From Pirellulaceae bacterium (lineage in GTDB: Bacteria > Planctomycetota > Planctomycetia > Pirellulales > Pirellulaceae): a stretch of DNA of 64,000 nt. The notes below the pieces were generated by a model. The model worked only from the letters and a program-made list of their open reading frames with translations, did not search any database and was not told the DNA's origin. Position numbers and translations under genes: made by a program. The stretch spans positions 186,001 through 250,000 of the forward strand of contig BPJV01000002.1 in assembly GCA_026004795.1 (NCBI GenBank). The letters run 5' to 3'. Position 1 is the first letter of the stretch; each line of letters opens with the position of its first letter. Shown in pieces: positions 1-64,000 of the stretch.

Positions 1-1195
1 CCTGATCGTACTTATTTGCTCGCAACAAATCGCGCACATCATCCATCGTCTTTTTCCAGGCCGCTTTCTCCTCCGCACTCAGGTCCGCCACGGTCACAAC
101 CGGTTGCATCGCAGGCGCCTGCTGCGGCGCATTCTCCGCCGAGTTCGAAGCGGTTGATTCCTCTCCTGCCGGCGGCTGCATGGCCATCGGGGAGGACATC
201 GCCAAACCGGGATCCGTTTCTGACGGGCGAGGTGATGGTGAACGATTGCCGTCTTGGTCAGCCGACATGGCCTGCGATCCGGATGGACTTTCGGTCGCCC
301 CTGCTTCATCAGCCATCGTCGCCAACCCAGGGACCGCAGCCAAACCACTGCGCCGTCTGGGCAAGTTGTTGTTCGCATCCGGTGGTGCGGCAGTCGCGGT
401 TCGAGGAGTCGTCGGAGGATTTTGCGCCAATTGTTGCGCCGCTTCCTCTTTCTGCTGCTCTTTCATTCTCAACACGGCGAACAGGACTCCCAGTACCACC
501 GCCACGGTAACCAACATCCCCGCCGCGGCCAACAGCAGGGAGCGATCACGGCGTTTGCGCAGCTTTTTCGCCAGGGTGGTGCTCGACGCCCGCGAAGGGA
601 AGGTCGTGGACCGCGATGCGGACGCCTGCGAAGTGAAGTCTGCAGGGCGGTCACCAACCAAGGCGGCGCCCAGTGCAGGAGCGACGGCGGAGGGAGCCGC
701 CTGCGTGGGCTGCTCGTGCACACTCGATGAGACGATGGCCATGAGCTGTTCGTATTCTTGTTCCCATTGCGTCGCCGTGGCCACCTCTGACGGCGCCGAC
801 TGAAGATACACTTGCAAATCGAACGGTGCCGCCGGATCCCCTGCAGGCAAGTAATCTCGCAGAGCATCGTCCAGCACGCTGCCCGCTGGAGATGACGCTG
901 TCGCAGCCACAGCCACCGTCGGCGTCGAAACACCGCTGTCGCCATTCAATCGGTCACCGTATACCTTCCGCCATCGCTTGTCATAGGCGGCTTTGTGATG
1001 GGCATCGAGCAGATGACGCTGCGCCAACGCCAGCAGTCGCTGCAGTCGCTGGCCGCTGGTACCAGATTCCTTCTTGGCTCGGGCGGCAACGCGCTGCATG
1101 GCGGCGCGAATCCGCGCTGGATCACCTTCGAGCGGGTCAAGGTTCAGCAGCCGATACAGATCGGGAAAACTTTTGGGAGACGGATTACTTGACAT
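1..1195 (-). CDS. J-domain-like single-pass membrane protein, 3' end outside window
   Basis: The reading frame is open from an ATG at 1195 to the left edge of the window (398 codons read), so the C-terminus is missing. Residues about 10-75 (from FPDLYRLLNLDPLEGD to LLDAHHKAAYDKRW) resemble the start and end of a DnaJ J-domain. The first helix and the closing AYDKRW are visible, but the HPD motif that stimulates DnaK is not. A basic stretch (KKLRKRRDR) precedes one transmembrane helix at about 219-243. A low-complexity Pro/Ala/Ser-rich linker of about 110 residues follows, and then a charged helical segment at the edge. The topology suggests a cytoplasmic J-like domain and an external or periplasmic tail. 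The function is unknown. Planctomycetes carry several such J-like membrane proteins, and a chaperone role should not be assumed without HPD. Confidence 0.6.
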   Translation of the reverse strand, partial: MSSNPSPKSFPDLYRLLNLDPLEGDPARIRAAMQRVAARAKKESGTSGQRLQRLLALAQRHLLDAHHKAAYDKRWRKVYGDRLNGDSGVSTPTVAVAATASSPAGSVLDDALRDYLPAGDPAAPFDLQVYLQSAPSEVATATQWEQEYEQLMAIVSSSVHEQPTQAAPSAVAPALGAALVGDRPADFTSQASASRSTTFPSRASSTTLAKKLRKRRDRSLLLAAAGMLVTVAVVLGVLFAVLRMKEQQKEEAAQQLAQNPPTTPRTATAAPPDANNNLPRRRSGLAAVPGLATMADEAGATESPSGSQAMSADQDGNRSPSPRPSETDPGLAMSSPMAMQPPAGEESTASNSAENAPQQAPAMQPVVTVADLSAEEKAAWKKTMDDVRDLLRANKYDQ

Positions 1196-1536
1196 GGCAA
1201 TCCCGGCTGAGGGAGAGAGGAAGATTTTTCCATGGAAGGCATCGGCACCAGCGACCGATGGCGACCGCGGCAGCGATGAAGCTGCATGGAGTGGAAGGTA
1301 AGCTGCCAGTCCACTCATTGTACTCCACAGACCATCTGGACAGGACGCCTGCCCGCGTTAACGTTCGTTGCCAGCGGTTGATCAGCGAACTACCCGAGCC
1401 GAATGTCGACGCCGGCATGCCCAGCTGGCATCGGGTATACCTAGCCACAGTGGCGGATCGGTCCCGAGCATCTCCCTTCGTGATTCCGCGCGGTCGGTCG
1501 AGTTTGCGCTGAACTGGCGATTAGGGTCAGAGCACG
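1196..1536. other. Non-coding gap, 341 bp
   Basis: This gap lies between two minus-strand genes. I see no convincing ORF, RNA gene or repeat. It should contain the promoter of the J-like gene, but no clear -35/-10 pair was recognised. Confidence 0.4.
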
Positions 1537-3114
1537 TTACTCCGCATCCCACCACCATATCCTATCGGAAAGGTCATCGGACGCCGCGACGGAAGAGGAC
1601 GACGGACGCACTGCCTCGTGGCTTCGCGGCACGAGTGAGGAAGCGATCCAGCTCCCTTGCCGCCAATGCGTGGCCGCAGCCAATGGTTGCGGTTGCACCA
1701 GCACTCCACCGCTGACCACGGCCATGTTCGTCCCGCCGGGCAGTCGGTACCAAGTCGCCAGTCCCGCAACCTTCTTCGGTGCCGGGTGGCTCTCGGACGG
1801 AAGATGCCCCAAGGCGCAGAGCATGGGGAACCATGCCTTCCACGAAGGTTGACCGGTTGCTTCAATGCCGACTTGCAGCGCTAAAGCCGCCTCGAAGATA
1901 CCACAGATTCGCGCGTAATTCGCATAGCCGTCGCGCAATTGCTCGAGCCGCTCGGTCATCCCGCGAGCGAAGGCGTCAGCCGCCGGATCCGCTTGTCCGG
2001 TCGGCGCGCGGCCTTGGGCAGTCATCCATTGTTGCTCACTGAGGATCCGCACGCAGGATGGCGGCAACTGGAATATCGTGCGGTCCGCATTGGTGGTGAT
2101 CGGCTGGTCGGTATAGGCGAACCACCAGCGGATCATGCTTTGCGGCGGCGGTTGTAGGACTCCCGATTGCTCCAAGTGCTCGAAATAGCTGGGCACGTGT
2201 GGCTGCGTCCGCTGCTGGCCGAACCCCACCTGCTTCATATGCTCATCGGCATCAATCAGCGCTAAAGCGGTGCTCGAGGTCGGTGAAATCCCAAACACTT
2301 GCACTTGAAAATCACCGATACGTTCCCGCAACTGATCCACGAAGGCGCGCGGATGGCGTCCTAAGGTGTCCCGTGCGGCGGAGGTCCCCAACCACTGGTT
2401 CACCGACTGCAGCCCCTCCTCGGTAGGTTCGATGGTACAGCCCAAGGGAGACGTCTGATGATGGATCAATGCCGTTAGGGCCGCCAGGTCGGCAAGCAAT
2501 AACGTCGGCGCACCCGCAGACGCGGGACCGGCAAGAAGCACGTCCTCACCGGCTACGTCGATGCGCACCAGCTCGACTTTCTTCAACCCGGCTAATTGCT
2601 GCAGCTCACGGGTCGGCGGCTCTCCGCGACGAAGCAGCTCCTGCAGCTTGCGATCCAAGGCCCGCAACGACACCACGCGTCGGGATGCCGGCCGCATCCA
2701 GTCGTGATCGCCAGGAGGTTGAGGTCTAAGCGACCAGTCCTGTCCACGGGACGGAGCGTCCAAGGAGTCCTGCGGCGCCATCGGCTCGACTCGCCGCACT
2801 TGGCCCGCAGGATCGACAAATACGCCTGACGGATAGGGCAGAATGGTGCTCGTCCCTCCCTGCACCAACCAGCTATCCGGATCGATCGTCTGCTGAATCA
2901 GCGTGATCAGCGTGTCGAAGTCGGCCATGGCGGCGCCACCGGCCTGCCGTGGCGTGGGGGAATTCATCCCCTCAGAGGGAACTTTCGCCTGAGGAAGACT
3001 CTCAGACTGGGGTGTCCCCGTCTGCCCCCGTGCGGGATGGCCCAAGAAAACCGCTACCAGTCCGCCAATGCCCATGGCGACGTACAGCCAGCGTCGAAAA
3101 TCCCAATTCCCCAT
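1537..3114 (-). CDS. DUF1598 family exported protein
   Basis: 525 residues. The ATG at 3114 is preceded by AAGGAG at good spacing. The N-terminus has a basic and hydrophobic signal sequence (WLYVAMGIGGLVAVFLG, ending near ARGQ). Residues about 64-110 (DFDTLITLIQQTIDPDSW, then a short Gly/Ser/Thr run and GVFVDPAGQVRR) are the recognisable entry to the planctomycete-restricted DUF1598 family. A central part mentions no known catalytic motif. The C-terminal third has a conserved-looking WWFAYTD segment. The family function is unknown; export to the periplasm or cell surface is inferred from the signal peptide. It is divergent from rpoD across a 455-bp gap and reads in the same direction as the J-like gene. 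Confidence 0.75.
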   Translation of the reverse strand: MGNWDFRRWLYVAMGIGGLVAVFLGHPARGQTGTPQSESLPQAKVPSEGMNSPTPRQAGGAAMADFDTLITLIQQTIDPDSWLVQGGTSTILPYPSGVFVDPAGQVRRVEPMAPQDSLDAPSRGQDWSLRPQPPGDHDWMRPASRRVVSLRALDRKLQELLRRGEPPTRELQQLAGLKKVELVRIDVAGEDVLLAGPASAGAPTLLLADLAALTALIHHQTSPLGCTIEPTEEGLQSVNQWLGTSAARDTLGRHPRAFVDQLRERIGDFQVQVFGISPTSSTALALIDADEHMKQVGFGQQRTQPHVPSYFEHLEQSGVLQPPPQSMIRWWFAYTDQPITTNADRTIFQLPPSCVRILSEQQWMTAQGRAPTGQADPAADAFARGMTERLEQLRDGYANYARICGIFEAALALQVGIEATGQPSWKAWFPMLCALGHLPSESHPAPKKVAGLATWYRLPGGTNMAVVSGGVLVQPQPLAAATHWRQGSWIASSLVPRSHEAVRPSSSSVAASDDLSDRIWWWDAE

Positions 3115-3569
3115 GAAATCACTCCTTCATCGAACGTAGGTCGCCATCGGTCGGCGTGGGCGGGTCCGGCGGCTAGCGAGACTGCATGCGACGTGCCAGT
3201 TTACCGATCCGCTAGGCGTTGAGCAAATCCGGCGACCTCCATCCCACGGTGGCGTTACCCAACCTCGGTGGGTCTCATCAATTGACACAGATACGAAACA
3301 AGGGCAAAATGGGCAACCTTGGTGAAATTGGTAAACACCGTCGGAGGTGCGGCGAATTGCTTGTTGCGTTTTGGCAACATGTAGCGAAATTGACCAAGTC
3401 CCGGACATTTTCCGTAAATCACTTCAAGCAAAGCACTTACGACCATCGATGCGAGTTTCTACGCCGTTCTGGCATCACCCCTGCTCAAAAGCATCGTCGT
3501 CTCCCCCAGTGCTGAGGGAGTGGTTTCCTGGCTGAGTCCACGAGTTTCCGCGACGACGAGAGGTACCTG
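3115..3569. other. Divergent intergenic region of rpoD
   Basis: This 455-bp non-coding region separates the DUF1598 gene from rpoD. It holds a good -35/-10 candidate on the + strand at 3282-3310 and a copy of a short motif (GCGTTACCCAACCTCGGTG, 3252-3270) that recurs with one base missing at 16781-16798. ORFs here are short and not credible. Confidence 0.45.
3282..3310 (+). promoter_or_regulatory. Candidate sigma-70 promoter for rpoD
   Basis: TTGACA (3282-3287, a perfect -35) is followed after exactly 17 bp by CAAAAT (3305-3310, four of six matches to TATAAT). The start codon of rpoD lies about 260 bp downstream, so the leader would be long. This was predicted by eye; the -10 match is weak. 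Confidence 0.35.
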
Positions 3570-5165
3570 ATGAAGAAGAACTATCGCAGCCGAGCAACGA
3601 TTGACGACGTGATGGAAACCGACTTGGATACAATCGACTTGGCCGCCGCCGCGGGCTATTCGGACACCAGCGCCGTGCTGGAAGACGACGAGGAATCGAT
3701 CGATGGGGAGATTGAAGAGGGGGACCTGGAGGACCTGGCCGAAACGGTAGAGTCGACGGACGATCCCGTACGCATGTACCTGATGCAGATGGGTGAGATC
3801 CCATTGTTGACCCGTGAGCAAGAGATCGAAGCGGCGAAGAAGATCGAGCGGACGCGAAGTCGATATCGCCACTGGATGTTGGCCACCGATTTCATGCTGC
3901 AGGGTGCATGCAAGCTGTTGGAGAACGTGCGAGACGGCAAACTGCGGTTGGATCGAACGATCGAGGTGAGTGTCACCAATGCGGTCGAAAAGAAGGCCAT
4001 CATGAAGCGGATTGGCCCCAACATCCACACGTTGCGCCATTTGTTGGTCGAAAACCATAACGATTACTTCATCGCCATTGACAAAAAGCGTCCCATGGCC
4101 GAACGGCGTCGGGCCTGGAAACGACTGACGCGCCGACGCAATCGAGCGGTGCGTTTGGTTGAGGAGATGAATTTGCGGACCAACCGCTTGGAGCCCTTGT
4201 TTCAGAAGCTCAAGGCAATCGAAGCGCGGATGCACACATTGAAGAACCAACTGGCCGTGGCGGAAAAGTCCGGATTCGCCGACGGGCAGTCGCACGAACA
4301 ATTGCTGGAGGAACTCCGTTACCTGATGCGGATTACCTTCGAGAGCCCGCAAACGCTCCATCGTCGCGTCCAACGGGTGGCCGAGTATCGCCAGGATTAC
4401 GACGCCGCCAAACGTGAGCTATCGGCCGGAAATCTGCGGTTGGTGGTGTCCATCGCCAAGAAGTACCGCAATCGTGGGCTGAGCTTTCTTGACCTGATCC
4501 AAGAAGGCAACACGGGGTTGATGCGTGCGGTGGACAAGTTCGAGCATGCCCGCGGCTTCAAATTTTCCACCTACGCCACATGGTGGATTCGTCAGGCGAT
4601 CACCCGGGCGATTGCGGACCAAAGTCGCACGATCCGAGTTCCGGTGCACATGATCGACACGATGAGCAAGGTGCGTGCCGTGACGCGCGACTTGGTTCAG
4701 GAGCTGGGGCGTGAGCCATCGGTGGAAGAAACCGCCGAGCGAGCCGGGTTGTCGATCGAGGATGCACGCGTGATCATCAAAATGGCCCGCCACCCCCTGT
4801 CGCTGGACCAGCCCGTGGGGGACCATGAGGACAGCTTCTTTGGCGAGTTCCTCGAGGACTACCGCGATCACGATCCGTTATTCGAGGCGAACCAAGAGTC
4901 GCTAAAACACCACATCGACCAGGCGATGCAGACGCTCAATTACCGCGAACGAGAGATTTTGCGACTGCGATACGGCTTGGCCGACGGCTACGCCTATACC
5001 CTCGAGGAGGTAGGACGCATCTTCTCCGTCACCCGCGAACGTGTGCGTCAGATCGAGAGCAAGGCCGTTCGCAAGCTGCAGCAGCCAACGCGGAACAAAG
5101 CGCTGATGAGCTTCATCGACGGCCTCGACCCGACTGGGATCGAGAACGAGGCCAGCAATCGCTGA
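3570..5165 (+). CDS. rpoD: Primary RNA polymerase sigma factor (sigma-70, RpoD/SigA)
   Basis: 531 residues. It directs RNA polymerase core to housekeeping promoters. Region 1.2 ([20 protein letters not shown]) starts near residue 66 after a short acidic N-terminus, so the long region 1.1 of E. coli RpoD is reduced. A basic non-conserved insert of about 150 residues follows. Region 2 has the hallmark [17 protein letters not shown] and [19 protein letters not shown], with the -10-reading [17 protein letters not shown] near residues 330-345. Region 3 contains [15 protein letters not shown]. Region 4 ([15 protein letters not shown] through [19 protein letters not shown]) is the -35-binding helix-turn-helix. 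The full region 1.2 and the large insert argue for the group 1 sigma rather than a stress paralogue. The start follows a GAGAGG-like ribosome site. Confidence 0.93.
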
Positions 5166-5185
5166 GTCCACGCCCCGCTTCGCCA

Positions 5186-5203
5186 CCTTCATAAAATCTT
5201 CAT
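5186..5203 (+). promoter_or_regulatory. Pho-box-like direct repeat upstream of pstS
   Basis: CCTTCAT-AAAA-TCTTCAT forms two 7-mers with an 11-bp period, the architecture of the PhoB box (CTGTCAT-N4-CTGTCAT). The half-sites match consensus at five and four of seven positions. It sits 126 bp before the pstS start codon and 20 bp after the rpoD stop. A weak TATCCT -10 (5238-5243) lies downstream, too far for the classical overlap arrangement. PhoB control of pstS is inferred. Confidence 0.4.
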
Positions 5204-5328
5204 ACGCGAGTGATTGCCGACTGCTTCAACTACTCTCTATCCTGAACCGTGTTGTGCAGTTCCGGCTGGTCCGACGGTAGCAGGTCGGCCATGTATCACA
5301 GATACCTTTAATCGAAGGTGACGGTGTA

Positions 5329-6315
5329 ATGCGAAGCTTGTGGCGTTTCAGTGGGACAATCCTCAGCATGTGCGTGTCGTCCACGTTGGCCTTTGGGCAA
5401 GTGGAGGTGGATCCGGATCTACCCGACTACCGACCGACCACTGGGGTGTCAGGTTCGCTGAAGAGCATCGGTTCGGACACGATGAACAATGAGATGGCAT
5501 TGTGGGCGGAAGGTTTTCAGCGATTTTATCCCAACGTCAAAATCGAGATCGAGGGTAAGGGATCGAGCACCGCACCGCCGGCGCTGGTGGCTGGGACAAG
5601 CCAGTTTGGCCCCATGAGTCGCCCCATGAAGGAGGCGGAGATCGCCAGCTTCGAGCAGAAATATGGCTACAAGCCCACGGCCTTGCCCACCAGCATCGAT
5701 ATGCTGGCCGTGTATGTCAACAAGGACAATCCGATCGAAGGGTTGTCGTTGCCGCAGGTGGACGCGATTTTCTCAAAGACCCGTAAAGGCGGCTATCCGA
5801 AGGACATTCGCACCTGGGGAGACGCCGGCCTTACCGGCGCTTGGGCGCGGCAACCGATCAGCCTCTACGGCCGCAATTCCGCTTCCGGCACCTATGGGTT
5901 CTTCAAGGAGCACGCTCTTTTTGGTGGCGACTTCAAAGATGAAGTGAAGGAGCAACCGGGAAGTTCCTCTGTCGTGCAAGGGTGTGCCCGCGATCGGTTT
6001 GGTATCGGCTACAGCGGGATCGGATACAAGACCGCGGATGTCCGCGCCGTTCCCTTGGCCGCCGAGGAAGGCGAACCATTCGTCGAGGCGACTCCCGAAA
6101 ACGCTTACAGTGGTGAGTACCCTCTGGCCCGTTTTCTGTACCTATACGTCAACGTCAAGCCTGGTGAGGAGCTGGATCCCCTGCGACGGGAATTCATCAA
6201 GTACATCTACAGCAAGCAAGGTCAGGCAGACGTGATCAAGGATGGCTACTATCCTGTACCGGCAGCCATCGCTCGTGAAGCCCTGGAGAGCGTGGGGATC
6301 AAACCGAGCTTTTAA
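5329..6315 (+). CDS. pstS: Phosphate ABC transporter substrate-binding protein PstS
   Basis: 328 residues with a signal peptide (SGTILSMCVSSTLAFGQ, cleaved near residue 24). PstS binds inorganic phosphate in the periplasm and delivers it to PstCA. Visible signatures include GSLKSIGSDTMNNEM near residue 45, which is the first phosphate-binding loop, GKGSSTAPPALVAGTSQFGPMSRPM, and the hinge-proximal GRNSASGTYGFFKEHALF, in which SGT binds the oxyanion. The C-terminus YPLARFLYLYVNVKPGE is also typical. The length is normal for the SphX/PstS branch. It starts the pst cluster, with a Pho-like box upstream and pstC 341 bp downstream. Confidence 0.92.
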   Translation: MRSLWRFSGTILSMCVSSTLAFGQVEVDPDLPDYRPTTGVSGSLKSIGSDTMNNEMALWAEGFQRFYPNVKIEIEGKGSSTAPPALVAGTSQFGPMSRPMKEAEIASFEQKYGYKPTALPTSIDMLAVYVNKDNPIEGLSLPQVDAIFSKTRKGGYPKDIRTWGDAGLTGAWARQPISLYGRNSASGTYGFFKEHALFGGDFKDEVKEQPGSSSVVQGCARDRFGIGYSGIGYKTADVRAVPLAAEEGEPFVEATPENAYSGEYPLARFLYLYVNVKPGEELDPLRREFIKYIYSKQGQADVIKDGYYPVPAAIAREALESVGIKPSF

Positions 6316-6656
6316 AAAAGAGGGGTCACCTTTTGATCAATTGTTGCGGTGACGCTACGATGGTCCATCGCCAGAGGTGCGATACCGCTTGGCGTACCTC
6401 GCCATTGTGCCCGCACCAGCCTTCTGGCCGACAATGCCGCCGAGTCGTTGGCTGGCGGCATTTGCCGAGAGGGAAAAACCGTCTAGGAGCGAAACCAGCG
6501 ACCCTTCCGGTCATGGATAAGCGGCTCGCTGGTGGAAGACCGCTGGCGTTGCCTCGCCTACGGACAGTACGCGCCTGCGAGGCGTGTCCCCGGTGAACAA
6601 ATGGCTCGACGAGACGATCGACTTCAGGCGACAGGCGGATTCGTGGGAGAGGGCAA
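6316..6656. other. pstS-pstC spacer, 341 bp
   Basis: This is long for an intra-operon gap. No ORF, clear terminator or promoter was recognised. A 5'-UTR element or a separate pstC promoter is possible but not visible. Confidence 0.35.
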
Positions 6657-9395
6657 GTGATGACCGAATTGAAGGGGACCGCCTCTTCAGAGATCGACGT
6701 CCGTGGGCGTAAAACACGTCCGCCGGTGCGTCGTCTGCGGTCAACGCGACGTAGTGTTTTGTTGGCCGACTTCTTCGCCCGGTGGTGCATCATCATCGGT
6801 GGCATTGCCACCATCGGCGCTGTTTCGTTGGTTTGTCTGTTTTTGGTTTGGGTGGTGCTACCACTCTTTCAGTCAGCAGAGATTCGCGCCCTGCCTACCG
6901 CGACGTTGCAACGATCCGCACCTTCCCCCACCCCCGCAGATTCCCCAAGCGCGGCAGCGGCAGAAGATACAGCAGAAGTCGCGGATGGAGCAGCGGTGCC
7001 GGCTCTGGAGGCGGCAACTGCAGATTCGGCTTCCGTACTCGCGTTCGGTACCGACGAGTTCGCCAATCTGTTTTGGACTTTGCGGTTGGACGGTACCGTC
7101 GAGGTGCATCGCAATGCCGACGGTCGACTGATCGACCGGCACGCGCTTGCGGGCGACGTCCCGATCGTAGCCGGAGCCTATGACGAGCGTGGCGGTAACG
7201 TCGTTCTCGCTTATGCCGATCGCACCATCCGCATTGGTTCGGTCGAGGTGGCCACGGAATTCGTCGCCGACAGTGCGGTGACTCCGGCGCTCCGACAATT
7301 GTCTCCCGGGCAGACGCTTATTGACGGCGGTCGGTTGATTGAGCGTACTGCGGAAGGCTTGTACCGTGCTCAACGAGTGCGGATCGAGCTGCTGGATCCT
7401 ATCGAAGTCGATGTCGATTCCGCCATTCGATTGATCGACGCCAGCTTTTCGTCGAAAGGAAAGGTGGTTGGCTTTCTGACTGCCGACGGGACGCTGACCG
7501 TTGCTCAGATCACGGAGCGAAAGAACCTGTTGACCGGCAAGGTCACTACGCGACTGCGTTCCGGTTCCATGTTGGTCGAGCGGGTGGCCAGTGATGGGCT
7601 TCCCTCCCAGTTGATGTTGAGCGGCTTGGGGGACAACATCTTGTTGTTATGGGAAGACGGCCTCACTCAACGATTCGACACGCGAACGATTGCGGAGCCG
7701 CAATTGGCGGAAACAATCGATCTGGTCCCCGGCGAGGAGCGCTTGATCCAAGCGCGGTTCCTTGTGGGTAAGACCAGCATCGTTACTGGCGATTCGGCGG
7801 GCAATGTTCGGGTATGGTTCCGCATCAAGCCGGAGGAGGCCGATACGATCGATGGGGCTCAGTTGGTTGCGGCCCGCAGCCTGGCCCACGGCCCGGGCGC
7901 CGTGCTCCGTATCCATACCTCGCCATCAGCGCGGATCGCCGCCATCTTGTTCGAATCCGGGACACTGGCGATATTCCACACCACCAGCTCCAAGCAGTTG
8001 GCCTCCTTACAAGTGGAAACCACCGGAGACCCGCTGCTGTTGACCATGCCGCCGCGCAATGACGGATTATTGCTCCGCGCTGGCGACTCCCTGCACCGTT
8101 GGCAATTGGATGCGCGACATCCGGAGATTACCTGGTCATCGGTTTTTCGACCTGTGTGGTACGAGGGCTATGAGCGGCCGGAGCACGTATGGCAATCCTC
8201 CAGTGGAACCGATGACTTCGAGGAGAAGTATGGTCTGATGCCGTTGATCTTCGGCACCTTCAAGGCCACCTTATACTCCATGTTGTTCGCCGTGCCATTG
8301 GCTCTGTTGGCTGCCGTCTATACCAGTGAGTTCCTGCATTCGCAGTGGCGCGCTCGGGTGAAACCGACGATCGAAATCATGGCCAGTCTGCCCAGTGTCG
8401 TGTTAGGCTTCTTGGCAGCCCTGGTTTTTGCGCCATTGCTAGAAGACCTGGTTCCTCAGACCTTGACAGCGCTGGTCACCGTTCCCTTCAGCATGTTGCT
8501 TGGCGCCCAAATCTGGCAATTGCTTCCCGCGCGGACAGCCGTGCGAATGGAGCGATGGCGGATGGTGGGTATCGTGGCCATGCTCCCGGTGGGACTGTGG
8601 TTGTCGGCGCAGATTGGTCCGCTGGTGGAGCGTTGGATGTTTTACGGTGATATCAAAGCCTGGCTGGACGGCCAAATCGGCTCTGCAGAAGGTGGATGGA
8701 TGTTCTTGACCCTCCCCTTGTCGACCTTGGTAACGATCTACTTCTTGACCATCGTCATTACCCCCCTGCTGCGACAACGCTGGTCTCACCTGTCGCGACA
8801 GTCCTTCGCCCTGCTGGATTTGGGGAAATTCATCCTGGCATCAGTGGCCACTCTCGGCTTGGCTTACTTGATGGCAGTCGGCTTGACCGCCATCGGCTGG
8901 GATCCTCGTGGATTGTACCTGGGAACCTACGTGCAGCGGAATTCGTTGATCGTGGGGGCGATCATGGGATTCGCCGTCATCCCCATCATCTATACCATTT
9001 CCGACGATGCGTTGACCGCGGTGCCTGATTCCTTGCGTGCCGCCTCGTTGGGGGCCGGGGCAACGCGGTGGCAGACCGCGGTCCGCGTGGTCATCCCCAC
9101 GGCGATGAGCGGGCTCTTTTCCGCGATGATGGTTGGATTGGGACGTGCCGTCGGTGAGACGATGATCGTGTTGATGGCGGCAGGAAACACACCCATCATG
9201 GATTGGAATATCTTCAACGGCTTCCGTACCCTATCGGCGAATATCGCTGTGGAGCTGCCCGAAGCCGTGTTGGGGAGCACGCATTACCGCATGTTATTCT
9301 TGGCGGCGCTCGTCCTTTTTCTGTTGACCTTCGTCGTCAACACCGTGGCCGAAGTCGTACGGCTCCGATTCCGCAAAAGGGCTTTTCAGCTATGA
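6657..9395 (+). CDS. pstC: Phosphate ABC transporter permease PstC with large periplasmic propeller-like insert
   Basis: 912 residues from a GTG at 6657; an ATG one codon later with GGAGAGGG upstream is equally likely. PstC forms half of the phosphate channel in the inner membrane. One transmembrane helix (about 43-70) is followed by about 440 residues of soluble sequence. That stretch has repeated beta-propeller-like strands (for example SVLAFGTDEFANLFWTLRLDG and GNVRVWFRI) and no membrane segments. The permease core starts near 527 (MPLIFGTFKATLYSMLFAVPLALLAAVYTSEF). The ABC-contacting EAA loop is near DSLRAASLGAGATRWQTAVRVVIPTAM. Canonical PstC is about 300-320 residues. Enlarged PstC proteins of roughly 700-760 residues are known in marine proteobacteria, so this is an extended version of that type. 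The stop overlaps the pstA start (ATGA). Confidence 0.88.
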   Translation: MMTELKGTASSEIDVRGRKTRPPVRRLRSTRRSVLLADFFARWCIIIGGIATIGAVSLVCLFLVWVVLPLFQSAEIRALPTATLQRSAPSPTPADSPSAAAAEDTAEVADGAAVPALEAATADSASVLAFGTDEFANLFWTLRLDGTVEVHRNADGRLIDRHALAGDVPIVAGAYDERGGNVVLAYADRTIRIGSVEVATEFVADSAVTPALRQLSPGQTLIDGGRLIERTAEGLYRAQRVRIELLDPIEVDVDSAIRLIDASFSSKGKVVGFLTADGTLTVAQITERKNLLTGKVTTRLRSGSMLVERVASDGLPSQLMLSGLGDNILLLWEDGLTQRFDTRTIAEPQLAETIDLVPGEERLIQARFLVGKTSIVTGDSAGNVRVWFRIKPEEADTIDGAQLVAARSLAHGPGAVLRIHTSPSARIAAILFESGTLAIFHTTSSKQLASLQVETTGDPLLLTMPPRNDGLLLRAGDSLHRWQLDARHPEITWSSVFRPVWYEGYERPEHVWQSSSGTDDFEEKYGLMPLIFGTFKATLYSMLFAVPLALLAAVYTSEFLHSQWRARVKPTIEIMASLPSVVLGFLAALVFAPLLEDLVPQTLTALVTVPFSMLLGAQIWQLLPARTAVRMERWRMVGIVAMLPVGLWLSAQIGPLVERWMFYGDIKAWLDGQIGSAEGGWMFLTLPLSTLVTIYFLTIVITPLLRQRWSHLSRQSFALLDLGKFILASVATLGLAYLMAVGLTAIGWDPRGLYLGTYVQRNSLIVGAIMGFAVIPIIYTISDDALTAVPDSLRAASLGAGATRWQTAVRVVIPTAMSGLFSAMMVGLGRAVGETMIVLMAAGNTPIMDWNIFNGFRTLSANIAVELPEAVLGSTHYRMLFLAALVLFLLTFVVNTVAEVVRLRFRKRAFQL

Positions 9396-11569
9396 CCGCG
9401 GCAGGAACTCCGCCGGCATTGAGTATCGAGCAGCAGCAATCCGCGCCACGACGTCGACGATTGACCAGCGGCGGCAACTCCGTGTTGGCCCAGTGTGAGC
9501 CGATGATATGGCTCAACGGTGGTGCCCTGGTCGTATGCGTGGTGATGATTCTGGGGTTGCTGCTATTGATTCTTTATCAAGGGGCGATCACCTTTTGGCC
9601 GCAGCCTGTGGTCCAAGTCCGCACGGTGGAAGGGTCGACGTACTTGGGTGAAATCACCAGGCGGGATTCATACCTGGTGGGGTACGTGGAGGCCGAACGA
9701 TTGTCACCGGCGGTGAGGGAAATCGCCCTCGACAAACTGGATGCCAGCCTATTGGCGAAACTAAGCCAGCTGCAGAGCAAGCAACGACTGGCTAGCCGTG
9801 TGACGGAGTTGGCCCCCAATGCCGAACAAGGTCTGCATAAGTTGTTCCTGAACTCCCCGGCCGCGCAGGAGGCCACCGCTGCCCAGCGCCGTGCCTTGTG
9901 GCAATCATTCCAGCAGTTTCGTGATCATCCAGAGTCGATCGCACGCGTCACCGACCGCATTGTTCAACTGCTCGATGCTGCTACGGGATCATCCGCTGCG
10001 ATCCACGACCAATGGATTCGCTGGCGGCAGCGGCGCGATGAGTGGTTGGCCCATTCGTCGCTGGCAGAGATGCAACAGGCACTGGAACAAGCCCCAGCAC
10101 TGCTCGCCGACCTGTGGACGGCGCAGACCCTGGAGCTACTCAGCGTCGATGTGTCCATCGTGGTGGGGCGCCGCCTCCTACGCACGGGAAATTTTGAATT
10201 GACCGGTGAGCATTTCACCTGGATCACCGACTTGGAGATCGCCCCGGAGGGGGTGAGCCGTCCGCGCTGGGCGATGATTTTCGAGCGCTTGGCTTGGGGG
10301 CGATTCTACGGTGAACCTGTCGCCTTGCTTATCGATGATCAGCCTGTTGCCACTGAGCCGGAAAAAATCTGGCAGCAGTTCAATGAGTTGCATCCGGACA
10401 TCCGCCAGCGATGGCAACGACGACGTCGGCTGGAAACTGTCGATACGGGCGAGGTCAATCGGATGCTAGAAGCAGAGCGATTGCAGCTGAAGCGCGCAGA
10501 GATGCGTTTCGGAAAAGATTCGGAACAATGGAGGCGAATCGCCGAGGAATCCCAACGACGCTCCCAAGCCTTGGAGGAAGAGTTCGACGTCATTCGTCAG
10601 GAAATCAACCGGCTGGATGAGGAAAACGAACGTTACAAACTGAGGGTGCATACAGCCTCGGGGGTCGACCATGATCTGCTCTTGGCCGACATCGTGCGTT
10701 GTTATCCCGCCAACCAACTGACAGGGAAGGAAAAACTGCAGGTATACCTGTCGCGGTGGTGGGAATTCTTGAGCGACTCCCCGCGGGAAGCTAACAGCGA
10801 AGGAGGCGTGTTCCCTGCCATCTGGGGAACGGTGGCCATGACCCTGCTGATGTCCGTCGCTGTCGTTCCGTTTGGCGTTCTGGCAGCGCTCTATCTGCGC
10901 GAGTACGCGAAAGCTGGTTGGGCGATCAGCATCGTTCGTATCGCCGTCAACAATCTCGCCGGTGTACCGAGCATCGTCTTCGGCGTTTTCGGCTTGGGGT
11001 TCTTTTGCTACCTGCTCGGGGCGACGATTGACGAACTATTCTTCGCTGAGAAGCTCCCCAGTCCTACCTTCGGTACCGGAGGTCTCTTGTGGGCCTCGCT
11101 TACCTTGGCGCTGATGACCCTGCCCGTCGTGATTGTGGCCACCGAAGAGGCATTGGCAGCGGTCCCTCGTTCCATGCGCGAAGGCTCGTTGGCCTGCGGC
11201 GCCACCAAGTGGCAGACCATTCGGCGCATCGTATTGCCTCGCGCCATGCCAGGTATCATGACGGGGATGATTCTGGCCATGGCCCGCGGTGCCGGTGAAG
11301 TAGCCCCGCTGATGCTGGTCGGCGCCGTCAAGTTGGCTCCGGAGCTGCCTATCGATACGACCTTCCCCTACGTGCACTTGGAACGAAGCTTCATGCATTT
11401 GGGGTTCCACATCTATGATCTGGGATTCCAAAGCCAAAACAGCGAAGCGGCCAAGCCCATGGTCTTCACGACTACCTTGCTGTTGATCGTCCTTATCGCT
11501 ACGATGAATCTAATTGCTATCTGGATGCGGTCCGCTCTGAAGAAGAAGTTCCAGTACAGCCAGTTTTGA
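9392..11569 (+). CDS. pstA: Phosphate ABC transporter permease PstA with large insert
   Basis: 725 residues. The ATG at 9392 overlaps the pstC stop as ATGA, which fixes the start against longer in-frame alternatives. It is the second permease half of the phosphate transporter. There is a transmembrane helix at about 41-62, then some 400 residues of charged, largely helical sequence (for example RMLEAERLQLKRAEMRF and RSQALEEEFDVIRQEINRLDEENERYKLR, a probable coiled coil). The permease core starts near 475 (VFPAIWGTVAMTLLMSVAVVPFGVLAALYLREYAK). The EAA loop is SMREGSLACGATKWQTIRRIVLPRAMPG. Ordinary PstA has about 280-300 residues. The enlarged region should pair with that of PstC in the periplasm. 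No pstB ATPase or phoU follows. Confidence 0.88.
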   Translation: MTAAGTPPALSIEQQQSAPRRRRLTSGGNSVLAQCEPMIWLNGGALVVCVVMILGLLLLILYQGAITFWPQPVVQVRTVEGSTYLGEITRRDSYLVGYVEAERLSPAVREIALDKLDASLLAKLSQLQSKQRLASRVTELAPNAEQGLHKLFLNSPAAQEATAAQRRALWQSFQQFRDHPESIARVTDRIVQLLDAATGSSAAIHDQWIRWRQRRDEWLAHSSLAEMQQALEQAPALLADLWTAQTLELLSVDVSIVVGRRLLRTGNFELTGEHFTWITDLEIAPEGVSRPRWAMIFERLAWGRFYGEPVALLIDDQPVATEPEKIWQQFNELHPDIRQRWQRRRRLETVDTGEVNRMLEAERLQLKRAEMRFGKDSEQWRRIAEESQRRSQALEEEFDVIRQEINRLDEENERYKLRVHTASGVDHDLLLADIVRCYPANQLTGKEKLQVYLSRWWEFLSDSPREANSEGGVFPAIWGTVAMTLLMSVAVVPFGVLAALYLREYAKAGWAISIVRIAVNNLAGVPSIVFGVFGLGFFCYLLGATIDELFFAEKLPSPTFGTGGLLWASLTLALMTLPVVIVATEEALAAVPRSMREGSLACGATKWQTIRRIVLPRAMPGIMTGMILAMARGAGEVAPLMLVGAVKLAPELPIDTTFPYVHLERSFMHLGFHIYDLGFQSQNSEAAKPMVFTTTLLLIVLIATMNLIAIWMRSALKKKFQYSQF

Positions 11570-12288
11570 ACCCCGCATCTGCCCATCCATCCCCCCAGCC
11601 CTCTCAACGCGACTCTGCCATCGCAAACGCTGCACCGGGAGCCATTGCGTGGCCTTCATCCGCGCAATGGATGTGGTCCGGGGTGCTTCCCAAAACAGGT
11701 CCATAAGTTACGAGAGTCTAACGCTGGTGGTCACCCGGGCCGAGCAGATGAGTCACGATCGATGAAACCTTTTTCGAGGACTCGGGTCCACGACGTGGTT
11801 ACTTGGTTGGCGGCGTCTGCCGAGCATCGGACCGAAACGACCTGATCAACGATTGTAGCAGACCGAAACGCAACCAAAAACATTTCCCGGTCTCAACGCC
11901 CGCGTCCGATCGGCCCGCCCCGGGCAAGATTTAAAACACAGAGCACACGAGGAACACAGAGTTCCGTTCGTCCATCAAACTCGGTGTCCTCGGTGCTCTC
12001 CGTGTTTCACTCGTCTGCGCAACTGCAGGGAGAAAAGACCATCACGCCAATGTCATCGTTTGACCTAGCAACCGCGCCCCAGTGCCTCGCGACTTCGAAC
12101 ACTGGATCGTTGCGCAGAAACTTTCGTTCACGTAACTAGTCTTAAGGCAAGCAGGACTCGCATGAGCAGTAAGCGACACAGTCCGTGAAGCAGCTCATCA
12201 ACAAGCTTTGTGAGCCGGAGGTACGTGTCGTCGGCTGGCCAGACGATCGGCTAGGTAGGCCAAACGGTGGTGAAGAGCAAGGGGGAAG
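11570..12288. other. Non-coding gap after pstA, 719 bp
   Basis: No credible gene is present where pstB and phoU would normally be. It contains the hairpin repeat at 11934-12007 and merges into the IS remnants that follow. Confidence 0.4.
11934..12007. repeat. Imperfect inverted repeat with ACAC(A/G)GAG arms
   Basis: The left arm (11934-11963) begins AAACACAGAGCACACGAGG. The reverse complement of the right arm (11978-12007) begins AAACACGGAGAGCACCGAGG. They match at 22 of 30 ungapped positions, with a 14-nt loop. Intergenic repeats rich in CACAGAG/CACGGAG are common in planctomycete genomes from general knowledge. The function is unknown, and a transcription-stop or REP-like role is possible. 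Confidence 0.5.
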
Positions 12289-12471
12289 TTGCATCGCGGC
12301 AGGAATGGACAGCAACGCGCCGCGTTAGTCGCGGGGCTAAGGAATGCCGAGGAGGCCAAGCGACTGAAGGAGCTTGAGGCGGAGAACAAGCGGCTGAAGC
12401 AATTGCTGGCTGAATCGGAACTGGACAAGCTGCCTGAGGAAGAAGCCTGGGAGGGAAACGTTTACGTGTGA
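12289..12471 (+). pseudogene. IS3-family transposase OrfA, C-terminal remnant
   Basis: The frame encodes EAKRLKELEAENKRLKQLLAESELDK, the leucine-zipper end of OrfA in IS3-family elements. It runs on into a garbled EEEAWEGN tail where IS3 proteins usually read LKE..EGN. The helix-turn-helix half and the OrfB integrase are absent. This is a decayed fragment; the left part of the frame is not recognisable. Confidence 0.55.
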
Positions 12472-12604
12472 CACCAGCTCGCGGGCTCCCCAGCCGACAA
12501 GGTAAGGTCCTACGATTTACCGTGAGTTTGCGGTAAGCGTGCGGGCTGGAAAAAACTTGGGATCGAATGGGGGGGCGGCTGAGTGGGGTAGATGATGGAG
12601 GGAG

Positions 12605-13325
12605 CTAGCGCCGTGCTGGGGCTTGCTCAGGGCTCTGTTCAGACGCTTCAGAAGATGGACCCGCCTGGGCAAGCTCGGCCTGACGCTGAGCGTAGTTCCA
12701 TGGTAGCCAGGCGTCAGGCCGTGTTGCGACGTCGTCGGCGTGGCGAAGCAACGCTACCAGATACTGATAAGGATTGATGCGGTTCAATTCGCACGTATGG
12801 ATCAGCGTCATGTAGACGTCCCCCGCCTCCGCTCCGCCGGGTGAGCGATAGTAGAGCGAGTTCTTGCCGTGCAAAATCGATTTCTTCAGGGCTCGCTCGG
12901 CCACGTTGTTATCCAGAGGAGCGCCGGCAACTCGCAAGAACTGGGGCAGCCCCTCCCAGTTCTTGAGCATGGAGTTGATCGCTTGCCCAAGCGCTGAATT
13001 CGGCTCCACCCGCCGGTCGTCCAATTGCCGGGTCAGCCATTTGTGCAGGTGCGCCCATCACCCGCCTGCTCTTGGCACGGTGCAACGCCAGCCGCTTCTT
13101 GTGAGACAATCCCTTGCGCCGCGCCTCGGCATCCACGCGATAGACGTGGCTGAGCTGCCTCAGCACATACTCCGTCTCTTCGGGAAATACGTCGACCAGG
13201 TCCACGAAGTTCCGCCGCGCGTGGGCCAGACAGTGGGCCACGATCGTTCGCAGCACATCAGGCATGTTCCACGACAACGCATCGCACATCTGGATCGGCG
13301 CACCCAGATCTTTCCCACCGCCAGA
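12605..13325 (-). pseudogene. tnpC: IS66 transposase (TnpC), C-terminal half, frameshifted
   Basis: One frame gives DLGAPIQMCDALSWNM, IVAHCLAHARRNFVDLVDVFPEE and KKRLALHRAKSR. After a frame change near 13055-13062 a second frame continues with HLHKWLTRQLDDRRVEPNS, GQAINSMLKNWEGLPQFLRV and APLDNNVAERALKKSILHGK, then IHTCELNRINPYQYL. This matches the DDE-domain end and C-terminal domain of IS66 transposases in correct order. The N-terminal half, with the first catalytic Asp residues, is missing. It is non-functional. Confidence 0.8.
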
Positions 13326-13334
13326 GAGCTCACC

Positions 13335-13394
13335 AATACCAGCACGACGCGCAAGCGAGTGAACCAGTACAACCACGATGCGCCAGCGAGTGAA
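13335..13394. repeat. Tandem pair of REP-like units inside the IS66 remnant
   Basis: Two head-to-tail units, AATACCAGCACGACGCGC..GCGAGTGA (13335-13362) and a diverged ..CCACGATGCGCCAGCGAGTGAA (13364-13394), match the arms of the hairpin at 35326-35397 and 45259-45350 (ACCAGCACGAAGCGCCAGCGAGTG). They lie exactly at the junction between the tnpB and tnpC fragments, so the repeat and the internal deletion of the IS are linked in place. Confidence 0.6.
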
Positions 13395-13419
13395 CGCGCA
13401 GCACCGCCCCCAGATTCTC

Positions 13420-13511
13420 GCCCGCATGCCGATGCCCTTGCGAAAATCGGCCGGCTCGACCGCCACCAAAATGCGCATGTGCGGGGTGATCTGCAGCACG
13501 GCCACTACTCC
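13420..13511 (-). pseudogene. tnpB: IS66 TnpB, N-terminal fragment
   Basis: QITPHMRILVAVEPADFRKGI is the highly conserved start of IS66 Orf2 (TnpB). Similarity ends about 20 residues in, where the sequence runs into the repeat junction. A short overlap with the end of the tnpA frame is as in complete IS66 elements. Confidence 0.75.
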
Positions 13512-13969
13512 TCGCGAACCAGTTGGCTGAGCGTGGCCAGGTCGGGCGTTGTGCTTCCCTTCCAACGCAGGGTCAGCTTGGTGCCGCCGCCGTTTTCGAA
13601 TTCCAATTCGCATTCCGCTTGCGGATTGACGTTCGTTACCGGCGCCAGTTCCACGAAGGCCCCAGCACCGCCACGACGACGCTTCTTCGGAGCATCAGCG
13701 GCCTTACCCCGTGCTCCACCACGACCGTCCAACCGTCTTTGCAGGGTATAGTAATCGAGCTTCAGCGTTTGGGCCGTCTTTGAGACGCCGTGCCTGCGAG
13801 CGACCTGGCATGCCAAATCCCACAGTTCATCTGGAATCCGGCCGCGTCCCGACTTTGCCCCCCTCCACTGCCTGAACGCTTCCACAGCCTGCTCGAAAAG
13901 CCGATCGTTGGTTGCAGTAGAATCGTTCGTCGCAGTAAGACGCTCGTTCGTTGCAGTCAACTGTTCCAT
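13505..13969 (-). CDS. tnpA: IS66-family accessory protein TnpA (helix-turn-helix)
   Basis: 154 residues. The segment RIPDELWDLACQVARRHGVSKTAQTLKLDYYTLQRRLDG is a helix-turn-helix like that of IS66 Orf1 proteins. The C-terminus (ECELEFENGGGTKLTLRWKG) is the usual beta tail, and it is followed directly by tnpB. The N-terminus contains a low-complexity repeat (LTATNER, LTATND, STATND) probably caused by short tandem duplication. The frame is intact but the rest of the element is not. Confidence 0.65.
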   Translation of the reverse strand: MEQLTATNERLTATNDSTATNDRLFEQAVEAFRQWRGAKSGRGRIPDELWDLACQVARRHGVSKTAQTLKLDYYTLQRRLDGRGGARGKAADAPKKRRRGGAGAFVELAPVTNVNPQAECELEFENGGGTKLTLRWKGSTTPDLATLSQLVREE

Positions 13970-14060
13970 GGAACGGAGCTCCTTTCGGCTAGAGGACCAA
14001 ACTCACCTCCAGCCTACCCGTTCCCCCAAAATCCCTCACACACGCTTACCGCAAACTCAC

Positions 14061-14490
14061 CGCCAAAGGCCACAGAAATTGTAACGGATAAGCTTCGACT
14101 TACGGATGTGCTCATGTACGACGATTATATTTTCTTACTCGACGAGGATAAGAAAGTTGTTTCTATTCGGGTAGGACGCTGATGAGGACCAGGCGCCAAA
14201 ACCGCGTTGAACAATTCTTTGCACTCCGTCTGCCGAAGGTACACCAGTGTGTGTACGCCTCATTTGGGCTTGATGGTAAACGAGTTCCCGCTTTTTTGGG
14301 TGAGCTAGTGCTCTGAGTGAGACTAGAGTCATTTGGAGAATAGTATACCAAATGCTCGATGAATAATTTTACACAAAAATTGACGATCCCCACAAATGTA
14401 ATAATAGTCAGACGTGCCGTTTGAGCGTGGCGTGCGCGACATTCAATTACCAACTTCCGTGGAATAACGCACGAGGACTTCTTTCTGATC
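14061..14490. other. AT-rich strip between IS66 remnant and ACP-like gene
   Basis: The strip is clearly more AT-rich than the neighbouring genes (for example 14110-14170 and 14320-14420). A frame ending at 14182 reads LTDVLMYDDYIFLLDEDKKVVSIRVGR, which might be the last residues of a lost gene, but no family is recognised. It is probably decayed or imported DNA. Confidence 0.35.
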
Positions 14491-15183
14491 ATGGGACTTG
14501 ATGGCGTCGAACTTTTGATGGACGTTGAAGAGCACTTCGGCATCTCGATTCAGGATGCCGAGGCGGAGGCGATGGGTACCGTCGGCGATCTGATTTCCCT
14601 TATCAGTGCGCGGCTTTCTGCGGCGCAGCGAATTGAGTGCCCTACCGCGCGGGCGTTTTTTGACTTGCGTCGCCTGGTACGAACGGTGGCGACAGATGAC
14701 TCCCTGCGAATCCGGCCGAGGGATCGGGTGACGGAGAAACTCGCTCCAGCTACACGAAAAAGGCTCTGGGAGCAGCTCGACGACCTACTGGGGACGCATC
14801 CACCAGAACTGTGTCGTGCCGGGCACCTGCGGTGGTTGCTGGTACTGGTGGGGCTTGTCTGTCTGGCAAGCGCTTTTCTGGCGGCGATCGCGGTTGAGTT
14901 TACGATACTACCGCTTACGTTGGCGATTGCTGTGGCCATCATCGCGCTGCTAAACCGCATGACACTGCGTTTCCGGAACTTTCCACCGCAGGGTTGGGCC
15001 ACGTTCGGTGAAATCGCTATCCAGCTTGCTGGCACAACCGCTGCAACCAAGAAGCTTCATCTCCGTTCAGATGACGACATCCTCCATGCATTGCGTCCGT
15101 TGGTGGTTAACGCCCTGGGAGTCGACGAGTCGGAGGTCGTCCCGTCAGCACGATTCGTTGAAGATCTTGGTATGGGCACCTAG
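14491..15183 (+). CDS. Acyl-carrier-protein-like membrane protein, probably truncated
   Basis: 230 residues. The N-terminus (GLDGVELLMDVEEHFGISIQDAEAEAMGTVGDLISLI) is the second half of an acyl carrier fold starting at the modified-serine motif, but Gly replaces the Ser that would carry phosphopantetheine. Two transmembrane helices follow near residues 110-155. A second carrier-like segment begins near 195 (ILHALRPLVVNALGVDESEVVPSARFVEDLGM) and is cut off by a stop immediately before its DSL motif. A related two-domain architecture is known to me from planctomycetes. A carrier function is unlikely with both serines missing. A hairpin covers the stop codon. Confidence 0.55.
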   Translation: MGLDGVELLMDVEEHFGISIQDAEAEAMGTVGDLISLISARLSAAQRIECPTARAFFDLRRLVRTVATDDSLRIRPRDRVTEKLAPATRKRLWEQLDDLLGTHPPELCRAGHLRWLLVLVGLVCLASAFLAAIAVEFTILPLTLAIAVAIIALLNRMTLRFRNFPPQGWATFGEIAIQLAGTTAATKKLHLRSDDDILHALRPLVVNALGVDESEVVPSARFVEDLGMGT

Positions 15184-15207
15184 ACACCCAATTGGTGCCC
15201 ACCAAGT
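15168..15207. repeat. Hairpin spanning the stop codon of the ACP-like gene
   Basis: CTTGGTATGGGCACC (15168-15182) pairs with GGTGCCCACCAAG (15195-15207), with 12 nt between the arms and two unpaired bases (A and T) in the first arm. No U-run follows, so it is not a classical terminator. It may be a short inserted palindrome that caused the truncation. Confidence 0.45.
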
Positions 15208-15462
15208 GGTGGCGGTGGCACGATGGACCAAACGCATGGGTACCGATTCTCTGTCCATTGAGGAAGGGAACGGTGTGCAACAAGAAAAGAATTGCGAGCA
15301 GTCCGTGGAGTCGATACCATTTACCCCAGGGGCAAGGATTCGCAAGCATCGTTGCGCCTGCATCGGATCGAACAAAGCGATGCACTCAAGCAGCGCCTGG
15401 GGCCGCTTGCGAATGGATCGTTTACCTTCGTCGCCAAGGCACCTCCAACGGAGATTTCAACA

Positions 15463-16455
15463 ATGGCGCGTCGCGGAATCACCATGGTTGAACTATTGGT
15501 GTCGCTCGGCGTCATCGCCATCATCGTTGCCATTGCACTTCCGTCTATCCAGTCGGCTCGCGAGTCAGCGCGTCGCATGCAATGCCAACACCATCTTCGG
15601 CAGATACTTCTGGCGACCCAGTCGAGGCATGCCGCGACTGGAGATTTGCCATCATTTTACAACGGAACTTCGTTAGAGTATCCACTGCATGAATGGGATC
15701 TTTTTCATATGCATTCTTGGCGAGTGCCACTGCTACGGTACCTTGAGCTGGCACCGCTGAAAGATCAGATTGCGTGGGAATCCCTAGCAACCTCCGCAGA
15801 GAACGCGTCGGTGGCGAGGTCTGTCGTGCCCATCTTCCTCTGTCCGAGTGGAGGCGACCCTTCGCGCAGGGGTAGGGGGTTAAAACACGGTTCTGTAAAT
15901 GTTCCTTTGCAGGATGCCACCGAAAAAGACCTTTACGAAGTTGTACGTAGTGATTACGACGCGATGGCTGGCGTCCAGGTGCATCCTTCCCCATTGCCGG
16001 CAGACGCGAACCCCCGCTCCGTGAAGTATGTGCGGTGGGGGATTTGGGGATGGCCAGCCGTCGATTCGAACACGATCAGTGGATATCGCCTGAAGCGATT
16101 CCTCCCAGGAAAGTTCCGCGAAGTTCTCGATGGACTATCCAATACGATCGCGTTGGTGGAACGTGCCGGAAAACCGACTGACCTATTGCATGGACGGCCG
16201 CACGTCACCAGAGAAAATCCCAACGCAGAGTACCCTGGTCAAGTAGGTTGGTCCGTGAGCAATACCTTATTTTGGTCCATCCATGCCAACGGCGTAGGAG
16301 TCAATGAATCCAATGCGACGGGGATATATTCCTTTCACGTGGATGGAGCAAATATCGGGATCGCTGACGGATCGGTTCGTTTTCTTTCGGAATCCACGGA
16401 TTTTGATACTCTGGCCAGGCTCTATGGAAGGGCGGACGGAGGGCTGCCGCAATAG
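15463..16455 (+). CDS. DUF1559 prepilin-like protein
   Basis: 330 residues. The ATG at 15463 is preceded by GGAG at 9-nt spacing; longer in-frame starts would precede the prepilin signal by an unlikely 57 residues. The N-terminus RRGITMVELLVSLGVIAIIVAIALPSIQSARESARRMQC is a type IV prepilin/pseudopilin signal and helix. The C-terminal H-X-D box (GIYSFHVDGANIGIADGSVRFL) is the hallmark of DUF1559. The family is hugely expanded in planctomycetes, and its members are exported and perhaps assembled into surface fibres. Their individual roles are unknown. Confidence 0.88.
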   Translation: MARRGITMVELLVSLGVIAIIVAIALPSIQSARESARRMQCQHHLRQILLATQSRHAATGDLPSFYNGTSLEYPLHEWDLFHMHSWRVPLLRYLELAPLKDQIAWESLATSAENASVARSVVPIFLCPSGGDPSRRGRGLKHGSVNVPLQDATEKDLYEVVRSDYDAMAGVQVHPSPLPADANPRSVKYVRWGIWGWPAVDSNTISGYRLKRFLPGKFREVLDGLSNTIALVERAGKPTDLLHGRPHVTRENPNAEYPGQVGWSVSNTLFWSIHANGVGVNESNATGIYSFHVDGANIGIADGSVRFLSESTDFDTLARLYGRADGGLPQ

Positions 16456-17152
16456 TGACCAGATAGAGGCATGTAAGGAGTCGAACCGCACGATGGATGT
16501 GGTCGGTTGGCGGCGGATGGCTTCCCCCTTGATTCGGTAGATGCAGAAACACGTCACCAGGAGGAATAAGCACCTCGCTGGAGTCACCGCGGGAACCTTC
16601 TTTCGCCGCGCAATCGACTTGTCCGCGCGCGATTTGATCGACGGTTGGCAGTGTATTGCGTTGGCTGCATGACGGCCGGTCGACGATGTTGCAGGCATTG
16701 AATCAACGCTGCGTCTTACCAAACCTCGTCGGGACAGCACCGGAGAGTGCCCGTGCAGCGTGGTCTGAAAGCGACGCCAAGCGTTACCAACCTCGGTGCC
16801 GTCGATCAACGCATTGGAGTAAACGCCAGAGACGAAACGGCGGAGCGGGGGGCGACCGGCGAGGTGATTGCCTCTGGTTAAGTTGTTTGTTCCGGGAAAA
16901 CTCAGAGGCGCAGCGATTCGCCTGGCGCGTCCCGCTCACTCTTCACGTAGACTTCAGCAGCGGGAACCAGGTCGTAGGAACTTGTGGGTGACAGGTCACG
17001 AACATGCAATGGCAAGTGAGGCATGCGCATGGCACCAAGCTGATGTCTGGCTCGGCTTTGACAGTAGCCTGCATGAGTGGGGCAGCGACTTCGAAGAACT
17101 GGCAACCGCCGCGACGTGCGATGAGCCAGCGACTGCAGGGGGGGTTCCAACG
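16456..17152. other. Non-coding gap, 697 bp
   Basis: The gap lies between the convergent DUF1559 and citrate synthase genes. No credible gene was seen. Two related short motifs occur 70 bp apart (GCGTCTTACCAAACCTCG at 16711 and GCGTTACCAACCTCGGTG at 16781-16798). The second also occurs upstream of rpoD. Confidence 0.4.
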
Positions 17153-18472
17153 TCAATCGCGTTGATCGATAGGAATGACGTCGCGTTTGGTGGGACCGAC
17201 ATAGATCTGCCGCGGACGACCGATGCGAGTCGTGGGGGACTCGTGCATTTCGACCCAGTGGGCGATCCATCCCGGCAAGCGTCCGATGGCGAACATGACG
17301 GTAAACATGTTGGTCGGCAATCCCATCGCTCGATAGATGATTCCGGAGTAGAAATCAACGTTCGGATAGAGCTTACGCTCGATAAAGTACTCATCTTGCA
17401 ACGCCACTTGTTCCAACTGCTGAGCGACTTCAAATAGCGGGTCGTTCAGGTTCAGTTGGCTGAGCACCTTATCGCAAGCCTTCTTAATGATCAGTGCCCG
17501 TGGGTCGTAGTTCTTGTACACGCGGTGGCCGAATCCCATCAGCCGGAAGTTGTCCTTTTTATCCTTCGCCTTGTCCACATACTTCTTCACATTGCCGCCA
17601 TCAGCCACGATTTGCTGCAACATGCGCACACAAGCTTCGTTGGCCCCACCATGGAGCGGCCCCCACAAAGCACAAATACCGGCCGAGATCGAAGCGAACA
17701 GGTTGGCGTTGGACGAGCCAACAATCCGCACGGTCGAGGTACTGCAGTTCTGTTCATGATCGGCATGGCAGATGAGCAACAAATTCAGCGCTTCGACCAA
17801 CACAGGATTGGGTTCGTAATCCTGCGTGGGAACGGCAAACATCATGTGCAAGAAATTCTCGCAGTAGGACAATTCATTGCGGGGATACATCAGCGGTTGT
17901 CCGATCGATTTCTTATAGCTGTAGGCGGCGATGGTCGGCAGCTTCGCCAACAGCCGATGAATCGAGATTTCTCGCTGCTCCTTGTCGTGTGGATCGAGCG
18001 AATCCTGATAAAAAGTGGACAGGGCGCCGACCACACTGGAAAGGATGGCCATCGGATGCGCATCGCGGGGGAAGCCGTTGTAGAACGCCCGCATATCCTC
18101 ATGAATCATGGTGTGGTGCCGAATCGATTCACGAAATCTCTCCAGCTCGTGTCGATTAGGCAGTTTGCCGTAAATCAGCAGATAGGACGTTTCCACAAAG
18201 TCACAGTACTCACACAGTTGTTCGATCGGATAACCGCGATACCGTAGAATCCCTTGCTCACCATTTAGAAAAGTGATTGCACTGGTGGTACTGCCCGTGT
18301 TGACGAACCCTTCATCGAGGGTGATGTAGCCGGTGCGTTTGCGCAAGTCCGAAATGTCGATGGCCTTCTCGTTTTCGGTTCCTACCACCACGGGAAGATC
18401 CACCGACTTATCTTCCACTTGCAGCCGGGCGGTCAGAGACTTCGAAGTCGTAGCTTTTTCCGCAGTGCTCAT
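17153..18472 (-). CDS. gltA: Citrate synthase, type I
   Basis: 439 residues, normal for the hexameric type I enzyme. It condenses oxaloacetate and acetyl-CoA to citrate and CoA in the TCA cycle. Catalytic and substrate residues are present: His236/His239 in LICHADHEQNCSTSTVR, His274 in GPLHGGANEA, His316 in GFGHRVYKNYDPRA and Asp373 in NVDFYSGI. The C-terminal GRPRQIYVGPTKRDV is typical. The start at 18472 has GGAG 7 nt upstream. It is monocistronic, with long gaps on both sides. Confidence 0.96.
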   Translation of the reverse strand: MSTAEKATTSKSLTARLQVEDKSVDLPVVVGTENEKAIDISDLRKRTGYITLDEGFVNTGSTTSAITFLNGEQGILRYRGYPIEQLCEYCDFVETSYLLIYGKLPNRHELERFRESIRHHTMIHEDMRAFYNGFPRDAHPMAILSSVVGALSTFYQDSLDPHDKEQREISIHRLLAKLPTIAAYSYKKSIGQPLMYPRNELSYCENFLHMMFAVPTQDYEPNPVLVEALNLLLICHADHEQNCSTSTVRIVGSSNANLFASISAGICALWGPLHGGANEACVRMLQQIVADGGNVKKYVDKAKDKKDNFRLMGFGHRVYKNYDPRALIIKKACDKVLSQLNLNDPLFEVAQQLEQVALQDEYFIERKLYPNVDFYSGIIYRAMGLPTNMFTVMFAIGRLPGWIAHWVEMHESPTTRIGRPRQIYVGPTKRDVIPIDQRD

Positions 18473-18883
18473 CCGCTTACTCCAAGCTCCTTAGCGATTT
18501 GACTTCGGCCGCACGTCGGCCGCAGCTCGAGGCTTACGTTACCCAACCAACTCATCACGCGACAGCGCTCCGGCCAGCCTATACGACTCGCCGGACCGGA
18601 GCATCGGAGTAGGGAGCTACGTATCGGCCCCTGGCCCGACTCCGGGGTGAGCCTGCTACCGCGATTTCACCTCATCCCTTCGCAGGGAATCCCAGTGTAA
18701 CCGTGATGCCGATCAGCGACAATTGACCCGGGCGACGAAACTGCGAACCGTGCAAGCTGGCTGGCGGGCATGCCTTGATGATTCGTTCTCACCGGTTCGC
18801 GCGGAAACGTTTCCCCAACTGCACCAGCCCGCATGGCAGCGTCGTTGCGCGGTCGGCCGCACCTCTCCGCCGCCACCGGAGGG
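18473..18883. other. Non-coding gap, 411 bp
   Basis: This is the upstream region of gltA and the region 3' of the PVC dehydrogenase. No RNA or repeat was recognised, and no clear -35/-10 pair was found by eye. Confidence 0.35.
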
Positions 18884-21800
18884 CTACGGAAGAGGAGTTG
18901 GTGTCGACGCCGTCTCGGCAGGGGTGCCGAGTTGCAGATAGGCGAAAAGATCGCGTACCTCATCGTCGCCCAGTGGTTGCAGAAGCCCATCGGGCATCAT
19001 CGACACCTCGGTCAGCTCCCGCTGAACAATACTCTCCTTGGGGAGACGGTAGGTCTGCTGTTGCGTGATCAACGTCAAGCTCCGTTCGCTTTCCTCAGTC
19101 ACCAAACCCGTTAGGATGCGATCATCATCGAGCAGCAGGCGGGTGGCGCGATAATCTTTGGTCACCACCGCACTCGGATCCATGATGTTGTCGATCAAGT
19201 AATCGAGATTTCCTCGCTGCGCGCCGGTCAGATCGGGTCCGATCGCGTTGCCTTCGCCGAACAATCGATGGCAGGCCCCGCAGTGCTGGGCGAAGAGCCT
19301 TCGGCCACGCTGAAGGTCTGCCTGTTGGAGAACACCTGAGGAGAGGAACGATTTCAAACGTTCCATCTCCTGACGACGTTGCCTCGATGTGGGACGCACT
19401 TGCCCCCACACCTCGCCCAGCAACTGCAGTACCTCTTCGTCACCCAGATTGGCCAACTGTCGAGCGACGAAGGGGGTTATCTCGCTTGGTTCAATCTGAC
19501 CGCGACGAACCGCGGCCAGGAGTTTACGTGCCCAAGACGGCCGCGAGGCGAGTGCGGAGATCACTTGGGGGCGATCGAAAGGATGGAATCGGCGGTATTT
19601 TTGCAGCACCATGTCCGCCACGGTCGGATCGTTCTCCCGCACCAATCCACGGAGGGCCACGGTATTCAGAAATCGGACGTCCAGCAGTTGTAAACAGAGA
19701 TCGCGCAGACCGGGGGCGCCGGCGGAGATCAGCGCCTCCACGGCAGCTTGACGAGCTTCCAACGGTTGGCTCCCGTCGGCGGCCAATTGTTGCAGCATCT
19801 CGATCGTGCGGCCATCACCGAATAGTACACTCAGCGTCCGTACCGCTTGTTGCGCCGTTTCCGAGCCCTTCTCGAGCACGATGGCTGAGAGCTCCTGCCA
19901 GCGATGCGGCTGCGGTGCGCGAAGCCATCCGACCATCGCCTGTGCCATGCCCTCGACTACGGCCTGCTGTCGAGGTACCTCCATGTCGAGAGCACATTCC
20001 ACCAGCCGATCGGCCAACTCTGGCCGCTCATGAGACGCCGCAGCAATCCGTCGGCTCATCAACCGCAAAGTCCGCGGCCACTGGCACTGTCCGATCAACG
20101 CCAACAGGTCGTCGGGAGCGTGTTCCCCCAAGGGGAGAACACCATACCACAACATCAACGGGATATTGTGATCCTCACCATCGGGATGGCGGAGCAGAGC
20201 GGCAGCCAGCGGGATCCGTGCGGCATAGGGTAAGCGTTGCAGGGTACTGGCCAGGGTCAGTCGCACTGACGCCTCCGACTCGCTGTGAGCCAGATCAATC
20301 AAGCGATCGACCACTTGTGCCGCCACGACCTCCCCTTCATTGGCAGGGCGCGCGCCAGTCGTCGTATCCAATCGCGCACCGTCGGTCAGTAATCGAATCG
20401 CCCACGTTCGCAGTGGCGGGGCAGGATCGGACAGTAGCTGCAGCAACTCGGGCCTACCAATCGCCTCTACCGCATGCAGCGCCCATAGTGCTCGCAGTCG
20501 TGTCGGTGCTGCCACCGAGGGATCGGCCAGACGGGCGCGCAGCGGTGCCACGACTTCCGCGCAGTCGTGGCCGGCCACAAACCGAGTCCGCAATAGCTCT
20601 CGCGCCCGCCGAGCGTGCCATTCGGGGCCATCGAGCGTGACCGCCACCAATTGTGGCCACGAAGGATCGGCCGACAACCGTGGTTTGCCATGGCGAGCGC
20701 TACCTTCGGCTGCGTCCTCGCCATAAGAAATCTTGAAGATCCGCCCGCTGGTGCGATGAACGCCGGTTGCCTCATGGCACTCTCCCACGTCGGACCAGTC
20801 GAGGACCAGGATGTTTCCATCCGGCAGGGGGATCAAGTCCATGCCGCGAAACCAGGGGTCGTGGGAAAGGGCAAAGTCTGGCAGGTGGCCGGCAACGTAT
20901 CCCGATCCAGACCGTCGGAGGATATCATGATTGATGCGCCTGCCGTGCATATTGACGGTCAGGATGGCGTCACGAAACTCCTGCGGCCACAGATCTTCCT
21001 GATACAGCAACAAACCGACATGGGCATGCCCGCCACCTAGATCATTGGCTGCGCCATCGCGTGAGGCGACCCAACCTTTTCCAGTGTCGAAATGCCAGTG
21101 GTCCGCATGTTCGGCCATCAATTCATAGGTGTACGGATTGGCATCCAAGGTGTGAGGTCGATCGAAGTGCGCTCCGGGGATCGCATGCCAGAAGTGTCCG
21201 TTGACGGTGTTGATGAAGAACAGTTCTCCCCAGGCGTTCCAGTCGTGCCCCCAGGGGTTGGTTGTTCCTTGGTTGAGTACCTCTACGGCGCCGGATTCCG
21301 GGTGGTAGCGCCACATGCCGCCCCGCAAGGGAATGCGTGATTGAGGCGTCGAGCCCGGGGGACCGATCTGGCCGGCACAGGAAGCTCCGCATCGCCCGTA
21401 CAGCCAACTGTCCGGTCCCCACCCGAGTCCGTTGGCGAAATTGTGGTAGTTCTCCAAGGCGACGGTGAACCCGTCGAGCATGACCTGTGCCGGTCCATCG
21501 GGACGCAGATCACCATCGCGGTCGGGAAGGAATAGCAGTTGCGGTGGACACATCAACCACACGCCTCCTCGCCCCACCGCGATGCCGGTCAACCTCTGCA
21601 CGTCATCGATGAATACCTGGCGTTGGTCGGCATGGCCGTCGTCGTCCGAATCCCACAGGACGATGACCCGATCCCGAAGCGCTAGGTCAAATCGCTGCGT
21701 CCGTTCGGCGTAGGTGTAGTTTTCGGCGACCCACAGCCGCCCTAGGTAGTCCGTACATGCGGCGATGGGATTCTGCACCGTCGGTTCAGCGGCGAACAGG

Positions 21801-22075
21801 GTGGCGGTAAATCCCGGTGGGAGCTGGAGTGCTTCGAGGGCTTGCTGCGGCGACGAAAAGGGAACGTCCGTAGTCTCACTGTTGTAGGGCGTCGGAAAGC
21901 CGGACGCGTCGGCGGTCCGAGCCGGTTGGGCCAGCGATCGAGCCGCGACCGGTAGCGCGAACAGCCATGCGCTCAATAGCAGACACCGCATCAGCTTGCC
22001 CCTCGGCCGAGAAACCTGCACAGACTCACGGACCACGATCTCTTGGGGCCGGCTCATCCTGCCGCACGTGTTCAT
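18884..22075 (-). CDS. PVC-type membrane-bound dehydrogenase with HEAT repeats and cytochrome c domain
   Basis: 1063 residues from the ATG at 22075, chosen for GAGGTGG just upstream; an in-frame ATG at 22120 would overlap ppk2. A signal sequence (MRCLLLSAWLFALPVAARSLAQ) follows a long n-region. Residues about 70-450 form a PVC-type dehydrogenase beta-propeller (LPPGFTATLFAAEPTVQNPIA, DYLGRLWVAENYTYAER, NGLGWGPDSWLYGRCG, GWVASRDGAANDLGGGHAHVGLLLYQ). HEAT-like helical repeats follow to about 900. The C-terminus has a haem motif (CGACH, in FAQHCGACHRLFGEG) and the Planctomycete haem-domain tail (GPDLTGAQRGNLDYLIDNIMDPSAVV). The protein is probably a periplasmic c-type haem oxidoreductase of unknown substrate, likely sugar- or alcohol-related. 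It is 16 bp downstream of ppk2. Confidence 0.85.
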   Translation of the reverse strand: MNTCGRMSRPQEIVVRESVQVSRPRGKLMRCLLLSAWLFALPVAARSLAQPARTADASGFPTPYNSETTDVPFSSPQQALEALQLPPGFTATLFAAEPTVQNPIAACTDYLGRLWVAENYTYAERTQRFDLALRDRVIVLWDSDDDGHADQRQVFIDDVQRLTGIAVGRGGVWLMCPPQLLFLPDRDGDLRPDGPAQVMLDGFTVALENYHNFANGLGWGPDSWLYGRCGASCAGQIGPPGSTPQSRIPLRGGMWRYHPESGAVEVLNQGTTNPWGHDWNAWGELFFINTVNGHFWHAIPGAHFDRPHTLDANPYTYELMAEHADHWHFDTGKGWVASRDGAANDLGGGHAHVGLLLYQEDLWPQEFRDAILTVNMHGRRINHDILRRSGSGYVAGHLPDFALSHDPWFRGMDLIPLPDGNILVLDWSDVGECHEATGVHRTSGRIFKISYGEDAAEGSARHGKPRLSADPSWPQLVAVTLDGPEWHARRARELLRTRFVAGHDCAEVVAPLRARLADPSVAAPTRLRALWALHAVEAIGRPELLQLLSDPAPPLRTWAIRLLTDGARLDTTTGARPANEGEVVAAQVVDRLIDLAHSESEASVRLTLASTLQRLPYAARIPLAAALLRHPDGEDHNIPLMLWYGVLPLGEHAPDDLLALIGQCQWPRTLRLMSRRIAAASHERPELADRLVECALDMEVPRQQAVVEGMAQAMVGWLRAPQPHRWQELSAIVLEKGSETAQQAVRTLSVLFGDGRTIEMLQQLAADGSQPLEARQAAVEALISAGAPGLRDLCLQLLDVRFLNTVALRGLVRENDPTVADMVLQKYRRFHPFDRPQVISALASRPSWARKLLAAVRRGQIEPSEITPFVARQLANLGDEEVLQLLGEVWGQVRPTSRQRRQEMERLKSFLSSGVLQQADLQRGRRLFAQHCGACHRLFGEGNAIGPDLTGAQRGNLDYLIDNIMDPSAVVTKDYRATRLLLDDDRILTGLVTEESERSLTLITQQQTYRLPKESIVQRELTEVSMMPDGLLQPLGDDEVRDLFAYLQLGTPAETASTPTPLP

Positions 22076-22091
22076 AATCCACCTCGTCTTT

Positions 22092-23009
22092 TCAACCAGT
22101 TGCCTCGCCTTGTCCTTCACTTAAGAGCTGTTGCATGTAGGATTGCAACTGCTCGCGCTCTTGCGCCGTCAATTCGGGGTAGCGGAGGTCGAGCTGCTCG
22201 ATCTTGCCCGCGATAATGTCGGCGATGACGGCCCGCGCGTACCACTTGCGATCTGCGGGAATGATGAACCAGGGCGCCTGCGCGGTGCTCGTCGCCTCGA
22301 TCCCCTCCTCGAAGGCACGTTGGTAGTCGCCCCATCGCTGGCGTTCCTTCAAGTCCTGAGGGTTGAACTTCCAATTCTTGTGCGGATCGGTAAGCCGTGC
22401 CAGCAGCCGTTCCTTCTGTTCCTCGGGCGACAGGTGCAGGAAGAATTTCAAGATCATGGTGCCGTTGTCGACGAGCATGCGTTCGAAATTGCGGATCTCC
22501 TGGTAACGTCGCTGCCACACGGCCGCCAATCGCTTCTCGTCGAGCGAATCGAGCATGGGGAGTCGTTGCCGCAACAGGAACTCTGGGTGGACGCGCACGA
22601 CGAACACCTCTTCGTAGTACGAGCGATTGAAGATGGCCATCATCCCCAGCTCGGGCAGGTGCGGTACGGGACGGCAGAGGCAATGCCGCCTTGCCTCGGC
22701 GTCGGTCGGCGCCTTGAACGAATGGACGCGACATCCCTGAGGGTTGACTTGGCCCATCACATGGCGAATGGTGCTGTCTTTTCCGGCGGCATCCATACCC
22801 TGCAGGACGATGAGCACCGCGCGCGACTGGCTGGCATAAAGCACTTGCTGGGCTTCGGTCAGCGCCTCGACATCCTCCTCGAGCGCTTCTCGCGCCGCTT
22901 CTTTAGAACTCAGCCCCAGATCGGTTTTCGTCGGTCGGTCGCTCAGCCGGAGCTGTTGATCAGGAGCGACCCAGAAGTCGTGCCAGTCGAAACGATGTTT
23001 TTTGGCCAT
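22092..23009 (-). CDS. ppk2: Polyphosphate kinase 2 family protein
   Basis: 305 residues. The ATG at 23009 is preferred to the one at 23027 because GGAAGG precedes it at usable spacing. The single P-loop domain has Walker A GMDAAGKDS (residues 71-79), the PPK2 signature VNPQGCRVHSFKAPTDAEARR, Walker B region MMAIFNRSYYEEVFVVRVHPE, and the lid (KFFLHLSPEEQKERL). The sequence around GKDSTIRHVMG resembles the class II/III enzymes that use polyphosphate to phosphorylate nucleoside mono- or diphosphates. The exact class cannot be decided by eye. It is the first gene of a probable two-gene unit with the PVC dehydrogenase. Confidence 0.88.
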   Translation of the reverse strand: MAKKHRFDWHDFWVAPDQQLRLSDRPTKTDLGLSSKEAAREALEEDVEALTEAQQVLYASQSRAVLIVLQGMDAAGKDSTIRHVMGQVNPQGCRVHSFKAPTDAEARRHCLCRPVPHLPELGMMAIFNRSYYEEVFVVRVHPEFLLRQRLPMLDSLDEKRLAAVWQRRYQEIRNFERMLVDNGTMILKFFLHLSPEEQKERLLARLTDPHKNWKFNPQDLKERQRWGDYQRAFEEGIEATSTAQAPWFIIPADRKWYARAVIADIIAGKIEQLDLRYPELTAQEREQLQSYMQQLLSEGQGEATG

Positions 23010-23520
23010 TTTTTTGCTGCCTTCCATTGCGATTCGAATCCCGATCGTACACGCGTCTCAGGCTAGTGCCGAACCGGTCAGATTTTCTGTGTATTCCCAG
23101 ACTTACCCCAGGAACGCCAGGACGTATTGTACTTGGACCGCCCGCGCAATGCGCCCTCGGATTCCTCTGCCGTGGGAACTAGGGAGGCATCTCATCCGTA
23201 GCGGCGTCCAGCGGACGTGAGGGCCCGTGCATTTGGACCGTGCAGGTAACGCGACAGCGCTTTTCACCGGTGGTGTCGACGGTAGACTTCCAGGAAACAT
23301 GAGGCAAGAATCTTCGCCCCACTGCGGACTGCACGGAGCAGGGCCAGGGATTGATGGTTGGGCGATGACGGCTGATAATCGACCAGCAGAACGATCACTG
23401 AAAGGAACGCTGAGCGGATCGGCGGGTAGGTAGCTCGACGTCGATAGCCTCTTGCAGGGTTGGCGATACCGAGCTGAATAGTTTTCAAAATTCATATCTG
23501 TTTGCGGGAGAAGACGACTC
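23010..23520. other. Divergent intergenic region, ppk2 / fba
   Basis: This 511-bp region separates minus-strand ppk2 from plus-strand fba and must hold both promoters. Only the fba ribosome site (GGGAGAAG at about 23506) is obvious. Confidence 0.4.
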
Positions 23521-24537
23521 ATGCCACTGGTTAATTTGCGCGTCGTACTGGACCATGCCGCCGAGAATGGATACGGCGTGGGAGCGTTCAATGTGAACAA
23601 CATGGAACAGATTCAAGCGATCATGGAAGCGGCCGACGAGACCGATTCGCCGGTCATCGTCCAGGCATCGCGAGGGGCGCGGGCTTACAGCCAGGACGCT
23701 TTCCTGCGACATCTGATGTTAGCCGCAACCGAACTTTACCCACACATCCCGGTCGTCATGCATCAGGACCACGGCAACAGCGTGGAAACCTGCATGAGCG
23801 CCATCGAGCAAGGTTTTACCTCCGTCATGATGGACGGTTCATTGCGCGAAGACGGCAAAACTCCCGCTGATTTCGAGTACAACGTTCGCGTGACGAGCGA
23901 AGTGGTCAAATTGGCCCACCCGCGGGGTGTATCCGTAGAGGGCGAATTAGGCTGCTTGGGATCCTTGGAGACCGGCGAAGGGGACCAGGAAGACGGGCAC
24001 GGGGCGACCGGCAAACTCAGCCGTGATCAGTTGCTTACCGATCCCGAAGAAGCCGCGCGGTTCGTCGAATTGACCGGCGTCGACGCCTTGGCAGTCGCCA
24101 TCGGAACCAGCCATGGAGCGTACAAGTTCACTCGCAAACCGGACGGCGAAGTGCTGGCCATGGATCGCATCGAAGAGATTCATCGCCGCATTCCCAACAC
24201 TCACCTGGTCATGCATGGCAGTTCCTCCGTCCCGCAAGAGCTGCAGGACATCATCAACCAGTACGGCGGCAAGATCAAGCAGACGTGGGGTGTGCCCATC
24301 GAGGAGATTCAGCGTGGCATTCAACACGGTGTTCGCAAGATCAACGTCGACACCGACTGCCGCTTGGCGATGACCGGTGCCGTTCGCAAGGTTCTTTGGG
24401 AAAACCCGGAGAAATTCGATCCGCGTGACTACCTGAAACCAGCGCGAGCCGCGATGAAGAAGGTCGTTATGGAACGCATGATCGCCTTCGGCCAGGCTGG
24501 TAACGCCAGTAAGATGCGTCAGGCGGCTTTGGTCTAG
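23521..24537 (+). CDS. fba: Fructose-bisphosphate aldolase, class II
   Basis: 338 residues. It cleaves or forms fructose 1,6-bisphosphate in glycolysis and gluconeogenesis and needs zinc. Catalytic Asp and a zinc His are in HQDHGNS (residues 81-87). A second ligand region is [22 protein letters not shown]. The later zinc/phosphate loops are [18 protein letters not shown] and [21 protein letters not shown] is typical of the subtype also found in the Calvin cycle (CbbA-like). The start has a strong GGGAGAAG ribosome site. It appears monocistronic. Confidence 0.95.
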
Positions 24538-25054
24538 ACACGGTTTCGTAACCACTGGCCACAGGTTTATCCATCGTAGCCACCGGCAATGCAGCGCTGA
24601 CGTTGTGTTGCATTGCCGTCATTGGCACTTGCGGCCCCCATTCCGCAAGGCGCACCCAATCGCCAGTGGATGGGAGATCGGTTCTGCCGTGGGCTTTTCT
24701 ACTCACCCCGGTGGTTCGTTTCGGAACGGCCCTTCGACCGGCCGGCAGTGCTTGGCTGTGGACGTGGGGAGCGGCTCGCTGGGCCCACTTGCTAGCCCTT
24801 GCTTAAAGGCCGGGCGTCCTTGTTGGCTTCAGGTCGGCTTTTCGGTTGGTGTGCGGGCCTTTCTGGCCATTTTTTGCGGTGAGAATCCCATCTAGCGTTC
24901 TGCGGTGCGGATTCTCTACGATTGGAGGAGCGGCAGGGAACAACCATTCCCTCTCGGACGCGGCTGAGGCTTCAGCCGACGGAGCGAACTAGCAATCGAG
25001 CGTGGGTAGTCGGCTCACGCCATTCGTCGACGCAAGGCAAAGGAGTGCAGGCTG
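24538..25054. other. Non-coding gap, 517 bp
   Basis: The gap lies between fba and parA. It contains a perfect 8-bp inverted repeat (GAGAATCC ... GGATTCTC) around 24882-24918 and a GGCC-loop-GGCC stem followed by six T near 24858-24876, which might be a weak terminator. No gene was seen. Confidence 0.35.
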
Positions 25055-25915
25055 ATGCGTTCATTGGCAGTGATCAATCAGAAAGGTGGGGTGGGCAAGA
25101 CGACAACGGCGGTGAACCTGGCGGCCGCGCTGGCCGAGCAGGGGCAGCGTGTGTGCATTATCGACTTGGATCCCCAAGCCCACGCCTCGCTGCACCTGGG
25201 GCTATCGGTCGTTGGCGGCCAGACGAGTATTTACGAGGTCCTGTGTGGTGATGCATCGATCGCCGACGCCCGCGTCGATATCACCGAGACCTTGAGCGTG
25301 GTGCCGGCCAATCTCGACCTGGCCGCAGCCGAGATGGAATTGGCGGGGGAGGTGGGCAGAGAAGTCATCCTGCGAGACAAGCTTGCTCTGGACACGGCCG
25401 AGTTTGACTTTCTGATCCTCGATTGCCCACCTTCGTTGGGTGTCTTGACCCTCAATGCTCTGACGGCGGTGGAAGAAGTGTTCCTGCCGCTGCAACCCCA
25501 TTTTTTGGCCTTGCATGGATTGAGCAAACTGTTGAAAACCATCCAAGTGGTCGCCAAACGGTTGAATCCACGCTTGCGACTCTCCGGCATCGTATTGTGC
25601 ATGTACGAATCGGGAACGCGTCTGGCGGCAGAGGTAACTCGCGACGTCGACGAGTTTCTCGCCCAGCAAACGCATCAGCAAGGAGTTTGGTCCGGAGCGC
25701 GTTTTTTCCAGACCAGGATTCGTCGCAATATCCGCCTGGCCGAAGCCCCCAGTTTCGGACAATCCATTTTTCAATATGCTCCTAACTCCAATGGAGCGGA
25801 GGATTATCGCGCGTTGGCCGGCGAGGTCTTGGGGGTCGAGTCTGCTGCCGTGGACACCACCACGGGTGAGCAACACGCGCCACTCCAACTCACCTCGACG
25901 GCCCGCGCCGCGTAA
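25055..25915 (+). CDS. ParA/Soj-family ATPase
   Basis: 286 residues. The deviant Walker A (KGGVGKTTTAVNLA, residues 10-23), Walker A' (IIDLDPQAHAS) and Walker B (FDFLILDCPPSLG) define a ParA-type ATPase, which binds DNA non-specifically and positions cargo. The N-terminus begins directly with the ATPase, as in the small Soj type without an HTH. No parB or parS is in the window, so it could serve chromosome segregation or position another cargo. The C-terminal 30 residues are not conserved. An exported hypothetical protein follows 42 bp downstream. Confidence 0.85.
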   Translation: MRSLAVINQKGGVGKTTTAVNLAAALAEQGQRVCIIDLDPQAHASLHLGLSVVGGQTSIYEVLCGDASIADARVDITETLSVVPANLDLAAAEMELAGEVGREVILRDKLALDTAEFDFLILDCPPSLGVLTLNALTAVEEVFLPLQPHFLALHGLSKLLKTIQVVAKRLNPRLRLSGIVLCMYESGTRLAAEVTRDVDEFLAQQTHQQGVWSGARFFQTRIRRNIRLAEAPSFGQSIFQYAPNSNGAEDYRALAGEVLGVESAAVDTTTGEQHAPLQLTSTARAA

Positions 25916-25957
25916 GCTGAAGAACGTCGAGTTGCGCGCGAGCAGGGAAGACGGCCG

Positions 25958-26686
25958 GTGAAACCGTGGTATCCGAGTAGGCTCAATCCACGCAGGAACG
26001 CGGAACCAATGCCTGGGCAGAGGTCGCACGCATTGACCCGCGATGTCGCCCTGGCGTGCCTACTGCTGGCTGCTACCCTGCCGTGTGGATGTCGGCGATG
26101 GAACGGCGGATTCAATTTCGGTGGTTGGGGAAGCCCGGAGGTCGTGGCAGTTCCCTTAGACAATCCGTTGCACGTGGGTCCGATCGATCCGGACTTTGTG
26201 TGGCGAATGGTCGTCGATACTGTCGACGACTACTTTCGGATAGCCTCGGAGCAGGCGGTGCGCCGGGATCAGGGGGCGTGGTTGGAAGGCAAGCTGACGA
26301 CTTTTCCCGAGGTCAGCGGTACCAGTTTCGAGCCGTGGCGCCGCGACACGACACCCGGGTTCGAGCGGCTGCAAAGCACCTTCCAAACGATTCGGCGGAT
26401 TGCCACCATACGCGTAACCCCCGAATCGTCCGGATACGCGATCGAGGTTCGCGTGGTGAAAGAGCAAGAGGATGTGGATCAGTCCCAGTTTGCAGCGGCC
26501 GGTTCCGCCGCGCAGCGGCACGATGGGACCGTAGTCCGTTCCGAGGCCCAGCCGCGTCCCGTGCCAGCCACGCTCGGATGGTATGAGATCGGACGCGACG
26601 TGGCACTGGAACAACGCATCCTCGAAGGCATTGCTGGCCGGATTACGGATGTCGATCCGCCGCGGCACCGATGGTTGCATCACTAA
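25958..26686 (+). CDS. Exported hypothetical protein, possible lipoprotein
   Basis: 242 residues from a GTG at 25958 with GGGAAG upstream; an ATG at 26009 is an alternative. Either start leads to a hydrophobic signal (VALACLLLAATLPCGC) ending in cysteines, though the lipobox is not canonical. The rest (DPDFVWRMVVDTVDDYFRIASEQ, then TIRRIATIRVTPESSGYAIEVRVVKEQED) looks like a conserved globular planctomycete protein of unknown function. It follows parA closely and may be co-transcribed. Confidence 0.6.
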   Translation: MKPWYPSRLNPRRNAEPMPGQRSHALTRDVALACLLLAATLPCGCRRWNGGFNFGGWGSPEVVAVPLDNPLHVGPIDPDFVWRMVVDTVDDYFRIASEQAVRRDQGAWLEGKLTTFPEVSGTSFEPWRRDTTPGFERLQSTFQTIRRIATIRVTPESSGYAIEVRVVKEQEDVDQSQFAAAGSAAQRHDGTVVRSEAQPRPVPATLGWYEIGRDVALEQRILEGIAGRITDVDPPRHRWLHH

Positions 26687-27065
26687 GATCACCCTATCCA
26701 ACGACGCCCGAAAGGAAAGCAACCGCGGAGGTAGCCGAGAACAAGCGATGGCGGCCCCGCCTACACGACTTTTCTAGCTTCGACTCATTACCCAATTGTC
26801 GCAACCGATCCGATCAGCCAGAATGCATGGTCGGCCAGGGGGCCGGGCGAAGGTCGGGGAAGGTAACATGGCCGCCGCAGTGCAAGCATTGGGCGTCGGT
26901 GGAGCGTTAGCGCCAGAAGAGCTACTGCGACCGGCAGTTCGGGCTTTCGCCCGATGGCTCCCTTGGATTAGCATCTATCGGTGTGGAGGAACTGCGCCGG
27001 TCCCCAGACGGCCCGGATAATCTCCATGGGTGATGGTTCGGGGAGGAATCAATGCGGAGTCTGTC
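26687..27065. other. Non-coding gap, 379 bp
   Basis: Upstream region of the GDP-fucose synthase gene. It holds a small perfect hairpin (CGGGC-TTTC-GCCCG, 26940-26953) and no recognisable gene. Confidence 0.35.
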
Positions 27066-28013
27066 GTGTTAGAGTCGGTATTCGTTGCTGGACATCGTGG
27101 TATGGTCGGTTCGGCCGTCTGCCGCAAGTTGCGTGCGGACCATCCAGAGGTGCGCTTGATCACGCGTCCCAGAAGCGAATTGGACCTCAGCGATTACGAC
27201 GCGGTGCGGCTGTTCTTGGAAGAGGAAAAACCGCAAGCGATTGTCTTCGCCGCGGCGCGAGTAGGAGGAATCGAAGCCAATCGCCGTTTTCCGGTCGAGT
27301 TCATGAGCGACAATCTCCGTGCTCAGTTGGCAACGATCACGGCCGCTTACGACACGGGAGTACAGCGACTGCTGTTCCTGGGAAGTACCTGTATCTATCC
27401 CCGGCATGCTGCACAGCCGATCCGCGAGGACGCGCTGCTGACCGGCCCTTTGGAGCCGACCAATGAAGCTTACGCGCTGGCGAAGATCTGCGGATTGAAA
27501 CTTTGTCAATTCTATCGGCGTCAATACGGCGTGTTGTACCACTCCGTCATGCCTACCAACCTGTATGGACCGGGCGACAATTACCATCCCGAACATAGCC
27601 ACGTGCTGCCTGCCTTGTTGCGACGCATCCACGAAGCCAAAGAGGCGAATGCTGCCGAAGTGGTCATCTGGGGAACTGGAAAACCACGCCGTGAATTCTT
27701 GCACGTCGATGACCTGGCTGCTGCTATCGTTCATCTCCTAAACGTCGAGGATCCTCCCGATTGGGTAAATGTGGGAACCGGGGTAGACTTGAGCATTCTA
27801 GAATTGGCACAATTGATCGCAGACATCGTCGGGTTCCGTGGCAGGATCGTTACCGATCCCAGCATGCCAGATGGAATGCCACAAAAGTTGACGGATATTT
27901 CGCGGATCCGTCGCTTGGGGTGGGAACCTCGCATCACGTTGGCCGATGGCATCCGACGGACGTACCACGAATTCTTACGTTCCATTGATGAAGGGGCGTT
28001 GCGGTCTATTTGA
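27066..28013 (+). CDS. fcl: GDP-L-fucose synthase
   Basis: 315 residues from the GTG at 27066, chosen because GGAG lies 7 nt upstream and the family begins with [14 protein letters not shown]. The frame is open to a GTG at 27030. It is a short-chain dehydrogenase-fold 3,5-epimerase/4-reductase that makes GDP-L-fucose from GDP-4-keto-6-deoxymannose with NADPH. Motifs are GHRGMVGSA (nucleotide loop), [16 protein letters not shown] (Ser/Cys region), [14 protein letters not shown] (YxxxK catalytic pair) and [26 protein letters not shown]. It directly precedes gmd, which makes its substrate. Confidence 0.93.
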
Positions 28014-28065
28014 CGCCCAAACGCAAATTCGGGCGCAATCGATTCCAGTTACCCAAGGGAGTGTC

Positions 28066-29082
28066 ATGACTCGATCGGCGTTGATTACCGGCATCACCGG
28101 ACAGGATGGTTCCTACCTAGCAGAGTTGCTCCTCGAGAAGGGCTACAAAGTTCATGGGCTGGTGCGCCGCAGCAGCAGCTTTTCCACCGGCAGAATCGAC
28201 CACTTGTATCGGGATATCCATGAGAATCCGCAGCTCATGCTGCACTATGGTGATTTGACTGATGGACAAGCGTTGACCAACCTGGTGCTGGAGCTGGAGC
28301 CGGATGAAATCTACAACTTGGGCGCGCAGAGTCATGTGCGCGTTTCTTTCGATCAGCCGGTTTACACGCTGATGAGCGACGGTGTGGGGGCGCTGAATGT
28401 CCTCGAAGCCGCCAGGTTGCTGAACAAACGAAAACCAGTGCGGGTCTATCAGGCTTCCTCATCGGAAATGTACGGCAAGGTTCTGGAAACTCCGCAGACC
28501 GAAAAGACACCTTTCAATCCTCAATCCCCTTACGCTTGCGCCAAAGTGTACGCTTTTTTCCAAACCGTCAATTATCGACGAAGTTATGATCTGTTTGCCT
28601 GCAACGGTATTCTGTTCAATCACGAATCACCACGGCGTGGCGAGACGTTTGTCACCAGAAAGATCACCCGGGCGGCGACGCGCATCAAAGTTGGCCTGCA
28701 GAAGAAGCTTTACCTTGGCAATCTCGATGCCAAACGCGATTGGGGATTTGCCAAGGATTACGTGGAAGCCATGTGGCTCATGTTGCAACAAGACGAACCG
28801 GATGATTTCGTGATCGCGACCGGTGAAACCCATTCGATTCGGGATTTCTTGGATCTGGTCTTTGGCCAGTTGGATCTCGACTGGCACGACTACGTGGAAA
28901 TCGATCCCCGCTACTTCCGTCCCGCCGAAGTGGATCTGTTGCTTGGCGATGCTTCGAAAGCGAAGGAGAAGCTGGGGTGGCAGCCACGCACCGACGTCCG
29001 CGAGTTGGCGCGGATCATGGTCGAGCACGACCTCGACTTGGCCCAACGAGAACTCCATAGCACGACCTACGTGGCCCCGTAA
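28066..29082 (+). CDS. gmd: GDP-mannose 4,6-dehydratase
   Basis: 338 residues. The ATG at 28066 has AAGGGAG upstream and gives the usual N-terminus [22 protein letters not shown]. It converts GDP-mannose to GDP-4-keto-6-deoxymannose. Visible motifs are the Rossmann [38 protein letters not shown] with [17 protein letters not shown] (catalytic YxxxK) and [39 protein letters not shown] is also typical. With the upstream fcl it forms the two-step GDP-fucose pathway, probably for surface glycans. Confidence 0.95.
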
Positions 29083-29509
29083 CCCGTTCGCGGACGGCTC
29101 GGAGGCTTACGGCCGCGAGCGGAACCGTGGGTGCGGCCAGGTCGACCTTCCGGAACGTGTGCCCGGGCTGGTTATCGAAGTCGCTATGGAGCGATCGTAG
29201 CAACTTTTTCGCCGCACGTTCGTAAGTTTATCAAGCGTTGCGGCGTCTCCCCCTGCCATGGATGGCCCACTGACTACACTGAGTGGAACCTTCCGTGCAG
29301 CACGTGTGGATTGACCACGTTGTTCAAGCTACGCGGAAACGATCACGTAGGTACACGAGCCCTTGCCAAGGCAACTGCAGCGTCCTACCGTAACGGTCCG
29401 GTCGCCTGTTGTCCGCCGAGGCGAGTGCGGTCGCCAACGGTGCTCGGCCGACGGGTATTGGTTGGATTGCTGGTTCTTTCATTTTCCTCATTTGATTTAG
29501 AACTCGACT
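29083..29509. other. Non-coding gap, 427 bp
   Basis: The gap lies between gmd and the UDP-glucose dehydrogenase gene. No gene, repeat or clear promoter was recognised, although the last 50 bp are AT-richer, as expected of a leader. Confidence 0.35.
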
Positions 29510-30901
29510 ATGAAGATTTGCTGCATCGGCGCCGGTTACGTGGGTGGTCCGACCATGGCCATGATTGCCAAGCAGTGTCCGGATATCGATGTGCACGTGG
29601 TGGATATCAACGCGCAACGGATCGCCGCCTGGAATTCGGAGGAGTTGCCGGTTTACGAACCTGGATTGGATGAAGTGGTGCGCGAGGCTCGGGGCCGCAA
29701 TCTACGGTTCTCCACCGACGTCGATGGGGCGATAGCAGCCGCCGATATGATTTTCATCTCGGTCAATACGCCGACCAAGACGTTCGGCATGGGGGCCGGC
29801 CGGGCGGCTAATTTGGAGTACGTCGAGAAATGCGCGCGCCAAATTGCCCGGGTATCAACGGGCCACAAGATCGTGGTGGAGAAATCCACCCTGCCAGTGC
29901 GCACTGCCGAGGCGGTGAAAAGGATCCTCTCCAGCAATGAACATCAGGCCACCTTCGATGTGTTGAGCAATCCAGAATTCTTGGCCGAAGGTACGGCGAT
30001 TAGAGATCTGCTGCATCCAGATCGGGTGTTGATCGGCGGGGAATCCTCGGCAGCGATCGAAGCCCTGGTCGACATATACGCCCGTTGGGTTCCGCGGGAA
30101 CGGATTCTGACCACCAATCTATGGAGCAGCGAACTGTCGAAGTTGACGGCCAATGCTTTTCTGGCGCAACGCGTTTCATCGATCAATTCGATTTCCGCCT
30201 TGTGTGAAGCCACAGAAGCGGATGTCGATGAAGTCGCGCGAGCCATCGGTACCGACTCGCGCATTGGCCCCAAGTTCTTGAAGGCGTCCGTCGGGTTCGG
30301 TGGCAGTTGCTTTCAGAAGGATATCCTCAATCTCGTCTACCTGTGCGAGTACTTCGGCTTGCATGAGGTTGCCGAGTATTGGGAGCAGGTGATCAAGATG
30401 AACGATTACCAAAAGCGTCGTTTTGCCCGGCGTATCGTCACCACGATGTTCAACACCGTATCGGACAAGAAGATTGCCATTTGGGGCTGGGCATTCAAAA
30501 AGGACACGAACGACACACGAGAATCCGCGGCGATTTACGTCTGCCGCGACCTGCTGGAGGAGCGGGCGCGGTTGCACATCTACGATCCACGAGTCAGCAA
30601 AGATCAGATCATTCGCGATCTGCAGCAGGTGATGCTCACGCAAGATGGAGAATTGCCGCCCAAGAAGGCGGAGCTCATCGACAACAACGTGGTGGTTGAG
30701 CCTGATTGTTACGCGGCGGCCGAGCAAGCGCATGCCATCGCGGTACTCACCGAATGGGATGTCTTTAAGCAACTCGATTTCCGACGGGTATACCACAGCA
30801 TGCAGCAGCCGTCTTTCGTCTTTGACGGCCGCAATATTCTGGACCACGCGGCGCTACGTGAGATCGGTTTCGAGGTCTATGCCATTGGCAAGGGCGGTTG
30901 A
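29510..30901 (+). CDS. ugd: UDP-glucose 6-dehydrogenase, eukaryote-like type
   Basis: 463 residues. It oxidises UDP-glucose to UDP-glucuronate with two NAD. It has an N-terminal Rossmann [14 protein letters not shown] (residues 8-21), [31 protein letters not shown] and [24 protein letters not shown]. The catalytic Cys lies in [17 protein letters not shown] (about 268). The C-terminal UDP-binding half has [17 protein letters not shown]. Length and motifs, including [11 protein letters not shown] and [11 protein letters not shown], match the animal/plant-type UGDH more than the shorter E. coli Ugd. It extends the nucleotide-sugar supply begun by fcl-gmd. Confidence 0.93.
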
Positions 30902-31413
30902 TGGTCGTTGCCATGCCCTGCCCCGCCCGGTCATCAGCCTGACCATTTCCTAGCCATGCCTTGCCCATGCCCTGCCCATTGCTTGGTCTCGGCGCGGTGT
31001 AGCCGGCTCCTGCCCCGCTGATCACTGTTTACTTTCTCCAACGGTTGGTTCCCTTCCGCATAGGTGCGCCGTTGCCCGCCACCGGTGTGGTCTAGTCATC
31101 GCATCGTTAGGCCGATCCAAATCTTAACAGGAACCACTGCACACTCAGGCTTGCCGCCGTGCCGGTGGTCGCGGCATCATGTCAGGCGCTGACTATCCCG
31201 TCGGCGTTTGCTGCAGCACACGGGCGGTGGCGTGGTCTGATCCCGTCCCGTTTGTGGTATACTTGCGGTTCCCGTTTCCACCCTCCGGGTACCTCGAGGT
31301 GCAAGTAGAGGCTCATGTTGCGAACCTACCCTCGGCCTCCAACCGTGGTGCCTGCCCGAACACCACGCTGCATGCACAGGTACCTTTCAACTACCTGCGT
31401 GAGGATTTTACCG
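30902..31413. other. Non-coding gap, 512 bp
   Basis: It starts with an imperfect repeat of CCATGCCCTGCCC (three occurrences, 30911-30986) just after ugd. It ends with a good extended -10 promoter (31255-31263) for the metallohydrolase gene. No RNA gene was recognised. Confidence 0.4.
31255..31263 (+). promoter_or_regulatory. Extended -10 promoter element
   Basis: TGG-TATACT fits the extended -10 form TGN-TATAAT with five of six in the hexamer. There is no good -35, as is normal for extended -10 promoters. It lies about 150 bp before the start of the next gene. Confidence 0.35.
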
Positions 31414-33990
31414 ATGAAACGATCTGCTTTTCCCTTGACCCTCGGTCTGGTAATTGCGTTTTGCGGGGCAATTCCTTCCCGGCAGGGGATCGCGGTGGAT
31501 CTGATACGACTCACTCCGGCCAACTATGACCGCCTGGTGCCGGCCGGTAAAGAAGTCGACGCGATCTACGGGGATTGGGTGTTGCGCAACGACCGTATCA
31601 CTGCGGTTCTTGCGGCGCCGGTTGAGGGCAGGAATGCGAACATGACCGTTCGTGGTGTGGGGGGAATGCTCATCGATCTAACCACCCACGACATGCCCAG
31701 CGACCAATTGAGCTGCTTTTATCCTGGCGGAGCGCGTTATCGTTTCACCGATCCCTCGCTGTGTACGATTCGGCGTGACGAGGGTTCGACGTTGGCGTTG
31801 GAAGGTGATCATTTGCGGGCGGACTCGCTGTCAGTGACTTTTGTCGGTACTTCGATCGCCGGCGATGGGACCACAGCAGCGGTAACCTATGTGTTGCGGG
31901 AGAAGCGCGACTGGATCGAGTACTCGGTGGAGATTCGTAATGAAGGTCCTCAGCCGGTGGAAGTGCAAATAGAAGACATGCTGCGATGCGATGGCAATCT
32001 GTTTCGCACCGGAACCCTCGGTGACACCGGCGTGTTCTTTGCCGAGGATGTTTATTTTGGTCAGGCATACGCCATCGCCATGGAGGGCAAACAGCTGCAC
32101 AAGGTGGGTGGGCGCAACATGCAATTGCGCCCGGTGGATACACCTGCAGCGAAGATCGATGCGGGAGCCACTTGGCAGTGGTCCGGGGCCATCGCGTGTG
32201 CTCAAGGAATTCCCGCGCTGCAGCAATGGGCACAACGGTGGGCCAGCGACGAGGATCCTCGACAATTGGTAGAAATCATTGTGCGCGATGGGACCGGTCC
32301 GTTGGAACACGCGCGGGTCGAGTTTCATCACCAGGATCGCGTGCTCGGTACCGTCCACACTCTTGATGCTGGACGTATTGCCATGCGTCTGGTACCAGGC
32401 ACCTACCAGGTAGAGATCGATGCGCATGGTCTCCAGCCGACTACCATGCCGTTGACGGTTCAAGCAGCGACGACGAAGGTGACGCTGGAACTTCCGACGG
32501 CCAGTCGAGTTGCTGCCCGAGTCGTTGATGGCTCGGGAGCGGCGATTCCTGCCAAGGTCCAGTTCCTGGGTAGGAATTCGACCGCGACGCCGGATTGGGG
32601 GCCAGACTCGGCCATCTCTGCCGTCAAGAACGTCGTGTATGCTGCCCACGGAAAGTTTGTGCAATGCATTGATCCAGGAGAATACGAAGTCATCATCAGC
32701 CACGGTCCCGAATACGATGCCGTGTGGCAACGCATCCAGGTCAACGCTGGCGAAACCACCCCGCTACAGGCTACCCTGCGACGCGTCGTGGATACCAGTG
32801 GATGGGTGAGCGCCGACTTTCACTCCCACTCGAGTCCCTCCGGCGACAACGTCTCCCACCAGACCGGCCGGGTGCTCAATCTGTTGGCCGAGAACATCGA
32901 GTTTGCTCCGTGCACCGAGCATAATCGGATCGACACCTACGAAGATGACTTGGCGCTGTTGAATGCACGACAGCACCTGGCCACCTGTTCGGGGATCGAA
33001 CTGACCGGCAACCCCCTACCCATCAATCATCAGAACGCTTTCCCGCTCATCATGCATGCCCATCACCAGGACGGCGGCGGACCGACCACCGATCCCGATC
33101 CGGTGGCGCAGATTGAACGTCTGGCGTTGTGGGACAACGCGTCCGATAAGATCGTACAAACCAATCATCCCAACATTCCCCAGATATTGGGCGATAAAGA
33201 CTTGGACGGAAAACCGGATGAAGGATTTCGAGGTATGTTGGGGTGGATGGATGTCATTGAAGTCCATCCGCCCGAAGGGATCTTTGCCCCTCCAGCGCCC
33301 GATACCCCGCCACCCGATCGACGTAAGAATCCTATCTTTTACTGGCTACAACTCCTCAACCTCGGCTATCGCATCCCCGGGGTGATCAACACCGACGCGC
33401 ATTACAACTTCCATGGTTCGGGTTGGTATCGCAATTACCTGCAATCCAGTTCGGATGATCCGCGTGAGATCTCCGTGGCAGAGATGATCCGCTCGGCAGA
33501 GTTAGGCCGCATCGTGATGACGACGGGTCCGTTTCTGGAAGTGCATCTAAACACGCAACACGACGGGCAGAATCGACAGTTCGGCATTGGAGACGATGTG
33601 GTTCTCGGCGACGCGTCGGCGCACTTGCATGTTCGTGTGCAATGCCCCAATTGGTTGGACATCAATCGAGTGCAAGTTTTTGCCAACGGGCGACCTCTCC
33701 CAGAGCTGAACTTCACCCGCAGGACGCATCCACAGATGTTCTCCGAGGCGAATGTACGCTTCGATCAGGCGATCGATTTGCCCGCCTTCCAAGAGGACAC
33801 GCATCTGATTGTGGCGGTGATTGGCGAGGGACTGAAGCTTGGACCGGTGATGGGCCCGGAAAGGGGCGAGTTGCCACCGGTCGCAGTGTCCAATCCTATC
33901 TTTCTGAATGTCGACGATCAGGCCGGCTTTCAATCCAATGGTGATGACCTGGGGGTTCCCTTCATGCTTCCCGGGTTGCACGAGCATTGA
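31414..33990 (+). CDS. CehA/McbA-like (PHP-type) metallohydrolase, exported
   Basis: 858 residues. The ATG at 31414 has GAGGA upstream and is followed by a signal sequence (FPLTLGLVIAFCGAIPS); an upstream in-frame ATG at 31315 would bury it. Residues 25-460 are beta-rich, including a carboxypeptidase-regulatory-like stretch (GTYQVEIDAHGLQPTTMPLTV). From about 468 the PHP-type metal-binding domain begins with DFHSHSSPSGDN and continues with FAPCTEHNRID and INTDAHYNFHGSG. These histidines and aspartates suggest a di- or trinuclear metal site. The family contains phosphoesterases and the CehA carbaryl esterase, so the substrate cannot be stated. Confidence 0.75.
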   Translation: MKRSAFPLTLGLVIAFCGAIPSRQGIAVDLIRLTPANYDRLVPAGKEVDAIYGDWVLRNDRITAVLAAPVEGRNANMTVRGVGGMLIDLTTHDMPSDQLSCFYPGGARYRFTDPSLCTIRRDEGSTLALEGDHLRADSLSVTFVGTSIAGDGTTAAVTYVLREKRDWIEYSVEIRNEGPQPVEVQIEDMLRCDGNLFRTGTLGDTGVFFAEDVYFGQAYAIAMEGKQLHKVGGRNMQLRPVDTPAAKIDAGATWQWSGAIACAQGIPALQQWAQRWASDEDPRQLVEIIVRDGTGPLEHARVEFHHQDRVLGTVHTLDAGRIAMRLVPGTYQVEIDAHGLQPTTMPLTVQAATTKVTLELPTASRVAARVVDGSGAAIPAKVQFLGRNSTATPDWGPDSAISAVKNVVYAAHGKFVQCIDPGEYEVIISHGPEYDAVWQRIQVNAGETTPLQATLRRVVDTSGWVSADFHSHSSPSGDNVSHQTGRVLNLLAENIEFAPCTEHNRIDTYEDDLALLNARQHLATCSGIELTGNPLPINHQNAFPLIMHAHHQDGGGPTTDPDPVAQIERLALWDNASDKIVQTNHPNIPQILGDKDLDGKPDEGFRGMLGWMDVIEVHPPEGIFAPPAPDTPPPDRRKNPIFYWLQLLNLGYRIPGVINTDAHYNFHGSGWYRNYLQSSSDDPREISVAEMIRSAELGRIVMTTGPFLEVHLNTQHDGQNRQFGIGDDVVLGDASAHLHVRVQCPNWLDINRVQVFANGRPLPELNFTRRTHPQMFSEANVRFDQAIDLPAFQEDTHLIVAVIGEGLKLGPVMGPERGELPPVAVSNPIFLNVDDQAGFQSNGDDLGVPFMLPGLHEH

Positions 33991-34056
33991 AACCAGGACA
34001 GGAACGATCGACGAGATGGCGTGATCGACAACAACGGGCCGCTACGCTCGACCATT

Positions 34057-34095
34057 CATTGGGTGGAAACTGAAACTTCATTGAGTGGAAAGTGA
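34057..34095. repeat. Short direct repeat, 22-bp period
   Basis: CATTGGGTGGAAACTGA (34057-34073) and CATTGAGTGGAAAGTGA (34079-34095) match at 15 of 17 positions. They lie between two convergent genes, so they are not an obvious operator. Confidence 0.5.
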
Positions 34096-34119
34096 CGCGG
34101 AGGATGCCCGCGCCGTGAT

Positions 34120-34479
34120 TCAATCCGGTTGCAAACGGACGCGGCGGCAGAGATCCTCCAACTCGTTCAATCGCTGTGCGGCTGTCGTCAAATCGTTCTC
34201 CTGATAAGCTTGCATCAGCATCAGGGCTACATTGGAGATGGAGGGAAATCCGTAACCACCGGCCGCTCCTTTGAGCTGATGAAGCACTTGAATCAACTCG
34301 GCCACCTCCTGATGCTCTACAGCCCGGTGGATTGCCTCCAATTTGACTGGCAGTTGCTCAACGAAATCGGCGAGCAAGGGCAGAAACTCGGCGTCATCGG
34401 CAAACTCAGAATAGATGAAACCGGAGGTAGTGGTCGATCGGTTGTGGGACAACAGCGGTTCGGAGGTTCTCGATGGCAT
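34120..34479 (-). CDS. Orphan histidine phosphotransfer (HPt) protein
   Basis: 119 residues from the ATG at 34479. It is a single four-helix HPt domain: FADDAEFLPLLADFVEQLPVKLEAI, then the phospho-acceptor region LHQLKGAAGGYGFPSISNVALMLMQA (His followed by LKGAAGGYGF). HPt proteins relay phosphate from a hybrid histidine kinase receiver to a response regulator. No kinase or regulator is in the window, so its partners must be elsewhere. It is convergent with the metallohydrolase gene. Confidence 0.82.
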   Translation of the reverse strand: MPSRTSEPLLSHNRSTTTSGFIYSEFADDAEFLPLLADFVEQLPVKLEAIHRAVEHQEVAELIQVLHQLKGAAGGYGFPSISNVALMLMQAYQENDLTTAAQRLNELEDLCRRVRLQPD

Positions 34480-34819
34480 CAACAATTGCTCGCAGGCTCA
34501 AAGGTGACGTTTTGGAAACTCGACGTGATGGAATCGTCCGGTCTACGCTTAACCGACGTGATGCAGCAATCGCTTCCCGAATGGACGGAGGAGACGACTT
34601 CCTTTTCTTCACCCTGATAAGCTCGCTCGTTGCGCCTACCGTACAGCAGCAACAAGACACCAGGTGGTAACTGCGATCACGACACGTCGGATACTCGACC
34701 GACATCAATTCGGGCGTTCTATTGGAATCCTACTATGCGGATTCACCCAATGAGCTAGGAAATCTCGAAGCTCACTGGAGGAATTCCCCCACCGCCAAAT
34801 CGATTAACGAATGGGTGGG
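34480..34819. other. Non-coding gap, 340 bp
   Basis: Upstream region of the HPt gene. No credible ORF or repeat was recognised. Confidence 0.35.
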
Positions 34820-35101
34820 CTATACCGATCGCATCGATTTTCGACGCCAGTGAGCCGCGGCAATCAGAAGTCGGTTTCCGAAGAGCGAACGCTGCTGCTC
34901 GCTTCCCATGACGTAGAGCGCGTCTGCTGGTTGGAACAATTCGATGGGCTGTGACAATTCTTCCGTCCAACTGTCGATACCATGCTCGTGATTCCGCTGG
35001 CAAAGAAGGAGGCAATCCTGGTCACACCGAAGACGAACGCCACCTTGAGGCGACAGTAGCTCCATACGGGGAGAATTGGATCCTACCCGCAGGCTGGGCA
35101 C
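34820..35101 (-). CDS. Small hypothetical protein next to a MITE
   Basis: 93 residues from a GTG at 35101 with GGAG about 10 nt upstream; an ATG at 35065 is the alternative. It reads MELLSPQGGVRLRCDQDCLLLCQRNHEHG and FQPADALYVMGSEQQRSLFGNRLLIAAAHW, which has the composition of a real globular protein. No family was recognised. The frame stays open upstream into the repeat element that begins at 35161, so the upstream promoter region was invaded by the insertion. It could also be the tail of a longer lost gene. Confidence 0.4.
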   Translation of the reverse strand: MPSLRVGSNSPRMELLSPQGGVRLRCDQDCLLLCQRNHEHGIDSWTEELSQPIELFQPADALYVMGSEQQRSLFGNRLLIAAAHWRRKSMRSV

Positions 35102-35160
35102 GGTGGGCTTTCTCCACCTGCGCGACCACAGCGCGGATTGCGTGGCTACTTGCTCTCGAC

Positions 35161-35455
35161 GTAACCATTCACGGCTCGGTCGAAAGGGCGAGGCTGCTCC
35201 CGAGCCGGTTCCGCAGCCCACTTGTCCTGTGCGGCTCAGCCGGAGCCTCGCCCTCCCACCATCGCAACCCGTTGCGTAGGCCGTGAACGGAGACGTGTCA
35301 GCCAGCAACGACGACGCGCTTGCTTACCAGCACGAGGCGCCAGCGAGTGTGTAACCGTGAAACCACCTCGATTCACTCGCTGGCGCTTCGTGCTGGTATT
35401 GAAAAACGGGATTGCCCCGGCTCAAAAATACTACCTCAAAGCGTGAACGGTTACA
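35161..35455. mobile_element. MITE-like composite repeat, copy A
   Basis: GTAACCATTCACGG at the left end is repeated inverted as CGTGAACGGTTAC at the right end (35442-35454). CTCTCGAC occurs directly on both sides (35153-35160 and 35456-35463), an 8-bp target duplication. The interior has two parts. A GC-rich hairpin (GGGCGAGGCT ... AGCCTCGCCC) lies within 35161-35290. A 24-bp inverted repeat (ACCAGCACGAGGCGCCAGCGAGTG, 35326-35349, against 35374-35397, one mismatch) forms the other. It encodes nothing. GTAA ends and 8-bp duplications are those of IS66 elements, suggesting cross-mobilisation. Confidence 0.75.
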
Positions 35456-35474
35456 CTCTCGACTGCTGCCGTCG

Positions 35475-37127
35475 CTACCGAATTGGCAACCGATGTTGCG
35501 GCGGAGCATCGTTGCCGGGGGACGATGGCGTGGCGGTTGACGGGACCGTCTGGGCACGGCGCTCTTGGGAAAGCTCCTCGAGATCGACGTCGCTGGCTGC
35601 TGCTTCTGCTAACAACTCGGACATCAATGCATCCTCGGGGCGCAGGAGCAGACTCCAGTAATGCAGCATGCCGAATCGCTCGCTGCGCGTGCCGCGAATT
35701 ACCAACTGCCACACGCCTTTGGCATTCGTACCTTGGAAGGCGCTCAAGCCAGCTTGTCGCTTCGTCACCGCTTCGGGTAGGAATCGCCCGCGAAAGGGAG
35801 CTCTTCCCTTGACGACGGGAGTCTCCGCATGATCATCAAAAATCGTATCCTCGAAATGATCGCCACTTCCTCCCACCTCGGTAAACAGTTCGACGCGCCG
35901 ACCGTCGGGACCGATCAAATAGGCATCCAACGATGCCACATTGGTGTGAGTGATCGACAGTTGCAATTTGATATCGCGGATTGGCAAATCCTCCGCGATA
36001 TGGATTTCCGTGACAACGGAAGCCCGTGGAGGGAGGATGGTCGCCAGGCGATGGGAGAATTCCCCTCCCACTGCTGCCCTGCTGCGCAGCACTTCCTGGG
36101 CGGTCAGCAGTCCATCATCATTGGTATCCAGGCGAGTGAACTCTTCCATTTTCAGGGCATCCCATTGCTTGGCAAACTCTGCCATCGATACTTGGCGATC
36201 CCCGTCGGCATCGCGTTCATAGAACCAACCAGGCAGGCCCTCGGTCAGATCTCCTGCCTGCTGCTGAAGTTCCTCTACGTAGTTTTGCAGTTCGTCGCGC
36301 GATAAGGCCCCATCATGGTCGAGGTCCAAACGACTGGTGGGTATCCCCATCGCTGCTGCTTCTTGCGATTCCAGCCGTCCATTGCGGTTGCGATCGAAAC
36401 GGCCCAACAAGCTAGCTGTCAGAAAGTAACGTGTTCCCCCTTCGCGCCACCAACGATTTCCATCTTGCTCTGGCCGCGATCGGCGTTCGGCATCCTGGAG
36501 GCGCATCTCCTCCAGCCGCTCCGCCTGACGGCGCAATTCCGAGGCCTGATCGTCCAACAGCCGCCGCCGTGCGTAGCGTTGAGCCAACTCCAAGCGGCTC
36601 AGCCGATCATCCCCATTGGCATCGCTGTCAAACGGATCGATGTGCGTCCATCGTCCGCGCTGGGCCTCACGGCGGTCGATAAAACCGTCGTCGTTACGAT
36701 CGTACCGCCGCAACGTTTGGTCGGCTTCCTCCAAATCGGCCCGTGTGTAGGGATACCTCACTTCCGGTAAGCCGAATTCTGGAATCAGCGGTTGTTCGTC
36801 ATCGAGCTCAAAAGGGCGAATGCCATTGGTCGGCGACAGATCAATCCGTTCGTCGGCGACCCCATTCTGCTTGGCAAAATACACCCGCGCGCATCGTTGC
36901 CACGTATCGATGCTGTACTCACGGTCCAAACGCAGACGAAAGGCCGTGGCTATCCGCTCCAGATAGGGGCGAGCCAGTGGGGTGATCTCGTGTGGCTGCA
37001 GTTGACCGTCTCTGTTGGTATCGAGTTGTTCCAAAGATTGGCGGAGTGTTCCTTGGGCATGAAGACCAGGGAGAGCAACCATGTGGCACACAACGAGCAT
37101 GAGCATCGTGAGTCGCCAGCGCATCAT
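35475..37127 (-). CDS. Exported EF-hand protein with C-terminal P-domain
   Basis: 550 residues with a signal peptide (TMLMLVVCHMVALPGLHAQ); GGAG lies 8 nt before the start. At least five calcium-binding EF-hand loops are visible: LDTNRDGQLQPHE, YDRNDDGFIDRRE, SDANGDDRLSRLE, DRNRNGRLESQE / DLDHDGALSRDE, and ERDADGDRQVSMAE with LDTNDDGLLTAQE. The C-terminal part (about 385-500) resembles a proprotein convertase P-domain (LSITHTNVASLDAYLIGPDGRRVELF, DTIFDDHAETPV, GVWQLVIRGTRSERFGMLHYWSLLL). It is probably a calcium-dependent surface or periplasmic protein. Its stop lies 20 bp from MITE copy A, so its 3' region was hit by the insertion. Confidence 0.82.
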   Translation of the reverse strand: MMRWRLTMLMLVVCHMVALPGLHAQGTLRQSLEQLDTNRDGQLQPHEITPLARPYLERIATAFRLRLDREYSIDTWQRCARVYFAKQNGVADERIDLSPTNGIRPFELDDEQPLIPEFGLPEVRYPYTRADLEEADQTLRRYDRNDDGFIDRREAQRGRWTHIDPFDSDANGDDRLSRLELAQRYARRRLLDDQASELRRQAERLEEMRLQDAERRSRPEQDGNRWWREGGTRYFLTASLLGRFDRNRNGRLESQEAAAMGIPTSRLDLDHDGALSRDELQNYVEELQQQAGDLTEGLPGWFYERDADGDRQVSMAEFAKQWDALKMEEFTRLDTNDDGLLTAQEVLRSRAAVGGEFSHRLATILPPRASVVTEIHIAEDLPIRDIKLQLSITHTNVASLDAYLIGPDGRRVELFTEVGGSGDHFEDTIFDDHAETPVVKGRAPFRGRFLPEAVTKRQAGLSAFQGTNAKGVWQLVIRGTRSERFGMLHYWSLLLRPEDALMSELLAEAAASDVDLEELSQERRAQTVPSTATPSSPGNDAPPQHRLPIR

Positions 37128-37273
37128 ATTGTAAACTCCGTGTTTAGCGAACGTTGCATTCTTGGCTCACGGTCTTCTACGTTGACGGCTATCGAAACGG
37201 ACGAAGGAGACAGAACGGATGAGAAACAGATGCCTCATCCGGGCGTCGCGGCGGCTGCACGATGCCCGGTGCG

Positions 37274-39952
37274 TTATCCACCGCGCAGTCGCTGTTGAAG
37301 TCGCAAGAAAACGTCGGCCTGTCCACGCCGATCCGAGCCGCCGTTGTTGCCAGAGCTGCGGGAGCGTTCAGTTGCTCGCCCCGCCTCCCCCGGCGCCGTA
37401 CCGTTGTTGAGGATGGAGCGGAGCACACTAGCGTCCTGAGGCCCAATAACTTCGATCGTCTCCTCGCTACGTCGATCGATCTCTTCGATGAGGGCCAGCG
37501 CTTGCTCATAGAGCGAATCGGGGGCGGTGATGATCAATGAATTGCTGGGGGCGTGCACGGCGATGGTCATTTTCGGTTCCAGATCCAGCGATGGTGCCAC
37601 GGATCGACCACTGCCTCGTGGGGAAGCCCCTTGGCCACCCTCCTTGTTGTCTCTTCCGCGATCTTCCTTTTCCCTACCGGCTGCATCGCGCGCAGCCCCA
37701 CCATTGCCGGCGTTGATTTCCCCGGTAGCATTGGCACGCACGACCCGGTCGGCAAAGGCCTGTTGCAGCGTCTGAGCCACCACCTCGGCGCGCGTATGCT
37801 GCAACTCGACCACATGAGGGCGTCCGTACGTCTCGACATCGGTCAAACCGCGATCCTTATCGACAATTTGCAGGTACTGCTCCAACCGATCTAGGTCACT
37901 GGCCGTCCCCTGGGCGATCAATCGATTCAAGCGGGTATCGGCTACGACGGTGAGTGTGTCTGCGATCAAGGTCAGCATCCCGTCGCGAGCACTCACGAAA
38001 CTGCTGGTCATCGTGCTTCCCGAGGCAAATCCTCTCACCAGCGAATTCTCCGTCAAGTTCTCCATGGACACGCTGCCGTTGAGCAATTCCGCGAGCATGG
38101 GAATCGCCGCGTCGGCGCGTACAAATTTCAAGTAGAACACTACAGGCGGGTTGGGCACACGCTCCAATGGCCCCATCACGACGCGCAGGTGATCTTCGAA
38201 GGCGGCGAGGGCGTGAGCGTCCTCGCACTGGACGAGCAATCCCCGTGGTGTCCATTGGCAGCGAATCGGTTCGGCATCCGCACCGTGTGGTGACGTCAGT
38301 ACGATTTCTCGCGCGCCCGCGGTGCTGGTCAGTCGCGCCGAAGGCCGCGGTGACGGTGCCGGATGGCTCGGCGCATGCAAGGTCCTTTCGGCGACCATCT
38401 CCATCGGCAGGTCGTTGGCGGCGGGATGCAAAATAACAGGATTGGGGTGTTTCCAGAATCGCGCGGCCACCTCCAACATATGGCGCGCCGTGCGGCCAGT
38501 CAGGGGGAGCAAACGGATCGTTGCTGAAGAGGTGGAGTCAGAATTCGCCATTGATTCTACCGTATCCAATTCCGCCACCATCCGCTTGATCGTTTCCACA
38601 TCGGTCGATCTGCCGCGAACATAGAGTCGGCGATTCAACGTATCGGCATCGATTTTCGGCGCCGCCGGATCGACTTCATCGGGGTCATCGAACACAGGGT
38701 CCGGCAAATCCAGCATCTGCTCCAGCAAACTGACGGCGAAGGCGGGATCGAGGTTCTTTAACGGAATGACGGCGAATTCAGCCGATGCCTGCTGCAATTG
38801 TTCGATGGTCTCTACGATTTCCTGCTGAATTTCAGGGCTGGCCAAGGCGATGATGGTATTGGACTGCGGATCCATGGACAGACGCAACTCCTGACCGGCC
38901 AGGAGGGTGAGCAAGACGTTGTAAATCATCTCCAGGTTTTCACCGGCGACAGGATGACTGCGCAGTACCACCGAGCCGGTCGAGGTTGTCAATTGACTCT
39001 GTGGTCGATCGAGGGCTTCGACCAACGTTTCGATGAGCTGCACCTTGTCTTCGACACCGGTTACAAAGATGTGCTTTCCCGAAGGATCGGTCGAAATGCT
39101 GACGTCGATACCGATCGTTTCACCGGTGGCCAATCCGAGATGGGGGCGTGCCACGGCAAGAATGTCTTCGGCTGTAGCATGCTGCAGGTCGAACGCACGG
39201 ACGACCGTGCCATTGTCCAGTGTTTCGGGCTGGAAGTCGGCGATGATTCTCCGCACGTTTCGCAATTGCGATATCGTCCCGATGACCAGCATCTGATTGG
39301 TTCGGCGAAATACCGCTGGCGGTCGAATCAGATTCAGCGGCGCCAGTTCATCGATCGCCTCCTCTGGATCCAACTCCCCCAAGTCGTAGAAACATTTCGC
39401 CATCATATTTGCCGGCCACCGGTCCAGTTCGTCGATGGTGACCGTCTCGGCGATTTGATCCAACTGCATGAGACTGCGCGGGTCATTCATATTGATGACG
39501 GTCAACAGGCGGCCGCCACGCACCAGCATGTACCCTTCGGCAAGCAGGAATAGGTTCAGCCGATCAATGGCACCGTCGAGATCATACGCTTGTTGGTCGC
39601 GGTAGGTAAAACTGCCAGGGGGCAAATCCTTGAAATGCAGCGCCAGATTCCCTTGCTGAGCGATCCACTCGAATACCTCACGCCACGGAGTACGGTCGAA
39701 GCTGAACAGCAATCCACCGCCGCCCGGCGGGACTTGGTCCGACGTCTCGTCCTCCGCCATGGTCGCGTTCGATAGGATTGATGAATTCGGCGGCGGGCTG
39801 GTCTCGGCCGATGACTGCGCCGCATCGTCAGCGGTGGCCGGTCCTGTGGGAGTGTCCTGCCCCCAAGATGGACTGACCGCAGTGAACAAGGTCAGAATGA
39901 GCCATGTCAGATGGTTGGCCATGCGGTGTGCAGGATGCAAGTATTGAAACAT
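37274..39952 (-). CDS. Secretin N-domain repeat protein without recognisable barrel
   Basis: 892 residues from the ATG at 39952; in-frame ATGs at 40027 and 39922 are alternatives. The signal sequence is MANHLTWLILTLFTAVSPSWGQ. An STN/N0-like domain comes first (SFDRTPWREVFEWIAQQGNLALHFKDLPPGSFTYRD). Several N1/NolW-type ring-building domains follow (VVRAFDLQHATAEDILAVARPHL, FAVIPLKNLDPAFAVSLLEQML, RPHVVELQHTRAEVVAQTLQQAF) with the usual LIITAPDSLYEQALALIEEIDRR. A C-terminal secretin beta-barrel is not visible; the end is a short low-complexity SDRRGQAD/RLQQRLRGG tail. It probably forms or decorates a periplasmic ring of a type II secretion-like or pilus system. Confidence 0.75.
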   Translation of the reverse strand: MFQYLHPAHRMANHLTWLILTLFTAVSPSWGQDTPTGPATADDAAQSSAETSPPPNSSILSNATMAEDETSDQVPPGGGGLLFSFDRTPWREVFEWIAQQGNLALHFKDLPPGSFTYRDQQAYDLDGAIDRLNLFLLAEGYMLVRGGRLLTVINMNDPRSLMQLDQIAETVTIDELDRWPANMMAKCFYDLGELDPEEAIDELAPLNLIRPPAVFRRTNQMLVIGTISQLRNVRRIIADFQPETLDNGTVVRAFDLQHATAEDILAVARPHLGLATGETIGIDVSISTDPSGKHIFVTGVEDKVQLIETLVEALDRPQSQLTTSTGSVVLRSHPVAGENLEMIYNVLLTLLAGQELRLSMDPQSNTIIALASPEIQQEIVETIEQLQQASAEFAVIPLKNLDPAFAVSLLEQMLDLPDPVFDDPDEVDPAAPKIDADTLNRRLYVRGRSTDVETIKRMVAELDTVESMANSDSTSSATIRLLPLTGRTARHMLEVAARFWKHPNPVILHPAANDLPMEMVAERTLHAPSHPAPSPRPSARLTSTAGAREIVLTSPHGADAEPIRCQWTPRGLLVQCEDAHALAAFEDHLRVVMGPLERVPNPPVVFYLKFVRADAAIPMLAELLNGSVSMENLTENSLVRGFASGSTMTSSFVSARDGMLTLIADTLTVVADTRLNRLIAQGTASDLDRLEQYLQIVDKDRGLTDVETYGRPHVVELQHTRAEVVAQTLQQAFADRVVRANATGEINAGNGGAARDAAGREKEDRGRDNKEGGQGASPRGSGRSVAPSLDLEPKMTIAVHAPSNSLIITAPDSLYEQALALIEEIDRRSEETIEVIGPQDASVLRSILNNGTAPGEAGRATERSRSSGNNGGSDRRGQADVFLRLQQRLRGG

Positions 39953-40438
39953 CGTCCGTGGTCGCCCTGTTTTAATGACTTGGTAATGACCTCTTACGTT
40001 AGGCTTCGAGCCGGTCGCTTCTACCACAAAGCTATACCTCCGATGCCGTCATGCAACGCTTTCCGACGATCATCTGGTGGTCGAGCGATACGCCAGAGAG
40101 ACTGCGGCACTTGGAGTGCACCGACCATGTCGCGAAGCTCGGCGTCACGAGGCCGGCGGAGGCGACGATGGTCCTCCTCGTCCCAGCCTCTCTCCGGAGT
40201 ATGGACATCGGGAATCTGCTATCAGGTGGGAAATCGAAGGTGGGAAAATGCCACTGGCAACTGGGCAGGGGAATCGACAACCGGTCAACCAGTGGTACGT
40301 TGACCGCTGCCCATTAGTCTATTCCATTATCGATGGCGTTGCCAGTCGTTTGGTAGACCAAAGCAGGCGGCGTGCATGGTGGAGGCGGTAGGAAACATTC
40401 CCTGTATTTAGTTCCCGTAAGAGCGTGAGCGAACCACA
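39953..40438. other. Divergent intergenic region, secretin-like / hisI
   Basis: This gap of about 486 bp should hold the promoters of both genes. No clear element was seen, and the overlapping ORFs in it are not credible. Confidence 0.35.
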
Positions 40439-40855
40439 ATGGCAATTCCTGATTTTTCTCGTGGTACAAATGGACTGCTACCGGCGATTGCTCAAGATGC
40501 GGATACTGGTGAAATCTTGATGCTTGCCTGGATGAACCAGCAAGCGTGGGAAGAAACCTTGCACTCTGGGCGTGCCGTTTATTATTCGCGCAGTCGCGGT
40601 GGTCTATGGCGCAAAGGAGAACAAAGTGGTCACGAGCAACAGGTGGTTGCCATTCGCGTCGATTGCGATGCCGACACGATCTTGCTACGCGTCCGGCAGC
40701 AAGGGGCTGCATGCCACGAGGGCTACCGGACCTGTTTCTTCCGGCAGCGAACGCAAAGCGGAGCGTGGGAGACGGTAGAACCTCGCCTGGTTAACCCTGC
40801 GGAAGTGTACACGAGATCCAACAGCGATGCCCACCAGCCGTCGACGTCAGAATGA
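40439..40855 (+). CDS. hisI: Phosphoribosyl-AMP cyclohydrolase
   Basis: 138 residues. It opens the purine ring of PR-AMP in histidine biosynthesis (third step) and needs zinc and magnesium. It has the family pattern [41 protein letters not shown]. The metal ligands follow: [27 protein letters not shown], where DCDAD binds Mg and the Cys/CH..C set binds Zn. There is no HisE pyrophosphohydrolase domain, so hisE must be separate. Other his genes are not in the window. Confidence 0.95.
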
Positions 40856-41131
40856 TGCGCGGCGTCTGGGAATGACCGCCCCCATGACCATGATTCGATT
40901 CCGGCGCGACGCAACCATCGGCTTGCTCAACAACGGTGCGCGATGTTGTTGACTGAACTCGGTACCTCAGGCGATCCGCCAAAAGACGGGCAAAGTCGAT
41001 GTGGCAGGACTCCTTCGCCTGGGGAGGCCGTCTACCTAGTGCTGCACCGCGGCGTCGACTTGCCAACGGAAGAGGCGACGAGAGGGGGGAAGCAGCGGCC
41101 GGGAGCAACGTGCTGTCGGGAGGTGCAGCTA

Positions 41132-42151
41132 CTAGCGGCGAATCCGGTAGTGGCTCATCGCCGACGGGCCGGAATCGTGCGGTGTATACCTGGGAAGACT
41201 GACGGCGCCGTTGAGCTGGGCGTTGGCTTGGACCAGGTCGACGGTTACCAGCCCAGTCGAATCCGGCGGCTGGTAGGCCCCTGCTTCGTTACTCATCGGC
41301 TCATTGATCAAGTAGAACCCGACTTCGACATGAAAAGCCAACGGCGGGCCGCTATCTGGTTGCAACTGGACATCAACCGTGTGTGGTAGGCTCCAATCGA
41401 CGGCCGAATAGTACTGGTGATCGGACTGTTGCGCCGTGGCCACTAAGCGCCCCGCGTGGTTGTACAACAACGTTTGCTTGAGTACCCCCGTTCTACCATC
41501 CAGCACCAGATGCCGACGGTAAGCGCCACGTGGTGAGGGGATGTAGGAGCGGATCTCGAGCGTCCCGTCAGGCCTGGTGATGGGGCCTTCATGGGAGAGC
41601 GCGGGATCGATTTCCACCACTCCCAACGCCTCCCGGAACCACAAAGGCGAGACGGGAAGAATGCGGCGAGGGCCAGGCTGAGATTCGAATTCGTCGTGCC
41701 GTGCGTAGTACAACGTCGGCGGGGAGGGCATCTGTGTCTGCAGCCAGAACATTTCCTCATTGCTGCCGGCGGCGAATGCCAGTCCCATCAAGCGGGTACC
41801 GGGATAGGCTTCAAGACTGAAATTATGAGGCCGCTCCCATCGTAAGGTTCCGCGCAAGTTGGTGATAATTTCCGGGCTGGATATCGTCAACGTGTTGGAT
41901 TCCAGGCGTTGGATTTGCAAGCTCTTGTTTACCTGCTCGATGATCTCCGCCAACGTCGGTACGTCGTCAAATCGCGGAGGTGGCGCGAACTCGGTCAGCG
42001 GTTGACGCCGCGCGCAAGTGGCACCGCACGTAACGATCATCACGGCGAGAATTCCGAGCGCTTGAACCACACCTCGCCGTCGCTGGTTCTCCCCTGGCCC
42101 GGTCCCTACGGTGGGCGAACACGTTATGAGTTGACAGTGAGATCGTGACAT
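41132..42151 (-). CDS. Exported LolA-like lipoprotein, hypothetical
   Basis: 339 residues. A hydrophobic segment near 30-44 (VQALGILAVMIVTCGATCARR) ends in cysteines after an arginine-rich n-region, consistent with export and possible lipidation. The body (PTLAEIIEQVNKSLQIQRLESNTLTI, LRGTLRWERPHNFSLEAYPG, SNEEMFWLQTQMPSPPTLYYARHDEF) has the amphipathic strand pattern of LolA/DUF4292-like lipid-binding folds. No catalytic motif is visible. It may act in the envelope. The assignment is at fold level only. Confidence 0.6.
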   Translation of the reverse strand: MSRSHCQLITCSPTVGTGPGENQRRRGVVQALGILAVMIVTCGATCARRQPLTEFAPPPRFDDVPTLAEIIEQVNKSLQIQRLESNTLTISSPEIITNLRGTLRWERPHNFSLEAYPGTRLMGLAFAAGSNEEMFWLQTQMPSPPTLYYARHDEFESQPGPRRILPVSPLWFREALGVVEIDPALSHEGPITRPDGTLEIRSYIPSPRGAYRRHLVLDGRTGVLKQTLLYNHAGRLVATAQQSDHQYYSAVDWSLPHTVDVQLQPDSGPPLAFHVEVGFYLINEPMSNEAGAYQPPDSTGLVTVDLVQANAQLNGAVSLPRYTPHDSGPSAMSHYRIRR

Positions 42152-42187
42152 GGAGCCGCTCGCGAGTCCTTCGCATCGTTGATTTTT

Positions 42188-42676
42188 TCATTCCTCGGTG
42201 AACAACAATGCCTTCAATTCATCTTGCCAGACAGGCATCGTCTCTGCGGTAGGAGAGACCATCGGTACCTCCCACAGGCGACCATCGCCAGGCGAGATCA
42301 GCCTCCACACCGGTGCCGGTTGATCGTCGAACTCCGCTTGGGGATCTTCCACCAACACGCGGCGACGTACCAACAACAGCGCCAGCAGGTACGCTAGCAC
42401 TTCCTTGCCGGGTCGTTCGATCAGTCCACTGAGTGCGTCCAGCAACACGCCATCGGGTGCCGGTTTCAGGCGTTTTGCCCCCGCTTCCGGCATGCGATTG
42501 GTCCACCATCCAATTGCTTGCTCAGAGGGGCCGTTCCAATGCTCTTGGCTGATATCCAGCCGACGAAACGTCTCGCCATCGGGAACGACCATCGACACGA
42601 AAGCCTCACCTGGCATGAGATTACGACCGCTGATGGCACACTTGCGAGTGCATTTGCTAATGGTGTAATCTTGCAT
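42188..42676 (-). CDS. Hypothetical protein with CxxxC motif
   Basis: 162 residues from the ATG at 42676, chosen because a GAGGG/GGAGGA ribosome site precedes it; the frame is open to 42733. The N-terminus (YTISKCTRKCAISGRNLMPGEAFVSMVV) looks like a half zinc ribbon. The middle segment is ISQEHWNGPSEQAIGWWTNRMP. A helical region RPGKEVLAYLLALLLVRRRVLV is followed by WRLISPGDGRLWEVPM. I regard it as a planctomycete conserved protein of unknown function. It lies 36 bp upstream of the LolA-like gene on the same strand, so the two are probably an operon. Confidence 0.7.
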   Translation of the reverse strand: MQDYTISKCTRKCAISGRNLMPGEAFVSMVVPDGETFRRLDISQEHWNGPSEQAIGWWTNRMPEAGAKRLKPAPDGVLLDALSGLIERPGKEVLAYLLALLLVRRRVLVEDPQAEFDDQPAPVWRLISPGDGRLWEVPMVSPTAETMPVWQDELKALLFTEE

Positions 42677-43161
42677 CGTGTCCCTCGTCCTCCCCTTGGC
42701 TTGGTCCTTAGTGTGCTTAACCGATTCCGCCAATGGAGAACAAGATCAAACGTGCCTTTACACCACGACTTTACGACTCAGGGCATCGCGTCCCATCGTC
42801 TTGACAGCTCGCGCTGCCCAAGGCGGGCCATGCCCATGGCCCCGCAAAGGTAACCGACGTGGTGAAAATGGCCACGAGGAACGACACGCATGACCGGCAG
42901 TGTCGGCCCAGCACTGGATGCTCACCCGCCTTCAAAATACCAACGACAATTCGTGACAGTAGGGAGAAGCAGATCGCATGGCGAGTTGACCGGACTGGCG
43001 GAGCTCGGCCCGGGGAAGCCATCCCCCAGCAAGCTATCCAAGAGAGGTCCGAATAGGGGAATGCTTAAGCACCTTGCCCCGGCCGACAACAATTTCTGAG
43101 CCCTTGCGAGAGGATGCGGACCAGGGCGGCGCAGAATGATGCGCCAGTCGCCGGAGCTTGT
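42677..43161. other. Non-coding gap, 485 bp
   Basis: The gap lies between the 3' end of the PL9-like gene and the CxxxC gene, both on the minus strand. No credible gene or repeat was seen. Confidence 0.35.
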
Positions 43162-44523
43162 TCACGGGCCGGGATCGAACTCGAAACACCCCAGGTCGGG
43201 GGCAGCACCGTGGAAGGGAAAGCCGACGTCAATCCCCTTGTCGATACAATTGCTACCTGCGGCCAGGTGCAGGAAGGTTATCGACGGCAAGCTTCCATCG
43301 GCTTGGCGAGGCAAGACCAGCTGTGTTTCATCGAGGCTCTGAAAATCCACTTCGCTAACGGAAATCCCCAAGTCGAAATAGTTGCCGGCGGTCGTGCTGC
43401 GGTGCAGGTCCAGGTTGGAAACTTCGCGGCGGCCTCGGAAACCGAGGTTGTTGTACAGCTTCTGCGACCTTCCAGGAGCATCCATGTCGAAGTCGATTCC
43501 GTTGGAATGATTGACTCTCTCCAGCATATTGAAGTTCGTGCGATTGCGAAACGCGGTATTGTTGATCCACACATTGCCGCCGGGGTGATGATTGGCATAA
43601 AAGCCGTTGGCCTTATTGCGGACGGCCAAGCAGAATCGGACGGTGTGCTCAGGCATTGGCCGCGCCAGTCGGTTGGTCGGCGTTCGTCCCCAACCACCAA
43701 CTTTGAACCCATTGCCATCGGCCAGCCCGCGGAAATCGGGGGTGTACCCGTTGTAAAATGCCCAACACTGCTCGAATGTCACCGCTTCCGAAGCATGGAT
43801 GCAGTCGAAGCCATCGTCGCTGTTGAACCATGCGCGGCAACCGCGGAAAACATTCCCCACCGCGCCTCGACGAGGGTGGCAACCGAAGCCGTCGGTGTTT
43901 CCCCCCAAACCGTTCTCGGATGTGTGGTCATGATTGCGGTAGGCGTCGCAATTGAGAACGAGGTTGTGGGAGCCATCGAGGAGGTAGAAGCCAATGGCCT
44001 GACCGTCGTGCATGCTCAGATGCTCGTAGATGTTATGACTACCAAGGTTCTGAAAACATTCCGATTGCGTGTGGCCGGGCATCGTTACCTGAACGCCGAC
44101 GACCTCGAAGCCCTTGAAGTGCAGCCAAGATCCGGTGACGAAAAAAGCGATGATGCGCGTTCCCTCTGCTCGCACCTGGCTAAAGTCGAACACGGGGCGC
44201 TCATCCTGCCATGCCCAGTAACGGATCGGTGCATCAACTCGGCCGCTCTTGTGCAGATCGAAGACATAGGTCCAGATGCGTCTTCTTCGCATGATCTGTT
44301 CTTCGCTAATGCGATACGTGCCGCCCCGAATGTAGACGGTGTCTCCTGGTTGAGCCGCTTGCTGCGCCCGCGCGATGCTCGCGAACGGCTGGGCGATCGT
44401 ACCCGGATTCGCATCATCCCCGGTCGGTGCAATGAAGTACTCGGCCGCGGATCCCAAGTGCGGCAGGCAGAGCGATGCCGCGATCACAATCAATAACTGT
44501 GCAGTCATTTTGATGGTTGGCAT
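43162..44523 (-). CDS. PL9-like polysaccharide lyase (right-handed beta-helix)
   Basis: 453 residues with a signal peptide (TAQLLIVIAASLCLPHLGSA). The N-terminus EYFIAPTGDDANPGTIAQPFASIARAQQAAQPGDTVYIRGGTY is the DUF1565-type entry seen in polysaccharide lyase family 9. A parallel beta-helix follows with stacked GFEVVGVQ, HNIYEHLSMHDGQAIGFYLLDGSHNLVLNCDAYRNHD and NSDDGFDCIHASEAVTFEQCWAFYNG. PL9 enzymes cleave pectate or rhamnogalacturonan-type uronans by Ca-assisted beta-elimination with a Lys base. The acidic NHDHTSENGLGGNTDGFG and SDDGFD may be the calcium site. An extracellular or periplasmic role in plant or algal polysaccharide use is inferred. Confidence 0.75.
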   Translation of the reverse strand: MPTIKMTAQLLIVIAASLCLPHLGSAAEYFIAPTGDDANPGTIAQPFASIARAQQAAQPGDTVYIRGGTYRISEEQIMRRRRIWTYVFDLHKSGRVDAPIRYWAWQDERPVFDFSQVRAEGTRIIAFFVTGSWLHFKGFEVVGVQVTMPGHTQSECFQNLGSHNIYEHLSMHDGQAIGFYLLDGSHNLVLNCDAYRNHDHTSENGLGGNTDGFGCHPRRGAVGNVFRGCRAWFNSDDGFDCIHASEAVTFEQCWAFYNGYTPDFRGLADGNGFKVGGWGRTPTNRLARPMPEHTVRFCLAVRNKANGFYANHHPGGNVWINNTAFRNRTNFNMLERVNHSNGIDFDMDAPGRSQKLYNNLGFRGRREVSNLDLHRSTTAGNYFDLGISVSEVDFQSLDETQLVLPRQADGSLPSITFLHLAAGSNCIDKGIDVGFPFHGAAPDLGCFEFDPGP

Positions 44524-45455
44524 GGGTAATTACACTTTTTCTGTCGCGTTGGCTCGCTCCTGAAGGTCACCTCTCGACACCTGAGCCCCACCGTCCTGTT
44601 TGCTGGCCATTCAAGCCTACTGCCCCCCGAACAAGCAGCGGTTTCCCCAGCGATAACGCTGGTCGCCGCCCAAGAAAAACACGTCGACGGCGCAGAATGA
44701 CCGACCAAAACATCGGAAATTCCACTGCAGACCACTACCGCACGAGCCCGACCATCGTAGCCGGACAGATGCGCCAAGTGCCAAGAGATCGTTGACAAAG
44801 GTGAGTCCATCGAGGCGGGGTTTCGTCACTGGTCCAGAATGCGAATATTTCTTGTTCTAGACTTTGTCCCTCGCGAGATCAACCACCGGGTGCTAACGGG
44901 CCGCCGTTACCAGGACTTGCCCAGAACCTGCCGCTGGCGCATGGCGGCGATTCGGTTGGTAGCCGATCGAGCCCCTTGGTACGGCCACTCCTGATGATCC
45001 GTTCAGTACCGTGTCGAACATCGTCCTGGTATCGCGGGTAGCAACGTTCGAAATAGAAACCGTCGTGCGGCCCTCTATCACAATCGCCTCCATGGGCGAT
45101 CACTCCTTTGCTGTAACCGTTCACGGCTCGGTCGGAAGGGCGAGGCTGCTCCCGAACCGGTGCCGCAGCCCACTTGTCCTGTGCGGCTCAGCCAGAGCCT
45201 TGCCCTCCCACAATCGCAACTCGTTGTGTAAGCCCTGAACGACGACGCGCTTGCTTACCTGCACAAAGCGCCAGCGACTGCGTATCCCTGCCCCCCCTGA
45301 AACCACCTCGACTCACTCACCTCACTCGCTAGCGCTTCGTGCTGGTATTGATTAATGGAAGTCCCCCGCCCAAACTACCTCGGAGCGTGAACGGTTACCT
45401 TTTGCTTCCGTGGCCAAAGCATCGGTACGATCGTGTCAAGCAATGGCGCCCCGCT
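44524..45455. other. Long non-coding region containing MITE copy B
   Basis: 932 bp without a credible gene. The insertion element at 45113-45398 occupies the right third; the remainder (44524-45112) shows no family or RNA that I recognise. Confidence 0.4.
45113..45398. mobile_element. MITE-like composite repeat, copy B
   Basis: It begins GTAACCGTTCACGG and ends CGTGAACGGTTAC, the same termini as copy A and in the same orientation. The flanks CCTTTGCT (45105-45112) and CTTTTGCT (45399-45406) match at seven of eight positions, a slightly decayed 8-bp target duplication. Internal parts follow the order of copy A: the GC-rich GGGCGAGGCT...AGCCTTGCCC hairpin, then GACGACGCGCTTGCTTACC, then the AAGCGCCAGCGA / TCGCTAGCGCTTCGTGCTGGT inverted repeat. 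It is 9 bp shorter than copy A, mainly a deletion at the junction of the two modules. Confidence 0.72.
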
Positions 45456-47132
45456 TCAGGGCAAGTGCACCGGTTGCCCCCACCGTTTCGCCCACCGCAT
45501 GGTGGACATAAACTTGGGCGCCCGCGCAGGATCGTCATCGAAGTATTCGAGGATTCCCCAGCTTCCCCACTTCGACCACCGCGAAACGGAGCTGAAATAG
45601 CAAAACAGCTCTCCGCCACTTTCCTCCCATGCTTGATAGTAGCGATCGTACAGGAGTCCCATGCGCTGATGGCGATTGGCTTGGTGGAACAGGTCTGTCA
45701 TCTTTTCCGAATTCTCTCCGCCGCGCACTCCCACCAGATGTTGCCCTCCCTCGTAAGCGATCAATCGCACACCGAACTTGTCCGCTATCGCTTTTTGCTT
45801 GCGGATCCAAGAAATCGCCTGTGGCAAGCTGTGCGTTTCGACGTGATCCATTAGTTGCTCCAATGTCCAGTTTTCTACCGTGGCGGCAGTTATGCCATCG
45901 CCGCTGGCGGGCACGTTGAAACTGATGTAGGGTGCCACGGCCAGCGCATCGGCGTGACGATAAGCGTCCTGGAATTGCAGAACCTGTTCCGATACGGCAG
46001 GATTGGCTGCTTGCGAGGCCAAAACCCGCACGAGGCGTTCCCGCCCTCCGAAAACGTCTTCCCATATGGCAAAGATTTGCAGGGATCGATACGCGGTGTA
46101 ACGCCAAGCCGCTTCCCATGGCTTGTCGGAGAATCCCAGTCGCATTCCCTCTTGCGCCGCCCAGCGATTCTGTTGAAACGTTCCGTTCCAGACTTCGTTA
46201 GAATACTCGACGTACACCGTCAATCGCGGGTCGAGACGCTCCCTGACCATGCGCGCGAAGTTGCGGATGTATTCGTCGTCCGCCATGTGCGGCATACAGA
46301 ACCAAGGATCGACCTGCTGGTGGTTACATAGGTCGATCATCCACTCCAGTGGAACTCCCTTTTCCGTAAACGTGGCCGTCCGCGGAGTGGGCCGATCGCT
46401 CCAATGCTTGATGGGGGAATTATTCGTCTCCATCCAGTCCATAAAACGAAGACAAGCCACGCCCCGCCAACGGTCCAGGAATATAGGGTGAAACGGAAGG
46501 CTCTCGAACGAGTCCTCAAAACCTGGCATGATGACTCGAATGTTACGGACATAATCGGCAGGATCGGTTTGCCGCAGTTGGAGAAACAAGGCGCCCTTGC
46601 TCGAGTCAACATCGGCCTCGATCCTACCTGGCGTTTGCTGCACCACCTTGCCGGCCCCGCGCACCTGCAACTCCCCGTTCCCTTCATAAAGGACGACGTA
46701 GCGGCCCGACGGGTAGTGTCCTCCTTCGATCGTGCACATCAAGGTTTCGGCAAAGCACCCCGGCTGCAGACTCTTGACCCAGCCATGCTCATCGAGATCC
46801 AGCTCTGGTCCCTTCCCCCAGGGCTGCCCCTCCTGCTGGCTGATCCACCGGCGTGACAGACGAAACACGTCGACGAACGGAAGCTCGGTATTCCAATCCG
46901 CTGGACCGGAGAGATTCATCCCCAATCGCGGTTTGGGCTCGGCCGCGAACGCCTCTCCTTCGACGGCGCCGCCCACGGAGAGCCCCACACCAAGCAGGCC
47001 GGCCCCGATCACCGCGAGCAGAACTCTCCATGCATGCCGCCGCGGGACGGACCTGGCTCGCATTCTCTGGCCGAGAACGAAATCTTTCCAGAAAACATTT
47101 CCAGAATCAACTTTGACAATTACATTCCCCAT
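45456..47132 (-). CDS. Exported GH-A-like glycoside hydrolase / cellulose-binding-type protein
   Basis: 558 residues from the ATG at 47132; the ATG at 47063 is an alternative, and longer in-frame starts lack support. A signal sequence (WRVLLAVIGAGLLGVGLSVGG) is preceded by a basic region. LGMNLSGPADWNTELPFVDVFRLSR starts the catalytic part. YVEYSNEVWN contains an Asn-Glu pair and LIAYEGGQHLVG a second Glu, placed as the acid/base and nucleophile of clan GH-A barrels. The mid-part LEWMIDLCNHQQVDPWFCMPHMADDEYIRNFARMV is typical of planctomycete proteins often labelled cellulose-binding. The substrate is unknown. Confidence 0.65.
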   Translation of the reverse strand: MGNVIVKVDSGNVFWKDFVLGQRMRARSVPRRHAWRVLLAVIGAGLLGVGLSVGGAVEGEAFAAEPKPRLGMNLSGPADWNTELPFVDVFRLSRRWISQQEGQPWGKGPELDLDEHGWVKSLQPGCFAETLMCTIEGGHYPSGRYVVLYEGNGELQVRGAGKVVQQTPGRIEADVDSSKGALFLQLRQTDPADYVRNIRVIMPGFEDSFESLPFHPIFLDRWRGVACLRFMDWMETNNSPIKHWSDRPTPRTATFTEKGVPLEWMIDLCNHQQVDPWFCMPHMADDEYIRNFARMVRERLDPRLTVYVEYSNEVWNGTFQQNRWAAQEGMRLGFSDKPWEAAWRYTAYRSLQIFAIWEDVFGGRERLVRVLASQAANPAVSEQVLQFQDAYRHADALAVAPYISFNVPASGDGITAATVENWTLEQLMDHVETHSLPQAISWIRKQKAIADKFGVRLIAYEGGQHLVGVRGGENSEKMTDLFHQANRHQRMGLLYDRYYQAWEESGGELFCYFSSVSRWSKWGSWGILEYFDDDPARAPKFMSTMRWAKRWGQPVHLP

Positions 47133-47941
47133 CGCTCGACAAAGCCTCTCCACAGGAAGCCAGCGCTCAAGGCAAGCAGTGCGCATGGTCAGTAGGATAC
47201 GTCTGAAGTCCCGTGAGTTTAAATCGCTGCGGTCAAGTCGCTGCGAGGGCATGGCACACTTAGAGTCGGATGCCGTCGCCAAGCAGGTAGCATCGGATTG
47301 GTAGCATAGCACGGAAGCTTCCCGAGAGCAAATAATTGGCACAGAAAAAAGGTGCGGAGATTTTCCTCTCCCAGGCGGCAAGGCTCACCGGCCACACCAT
47401 TGCAGCAGCGGCGACCTGGCCCCTGCAGCTCCGACGACAATTGCCTTGAGATAATGGCCACGTGGGGTGGAAGATAAGGCTTAACAGCCAAAAGCGCCCA
47501 CCATCACGGCTCGCCGCCGTTTCCATTGGTGCTTACGCGGGATCGTGTGCTCGTCGTGGACGGCTGTTGGCCCAAGCGCACTCTCGCCCTACTACCGACG
47601 CATTCTAACTTTCGCCGGTCTTACGTCCGCATGCCTCCTGCCGCTTTCAATGCACACACATCGGCGCCCGGACAAACCACGGCCCAATCCCAAGAAAAGC
47701 GGTCGATCCCCGTGGATCAGAAGCTGCAATGATGTCCGTGGGTTGTTGACCGCTGCCAACCATCCGGCAGTGCCATGTCAATGCGCAAACTGCATCGACG
47801 CGTCCCATGGCGACAACCATGGAACGCGGTGGCCTGAGCCCAACGGGCATCGCTTTTTTGGGGTGTGGTTCGTCAATTCAATGGCGTACCGCGCATAGGA
47901 GTCTGCAGCGGATGCGCTCGGCCGATGGGCATCGATTGTAT
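47133..47941. other. Non-coding gap, 809 bp
   Basis: The gap lies between two minus-strand genes. No credible gene, RNA or repeat was recognised; short ORFs on either strand lack ribosome sites. Confidence 0.35.
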
Positions 47942-49765
47942 TTAGCTGAGCTTCCAGTTGGTCAGTCGCTCAATCTCCTTCTTCACGTTGCTCCCATCGG
48001 GCGTCGCATCGCTATCGCGCTCGAACCATTCATCTTCGAATTGGACGAAACCGGGTTCACCACGGCGCCCTTTTTCCATGGCCACGTTGGTCGTCAAAGC
48101 GATGACGGCATCCGCCATGGCCACTTCCGGGTAGCAACGTGGCTTGTTTTCCGGATCCGGGTTGCGGATGCACCATGCCCAGTGCTCGATTTCTTCGGTG
48201 TACCCCCGGCTGACATCTTCCGGGGTGGCTGCCTTGCTGAGGGCGGCAGCCTGATAATTGCCGCTCGCCTGGGTATCCAAGGAATAACCGCCATTGTCCT
48301 CCTTGACGCTGACTTTGGCCGACGTATTGGAGTCCTTGTAGAGCATGATCTCCTTTTCACGCTCGAGCACCAACGTCCCCTTCGTCCCCATGACGACTTC
48401 GCCATAACCGCCGAAACCATTGCCGTTGATCGAAGAATAGGTCACCACGATCTTGTGGTTGGGATTCTCGTTGTAACCGGCGATTCCCTTCCCTTTCGGC
48501 GGGTAGTTGAGAATGCGATTGTAATAACCGACGTCGAAATTCGGATCGTATTCCGGACCTGGGAATTCGAACATGCAGTACACGTGATCCTCTGCATCGC
48601 GATCGACGGGGAAGATATGCCGCCCACCAACGGCATGAACGGTCAGTGGATGCGCCTTCTTGCCGTCTTGCCTTAAGGCGGAACAGAAGATGGTTGCCGC
48701 ATCGAGCTGGTGGCTGCCCAGTTCAGCCATCAGTCCGCCTCCGGTGCGTTCCCACAATCGCCACCGGCACAATTCTTCCAGCGCGGTGCGCACACGTGAA
48801 CCCAAGTCAAGGTCTTCGTAACCGTGCTTCGCCGCTTCCACCGTCTTGTCAGCGTCCCATTTCTCCCATTGGGCAATTTTACGCGTCAAACGTTCGATAT
48901 CGGCGGGATCTTTGGCGGCCTCCAATTGGCGACGGAAACTATTCAAATCACTGATGATCTTATCAACGCGTTTGCCATCGAACGCGATCTCACCGCCTGG
49001 CAACGGCATTTGCCAACTGTCAGAACCCGGAAGATTACCGCGGTGCCATTGAGCGCGAATGTGATGCAATTGCCCTAGCAGCCCGTAGCGGATCATGTGC
49101 ACGGCGTTATCGTAGAGAACGCTGTAATGGCGTTGGTGCCCAGTGGCCAGATGGATCGGATGACCATCTTTCGACTTGTACTCCCGGGCCGCGCGGGCCA
49201 TCGCTTTACATTGAGCTACGTTGTGAGCCATCAGCTTTTCGGTGAGCACATGCTTGCCGCGCATCATCGCCTGGACAGCAATGGGAGCATGCAAGAACAA
49301 CGGCAGCGCAATGATCACCGCTTCGATCTCAGGGTCGTCCAACAGCGCCGCGATGCCACCGTTTTCGGGCGTGTACACCTTGATGTTCCGGCGGGCTTCC
49401 GCTTCGCTACTATAGCCGTACTGTTTGATCAGTCCTGGTCGCGCAGCCAAGGCAGCGTCGCTGGCCCAATCACCATGGAAGGCACGATGGATGCTGCTGG
49501 GGCGAATATCGGCGATCGCCTTTACTTCGACATACTCCGGCGTACATCCGCCGATCAACACGTTGCCTTCGTCTCCGGTACCGATGATGCCGATCCGCAC
49601 CGGTTCGTTGACTTTACCATACCCGAAGTACATTGCCCCTAGACCAGCGCCGGAGGCGACACCCGCGGCGGCTACCCCTTTGATGAAATCACGCCGGGTG
49701 ACCCCCACCGCCTCGTGATAATTGTCGTTACCGACCTGTTTCTCTTCTGGAGTTAGTGCAAGCAT
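47942..49765 (-). CDS. Gfo/Idh/MocA family oxidoreductase, Tat-exported
   Basis: 607 residues; GAGGG precedes the ATG. A twin-arginine signal (VTRRDFIKGVAAAGVASGAGLGAMYFG) sends the folded, cofactor-loaded protein to the periplasm. The Rossmann domain has VRIGIIGTGDEGNVLIGG and VEVKAIADIRPS. The signature EKLMAHNVAQCKAM carries the family's EKP-like position as EKL, a deviation in the substrate/cofactor loop. LATGHQRHYSVLYDNAVHMIRYGLLGQLHHIRAQWHRG follows. The C-terminal domain includes GGGLMAELGSHQLDAA and NGFGGYGEVVMGTKGTLVLER. Substrate is unknown; relatives act on sugars and glycosides. The DoxX gene lies 213 bp upstream in the same direction. Confidence 0.88.
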   Translation of the reverse strand: MLALTPEEKQVGNDNYHEAVGVTRRDFIKGVAAAGVASGAGLGAMYFGYGKVNEPVRIGIIGTGDEGNVLIGGCTPEYVEVKAIADIRPSSIHRAFHGDWASDAALAARPGLIKQYGYSSEAEARRNIKVYTPENGGIAALLDDPEIEAVIIALPLFLHAPIAVQAMMRGKHVLTEKLMAHNVAQCKAMARAAREYKSKDGHPIHLATGHQRHYSVLYDNAVHMIRYGLLGQLHHIRAQWHRGNLPGSDSWQMPLPGGEIAFDGKRVDKIISDLNSFRRQLEAAKDPADIERLTRKIAQWEKWDADKTVEAAKHGYEDLDLGSRVRTALEELCRWRLWERTGGGLMAELGSHQLDAATIFCSALRQDGKKAHPLTVHAVGGRHIFPVDRDAEDHVYCMFEFPGPEYDPNFDVGYYNRILNYPPKGKGIAGYNENPNHKIVVTYSSINGNGFGGYGEVVMGTKGTLVLEREKEIMLYKDSNTSAKVSVKEDNGGYSLDTQASGNYQAAALSKAATPEDVSRGYTEEIEHWAWCIRNPDPENKPRCYPEVAMADAVIALTTNVAMEKGRRGEPGFVQFEDEWFERDSDATPDGSNVKKEIERLTNWKLS

Positions 49766-49978
49766 TGTATTCCCTCAAATCGAAAACAATCATGAGTTGA
49801 TTTTGTTATTGCTCACCCGGGGGCCGAGCCTCAGTTGACCATCACCGCCCCGGTCTAAAGGTATCGCCACTAGCGCCGCCCCCCTCGTTTGGTGGTTGAC
49901 ATGGAGCTCACTGGCTCTAATATCATTATGACGCCAAGCCACTCCTAGCGACAATTCGTTCCCAGAGGTTGGTCAACA

Positions 49979-50920
49979 TCAGGCGGCGCGATGAGCAGCG
50001 GCCAAGCGGGCACGACGATTCTGCCACCAAGCCCAGGGGATGAAGTCCAGCCCGGCAAATCGGCCTGCCTGGGTTCCCATGAGCACAAAACAAGCAAGCG
50101 CCTCTATGGATTGGTAGTAAGTGGGCTGAGCACCGGGAGCCCCCGGCCATTGCGACAGCACGACACTGACCAGGAACAGACCAGCGGCCCCAGAAGCGAT
50201 GGGAGTCAATAAACCTAACATCAGCAAGATGCCTACCGCCATATCGAAGATAGGAATGATCTGGTCCACCATCTCGGTGCTGAGGGCCGGTTCACCAGGG
50301 CGAGCGATGCGGAAGTAGCCGGATGCCTCCAACTGTTCCGGTGTCGCCAGGCGATTCAAATCGAGCTCAAATTGCTTCCATAAAGCATCGATGGCAGCCA
50401 ACGTATCTTCGACCGATGCTTTCAAGTCTTGGGAAACCTTCTCGCGCTGGCCGCGCAGGCTAGCCACCTCCGAATACATATCGGAGTTAGACATCGAATC
50501 GAGCCGCTCGGTGCTGCGAAGATACTTTTCGATATCTTCGGCATCCTCCGCGTACACTTCATTGATTTTCCCCAGCCATCGTCCGCGACTGTCCTTGCCA
50601 ATGTACTGCACGGTGACCGTGGCAAGCCGTTTTTTCTGCTGATCGTCGAAGCCAAAGTGCTCGGCAGCCCGCTGTCCTGCGGCGTTTAGATAACCGTTGA
50701 CTTTCTCTTGGTCCAGGCGGAACCGGCCGTCGTAATCCCAAATCAACGAATGGAACTCATCGGCCAATGGGCCTTTCGCGGCGACCAAGAAACCACGGGA
50801 CGAAAAGTCACCGCTTTGCACTTTGCTCACCCCTTCCATGTAGAAGTGGTAGCCGACGCCGAAACGCAAGGCGAAGAGAGCAACAATGCCCACCATACCG
50901 ATACGCGCATAGTTCTGCAT
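49979..50920 (-). CDS. DoxX-family membrane protein
   Basis: 313 residues from the ATG at 50920, after which the first helix (RIGMVGIVALFALRFGVGYHFYMEGVSKV) begins; the frame is open to 51016. DoxX proteins have four helices. Here the first helix and the last three (IIPIFDMAVGILLMLGLLTP, IASGAAGLFLVSVVLSQWPGA, YYQSIEALACFVLMGTQAGRFAGLDF) are separated by about 170 residues of soluble, helical sequence. DoxX/MauE proteins associate with respiratory quinol or thiol oxidation. Proximity to the Gfo/Idh/MocA gene suggests a link to periplasmic redox chemistry, as inference. Confidence 0.78.
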   Translation of the reverse strand: MQNYARIGMVGIVALFALRFGVGYHFYMEGVSKVQSGDFSSRGFLVAAKGPLADEFHSLIWDYDGRFRLDQEKVNGYLNAAGQRAAEHFGFDDQQKKRLATVTVQYIGKDSRGRWLGKINEVYAEDAEDIEKYLRSTERLDSMSNSDMYSEVASLRGQREKVSQDLKASVEDTLAAIDALWKQFELDLNRLATPEQLEASGYFRIARPGEPALSTEMVDQIIPIFDMAVGILLMLGLLTPIASGAAGLFLVSVVLSQWPGAPGAQPTYYQSIEALACFVLMGTQAGRFAGLDFIPWAWWQNRRARLAAAHRAA

Positions 50921-51242
50921 GCTTGCCGGAATCCTCCGATTGAAGGAGTGCACTGAAGGTGAGGTTTCAAATTTGCGGGAGCAGACGACCATCTGCCATG
51001 CACATAATAGCGTCACCGACCTCCATCGACCAGACGTTGTGCGCCAGCAATCTCATTTTCCCACCAATTCGGCTTGTCGCAGCTCTCGCGCATGTGTCAT
51101 GCTGTGGCCATCTCTTTTCACGGTAAAGGGATGCGAGATGGCGAAACAGTAGACGGAAACGGGTGGCCCGAAGGGAGTAGATTCGCTGCGGGGCCCGTCG
51201 ACGCAATGGTCCTGGTTTCAGCATGTAGAGGGGGTGAGCCGG
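50921..51242. other. Divergent intergenic region, DoxX / acyltransferase
   Basis: 322 bp holding both promoters, none of which is obvious. The AGAGGGGG ribosome site of the downstream acyltransferase lies at its right end. Confidence 0.35.
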
Positions 51243-52253
51243 ATGCGCGGCGAGCGTAATCTTCGACGCAGGATTGCCGATCGTGCATCGTACCTGCTGC
51301 TGCGCATCTTTCTGTGCGTGTTGCAAACGACCGACCTGCAGACCCTTGATCGATGGTGCCACGTGCTGGCCGCGCTGTTGGCCAATTGGATCCCGGTGCG
51401 ACGCAAGGTGATCGACGATAACCTGCGGCGCGTTCTCGGCGATGCCCCCCCTCAGGAGCTGGCCGTGTGGCGACAGCGAAGCTGGCACCATCTGCTGCTC
51501 ATGTTGGCTGAAATCGCTCACGCGCCACGGAAAATTCGCCGCACCAATTGGTTGTCCCACTTCCGCCTGCGCAATCGGGAGCAAATGATCCGGGCCATTC
51601 TAGAAGATCGGCCAGCGCTGTTGGCGACGGGCCACTTCGGGAATTTCGAGATGGCCGGTTATGCCATGGGGGTGTTTGGAATACCCGCGGCGACGGTGGC
51701 TCGCCCCCTGGATAATCCAGTTGTCGATGCCTACCTGAACGATTTTCGCCGCTCAGGTGGTCAGCAGATCTTCGCGAAAGATGGCAGTGCACCTCGGATC
51801 GAACGTCATCTTGCCCAACGTGGCAATCTGGCCATCCTTGCCGACCAGCATGCGGGTCCCAAAGGGGTGTGGGTCGACTTTTTCGGTCATCCTACATCGT
51901 GCCACAAGGCCATTGCCCTGTTCGTGTTCGCCTCACGGGCAATCATGAGCGTGACCTATACCCGGCGCCTCGATCGCCCGATGCTCTTCGAACTGGGATG
52001 CATCGAAGTTTGCGACCCGGTAGATCTGGAACGTGAACCGGTGCCTGCGCATCTACAGTCAGTCGAATCGTTGACCGAATGGTATAACCGTTGTTTGGAA
52101 CAAGTAATCCGCTTGGCCCCGGAGCAATACTGGTGGGTTCACCGACGATGGCGGGACGTGCCGCCGAACGTCCAAAGGCGAATGGAACGAAAACGGTTGG
52201 CCGCTCAACAGGCATCGCGCACCGGCACGCATCGTGCGGAAAAAGCAGCCTAA
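51243..52253 (+). CDS. Lysophospholipid / lipid A-type acyltransferase (LpxL/HtrB family)
   Basis: 336 residues from the ATG at 51243 (AGAGGGGG upstream); a GTG at 51234 is an alternative. The family transfers a fatty acyl chain to lipid A or a related lipid at the inner membrane. The catalytic H-X4-E motif is ATGHFGNFEMAGYAM. The second motif is NLAILADQHAGPKGVWVDFFGHPTSCHKAIALFVFAS. The C-terminus has PEQYWWVHRRWRD, characteristic of LpxL/LpxM. An N-terminal amphipathic segment (YLLLRIFLCVLQTTDLQTLD) anchors it. The acceptor cannot be read from sequence. Confidence 0.88.
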   Translation: MRGERNLRRRIADRASYLLLRIFLCVLQTTDLQTLDRWCHVLAALLANWIPVRRKVIDDNLRRVLGDAPPQELAVWRQRSWHHLLLMLAEIAHAPRKIRRTNWLSHFRLRNREQMIRAILEDRPALLATGHFGNFEMAGYAMGVFGIPAATVARPLDNPVVDAYLNDFRRSGGQQIFAKDGSAPRIERHLAQRGNLAILADQHAGPKGVWVDFFGHPTSCHKAIALFVFASRAIMSVTYTRRLDRPMLFELGCIEVCDPVDLEREPVPAHLQSVESLTEWYNRCLEQVIRLAPEQYWWVHRRWRDVPPNVQRRMERKRLAAQQASRTGTHRAEKAA

Positions 52254-52329
52254 CGGATAGGACGGAAACCGCGGGAAGAGGACACCATGGCGACACGGAC
52301 GGCAGTCCTGTTCGCCGCGAGCATCTTGC

Positions 52330-54252
52330 TCATACGTTGCGGCCATCCCAGCGGGTGAAGGCTTCCATGGCATAGAACTCCGGCAATCCGATCTGATTGT
52401 ACTTGTCCGCCGTTCCCTTGTTGCGGTCTTCTGCTCGTTGCCAGAATTCGCGCGGGTCCGATCCTGGGAAAAGCGCTTCATCTTTCTGGCTCTCGTGCAT
52501 GAAAATCGCTTGCCTTTTTAATTCGATATCGCTCGGGCTCAGCGGCACGGCGATCTCGATCTCATGCAAGGCATACTCCTGCCACGCGCCACGATACAGC
52601 AAGACCTCGGGAGTAGGTTTCCCTTCACGACGCATCTCTTCCAAGACGGTGAAAATCGCTTCGGCACACACGCGATGGGTGCCGTGAGGATCCGCCAGGT
52701 CGCCCGCCACATAGAGCTGATCGGGCTGAACTTCCTCAAACAGATGGCGAATGATGGCCAGGTCCTCTTCGCTCAACGGCCGCTTGGCGATCGTGCCGGT
52801 GCGGTAGAATGGCAGATCGAGGAAGTGCAAGTTTTCCACCTTACAACCCACGTGCATCGCTCCGGCACGCGCTTCACTCCATCGGATAAGCGCTTTGATC
52901 CGCTGAATGGCTTCGTTGTCCGGCTGTCCAGGCCGTTTTTTCGTCAAACCGTCATGGACTTCCTTCTGCACCTCCAGCGATTTCTGTTGATCGATCGAGA
53001 ACAGACGATTGTATTCGGTAACCAGATCCGCGACACGCAAGGCGTCATGGTCGAAGACGGCGATGTTGCCACTGGTCATATAAGCGATGTGCACCTCATG
53101 CCCGTCTTCGACCAACCGAATCAGCGTGCCCCCCATGCTGATCACATCGTCATCCGGATGCGGGCTCATGCATAGACATCGCTTCGGGGTTTTGCCGGCC
53201 GGATGGTACTCGATCGTTTCTTGCATCCAGCGAAAAACCCGATGGGCGATGCGTTGGGCCGGACCGTGGTGACGCAACAGCTGATGCAGGTCATGTTGCC
53301 GAAAATCCTCATCGTCCAACTTCAGCAAGGCTTTGCCCGTCTGCTCGCACAGCCACAGGACGGCTCGCTTGATCAACGGTTCCGTCCAGTCGACTTTCTC
53401 GACCAACCACGGTTTGGCAATCGCCGTAAGCTGCCCGGCGGCAGGCAGGTCCAGCAGCGCGCGAGCATCGGGATGTTCCTGCAAGTACGAGGCAGGCACG
53501 CGGTCGGTTATCGCGCCTTCCAGGGTCTCGCGAATCACATCCGCCTTGTGTTCTCCCAAGGCCAGGAGCAGGATGTGCCGAGCGGAAAGAATGGTGGCCA
53601 GTCCCACGGTCAATCCTTGCGTGGGAACATTCGCTTCACCAAAGAAATCGCTGGCACAAGCTTGCCGAGTGATCGGATCGAGCGTGCACAACCGCGTACG
53701 GCTCTTGCGCATCGAAAACGGTTCGTTGAATCCAATGTGACCGTTACGGCCGATTCCGAGGATTACCAAATCAAACCCGCCGACATTTTGGATGGCTTCT
53801 TCGTAGCGTCGGCAGTGCAGCTCAACTTCCCCCAGAGGCACTTCACTGTTCAAGCAGTGGATGTGCTCCGGTTTCAGATTGACGTAATTGAAAAAGTGTT
53901 CGTGCAACCAGCGGCTATGGCATTGCGGGTCATCCTTGGAAAGGCCGTAGAATTCGTCCAAGCAGAAAACGATGACGTTGGAGAAGTCCAATCCCTCGTC
54001 CTGATGCAAACGAATCAGTTCCCGGTAAGTTCCGACGGGAGTGCTTCCCGTCGGCAGTCCCAGCACGGTGGTTTGTCCCAAATCGGAACGTTCGCGTATC
54101 AGTCGGGCGACGATCTGAGCGGCATGGCGCGCCACATCGCGACTGGTGGGAAAGACGAACGCCGGCAGGTGGGTCGCGGGAACAGGTCGGGCACGCACCG
54201 CCGTAGAATTCGTTATCAACTCGTTGGCCGACAGATCGCTCACGTTACTCAT
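52330..54252 (-). CDS. nagB: NagB-PIG-L fusion: glucosamine-6-phosphate deaminase plus LmbE-type deacetylase
   Basis: 640 residues. Residues about 30-285 are NagB: TTVLGLPTGSTPVGTYREL, FCLDEFYGLSKDDPQCHSRWL, LVILGIGRNGHIGFNEPFS and GLTVGLATILSARHILLLALGEHKA. It converts glucosamine-6-P to fructose-6-P and ammonia. After a linker, residues about 390-640 form a PIG-L/LmbE zinc deacetylase: CLCMSPHPDDDVISMGGTLIRL (the PHPDDD zinc site), MHVGCKVENLHFLDLPFY and YVAGDLADPHGTHRVCAEA (AxxDPHxxH). The combination could deacetylate GlcNAc-type sugars and deaminate the product. The fusion is known in Bacteroidetes and planctomycetes. Confidence 0.88.
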   Translation of the reverse strand: MSNVSDLSANELITNSTAVRARPVPATHLPAFVFPTSRDVARHAAQIVARLIRERSDLGQTTVLGLPTGSTPVGTYRELIRLHQDEGLDFSNVIVFCLDEFYGLSKDDPQCHSRWLHEHFFNYVNLKPEHIHCLNSEVPLGEVELHCRRYEEAIQNVGGFDLVILGIGRNGHIGFNEPFSMRKSRTRLCTLDPITRQACASDFFGEANVPTQGLTVGLATILSARHILLLALGEHKADVIRETLEGAITDRVPASYLQEHPDARALLDLPAAGQLTAIAKPWLVEKVDWTEPLIKRAVLWLCEQTGKALLKLDDEDFRQHDLHQLLRHHGPAQRIAHRVFRWMQETIEYHPAGKTPKRCLCMSPHPDDDVISMGGTLIRLVEDGHEVHIAYMTSGNIAVFDHDALRVADLVTEYNRLFSIDQQKSLEVQKEVHDGLTKKRPGQPDNEAIQRIKALIRWSEARAGAMHVGCKVENLHFLDLPFYRTGTIAKRPLSEEDLAIIRHLFEEVQPDQLYVAGDLADPHGTHRVCAEAIFTVLEEMRREGKPTPEVLLYRGAWQEYALHEIEIAVPLSPSDIELKRQAIFMHESQKDEALFPGSDPREFWQRAEDRNKGTADKYNQIGLPEFYAMEAFTRWDGRNV

Positions 54253-54570
54253 GATTCACTTCACAATTACGCATCGGGGATTTGGCCAGTCGCTCAGCTC
54301 CCTATCGAAGCATGCCTTCTTGCCCAGGCCTGGACGCCATTCTACTGCGAACGATTCTACTGCAAACGCCGCGGTTGGCCACGTCGGGGAATGCACCGTG
54401 GGCTGCGGTCAGCAGTTCGCCACCGCCTCCCATTGCAGCCGTTGGTCTGGGCGATATTATGGCCGTATGGATCCGGCCGTAGGTCCAGTGGCGATGGATC
54501 GCCTCAGAGGTAGCGACCGACAGTGCCGTCTTGTGCCGTAGCTGACACGCATCATCGATCGAGGAAACGC
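54253..54570. other. Divergent intergenic region, nagB / terB-like
   Basis: 318 bp with both promoters expected. A GAGGAAACGC ribosome site of the plus-strand gene lies at its right end; nothing else was recognised. Confidence 0.35.
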
Positions 54571-55137
54571 ATGATGGATAAATCGCATTCGCCGCAAAAG
54601 TGGTTCAATCTCGAGGAGTTGTTTTTCAGCGAAGTCGACAATCGACTGCTGGAGAGGTTGCGCGGCGAATTGGAAACTGCCCAGACGGCTGAGCAGATCA
54701 TGCGGGTGACCGGCATCAACGATCGTGCCTTGGCGGAAGCGATGGCCAAACTACATATCAGCGTTGATACACTGGCTGCGTTCCGGCTGGCCCCCCTGGT
54801 CGTTGTTGCCTGGGCTGATGATCGCATCGACAGCAATGAGCGTTTTGTGATCACGCGAGCCGCGGAGAAGGCGGGGATTCAGCCCGACGAGCCGGCCATG
54901 GAGCTGTTGAACGCTTGGACTGAGAAGCGGCCGCCGAAGGAGTTGTTCGAGACGTGGTGCGACTACGCCAAGGCACTAAACGAGTCGCTGACGGAGGTTC
55001 ATCGCAAGAGCTTGCGCGATGAGGTGCTAAAACAGGTGCGTGAGGTGGCGGAAGCTGCTGGGGGATTCTTACGTTTCGGCAGCATCAGCCCGTCGGAAAA
55101 GGCCGTCATCGAGCGGATTGAACAGGTGCTCCAATAA
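54571..55137 (+). CDS. TerB-like helical protein
   Basis: 188 residues; the ATG at 54571 has GAGGAA 6 nt upstream and in-frame upstream codons lack support. The segment LAAFRLAPLVVVAWADDRIDSNERFVITRAAEKAGI is the TerB-type helical core with the acidic DDRIDSNER that binds metal in tellurite-resistance TerB. The rest (FETWCDYAKALNESLTEVHRKSLRDEVLKQVREVAEAAGGFLRFGSISPSEKAVIERIEQVL) completes an all-helical fold. No other ter genes are nearby, so tellurite resistance is not supported; the role is unknown. Confidence 0.75.
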   Translation: MMDKSHSPQKWFNLEELFFSEVDNRLLERLRGELETAQTAEQIMRVTGINDRALAEAMAKLHISVDTLAAFRLAPLVVVAWADDRIDSNERFVITRAAEKAGIQPDEPAMELLNAWTEKRPPKELFETWCDYAKALNESLTEVHRKSLRDEVLKQVREVAEAAGGFLRFGSISPSEKAVIERIEQVLQ

Positions 55138-55703
55138 CCCGACTGGACGGCAGAGCCTGAGCGTGCCAATGCCGAGGTATGCCCGCCTGGGCAGGGCGCA
55201 CGGTCGCACTGCCCTCCCACGGGCGGCTCCAGGGCGCGGCACCGAGCCTTGTCAGCGCCATCGTCCGCTGGCGTGTCCCCTACCATGTTGCCGGCCAGTG
55301 CAACCGATGCGTGGCGAAGCTCCTCCGCTGTGGACGTCGCGACGATATCTCCGGCCGTGCGCCAGTTCTCACGACCACGCGCCATGCATGCGACAACTCG
55401 TCGCCTGATCGTGCCGAGCCGGCACGACCGCCAAAAACGATTCCTTGAGCGAAAGGTCGGACAGGTGCCGGTCCAGTTGCTGGCCCATTCTGCCGCCCAC
55501 GAGGTTCCTCTCCCGAACGGCACATCTGTTTTGTTCGTTTCATCTGGCCCCGAGACCGGGTGATTTCCAATTTATCGGTCGAAGCGGTGGGCTCCTGCCC
55601 CCATTCCGTGTGCTACGTTTCTCCGGCGTGGATTGTCTGCGCAGTCTCTCGACAGCCGAGAGACCGATAGGAACGAATCGAAGTTGCACGAGGACGCTTG
55701 AGG
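55138..55703. other. Non-coding gap, 566 bp
   Basis: Upstream of the DUF11 protein gene. GC-rich, no credible ORF or known repeat; promoter not recognised. Confidence 0.35.
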
Positions 55704-58496
55704 ATGCAAGCGGGACAGGGAAAGGGCCGACTTACCGATAGGCGGATGCTGCCACCGGTACATCGCTATAGTTCCCATCTCCTCGGTGACGCGTTGATCC
55801 CGGCTTCCTCTCTTCCCTATCCCAGACTTCGCTGCCGCTCCCTGCGCGGCACGGTGTTACGCCGCCGTGGGCCGTCCTCCGCCGTCAGCACCGTCGGATC
55901 TAGCGTCGCGTTGGTTGCCATCTGTCTGGGCCTGGCGTTGCTACTGACAGGCGGTTGCGCGCAACTACGTCTCCCGCAAATTGACCCGACCGGGCAGCGC
56001 ATCTTCTTACCTCCACCGAACTCGACCCAGTTGACGCTCCCCCGCCTGCATGCCACCGAGACGGAACCTGGACTGATTCCCAATCCAGCCTTCGCGGCCC
56101 CTCCCACTCCGCCACCGTGCGTCGATGCCAGTGGGGCCCCCCTCTGCAATTTGTTCGATCCGCAGACGCGACACTGGAAGGAATTGCAGCGCAAGTTCCG
56201 TCAACCGGGCGCTGCCGGCGAGCTGCTGTTGACCCCGCTGCGAGTGGTGGCGCCGGTGGGAGGTGAAGTGGTATTGTTGGCGGGGATCTGTGGGCCCGAT
56301 GGCTATCTTGTCAAGCGACAACCCATCGAGTGGATGCTCTCTCCCGACAGCGTCGGCACCTTCATCGAGGTCGGCGACGAAGATCGAAGCCTGCTGATGC
56401 GGACCGTACGCTTTCGGGATCCGAAAGTTGAAAAACTGGACGTTGACTTTGCCAAAGGACGGACAAGCAGCAAGTCGGGATTGATCACCCGCGGCACAAC
56501 GAACCCCCGCGACGATATCCCTTTGTTGGAAGGACAAACGTGGCTCAGCCTGTCCTCGCCCAGTGAAGGGATCAGCCGTGTCACCGTGCTGGCGCCCGAC
56601 AGCGAGCTATGGGATCGCCGCCGGCAAACAGCGACCATCTATTGGGTGGACGCCCAATGGGAATTCCCGGCTCCGGTCATTCGCCGGGCCGGCGAACCGG
56701 TAACGCTGATCACGCGAGTTACGAAAGCCGAAAACCTTGTCCCGGCCGAGGGTTGGATCGTCGAATACACCATACAAGATCCTAGCATCGCCACGTTCGA
56801 TCCGGCCACCGGTTCCACCAAAGCGACGGTGGTGGTCAATCAGGATGGTCAGGCCCCGGTGACCGTGCATGCCCAACCAGGAGCCTTTGGAACCACCCTG
56901 ATCGCCATCGATGTCATCCGGCCGGAACAACCGGAAGACAACCTTCCTCGCTTGGTGCTCGGCCGGGGCACGACGAGTGTGACGTTCAGTTCCGCAGGGT
57001 TGGCATTGCATGCCGAAGGGCCCGCGATGGGAAGCGTCGGCGAACCGATGACTTATCGAGCGGTGATGGCCAATCCGGGAGATATCGATGCGGAAAACGC
57101 GCGACTGACGCTGCGCATCCCCGCTGGCACACGGGTCGTGGACCGATCTTTGCAGCCGACGACCGAAACCGACGACTACCTGGTTTGGGACCAAGGAGTG
57201 TTGCCTGCCGGGCGTCAACTGGAGACGATCGTGACGCTGGAAGCTTTGCAAGCGGGAGTCTTCGATGTCATTTTTCAAGCGGAAGCAGCCGGAGGTTTGT
57301 CCCAGCAGAGGGCGGTGCGCACCGAAGTCGTTCAGCCTTCGTTGAGCGTGCGGTTCCAACCGGCCGGCGGCGTGGCTCAGGCGGAAGTCGGCGAGACGGT
57401 CCAATACGAGATCGACATCCAAAACAGTGGTCGCCAGGCTTTGACGGGGATCCGTTTGGTCATCGAATCGGATCCGGGACTACCTGAGCTTAACACCGGC
57501 CAAAACCGCGTAGAACAGGATATTCCGGTGCTGCAGCCGGGAGAGACACGGCATATCGGGATCGCGTTCCAAGTGCAGCAGGCGACACAGTTGGGGGCAC
57601 GCCTCCAGGTCTACGCCGGCGGGCAACTGCTGGCGGAAAAAAGTACGTCTGTCCTTGGACACCCACCGCGCCCCAAGCAAGCCGACGTCGACGTCGCTAT
57701 CGAGTTTCCCTCCGAGGTTACTGTGGGAAGCCCTGGAGTACGGGCCATCGTTACGGTGAGCAATCCTGGCGAGGTGACGTTGAACGATCTGCAGGTCGAC
57801 CTCGAGTTCGATCGTAGTTTGCGTCCGGTCGCGGTTGACAATTCCAACGCCGGTCGCTTTCAGGTGGCCCCCGGTGGTCGCGCCGCCACCTGGCAAGTGC
57901 CGACCCTGTTCGCTCGACCGGCCGATGGGGCACCCTACATGCGGCAACTGATCCTGGAATTCGAAGTCGTCAGTGCCACCGACCGAGGGGTTCTTGCTGC
58001 CACCGTGCGGTCCGATCAAGGAGCGACCGACCAGGCGACGGCCACCTTCCGCGCCGTCGCCCCGACGCCACCGCCCGCTACGACTCCTGCTCAACCAGTC
58101 CTACCGCCGGAATCGGAGCGAGCCGGGCAACTGCAGCTAACCATCGACGACTACGGGGACCCCACGGTCGTCGGCCGACCATTGCGATACGACTTGACAG
58201 TGACCAACGCTCAAAACTTGCCTGATCGCAACGTCGCCGTCCTAATGCGATTACCTCCAGGCGTCGATTTGAATCAGATCACCCGTGATGGCAATCCGGT
58301 AAACTACCAGTTTGCTGAGAATAATACGATTGTTCTTCCCAATATCCAATTCATGCGTCCGGGCGAGTCGATTACCTTTTTCATCGTCGTCACTCCCCAG
58401 ATACCGCAGCGCATGGAACTGCGGGCTCAGGCCTACTCGGATGCACGCCCCGATCCGGTGGAGGCCGCCGAAACCACGCAAGTGAATCTACAGTGA
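55704..58496 (+). CDS. DUF11-repeat surface lipoprotein-like protein
   Basis: 930 residues from the ATG at 55704 (GAGG about 10 nt upstream); a TTG at 55698 is possible. A hydrophobic segment (VALVAICLGLALLLTGGCAQL) ends in a TGGC lipobox at about residue 85, after a long basic N-region typical of planctomycetes. The N-terminal half has Ig-like and bacterial-Ig segments (IEWMLSPDSVGTFIEVGDEDRS, EYTIQDPSIATFDPATG). The C-terminal half has at least four DUF11-like conserved repeats (TYRAVMANPGDIDAENARLTLRIPAGTRVVDRS, QYEIDIQNSGRQALTGIRLVIE, IVTVSNPGEVTLNDLQVDLEFD, RYDLTVTNAQNLPDRNVAVLMRLPPGV). It probably forms part of the cell-surface protein layer. Converges with the next gene. Confidence 0.8.
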   Translation: MQAGQGKGRLTDRRMLPPVHRYSSHLLGDALIPASSLPYPRLRCRSLRGTVLRRRGPSSAVSTVGSSVALVAICLGLALLLTGGCAQLRLPQIDPTGQRIFLPPPNSTQLTLPRLHATETEPGLIPNPAFAAPPTPPPCVDASGAPLCNLFDPQTRHWKELQRKFRQPGAAGELLLTPLRVVAPVGGEVVLLAGICGPDGYLVKRQPIEWMLSPDSVGTFIEVGDEDRSLLMRTVRFRDPKVEKLDVDFAKGRTSSKSGLITRGTTNPRDDIPLLEGQTWLSLSSPSEGISRVTVLAPDSELWDRRRQTATIYWVDAQWEFPAPVIRRAGEPVTLITRVTKAENLVPAEGWIVEYTIQDPSIATFDPATGSTKATVVVNQDGQAPVTVHAQPGAFGTTLIAIDVIRPEQPEDNLPRLVLGRGTTSVTFSSAGLALHAEGPAMGSVGEPMTYRAVMANPGDIDAENARLTLRIPAGTRVVDRSLQPTTETDDYLVWDQGVLPAGRQLETIVTLEALQAGVFDVIFQAEAAGGLSQQRAVRTEVVQPSLSVRFQPAGGVAQAEVGETVQYEIDIQNSGRQALTGIRLVIESDPGLPELNTGQNRVEQDIPVLQPGETRHIGIAFQVQQATQLGARLQVYAGGQLLAEKSTSVLGHPPRPKQADVDVAIEFPSEVTVGSPGVRAIVTVSNPGEVTLNDLQVDLEFDRSLRPVAVDNSNAGRFQVAPGGRAATWQVPTLFARPADGAPYMRQLILEFEVVSATDRGVLAATVRSDQGATDQATATFRAVAPTPPPATTPAQPVLPPESERAGQLQLTIDDYGDPTVVGRPLRYDLTVTNAQNLPDRNVAVLMRLPPGVDLNQITRDGNPVNYQFAENNTIVLPNIQFMRPGESITFFIVVTPQIPQRMELRAQAYSDARPDPVEAAETTQVNLQ

Positions 58497-58510
58497 TCGG
58501 CCCGTTACCA

Positions 58511-61006
58511 TCAATTTCGTTCCCACACCGGATCGATCTGCTCCGGCAATAAACGACCGGAAGTCGCCTGGCGTCGCCAGTTCTGAACCGCTGCTCGATT
58601 GGGAGTCTGCGGAAGGTAGCCCAAATCCTTGCCAGTCCATCGCTGCAGGGTATACCCCACGGCGACGCGTACCGGCAAACTGTCATCGTCCAGCAAACCA
58701 ACCCAATGGGAAAGTGTCTCCACCATCGATTCGGCCGGTCGACTAAGTAACGCATTCACTATCACGGCGCCTTTTGCGCCGAATTGCTCAGTCAACAGGG
58801 CTTCGAATTCCGCTAGCCGTTCCGGTCGCTGGGCCAGCATTTCGACCGCCAAATCCAACGTCGAGTACCAGTGTGGGGCAAAACGGGCATCGTTCAGCAT
58901 GACGCGAACAAGCGGTGCGAAGTCCCCAAGTAAGAGGCTGGCCCGAATGGCGGCGGCTGCTGTTTCCGGGCGGGGATCGCCACTAAGCTGGCGCAAGAAG
59001 GCGAGAAGGTCAGTGTCCGGAGGGAGCCCGCGCACCTGCTGCACCAACTCCTCCGCCCCTAGCCGATCGATCGGGCGCACCGCGTCGACGCGGAACCAGC
59101 TCGGGACGCGCATCAACTTGAAACGCCGTGGCCGGTCGCGACCGATCAATGCCACGCCTTCCCCGATTGGCAACTCGATAGGCGTGGCTTCACTGCCGTC
59201 GGCGGGTTGGGGAACGTACCGGATGCTTCCATGGGCCGCAATAATGACGGTTGTTTGGGGAAATACCGTCTCATCCAACAGGTCGCCGGGCCGCACCCGC
59301 CGATGTCCCACGTCAACCGAAGCAACACTGTCGGGCGTCAACAACTCAATGCGGCCCACCGCCGTTGCTGTGACGAGCTCCAGAGAAGCCGTGGGAAGCG
59401 TGGTCGAAAGCAGAGCACGAGCCAAGCGCACCTGCACGCGCGGGATCTCGGTGCTCTGCTCCACCTGCATCCAAGTCGCTCCGGCAACCTCCCAGCGAAT
59501 TCCACCGGGAAACGCCAAGTCCGTGCGATAATTCGGCGGGATCCCGACTTCGCTTCCCGCGCCTAACGGTTCGTCCCTGTCGACGATACGCCATGCTTCA
59601 TCTGCGCTGGATCGGGCGAAAACCAAGGCTCGCTGACGCAACGGGCTGAGCGGCGCCCAGGTGATACGGTTCCCCTCCAGTTGTTGGGCCGAGGTGTCCG
59701 CGGTCGCCGGCGTGCCATCGTCGCTGCTCGCCGTAACCGTCTCCGCCGCAAGCAACTCGCCCTGGCCGCTCCCCCCTGGGACCGGAGGGCTGTTCTCTCC
59801 GGCCGCCACCGTGTCGATGGCAGCCTCCGCTTCCGGCGTGTCCGGAGCAACTCCTGGCGGTGCTTCGACAGACTGTTCAATCGTATCTTCCGGGGGAGAG
59901 GAATGCTCCCGGCCAGCGCCAGGGGACGTTGCCGCTTGCGCCGTGCCCGCGTCCTGGCCGGCAACTGCCCCCGGTTGCTTCGTCGAAGGATCTGTCACGG
60001 CGGACCGATCGCCTGGGTTCACCTCGCCGCGTTCGCTGGCACTATCGGCTTGTGATAACTGAGGAGATAGCGACAGCCACGGGCGGATACGCTCCCACGG
60101 TCCCACCGCCTGCCACACCAGCAGCAAGAAGACGAACGTCAATACGGCAATCACTGCTGGTAATTGCCAGCCGCGATGTCGCTCCCGCCGCAAGTACTCT
60201 GGCACTTCCCGAATTGCCGTTTCCGACTCCAGGTCGAGCCCACCTTGACGAATCGATTGTCCGGCCGACTCCATCATCGGGGACGCTACCAAGACCCGTT
60301 CGCGATGCACACCTTGGTGAGCTTGGTCAACTCGTCGCGTCTCTCCGCCTACCAATTCGGCATCGACCAGCCGTTCCTCTCTCGGTGAGCTTCCTCCCGG
60401 AAGCTGCTCGATCGGTGGCTGAGCCTTCGTTCCATCGGCGGCGGCCGAATCACTGTCCGCTGCGCGCGAAGCATCCGCTGGCGACTTCTGCTGCGCAAAC
60501 TTGGGAGCCGGTACCGCAGCCCGGTGCGCGGCATCGACTCGCTGGATCAAGACATGTTGATCGGCAAGCTGCCGCCACGCCTGCTTGTGCTCCAACCATT
60601 GTTGACGCACCTCCTCACGCTGTTTGGGATCCCCAATCCGGTAGGCCAAGCTTTTCAGCTCGGTGGGCATCTCCACGTGCTTATTAACCGCCGTTGCCAA
60701 TATCCGATGGCACTGCGCCACCTCCCCCAGATAGTGGTCGGACTGCAAGACTACCCGTTCAAATTCGGGGACGAGATGCTGCGGCAAAGTGTCATCAAGA
60801 TAGGCAGCAATCGTGTTCGGGTCGGCTGCCATTCCTTTGCCGACGATGACCGACGCGCCTTCCACTTCTCCGGCCACCCGATCGATCCGTCGCAGGACGT
60901 TGGTGGCCGTCTCGCTCTGCTGAATCCGCCGATGCAAGTCTTCTTGGTCGATCGGATTTAACACACGATCTCGGTACGCCAATAAGGTCCGTAAAGTTAG
61001 TCGCAT
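58511..61006 (-). CDS. Anti-sigma-like membrane protein with FecR-type region
   Basis: 831 residues from the ATG at 61006, because the family starts MRLTLRTLLAYRDRVLNPIDQEDL; ATGs at 61018 and 61051 are in frame. The N-terminus (about 1-110: LHRRIQQSETATNVLRRIDR, IAAYLDDTLPQHLVPEFERVVLQSDHYLGEVAQCH) resembles the cytoplasmic helical part of planctomycete regulators of ECF-sigma type. One transmembrane helix lies near 285-305 (LPAVIAVLTFVFLLLVWQAVG). A Pro/Ala-rich linker follows, then a periplasmic FecR-like beta region (RVQVRLARALLSTTLPTASLELVTATAVGRIELLTPDSVASVDVG). A C-terminal HEAT-like tail ends it. A signalling or envelope-sensing function is inferred, and no sigma factor is adjacent. 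Confidence 0.65.
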   Translation of the reverse strand: MRLTLRTLLAYRDRVLNPIDQEDLHRRIQQSETATNVLRRIDRVAGEVEGASVIVGKGMAADPNTIAAYLDDTLPQHLVPEFERVVLQSDHYLGEVAQCHRILATAVNKHVEMPTELKSLAYRIGDPKQREEVRQQWLEHKQAWRQLADQHVLIQRVDAAHRAAVPAPKFAQQKSPADASRAADSDSAAADGTKAQPPIEQLPGGSSPREERLVDAELVGGETRRVDQAHQGVHRERVLVASPMMESAGQSIRQGGLDLESETAIREVPEYLRRERHRGWQLPAVIAVLTFVFLLLVWQAVGPWERIRPWLSLSPQLSQADSASERGEVNPGDRSAVTDPSTKQPGAVAGQDAGTAQAATSPGAGREHSSPPEDTIEQSVEAPPGVAPDTPEAEAAIDTVAAGENSPPVPGGSGQGELLAAETVTASSDDGTPATADTSAQQLEGNRITWAPLSPLRQRALVFARSSADEAWRIVDRDEPLGAGSEVGIPPNYRTDLAFPGGIRWEVAGATWMQVEQSTEIPRVQVRLARALLSTTLPTASLELVTATAVGRIELLTPDSVASVDVGHRRVRPGDLLDETVFPQTTVIIAAHGSIRYVPQPADGSEATPIELPIGEGVALIGRDRPRRFKLMRVPSWFRVDAVRPIDRLGAEELVQQVRGLPPDTDLLAFLRQLSGDPRPETAAAAIRASLLLGDFAPLVRVMLNDARFAPHWYSTLDLAVEMLAQRPERLAEFEALLTEQFGAKGAVIVNALLSRPAESMVETLSHWVGLLDDDSLPVRVAVGYTLQRWTGKDLGYLPQTPNRAAVQNWRRQATSGRLLPEQIDPVWERN

Positions 61007-61553
61007 GGTGGTTGCCATCAAATGGTTGCCCGTCAGCAGTCCTCTCCTCACCCGGCGCTCACGACAGCCCCCAGCAACGATGACGCGGGAAAAAAAATAG
61101 CCTCGCGACGCTCGCTGCCAGCCGGTGCGTGCCAGTGACCACCGCTCCCTGCTCCTCTACCTTTATTAGTGGCATGACGGCTGCCAATCCGTAGACGATT
61201 CGAGGAAAAAAATCGCCGGCTACTCCACCTGCCTCCCGATTCTGTGCGGAAACAAGTCATCCGGCGCTCATGCTCGCCCGGGACGCCGACGCGTGTCGTG
61301 CTGACCGTGTCCATGGCAGGCGTTCCTGGCACCGCCATGCCGCCTTCCCCCGCTCGCGGGGAACCCGTCTTCCCGGCTTTCCACTACCTGGATTCCAACC
61401 TACAGCCTTCGATCCAACACGTAGCACACGGCAGGGCAGCATAAGACATGGTACCAATCATCGGACCGCGTGGCGGCGTCAATAGTACTGGGCAAACGGC
61501 CGCCCATGGCCAGATTCCAATCGTGGCGCCACGCAAGTCGTTGCCGACGCCGT
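61007..61553. other. Non-coding gap, about 547 bp
   Basis: The gap lies between the 5' end of the anti-sigma-like gene and the 3' end of the second PNP gene, both on the minus strand. An A-run (GGGAAAAAAAATAG) near 61090 and a second at 61205 are the only notable features; no gene was seen. Confidence 0.35.
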
Positions 61554-62459
61554 TCAATCCGGCTGTCCTGCCAGGTTGTCGAGCATACGCATGAGCAGTT
61601 CGCCGAGATGGGGACCGGCACGATGCGCCCAGTCGACCACCTCCGTATGGTCCGTCCCCTCACCTGGTCGATAGGTCGGAACATTCGTGATGATGGAAAA
61701 GGCGGCCACGCGCATCCCCAACGCATGCGCCGCCACGACCTCGGGGACCGTTGACATGCCGACGGCATCCGCTCCCAAAGTTCGGAACATACGGTACTCG
61801 GCACGCGTTTCATACGTCGGCCCCAAGGTTGCCAAGTAGGTTCCTTGTTGCAACCGCATTGCCAATCGCAGCGCGAAGTGATGCGCGGATTTGATCAGGT
61901 CCGGACAGTAACAGGGAGTCCGCGGCTGTGCCCTGGTGGCGATCTGCCGATCGACAGGCAGGAAGGCGGGCAAGCTCCCTCCACTGCCCTGCGGCGAGAC
62001 CATAGCTCTGCCGCCATTTGCGGGCCGCGGCCATAACCAATCGACGTGCGAGTCGATCACCATGATGTCCCCGGGACGAAATCGCTCATTCAACCCACCG
62101 GCAGCATTGGTAGCGATCAGCAACGACGCCCCCAGGCGATGGGCCAAATGGGCGACGAACCCCAGATCGCGGTTGCCGTACCCTTCATAGCGATGACACC
62201 GTCCCTGAAAGACGACAACTGGCATAGCCCCCAGATAACCAAGCACTAAATTGCCGGCATGTCCATCGACACGCGGGCACGGCATGCCGGGAATCTCGGC
62301 GTAGGGGATGATTGAACGATGAGCGATGCGGTCGGCCAAGCCCCCCAGGCCGCTGCCCAAGATCAAGGCCACTTGGGGTTGAAACCACCGCCGCGTCTCG
62401 ATGGCCTCGACCGCCTGTTCCAGTCGATCTTCCACTTCGTGGTTTCCTCCGCGAAGCAT
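61554..62459 (-). CDS. Purine nucleoside phosphorylase, second copy
   Basis: 301 residues from an ATG at 62459 that shares its A with the upstream stop (TGATG). A GTG eight codons later, with GGAGG upstream, is also possible. Trimeric-type PNP cleaves (deoxy)inosine or guanosine with phosphate. Motifs are LILGSGLGGLADRI (phosphate loop), VFQGRCHRYEGY, LIATNAAGGLNERFRPGDIMVIDSHVDW and TYETRAEYRMFRTLGADAVGMSTVPEVV. IITNVPTYRPGEGTDHTEVV lies at the base site. An insert of about 20 residues near PANGGRAMVSPQGSGGSLPAF distinguishes it from the adjacent copy. It is probably co-translated with it. Confidence 0.87.
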   Translation of the reverse strand: MLRGGNHEVEDRLEQAVEAIETRRWFQPQVALILGSGLGGLADRIAHRSIIPYAEIPGMPCPRVDGHAGNLVLGYLGAMPVVVFQGRCHRYEGYGNRDLGFVAHLAHRLGASLLIATNAAGGLNERFRPGDIMVIDSHVDWLWPRPANGGRAMVSPQGSGGSLPAFLPVDRQIATRAQPRTPCYCPDLIKSAHHFALRLAMRLQQGTYLATLGPTYETRAEYRMFRTLGADAVGMSTVPEVVAAHALGMRVAAFSIITNVPTYRPGEGTDHTEVVDWAHRAGPHLGELLMRMLDNLAGQPD

Positions 62460-63301
62460 CAATCCTGCAGTTTCCGCCGACGTTCGTGCTCCAAAATGCC
62501 CATCACGATGGCTCGCAAACGCGGTTCCGCCTCGTTGGCCACCTGAATGATCCGCTGGACATCGGCCGGTTGCAGTGCATCGGGAAGGCACATGTCCGTG
62601 ACGACGGACAGGCCAACGCACCGCAAGCCGCTGTGAACGGCAACAATTACTTCGGGCACTGTCGACATCCCGACCACATCGGCACCGATCATTCGCAGAA
62701 AGCGATACTCGGCCCGGGTCTCGAGGTTGGGACCAGCCACGGCCACGAAAACACCACGATGCGCCGAGAAATCATGCCGCCGTGCGATCTCCAGCGCGAG
62801 TTCGATCAGCTCTTGGTCATAAGGCTGGGACATGTCGGGGAAACGCGGCCCCAAGCGATCGTCGTTGATGCCGATCAGAGGATTATCTCCCATCAGGTTG
62901 ATATGATCATCGAGGACGACGATGTCCCCTTCTTTGAAGAAAGGATTCATTCCTCCGGCGGCGTTGGTAACCATTAGCAACTCGGCCTGCATCGCTTTGA
63001 AAACGCGCACCGGCAAAGTGATTTGTTTCAGCGGATAACCTTCGTACATGTGGAATCGGCCATCCATAGCCATGATGGGCAAACCGCAGAGCGTTCCGCA
63101 CAACAACCTACCGCGGTGGCTGGTGGCCGTCGATTTGGGAAAATGAGGAATCGACTCGTAATCTAACTCGGCTTGAATATCGATATGCTCGACCAACGGC
63201 CCGAGTCCGGTTCCCAGAATAATGCCGGCAAAAGGCTGGTGATCCCATTGGCCGCGAATGTGCTCCACAGCCTCCTGGATTTGTCCATACAATTCCAACA
63301 T
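62459..63301 (-). CDS. punA: Purine nucleoside phosphorylase, first copy
   Basis: 280 residues, normal length for trimeric PNP (PunA/PNP type II). Motifs: GIILGTGLGPLVEHI (phosphate loop), TSHRGRLLCGTLCGLPIMAMDGRFHMYEGY, LMVTNAAGGMNPFFKEGDIVVLDDHINLMG, ETRAEYRFLRMIGADVVGMSTVPEVIVAVH, and VVTDMCLPDALQPADVQRIIQVA (purine-base region, with Asn-type recognition replaced by D). It is the first gene of a PNP pair; the second starts on its stop codon. Salvage of purine nucleosides is the inferred role. Confidence 0.9.
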   Translation of the reverse strand: MLELYGQIQEAVEHIRGQWDHQPFAGIILGTGLGPLVEHIDIQAELDYESIPHFPKSTATSHRGRLLCGTLCGLPIMAMDGRFHMYEGYPLKQITLPVRVFKAMQAELLMVTNAAGGMNPFFKEGDIVVLDDHINLMGDNPLIGINDDRLGPRFPDMSQPYDQELIELALEIARRHDFSAHRGVFVAVAGPNLETRAEYRFLRMIGADVVGMSTVPEVIVAVHSGLRCVGLSVVTDMCLPDALQPADVQRIIQVANEAEPRLRAIVMGILEHERRRKLQD

Positions 63302-63411
63302 CGATGACCATCCTTTCCCAAGGATTTGCGTGAATGGATGCGTTCCCCCCCGTGGAAGGGCGACGGCACAACGAATCTTTCACCCTGTCGACTTCTCGTT
63401 AAGAGGAGGCA

Positions 63412-64000
63412 TTATAGCCGCCCGGCAGCAGGCAAACACCGGTTCACGGCGGAGAAGCCGGACGGATCGCCTCCGCCGAAGTACTTGCTAATTCCTGCTG
63501 CACGCGCCTCCACGATTCGCCGCCCAATCTCCAGGCTGGCCGTGGCCGCCGGACTGGGGAGCGTTGCACACATGGACCATACGTGGCCCGGTTACCCACA
63601 AGAAGTCGTCGATCAGACCTCCCGTCGGCAGCGAGGGCTTGGGCGCGAACGCCGGCGCGGGCGGGAACCAGATCTTCACTGCGAACCTCTGGGATCAAAC
63701 GCTGCAGGGCGCGGACGAAGGCCGATTTGCTCAACGAACGTACCACCTCGCCCACCCCCATGCTCCAGTACTTCCCTGCCAGCTTCAGAAAGCCCGGATA
63801 ACTGAGCGACTCCAGCAGCTCGCTCAAGTTGACCTCCGACCACGAGTACCCTTCGCGAGCTAGAGCGAATACCGCGTTGGGTCCACACTCGACTTGTCCG
63901 GTGACCATCCGCGTGAAGTGAACTCCCAGAAAGGGAAAACGAGGATCCGGAACCGGGTAGATCAAATTGCGACAAAGATAGCGTCGCGGCGGGATCAGTT
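63412..64000 (-). pseudogene. lhgO: L-2-hydroxyglutarate oxidase (LhgO) 3' part, with two frameshifts, 5' end outside window
   Basis: The frame entering from the right reads [83 protein letters not shown], the C-terminal FAD-dependent LhgO sequence. After ADG the similarity jumps to a second frame ([22 protein letters not shown], about 63635-63565). It then jumps to a third frame ([17 protein letters not shown], about 63563-63510) that ends at 63412-63414 (TAA). Each jump fits a one-base insertion. The product would oxidise L-2-hydroxyglutarate to 2-oxoglutarate. Real decay or assembly error cannot be told apart here. Confidence 0.75.

Follow-up and report, generated by a model that had tools for sequence, protein, structure and literature searches.

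The question raised by this locus is how a short non-coding sequence, bounded like an insertion sequence, came to lie beside a gene in a Pirellulaceae bacterium, and which transposase is likely to have moved it. It lies in a window of 64,000 nucleotides, the whole stretch of DNA that was analysed.

A short element beside an EF-hand gene

The sequence-only reading of the window had described a non-coding element of 295 bp with 13-bp terminal inverted repeats (TIRs) and a perfect 8-bp duplication, placed after the stop of an EF-hand gene. Its coordinates are exact, and an EF-hand/P-domain gene on the minus strand does adjoin the element, here called copy A. The features are:

35161..35455, plus strand: MITE copy A, 295 bp including an extra A at 35455 (basis: own-genome loci and alignment A1)
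35153..35160, unstranded: left 8-bp target duplication CTCTCGAC (sequence; significance across 11 copies)
35456..35463, unstranded: right 8-bp target duplication CTCTCGAC (sequence; significance across 11 copies)
35161..35173, plus strand: left TIR GTAACCATTCACG (sequence)
35442..35454, minus strand: right TIR GTAACCGTTCACG, as reverse complement (sequence)
35185..35254, unstranded: GC-rich inner hairpin AGGGCGAGGCT...AGCCTCGCCCT (fold with RNA parameters; conserved stretch in alignment A1)
35325..35398, unstranded: central palindrome with two inverted ACTCGCTGGCGCYTCGTGCTGGTA half-sites (sites in the window, the own genome and relatives; alignment A1)
35475..37127, minus strand: flanking gene, EF-hand and P-domain protein (domain search)

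The two TIRs of copy A are identical at 12 of 13 positions and its duplication is a perfect 8 bp, with the extra A at 35455 separating the right TIR from the duplication; the same 1-bp offset is found in two further copies, L002 and L010. The stop of the flanking gene is 11 bp from the right duplication, which places copy A just beyond the 3' end of that gene, and the element is overlapped by short reading frames only. An internal TIR-like sequence, GTCTCCGTTCACG (35294, minus strand), closes the left module, and several partial copies stop near this site. The whole element folds far better than its shuffled versions (z -8.84, folded with RNA parameters).

Copies in the host genome and their target duplications

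The host assembly (5.59 Mb in 17 contigs, 96.8% complete) contains at least 46 matches to the element, the best 40 of 47 candidates having been scored. We grouped these into 15 loci with body sequence (L001-L015), whereas each remaining match either covers the palindrome alone or is a second hit at one of these loci. Both ends are present in 11 of the 15; the other four (L009, L011, L014 and L015) are partial and one-ended and were left unscored for duplications. One further copy lies in the window:

45113..45398, plus strand: copy B (L006), 286 bp, with duplication CCTTTGCT / CTTTTGCT, 7/8

The copies are 199-338 bp long, too short for a transposase gene. Their left ends begin with GTAA in 8 of the 11 two-ended copies (ACAA in L007, GCAA in L010 and TTAA in L013), and their right ends in 10 of 11 (GTTA in L003). 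Flanking duplications match at 8/8 in five copies and at 7/8 in four, at 6/8 in L012 and at 5/8 in L008, so that nine of the 11 reach at least 7/8. The mean match is 7.2/8, against 2.9/8 for the flanks of different copies (110 mismatched pairs), and the observed sum was reached by none of 20,000 permutations, eight bases per side being scored and a 1-bp offset being allowed for the observed and null values alike. Chance palindromy, against which the earlier reading had set real transposition, is excluded by these figures, and the genome-wide check on which that reading could have failed, an absence of fixed ends and duplications elsewhere, instead turned up both.

Short length, the lack of a transposase gene, TIRs, target duplications and occurrence in several copies together identify the family as MITEs, and the GTAA-starting TIRs and 8-bp duplications are those of the IS66 family. 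Body identity to copy A is 72-93% over the aligned parts, which implies that there has been no fresh movement of the family. Elsewhere in the genus, in 14 further genomes, the left part of the element (positions 1-155) gave a single 27-bp match.

IS66 elements resident in the host

A PF03050 search of the host genome gave 24 matches, some of them fragments, with all 27 candidates scored. The full-length resident IS66 elements are of two kinds, type A of about 3.16 kb with ends GTAAGCGCCCA (GTAAGCGCCCAGCAG) and type B of about 3.0 kb with ends GTGAGTTTGCGG; these ends were mapped by self-comparison, with the type-A match L063 and six fragments left out. One copy of each type was checked and found to contain TnpB and DDE_Tnp_IS66 ORFs, whilst the first ORF matches HTH_Tnp_1 just under the cut-off in type A and matches nothing in type B. 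Inspection by eye shows 8-bp duplications for L140, L142 and L146-L149, and none for L143, L150, L151, L152 or L153. Like the MITE, then, these classical elements have ends starting GT(A/G)A and, in several copies, 8-bp duplications; unlike it, they carry a TnpB ORF and a different TIR. As parents of the MITE they were rejected, their ends departing from its own beyond the first four or five bases.

The host assembly does not appear to encode a partner with the right ends either. The transposase of L280, an IS66 element from another genus described below, has no tblastn match there at E<=1e-20 among the best 6 of 27 candidates, and none of the 24 host PF03050 matches is closer to it than E 5e-9.

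Two further sites in the host deserve mention. At L031 (C1:161510) and L032 (C1:616799) a related end, GTAACCGTTCACGG-GTTGGTTGA, lies near an IS66-B-like end and short tandem repeats; these were counted as one event because their flanks look homologous by eye. In the window itself, 12522-14060 is a type-B copy from which, relative to L146, about 1.5 kb of the middle is missing, replaced by about 117 bp with two half-sites of the MITE palindrome.

Single-ORF IS66 elements with the same ends in other genera

The sequence-only reading had proposed looking for a full-length IS66 bounded by GTAACCGTTCACG, and such elements do exist, in other genera of the family, with 8-bp duplications and an IS66 transposase. 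One is the 2508-bp element represented by L280 and L270, which has GTAACCGTTCACGG at both ends and an 8/8 duplication (CGGATCGA), and encodes an IS66 transposase about 470 aa long. This protein matches the NCBIfam model NF033517 ('IS66 family transposase') at 276 bits, the cut-off being 180, as well as PF03050, which is also matched by the transposases of L281 and L293. It has matches at E<=1e-20 in 36 of 241 genomes of the family, and 30 loci (L280-L309) were returned with it.

Pairs of ends were listed twice, first requiring ends of at least 11/16 together with a duplication of at least 6/8, or ends of at least 15/16, and then by ends alone with no duplication required. GTAAC[C/T]GTTCAC ends flank the transposase on both sides in 10 of the 30 loci, all in other genera of the family, and eight of these ten have perfect 8-bp duplications (L280-L284 and L292-L294), with the 1-bp offset of copy A in L292, L293 and L294. 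No duplication was found in the paired loci L285 and L290, the frame of L290 being broken. Seven of the ten paired elements are 1.49-1.61 kb long and consist almost wholly of a single frame of 472-496 codons; the frame of L284 is interrupted by a stop, and in L292 the duplicated pair spans 2377 bp, with an inner end nearer the transposase. Related ends, GTAAC[C/T][A/C]TTCA, with 8/8 duplications are found at L296, L298 and L300. Neither L295 nor L303 has a duplication at its end pair; L303 belongs to the L229 remnant, which does have one at its outer pair.

That remnant, in a congener of the host, is 3029 bp long, with the same ends, an 8/8 duplication at the 1-bp offset and a broken IS66-like transposase. 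Between its ends, at L229 3985-5007, is an ORF of 340 aa with no Pfam or NCBIfam match, possibly a passenger gene.

An autonomous relative with the ends of the MITE and an IS66 transposase is thus at hand. The likeness seen is confined to the terminal 13-16 bases or so. L281, L282, L283, L284, L293 and L294 share with the MITE the terminal GTAAC[C/T]GTTCAC and a perfect 8-bp duplication, and differ from it in being 1.49-1.61 kb long with an IS66 transposase frame, L280 being longer still at 2508 bp. With one frame, and ends unlike those of types A and B, the paired elements do not appear to be classical TnpA/TnpB IS66 elements. One ORF, GTAAC-type ends and an 8-bp duplication instead agree with published descriptions of the ISBst12-like single-ORF group, beside which we set them by description.

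Several transposon families make duplications of about 8 bp, and the MITE could in principle belong to another DDE family with this habit. Such an origin is hardly credible when an IS66-type transposase lies between these very ends in 10 paired loci, loci that were returned by a search for IS66 transposases only.

End type and transposase clade

A quick maximum-likelihood tree was made of 34 IS66 transposases of our choosing, with short fragments left out. Thirteen of them form one branch (SH-aLRT 99%), and 12 of these 13 are flanked on one or both sides by a GTAAC[C/T]GTTCAC end, none being assigned for L286. The resident types A and B are in another branch, where the ends are GTAAGCG or GTGAG. 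L295, which is not in the clade, has an end with one mismatch, GTAACCGTTCAGG, well away from its frame. End type follows transposase clade where the ends are known, 10 of the 21 rows outside the branch being without determined ends.

This bears on whether the resident TnpB elements, of type A (GTAAGCGCCCAGCAG) or type B (GTGAGTTTGCGG), might have mobilised the MITE across the mismatch between their ends and its own. The host genome contains multiple copies of them whose transposase frames are open, and the duplications read by eye in several copies are of the right length. However, their ends part from GTAACCGTTCACG after four or five bases, whereas the single-ORF IS66 elements found elsewhere match 12-14, and the association of end type with transposase clade, where ends are known, also speaks against them. 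We regard mobilisation by the resident elements as improbable.

Spread of the end sequence

In the host's family, 38 of the 241 genomes contain the 15-bp end pattern GTAACCGTTCACGSC, with a total of 279 sites against 17 hits for the reversed pattern in the same genomes. The sites are concentrated, with 95 and 76 (171 together) in two genomes and 108 in the other 36; the totals are our sums from a per-genome table. Across the phylum, sampled evenly with 392 genomes, the pattern is found in nine genomes, the host included, and outside the host's family it gives 9 sites against 7 control hits, which indicates that the enrichment belongs to that family. A Clostridia contig with a 22-bp end (L324) was rejected as a relative; only 23 bp are shared and the match looks like chance.

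Twenty stretches around GTAACCGTTCACGSC sites contain many short elements with differing interiors. When each end is paired with its nearest partner, duplications of at least 7/8 are found in 11 of 18 short elements, or in 9 of 16 if a tandem array that contributes three of the 11 is counted once. L230 is mispaired by this rule and was counted as a miss, although its 342-bp pairing has a 7/8 duplication.

Some of these stretches have structures of their own. At L216 3000-3592, in the genome with 95 end sites, a 163-bp element with these ends is repeated three times in tandem. Short hairpin-like sequences, which consist almost entirely of the end and its inverse on either side of GGCYTTCGGCC, are seen at L221 3139-3173, L229 3042 and 5033, and L232 2992, and one larger element in L229 contains the same hairpin start at two places in direct orientation.

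The number of sites per genome reaches 95. Among the seven other genomes with at least 7 sites, a single one gave a match to an L280-type transposase, and that a fragment, with up to 6 candidates scored in each. A tentative picture, somewhat less probable than its negation, is of a long-lived network of shared ends within one bacterial family, in which the GTAACCGTTCACG TIR has been reused by many interiors, the transposase is scarce in genomes rich in these ends, and MITEs may outlive their transposase to be remobilised by IS66 elements from other genera.

The central palindrome

In alignment A1 the 11 two-ended copies have three parts in common: a left module (about 130 bp) that contains the GC-rich hairpin, the central palindrome, and a right module (about 55 bp). 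The palindrome is absent from L012 and L013, and one half of it is kept in L010. By our count its half-site has 33 sites in the host genome at no more than 2 mismatches, 16 of them inside elements and 17 elsewhere. Sixteen of the other 59 genomes of relatives match the element, among the matches listed (up to 12 candidates scored per genome), and these matches fall nearly all on the palindrome. The central palindrome of about 75 bp is a separate dispersed repeat that occurs outside the element too. Within the host genome the MITEs could then also be carrying a second, independently dispersed sequence as cargo, an extension of the network idea that we hold with equal reserve.

The element as a whole might likewise be taken for an ordinary dispersed repeat, a REP- or ERIC-like palindrome spread by recombination and flanked by duplications through chance. 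The 17 of 33 palindrome sites outside elements, the palindrome in relatives and the strong fold of the element would all suit such an origin, but the fixed termini and the duplications of at least 7/8 in nine of 11 copies do not, nor do the same ends bounding different interiors in other genera, where 11 of 18 are well duplicated. This explanation is very improbable, and for the whole element it is refuted by the fixed ends and duplications of the 11 two-ended copies.

Effect on a neighbouring gene

Copy L002 (L002 1501-1773 and flank) lies inside the 3' end of a gene that we take to be transporter-like, and the right end of the MITE is read in frame to give a new tail, ...TTNVTVHAPR, and a stop codon. 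In seven congeneric loci (L311-L317, matches of at least 600 bp; six shorter matches, L318-L323, were left out of this empty-site comparison) the gene has a stop of its own, and the 60 bases beyond it contain no MITE end. TIR-like sites are absent from six of these loci, and L316 has one, which was not placed.

Reading frames that overlap such elements can mislead, as in this copy, and the elements may explain many repeats in the host's bacterial family. That one end sequence is common to many different short elements across that family adds to their interest.

How the element is likely to have moved

Set out above are the ends themselves, 8-bp duplications at many of the copies, complete IS66 elements that share the ends, and an end type that tracks one transposase clade. 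With these in hand, it is highly probable that the 295-base element was moved by a borrowed single-ORF IS66 transposase recognising GTAACCGTTCACG ends. The MITE, encoding no transposase, would have depended on one in trans; a transposase of the single-ORF type, supplied in this way, would bind the GTAACCGTTCACG ends, and insertion by 8-bp staggered joining would duplicate 8 bp of the target. A transposase of this clade most likely did the moving, by cross-mobilisation.

The sequence-only proposal of an IS66-type MITE, a non-autonomous passenger of IS66, holds up insofar as IS66 elements with the same ends and 8-bp duplications are present in other genera, and it can be sharpened: the family is IS66 and the parent of the single-ORF kind, not of the resident TnpB kind, with no parent found in the host assembly. 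The 72-93% identity of the copies, a transposase that was not found in the assembly and the near absence of the left 155 bp from congeners suggest past activity followed by loss of the parent. On this evidence a partner was probably once present in the host genome and has since been lost, or lies beyond the assembled contigs, and the elements have probably ceased to move in this host. With an end sequence and candidate parents in hand, and a host in which no parent has been recognised, cross-mobilisation becomes testable.

Comparison with known systems

A named relative is ISUnCu16, annotated as IS66-like on an Aeromonas salmonicida plasmid, which has nearly the ends of the MITE (GTAACGGTTCACCC / GTAACCGTTCACCG). 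It resembles the MITE in having GTAACCGTTCAC at one end and GTAACGGTTCAC at the other, with a perfect 8-bp duplication, AACTGAGT; it differs in being autonomous, 1531 bp long with one ORF, and from another phylum. Its transposase is about 30% identical to that of L280. No clear ends were found for relatives on Nostoc and Sphaerotilus plasmids.

Classical IS66 ends are described, in the text available to us, as beginning GTAAGCG (PMC11946415). The one-ORF ISBst12 group was reported to be actively transposing only recently, according to the accessible part of PMC12898284, which assigns to it ISDge4, with ends GTGACTACTCAGCA / GTAACTGCTCAGCA, and describes an 8-bp direct repeat made by ISDge4 in real transposition. 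ISDge4 is autonomous, unlike the MITE, and its ends agree only partly with GTAACCGTTCACG (PMC12898284).

A literature search for the 13-base end sequence itself found no paper. In the available portions of PMC3733652, PMC9769881, PMC12898284, PMC12888890, PMC11946415, PMC3189936, PMC9208149, PMC3281130, PMC11578231, PMC6807381 and PMC6053426, no MITE is assigned to IS66; one of them describes a MITE with a 4-bp repeat inside a gene fragment (PMC12888890).

The element is a further case of a kind already known, the MITE probably mobilised in trans. MITEPsy1 of Pseudomonas syringae, MITEPsy3 and MITEPye1 of Paracoccus are, from the excerpts available, bacterial MITEs thought like this one to be moved in trans by the transposase of an insertion sequence (PMC3189936, PMC6053426, PMC11578231). 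They differ in family, MITEPsy1 being assigned, with a query, to IS5, MITEPsy3 to an IS630 element and MITEPye1 to IS1182 (PMC3189936, PMC6053426, PMC11578231). MITEPsy1 also differs in its 4-nt duplication; it was itself trapped moving, whilst its presumed parent was not seen to move, in the excerpt concerned (PMC3189936). MITEPye1 is described as forming a long stem-loop (PMC11578231), a trait that it shares with the present MITE.
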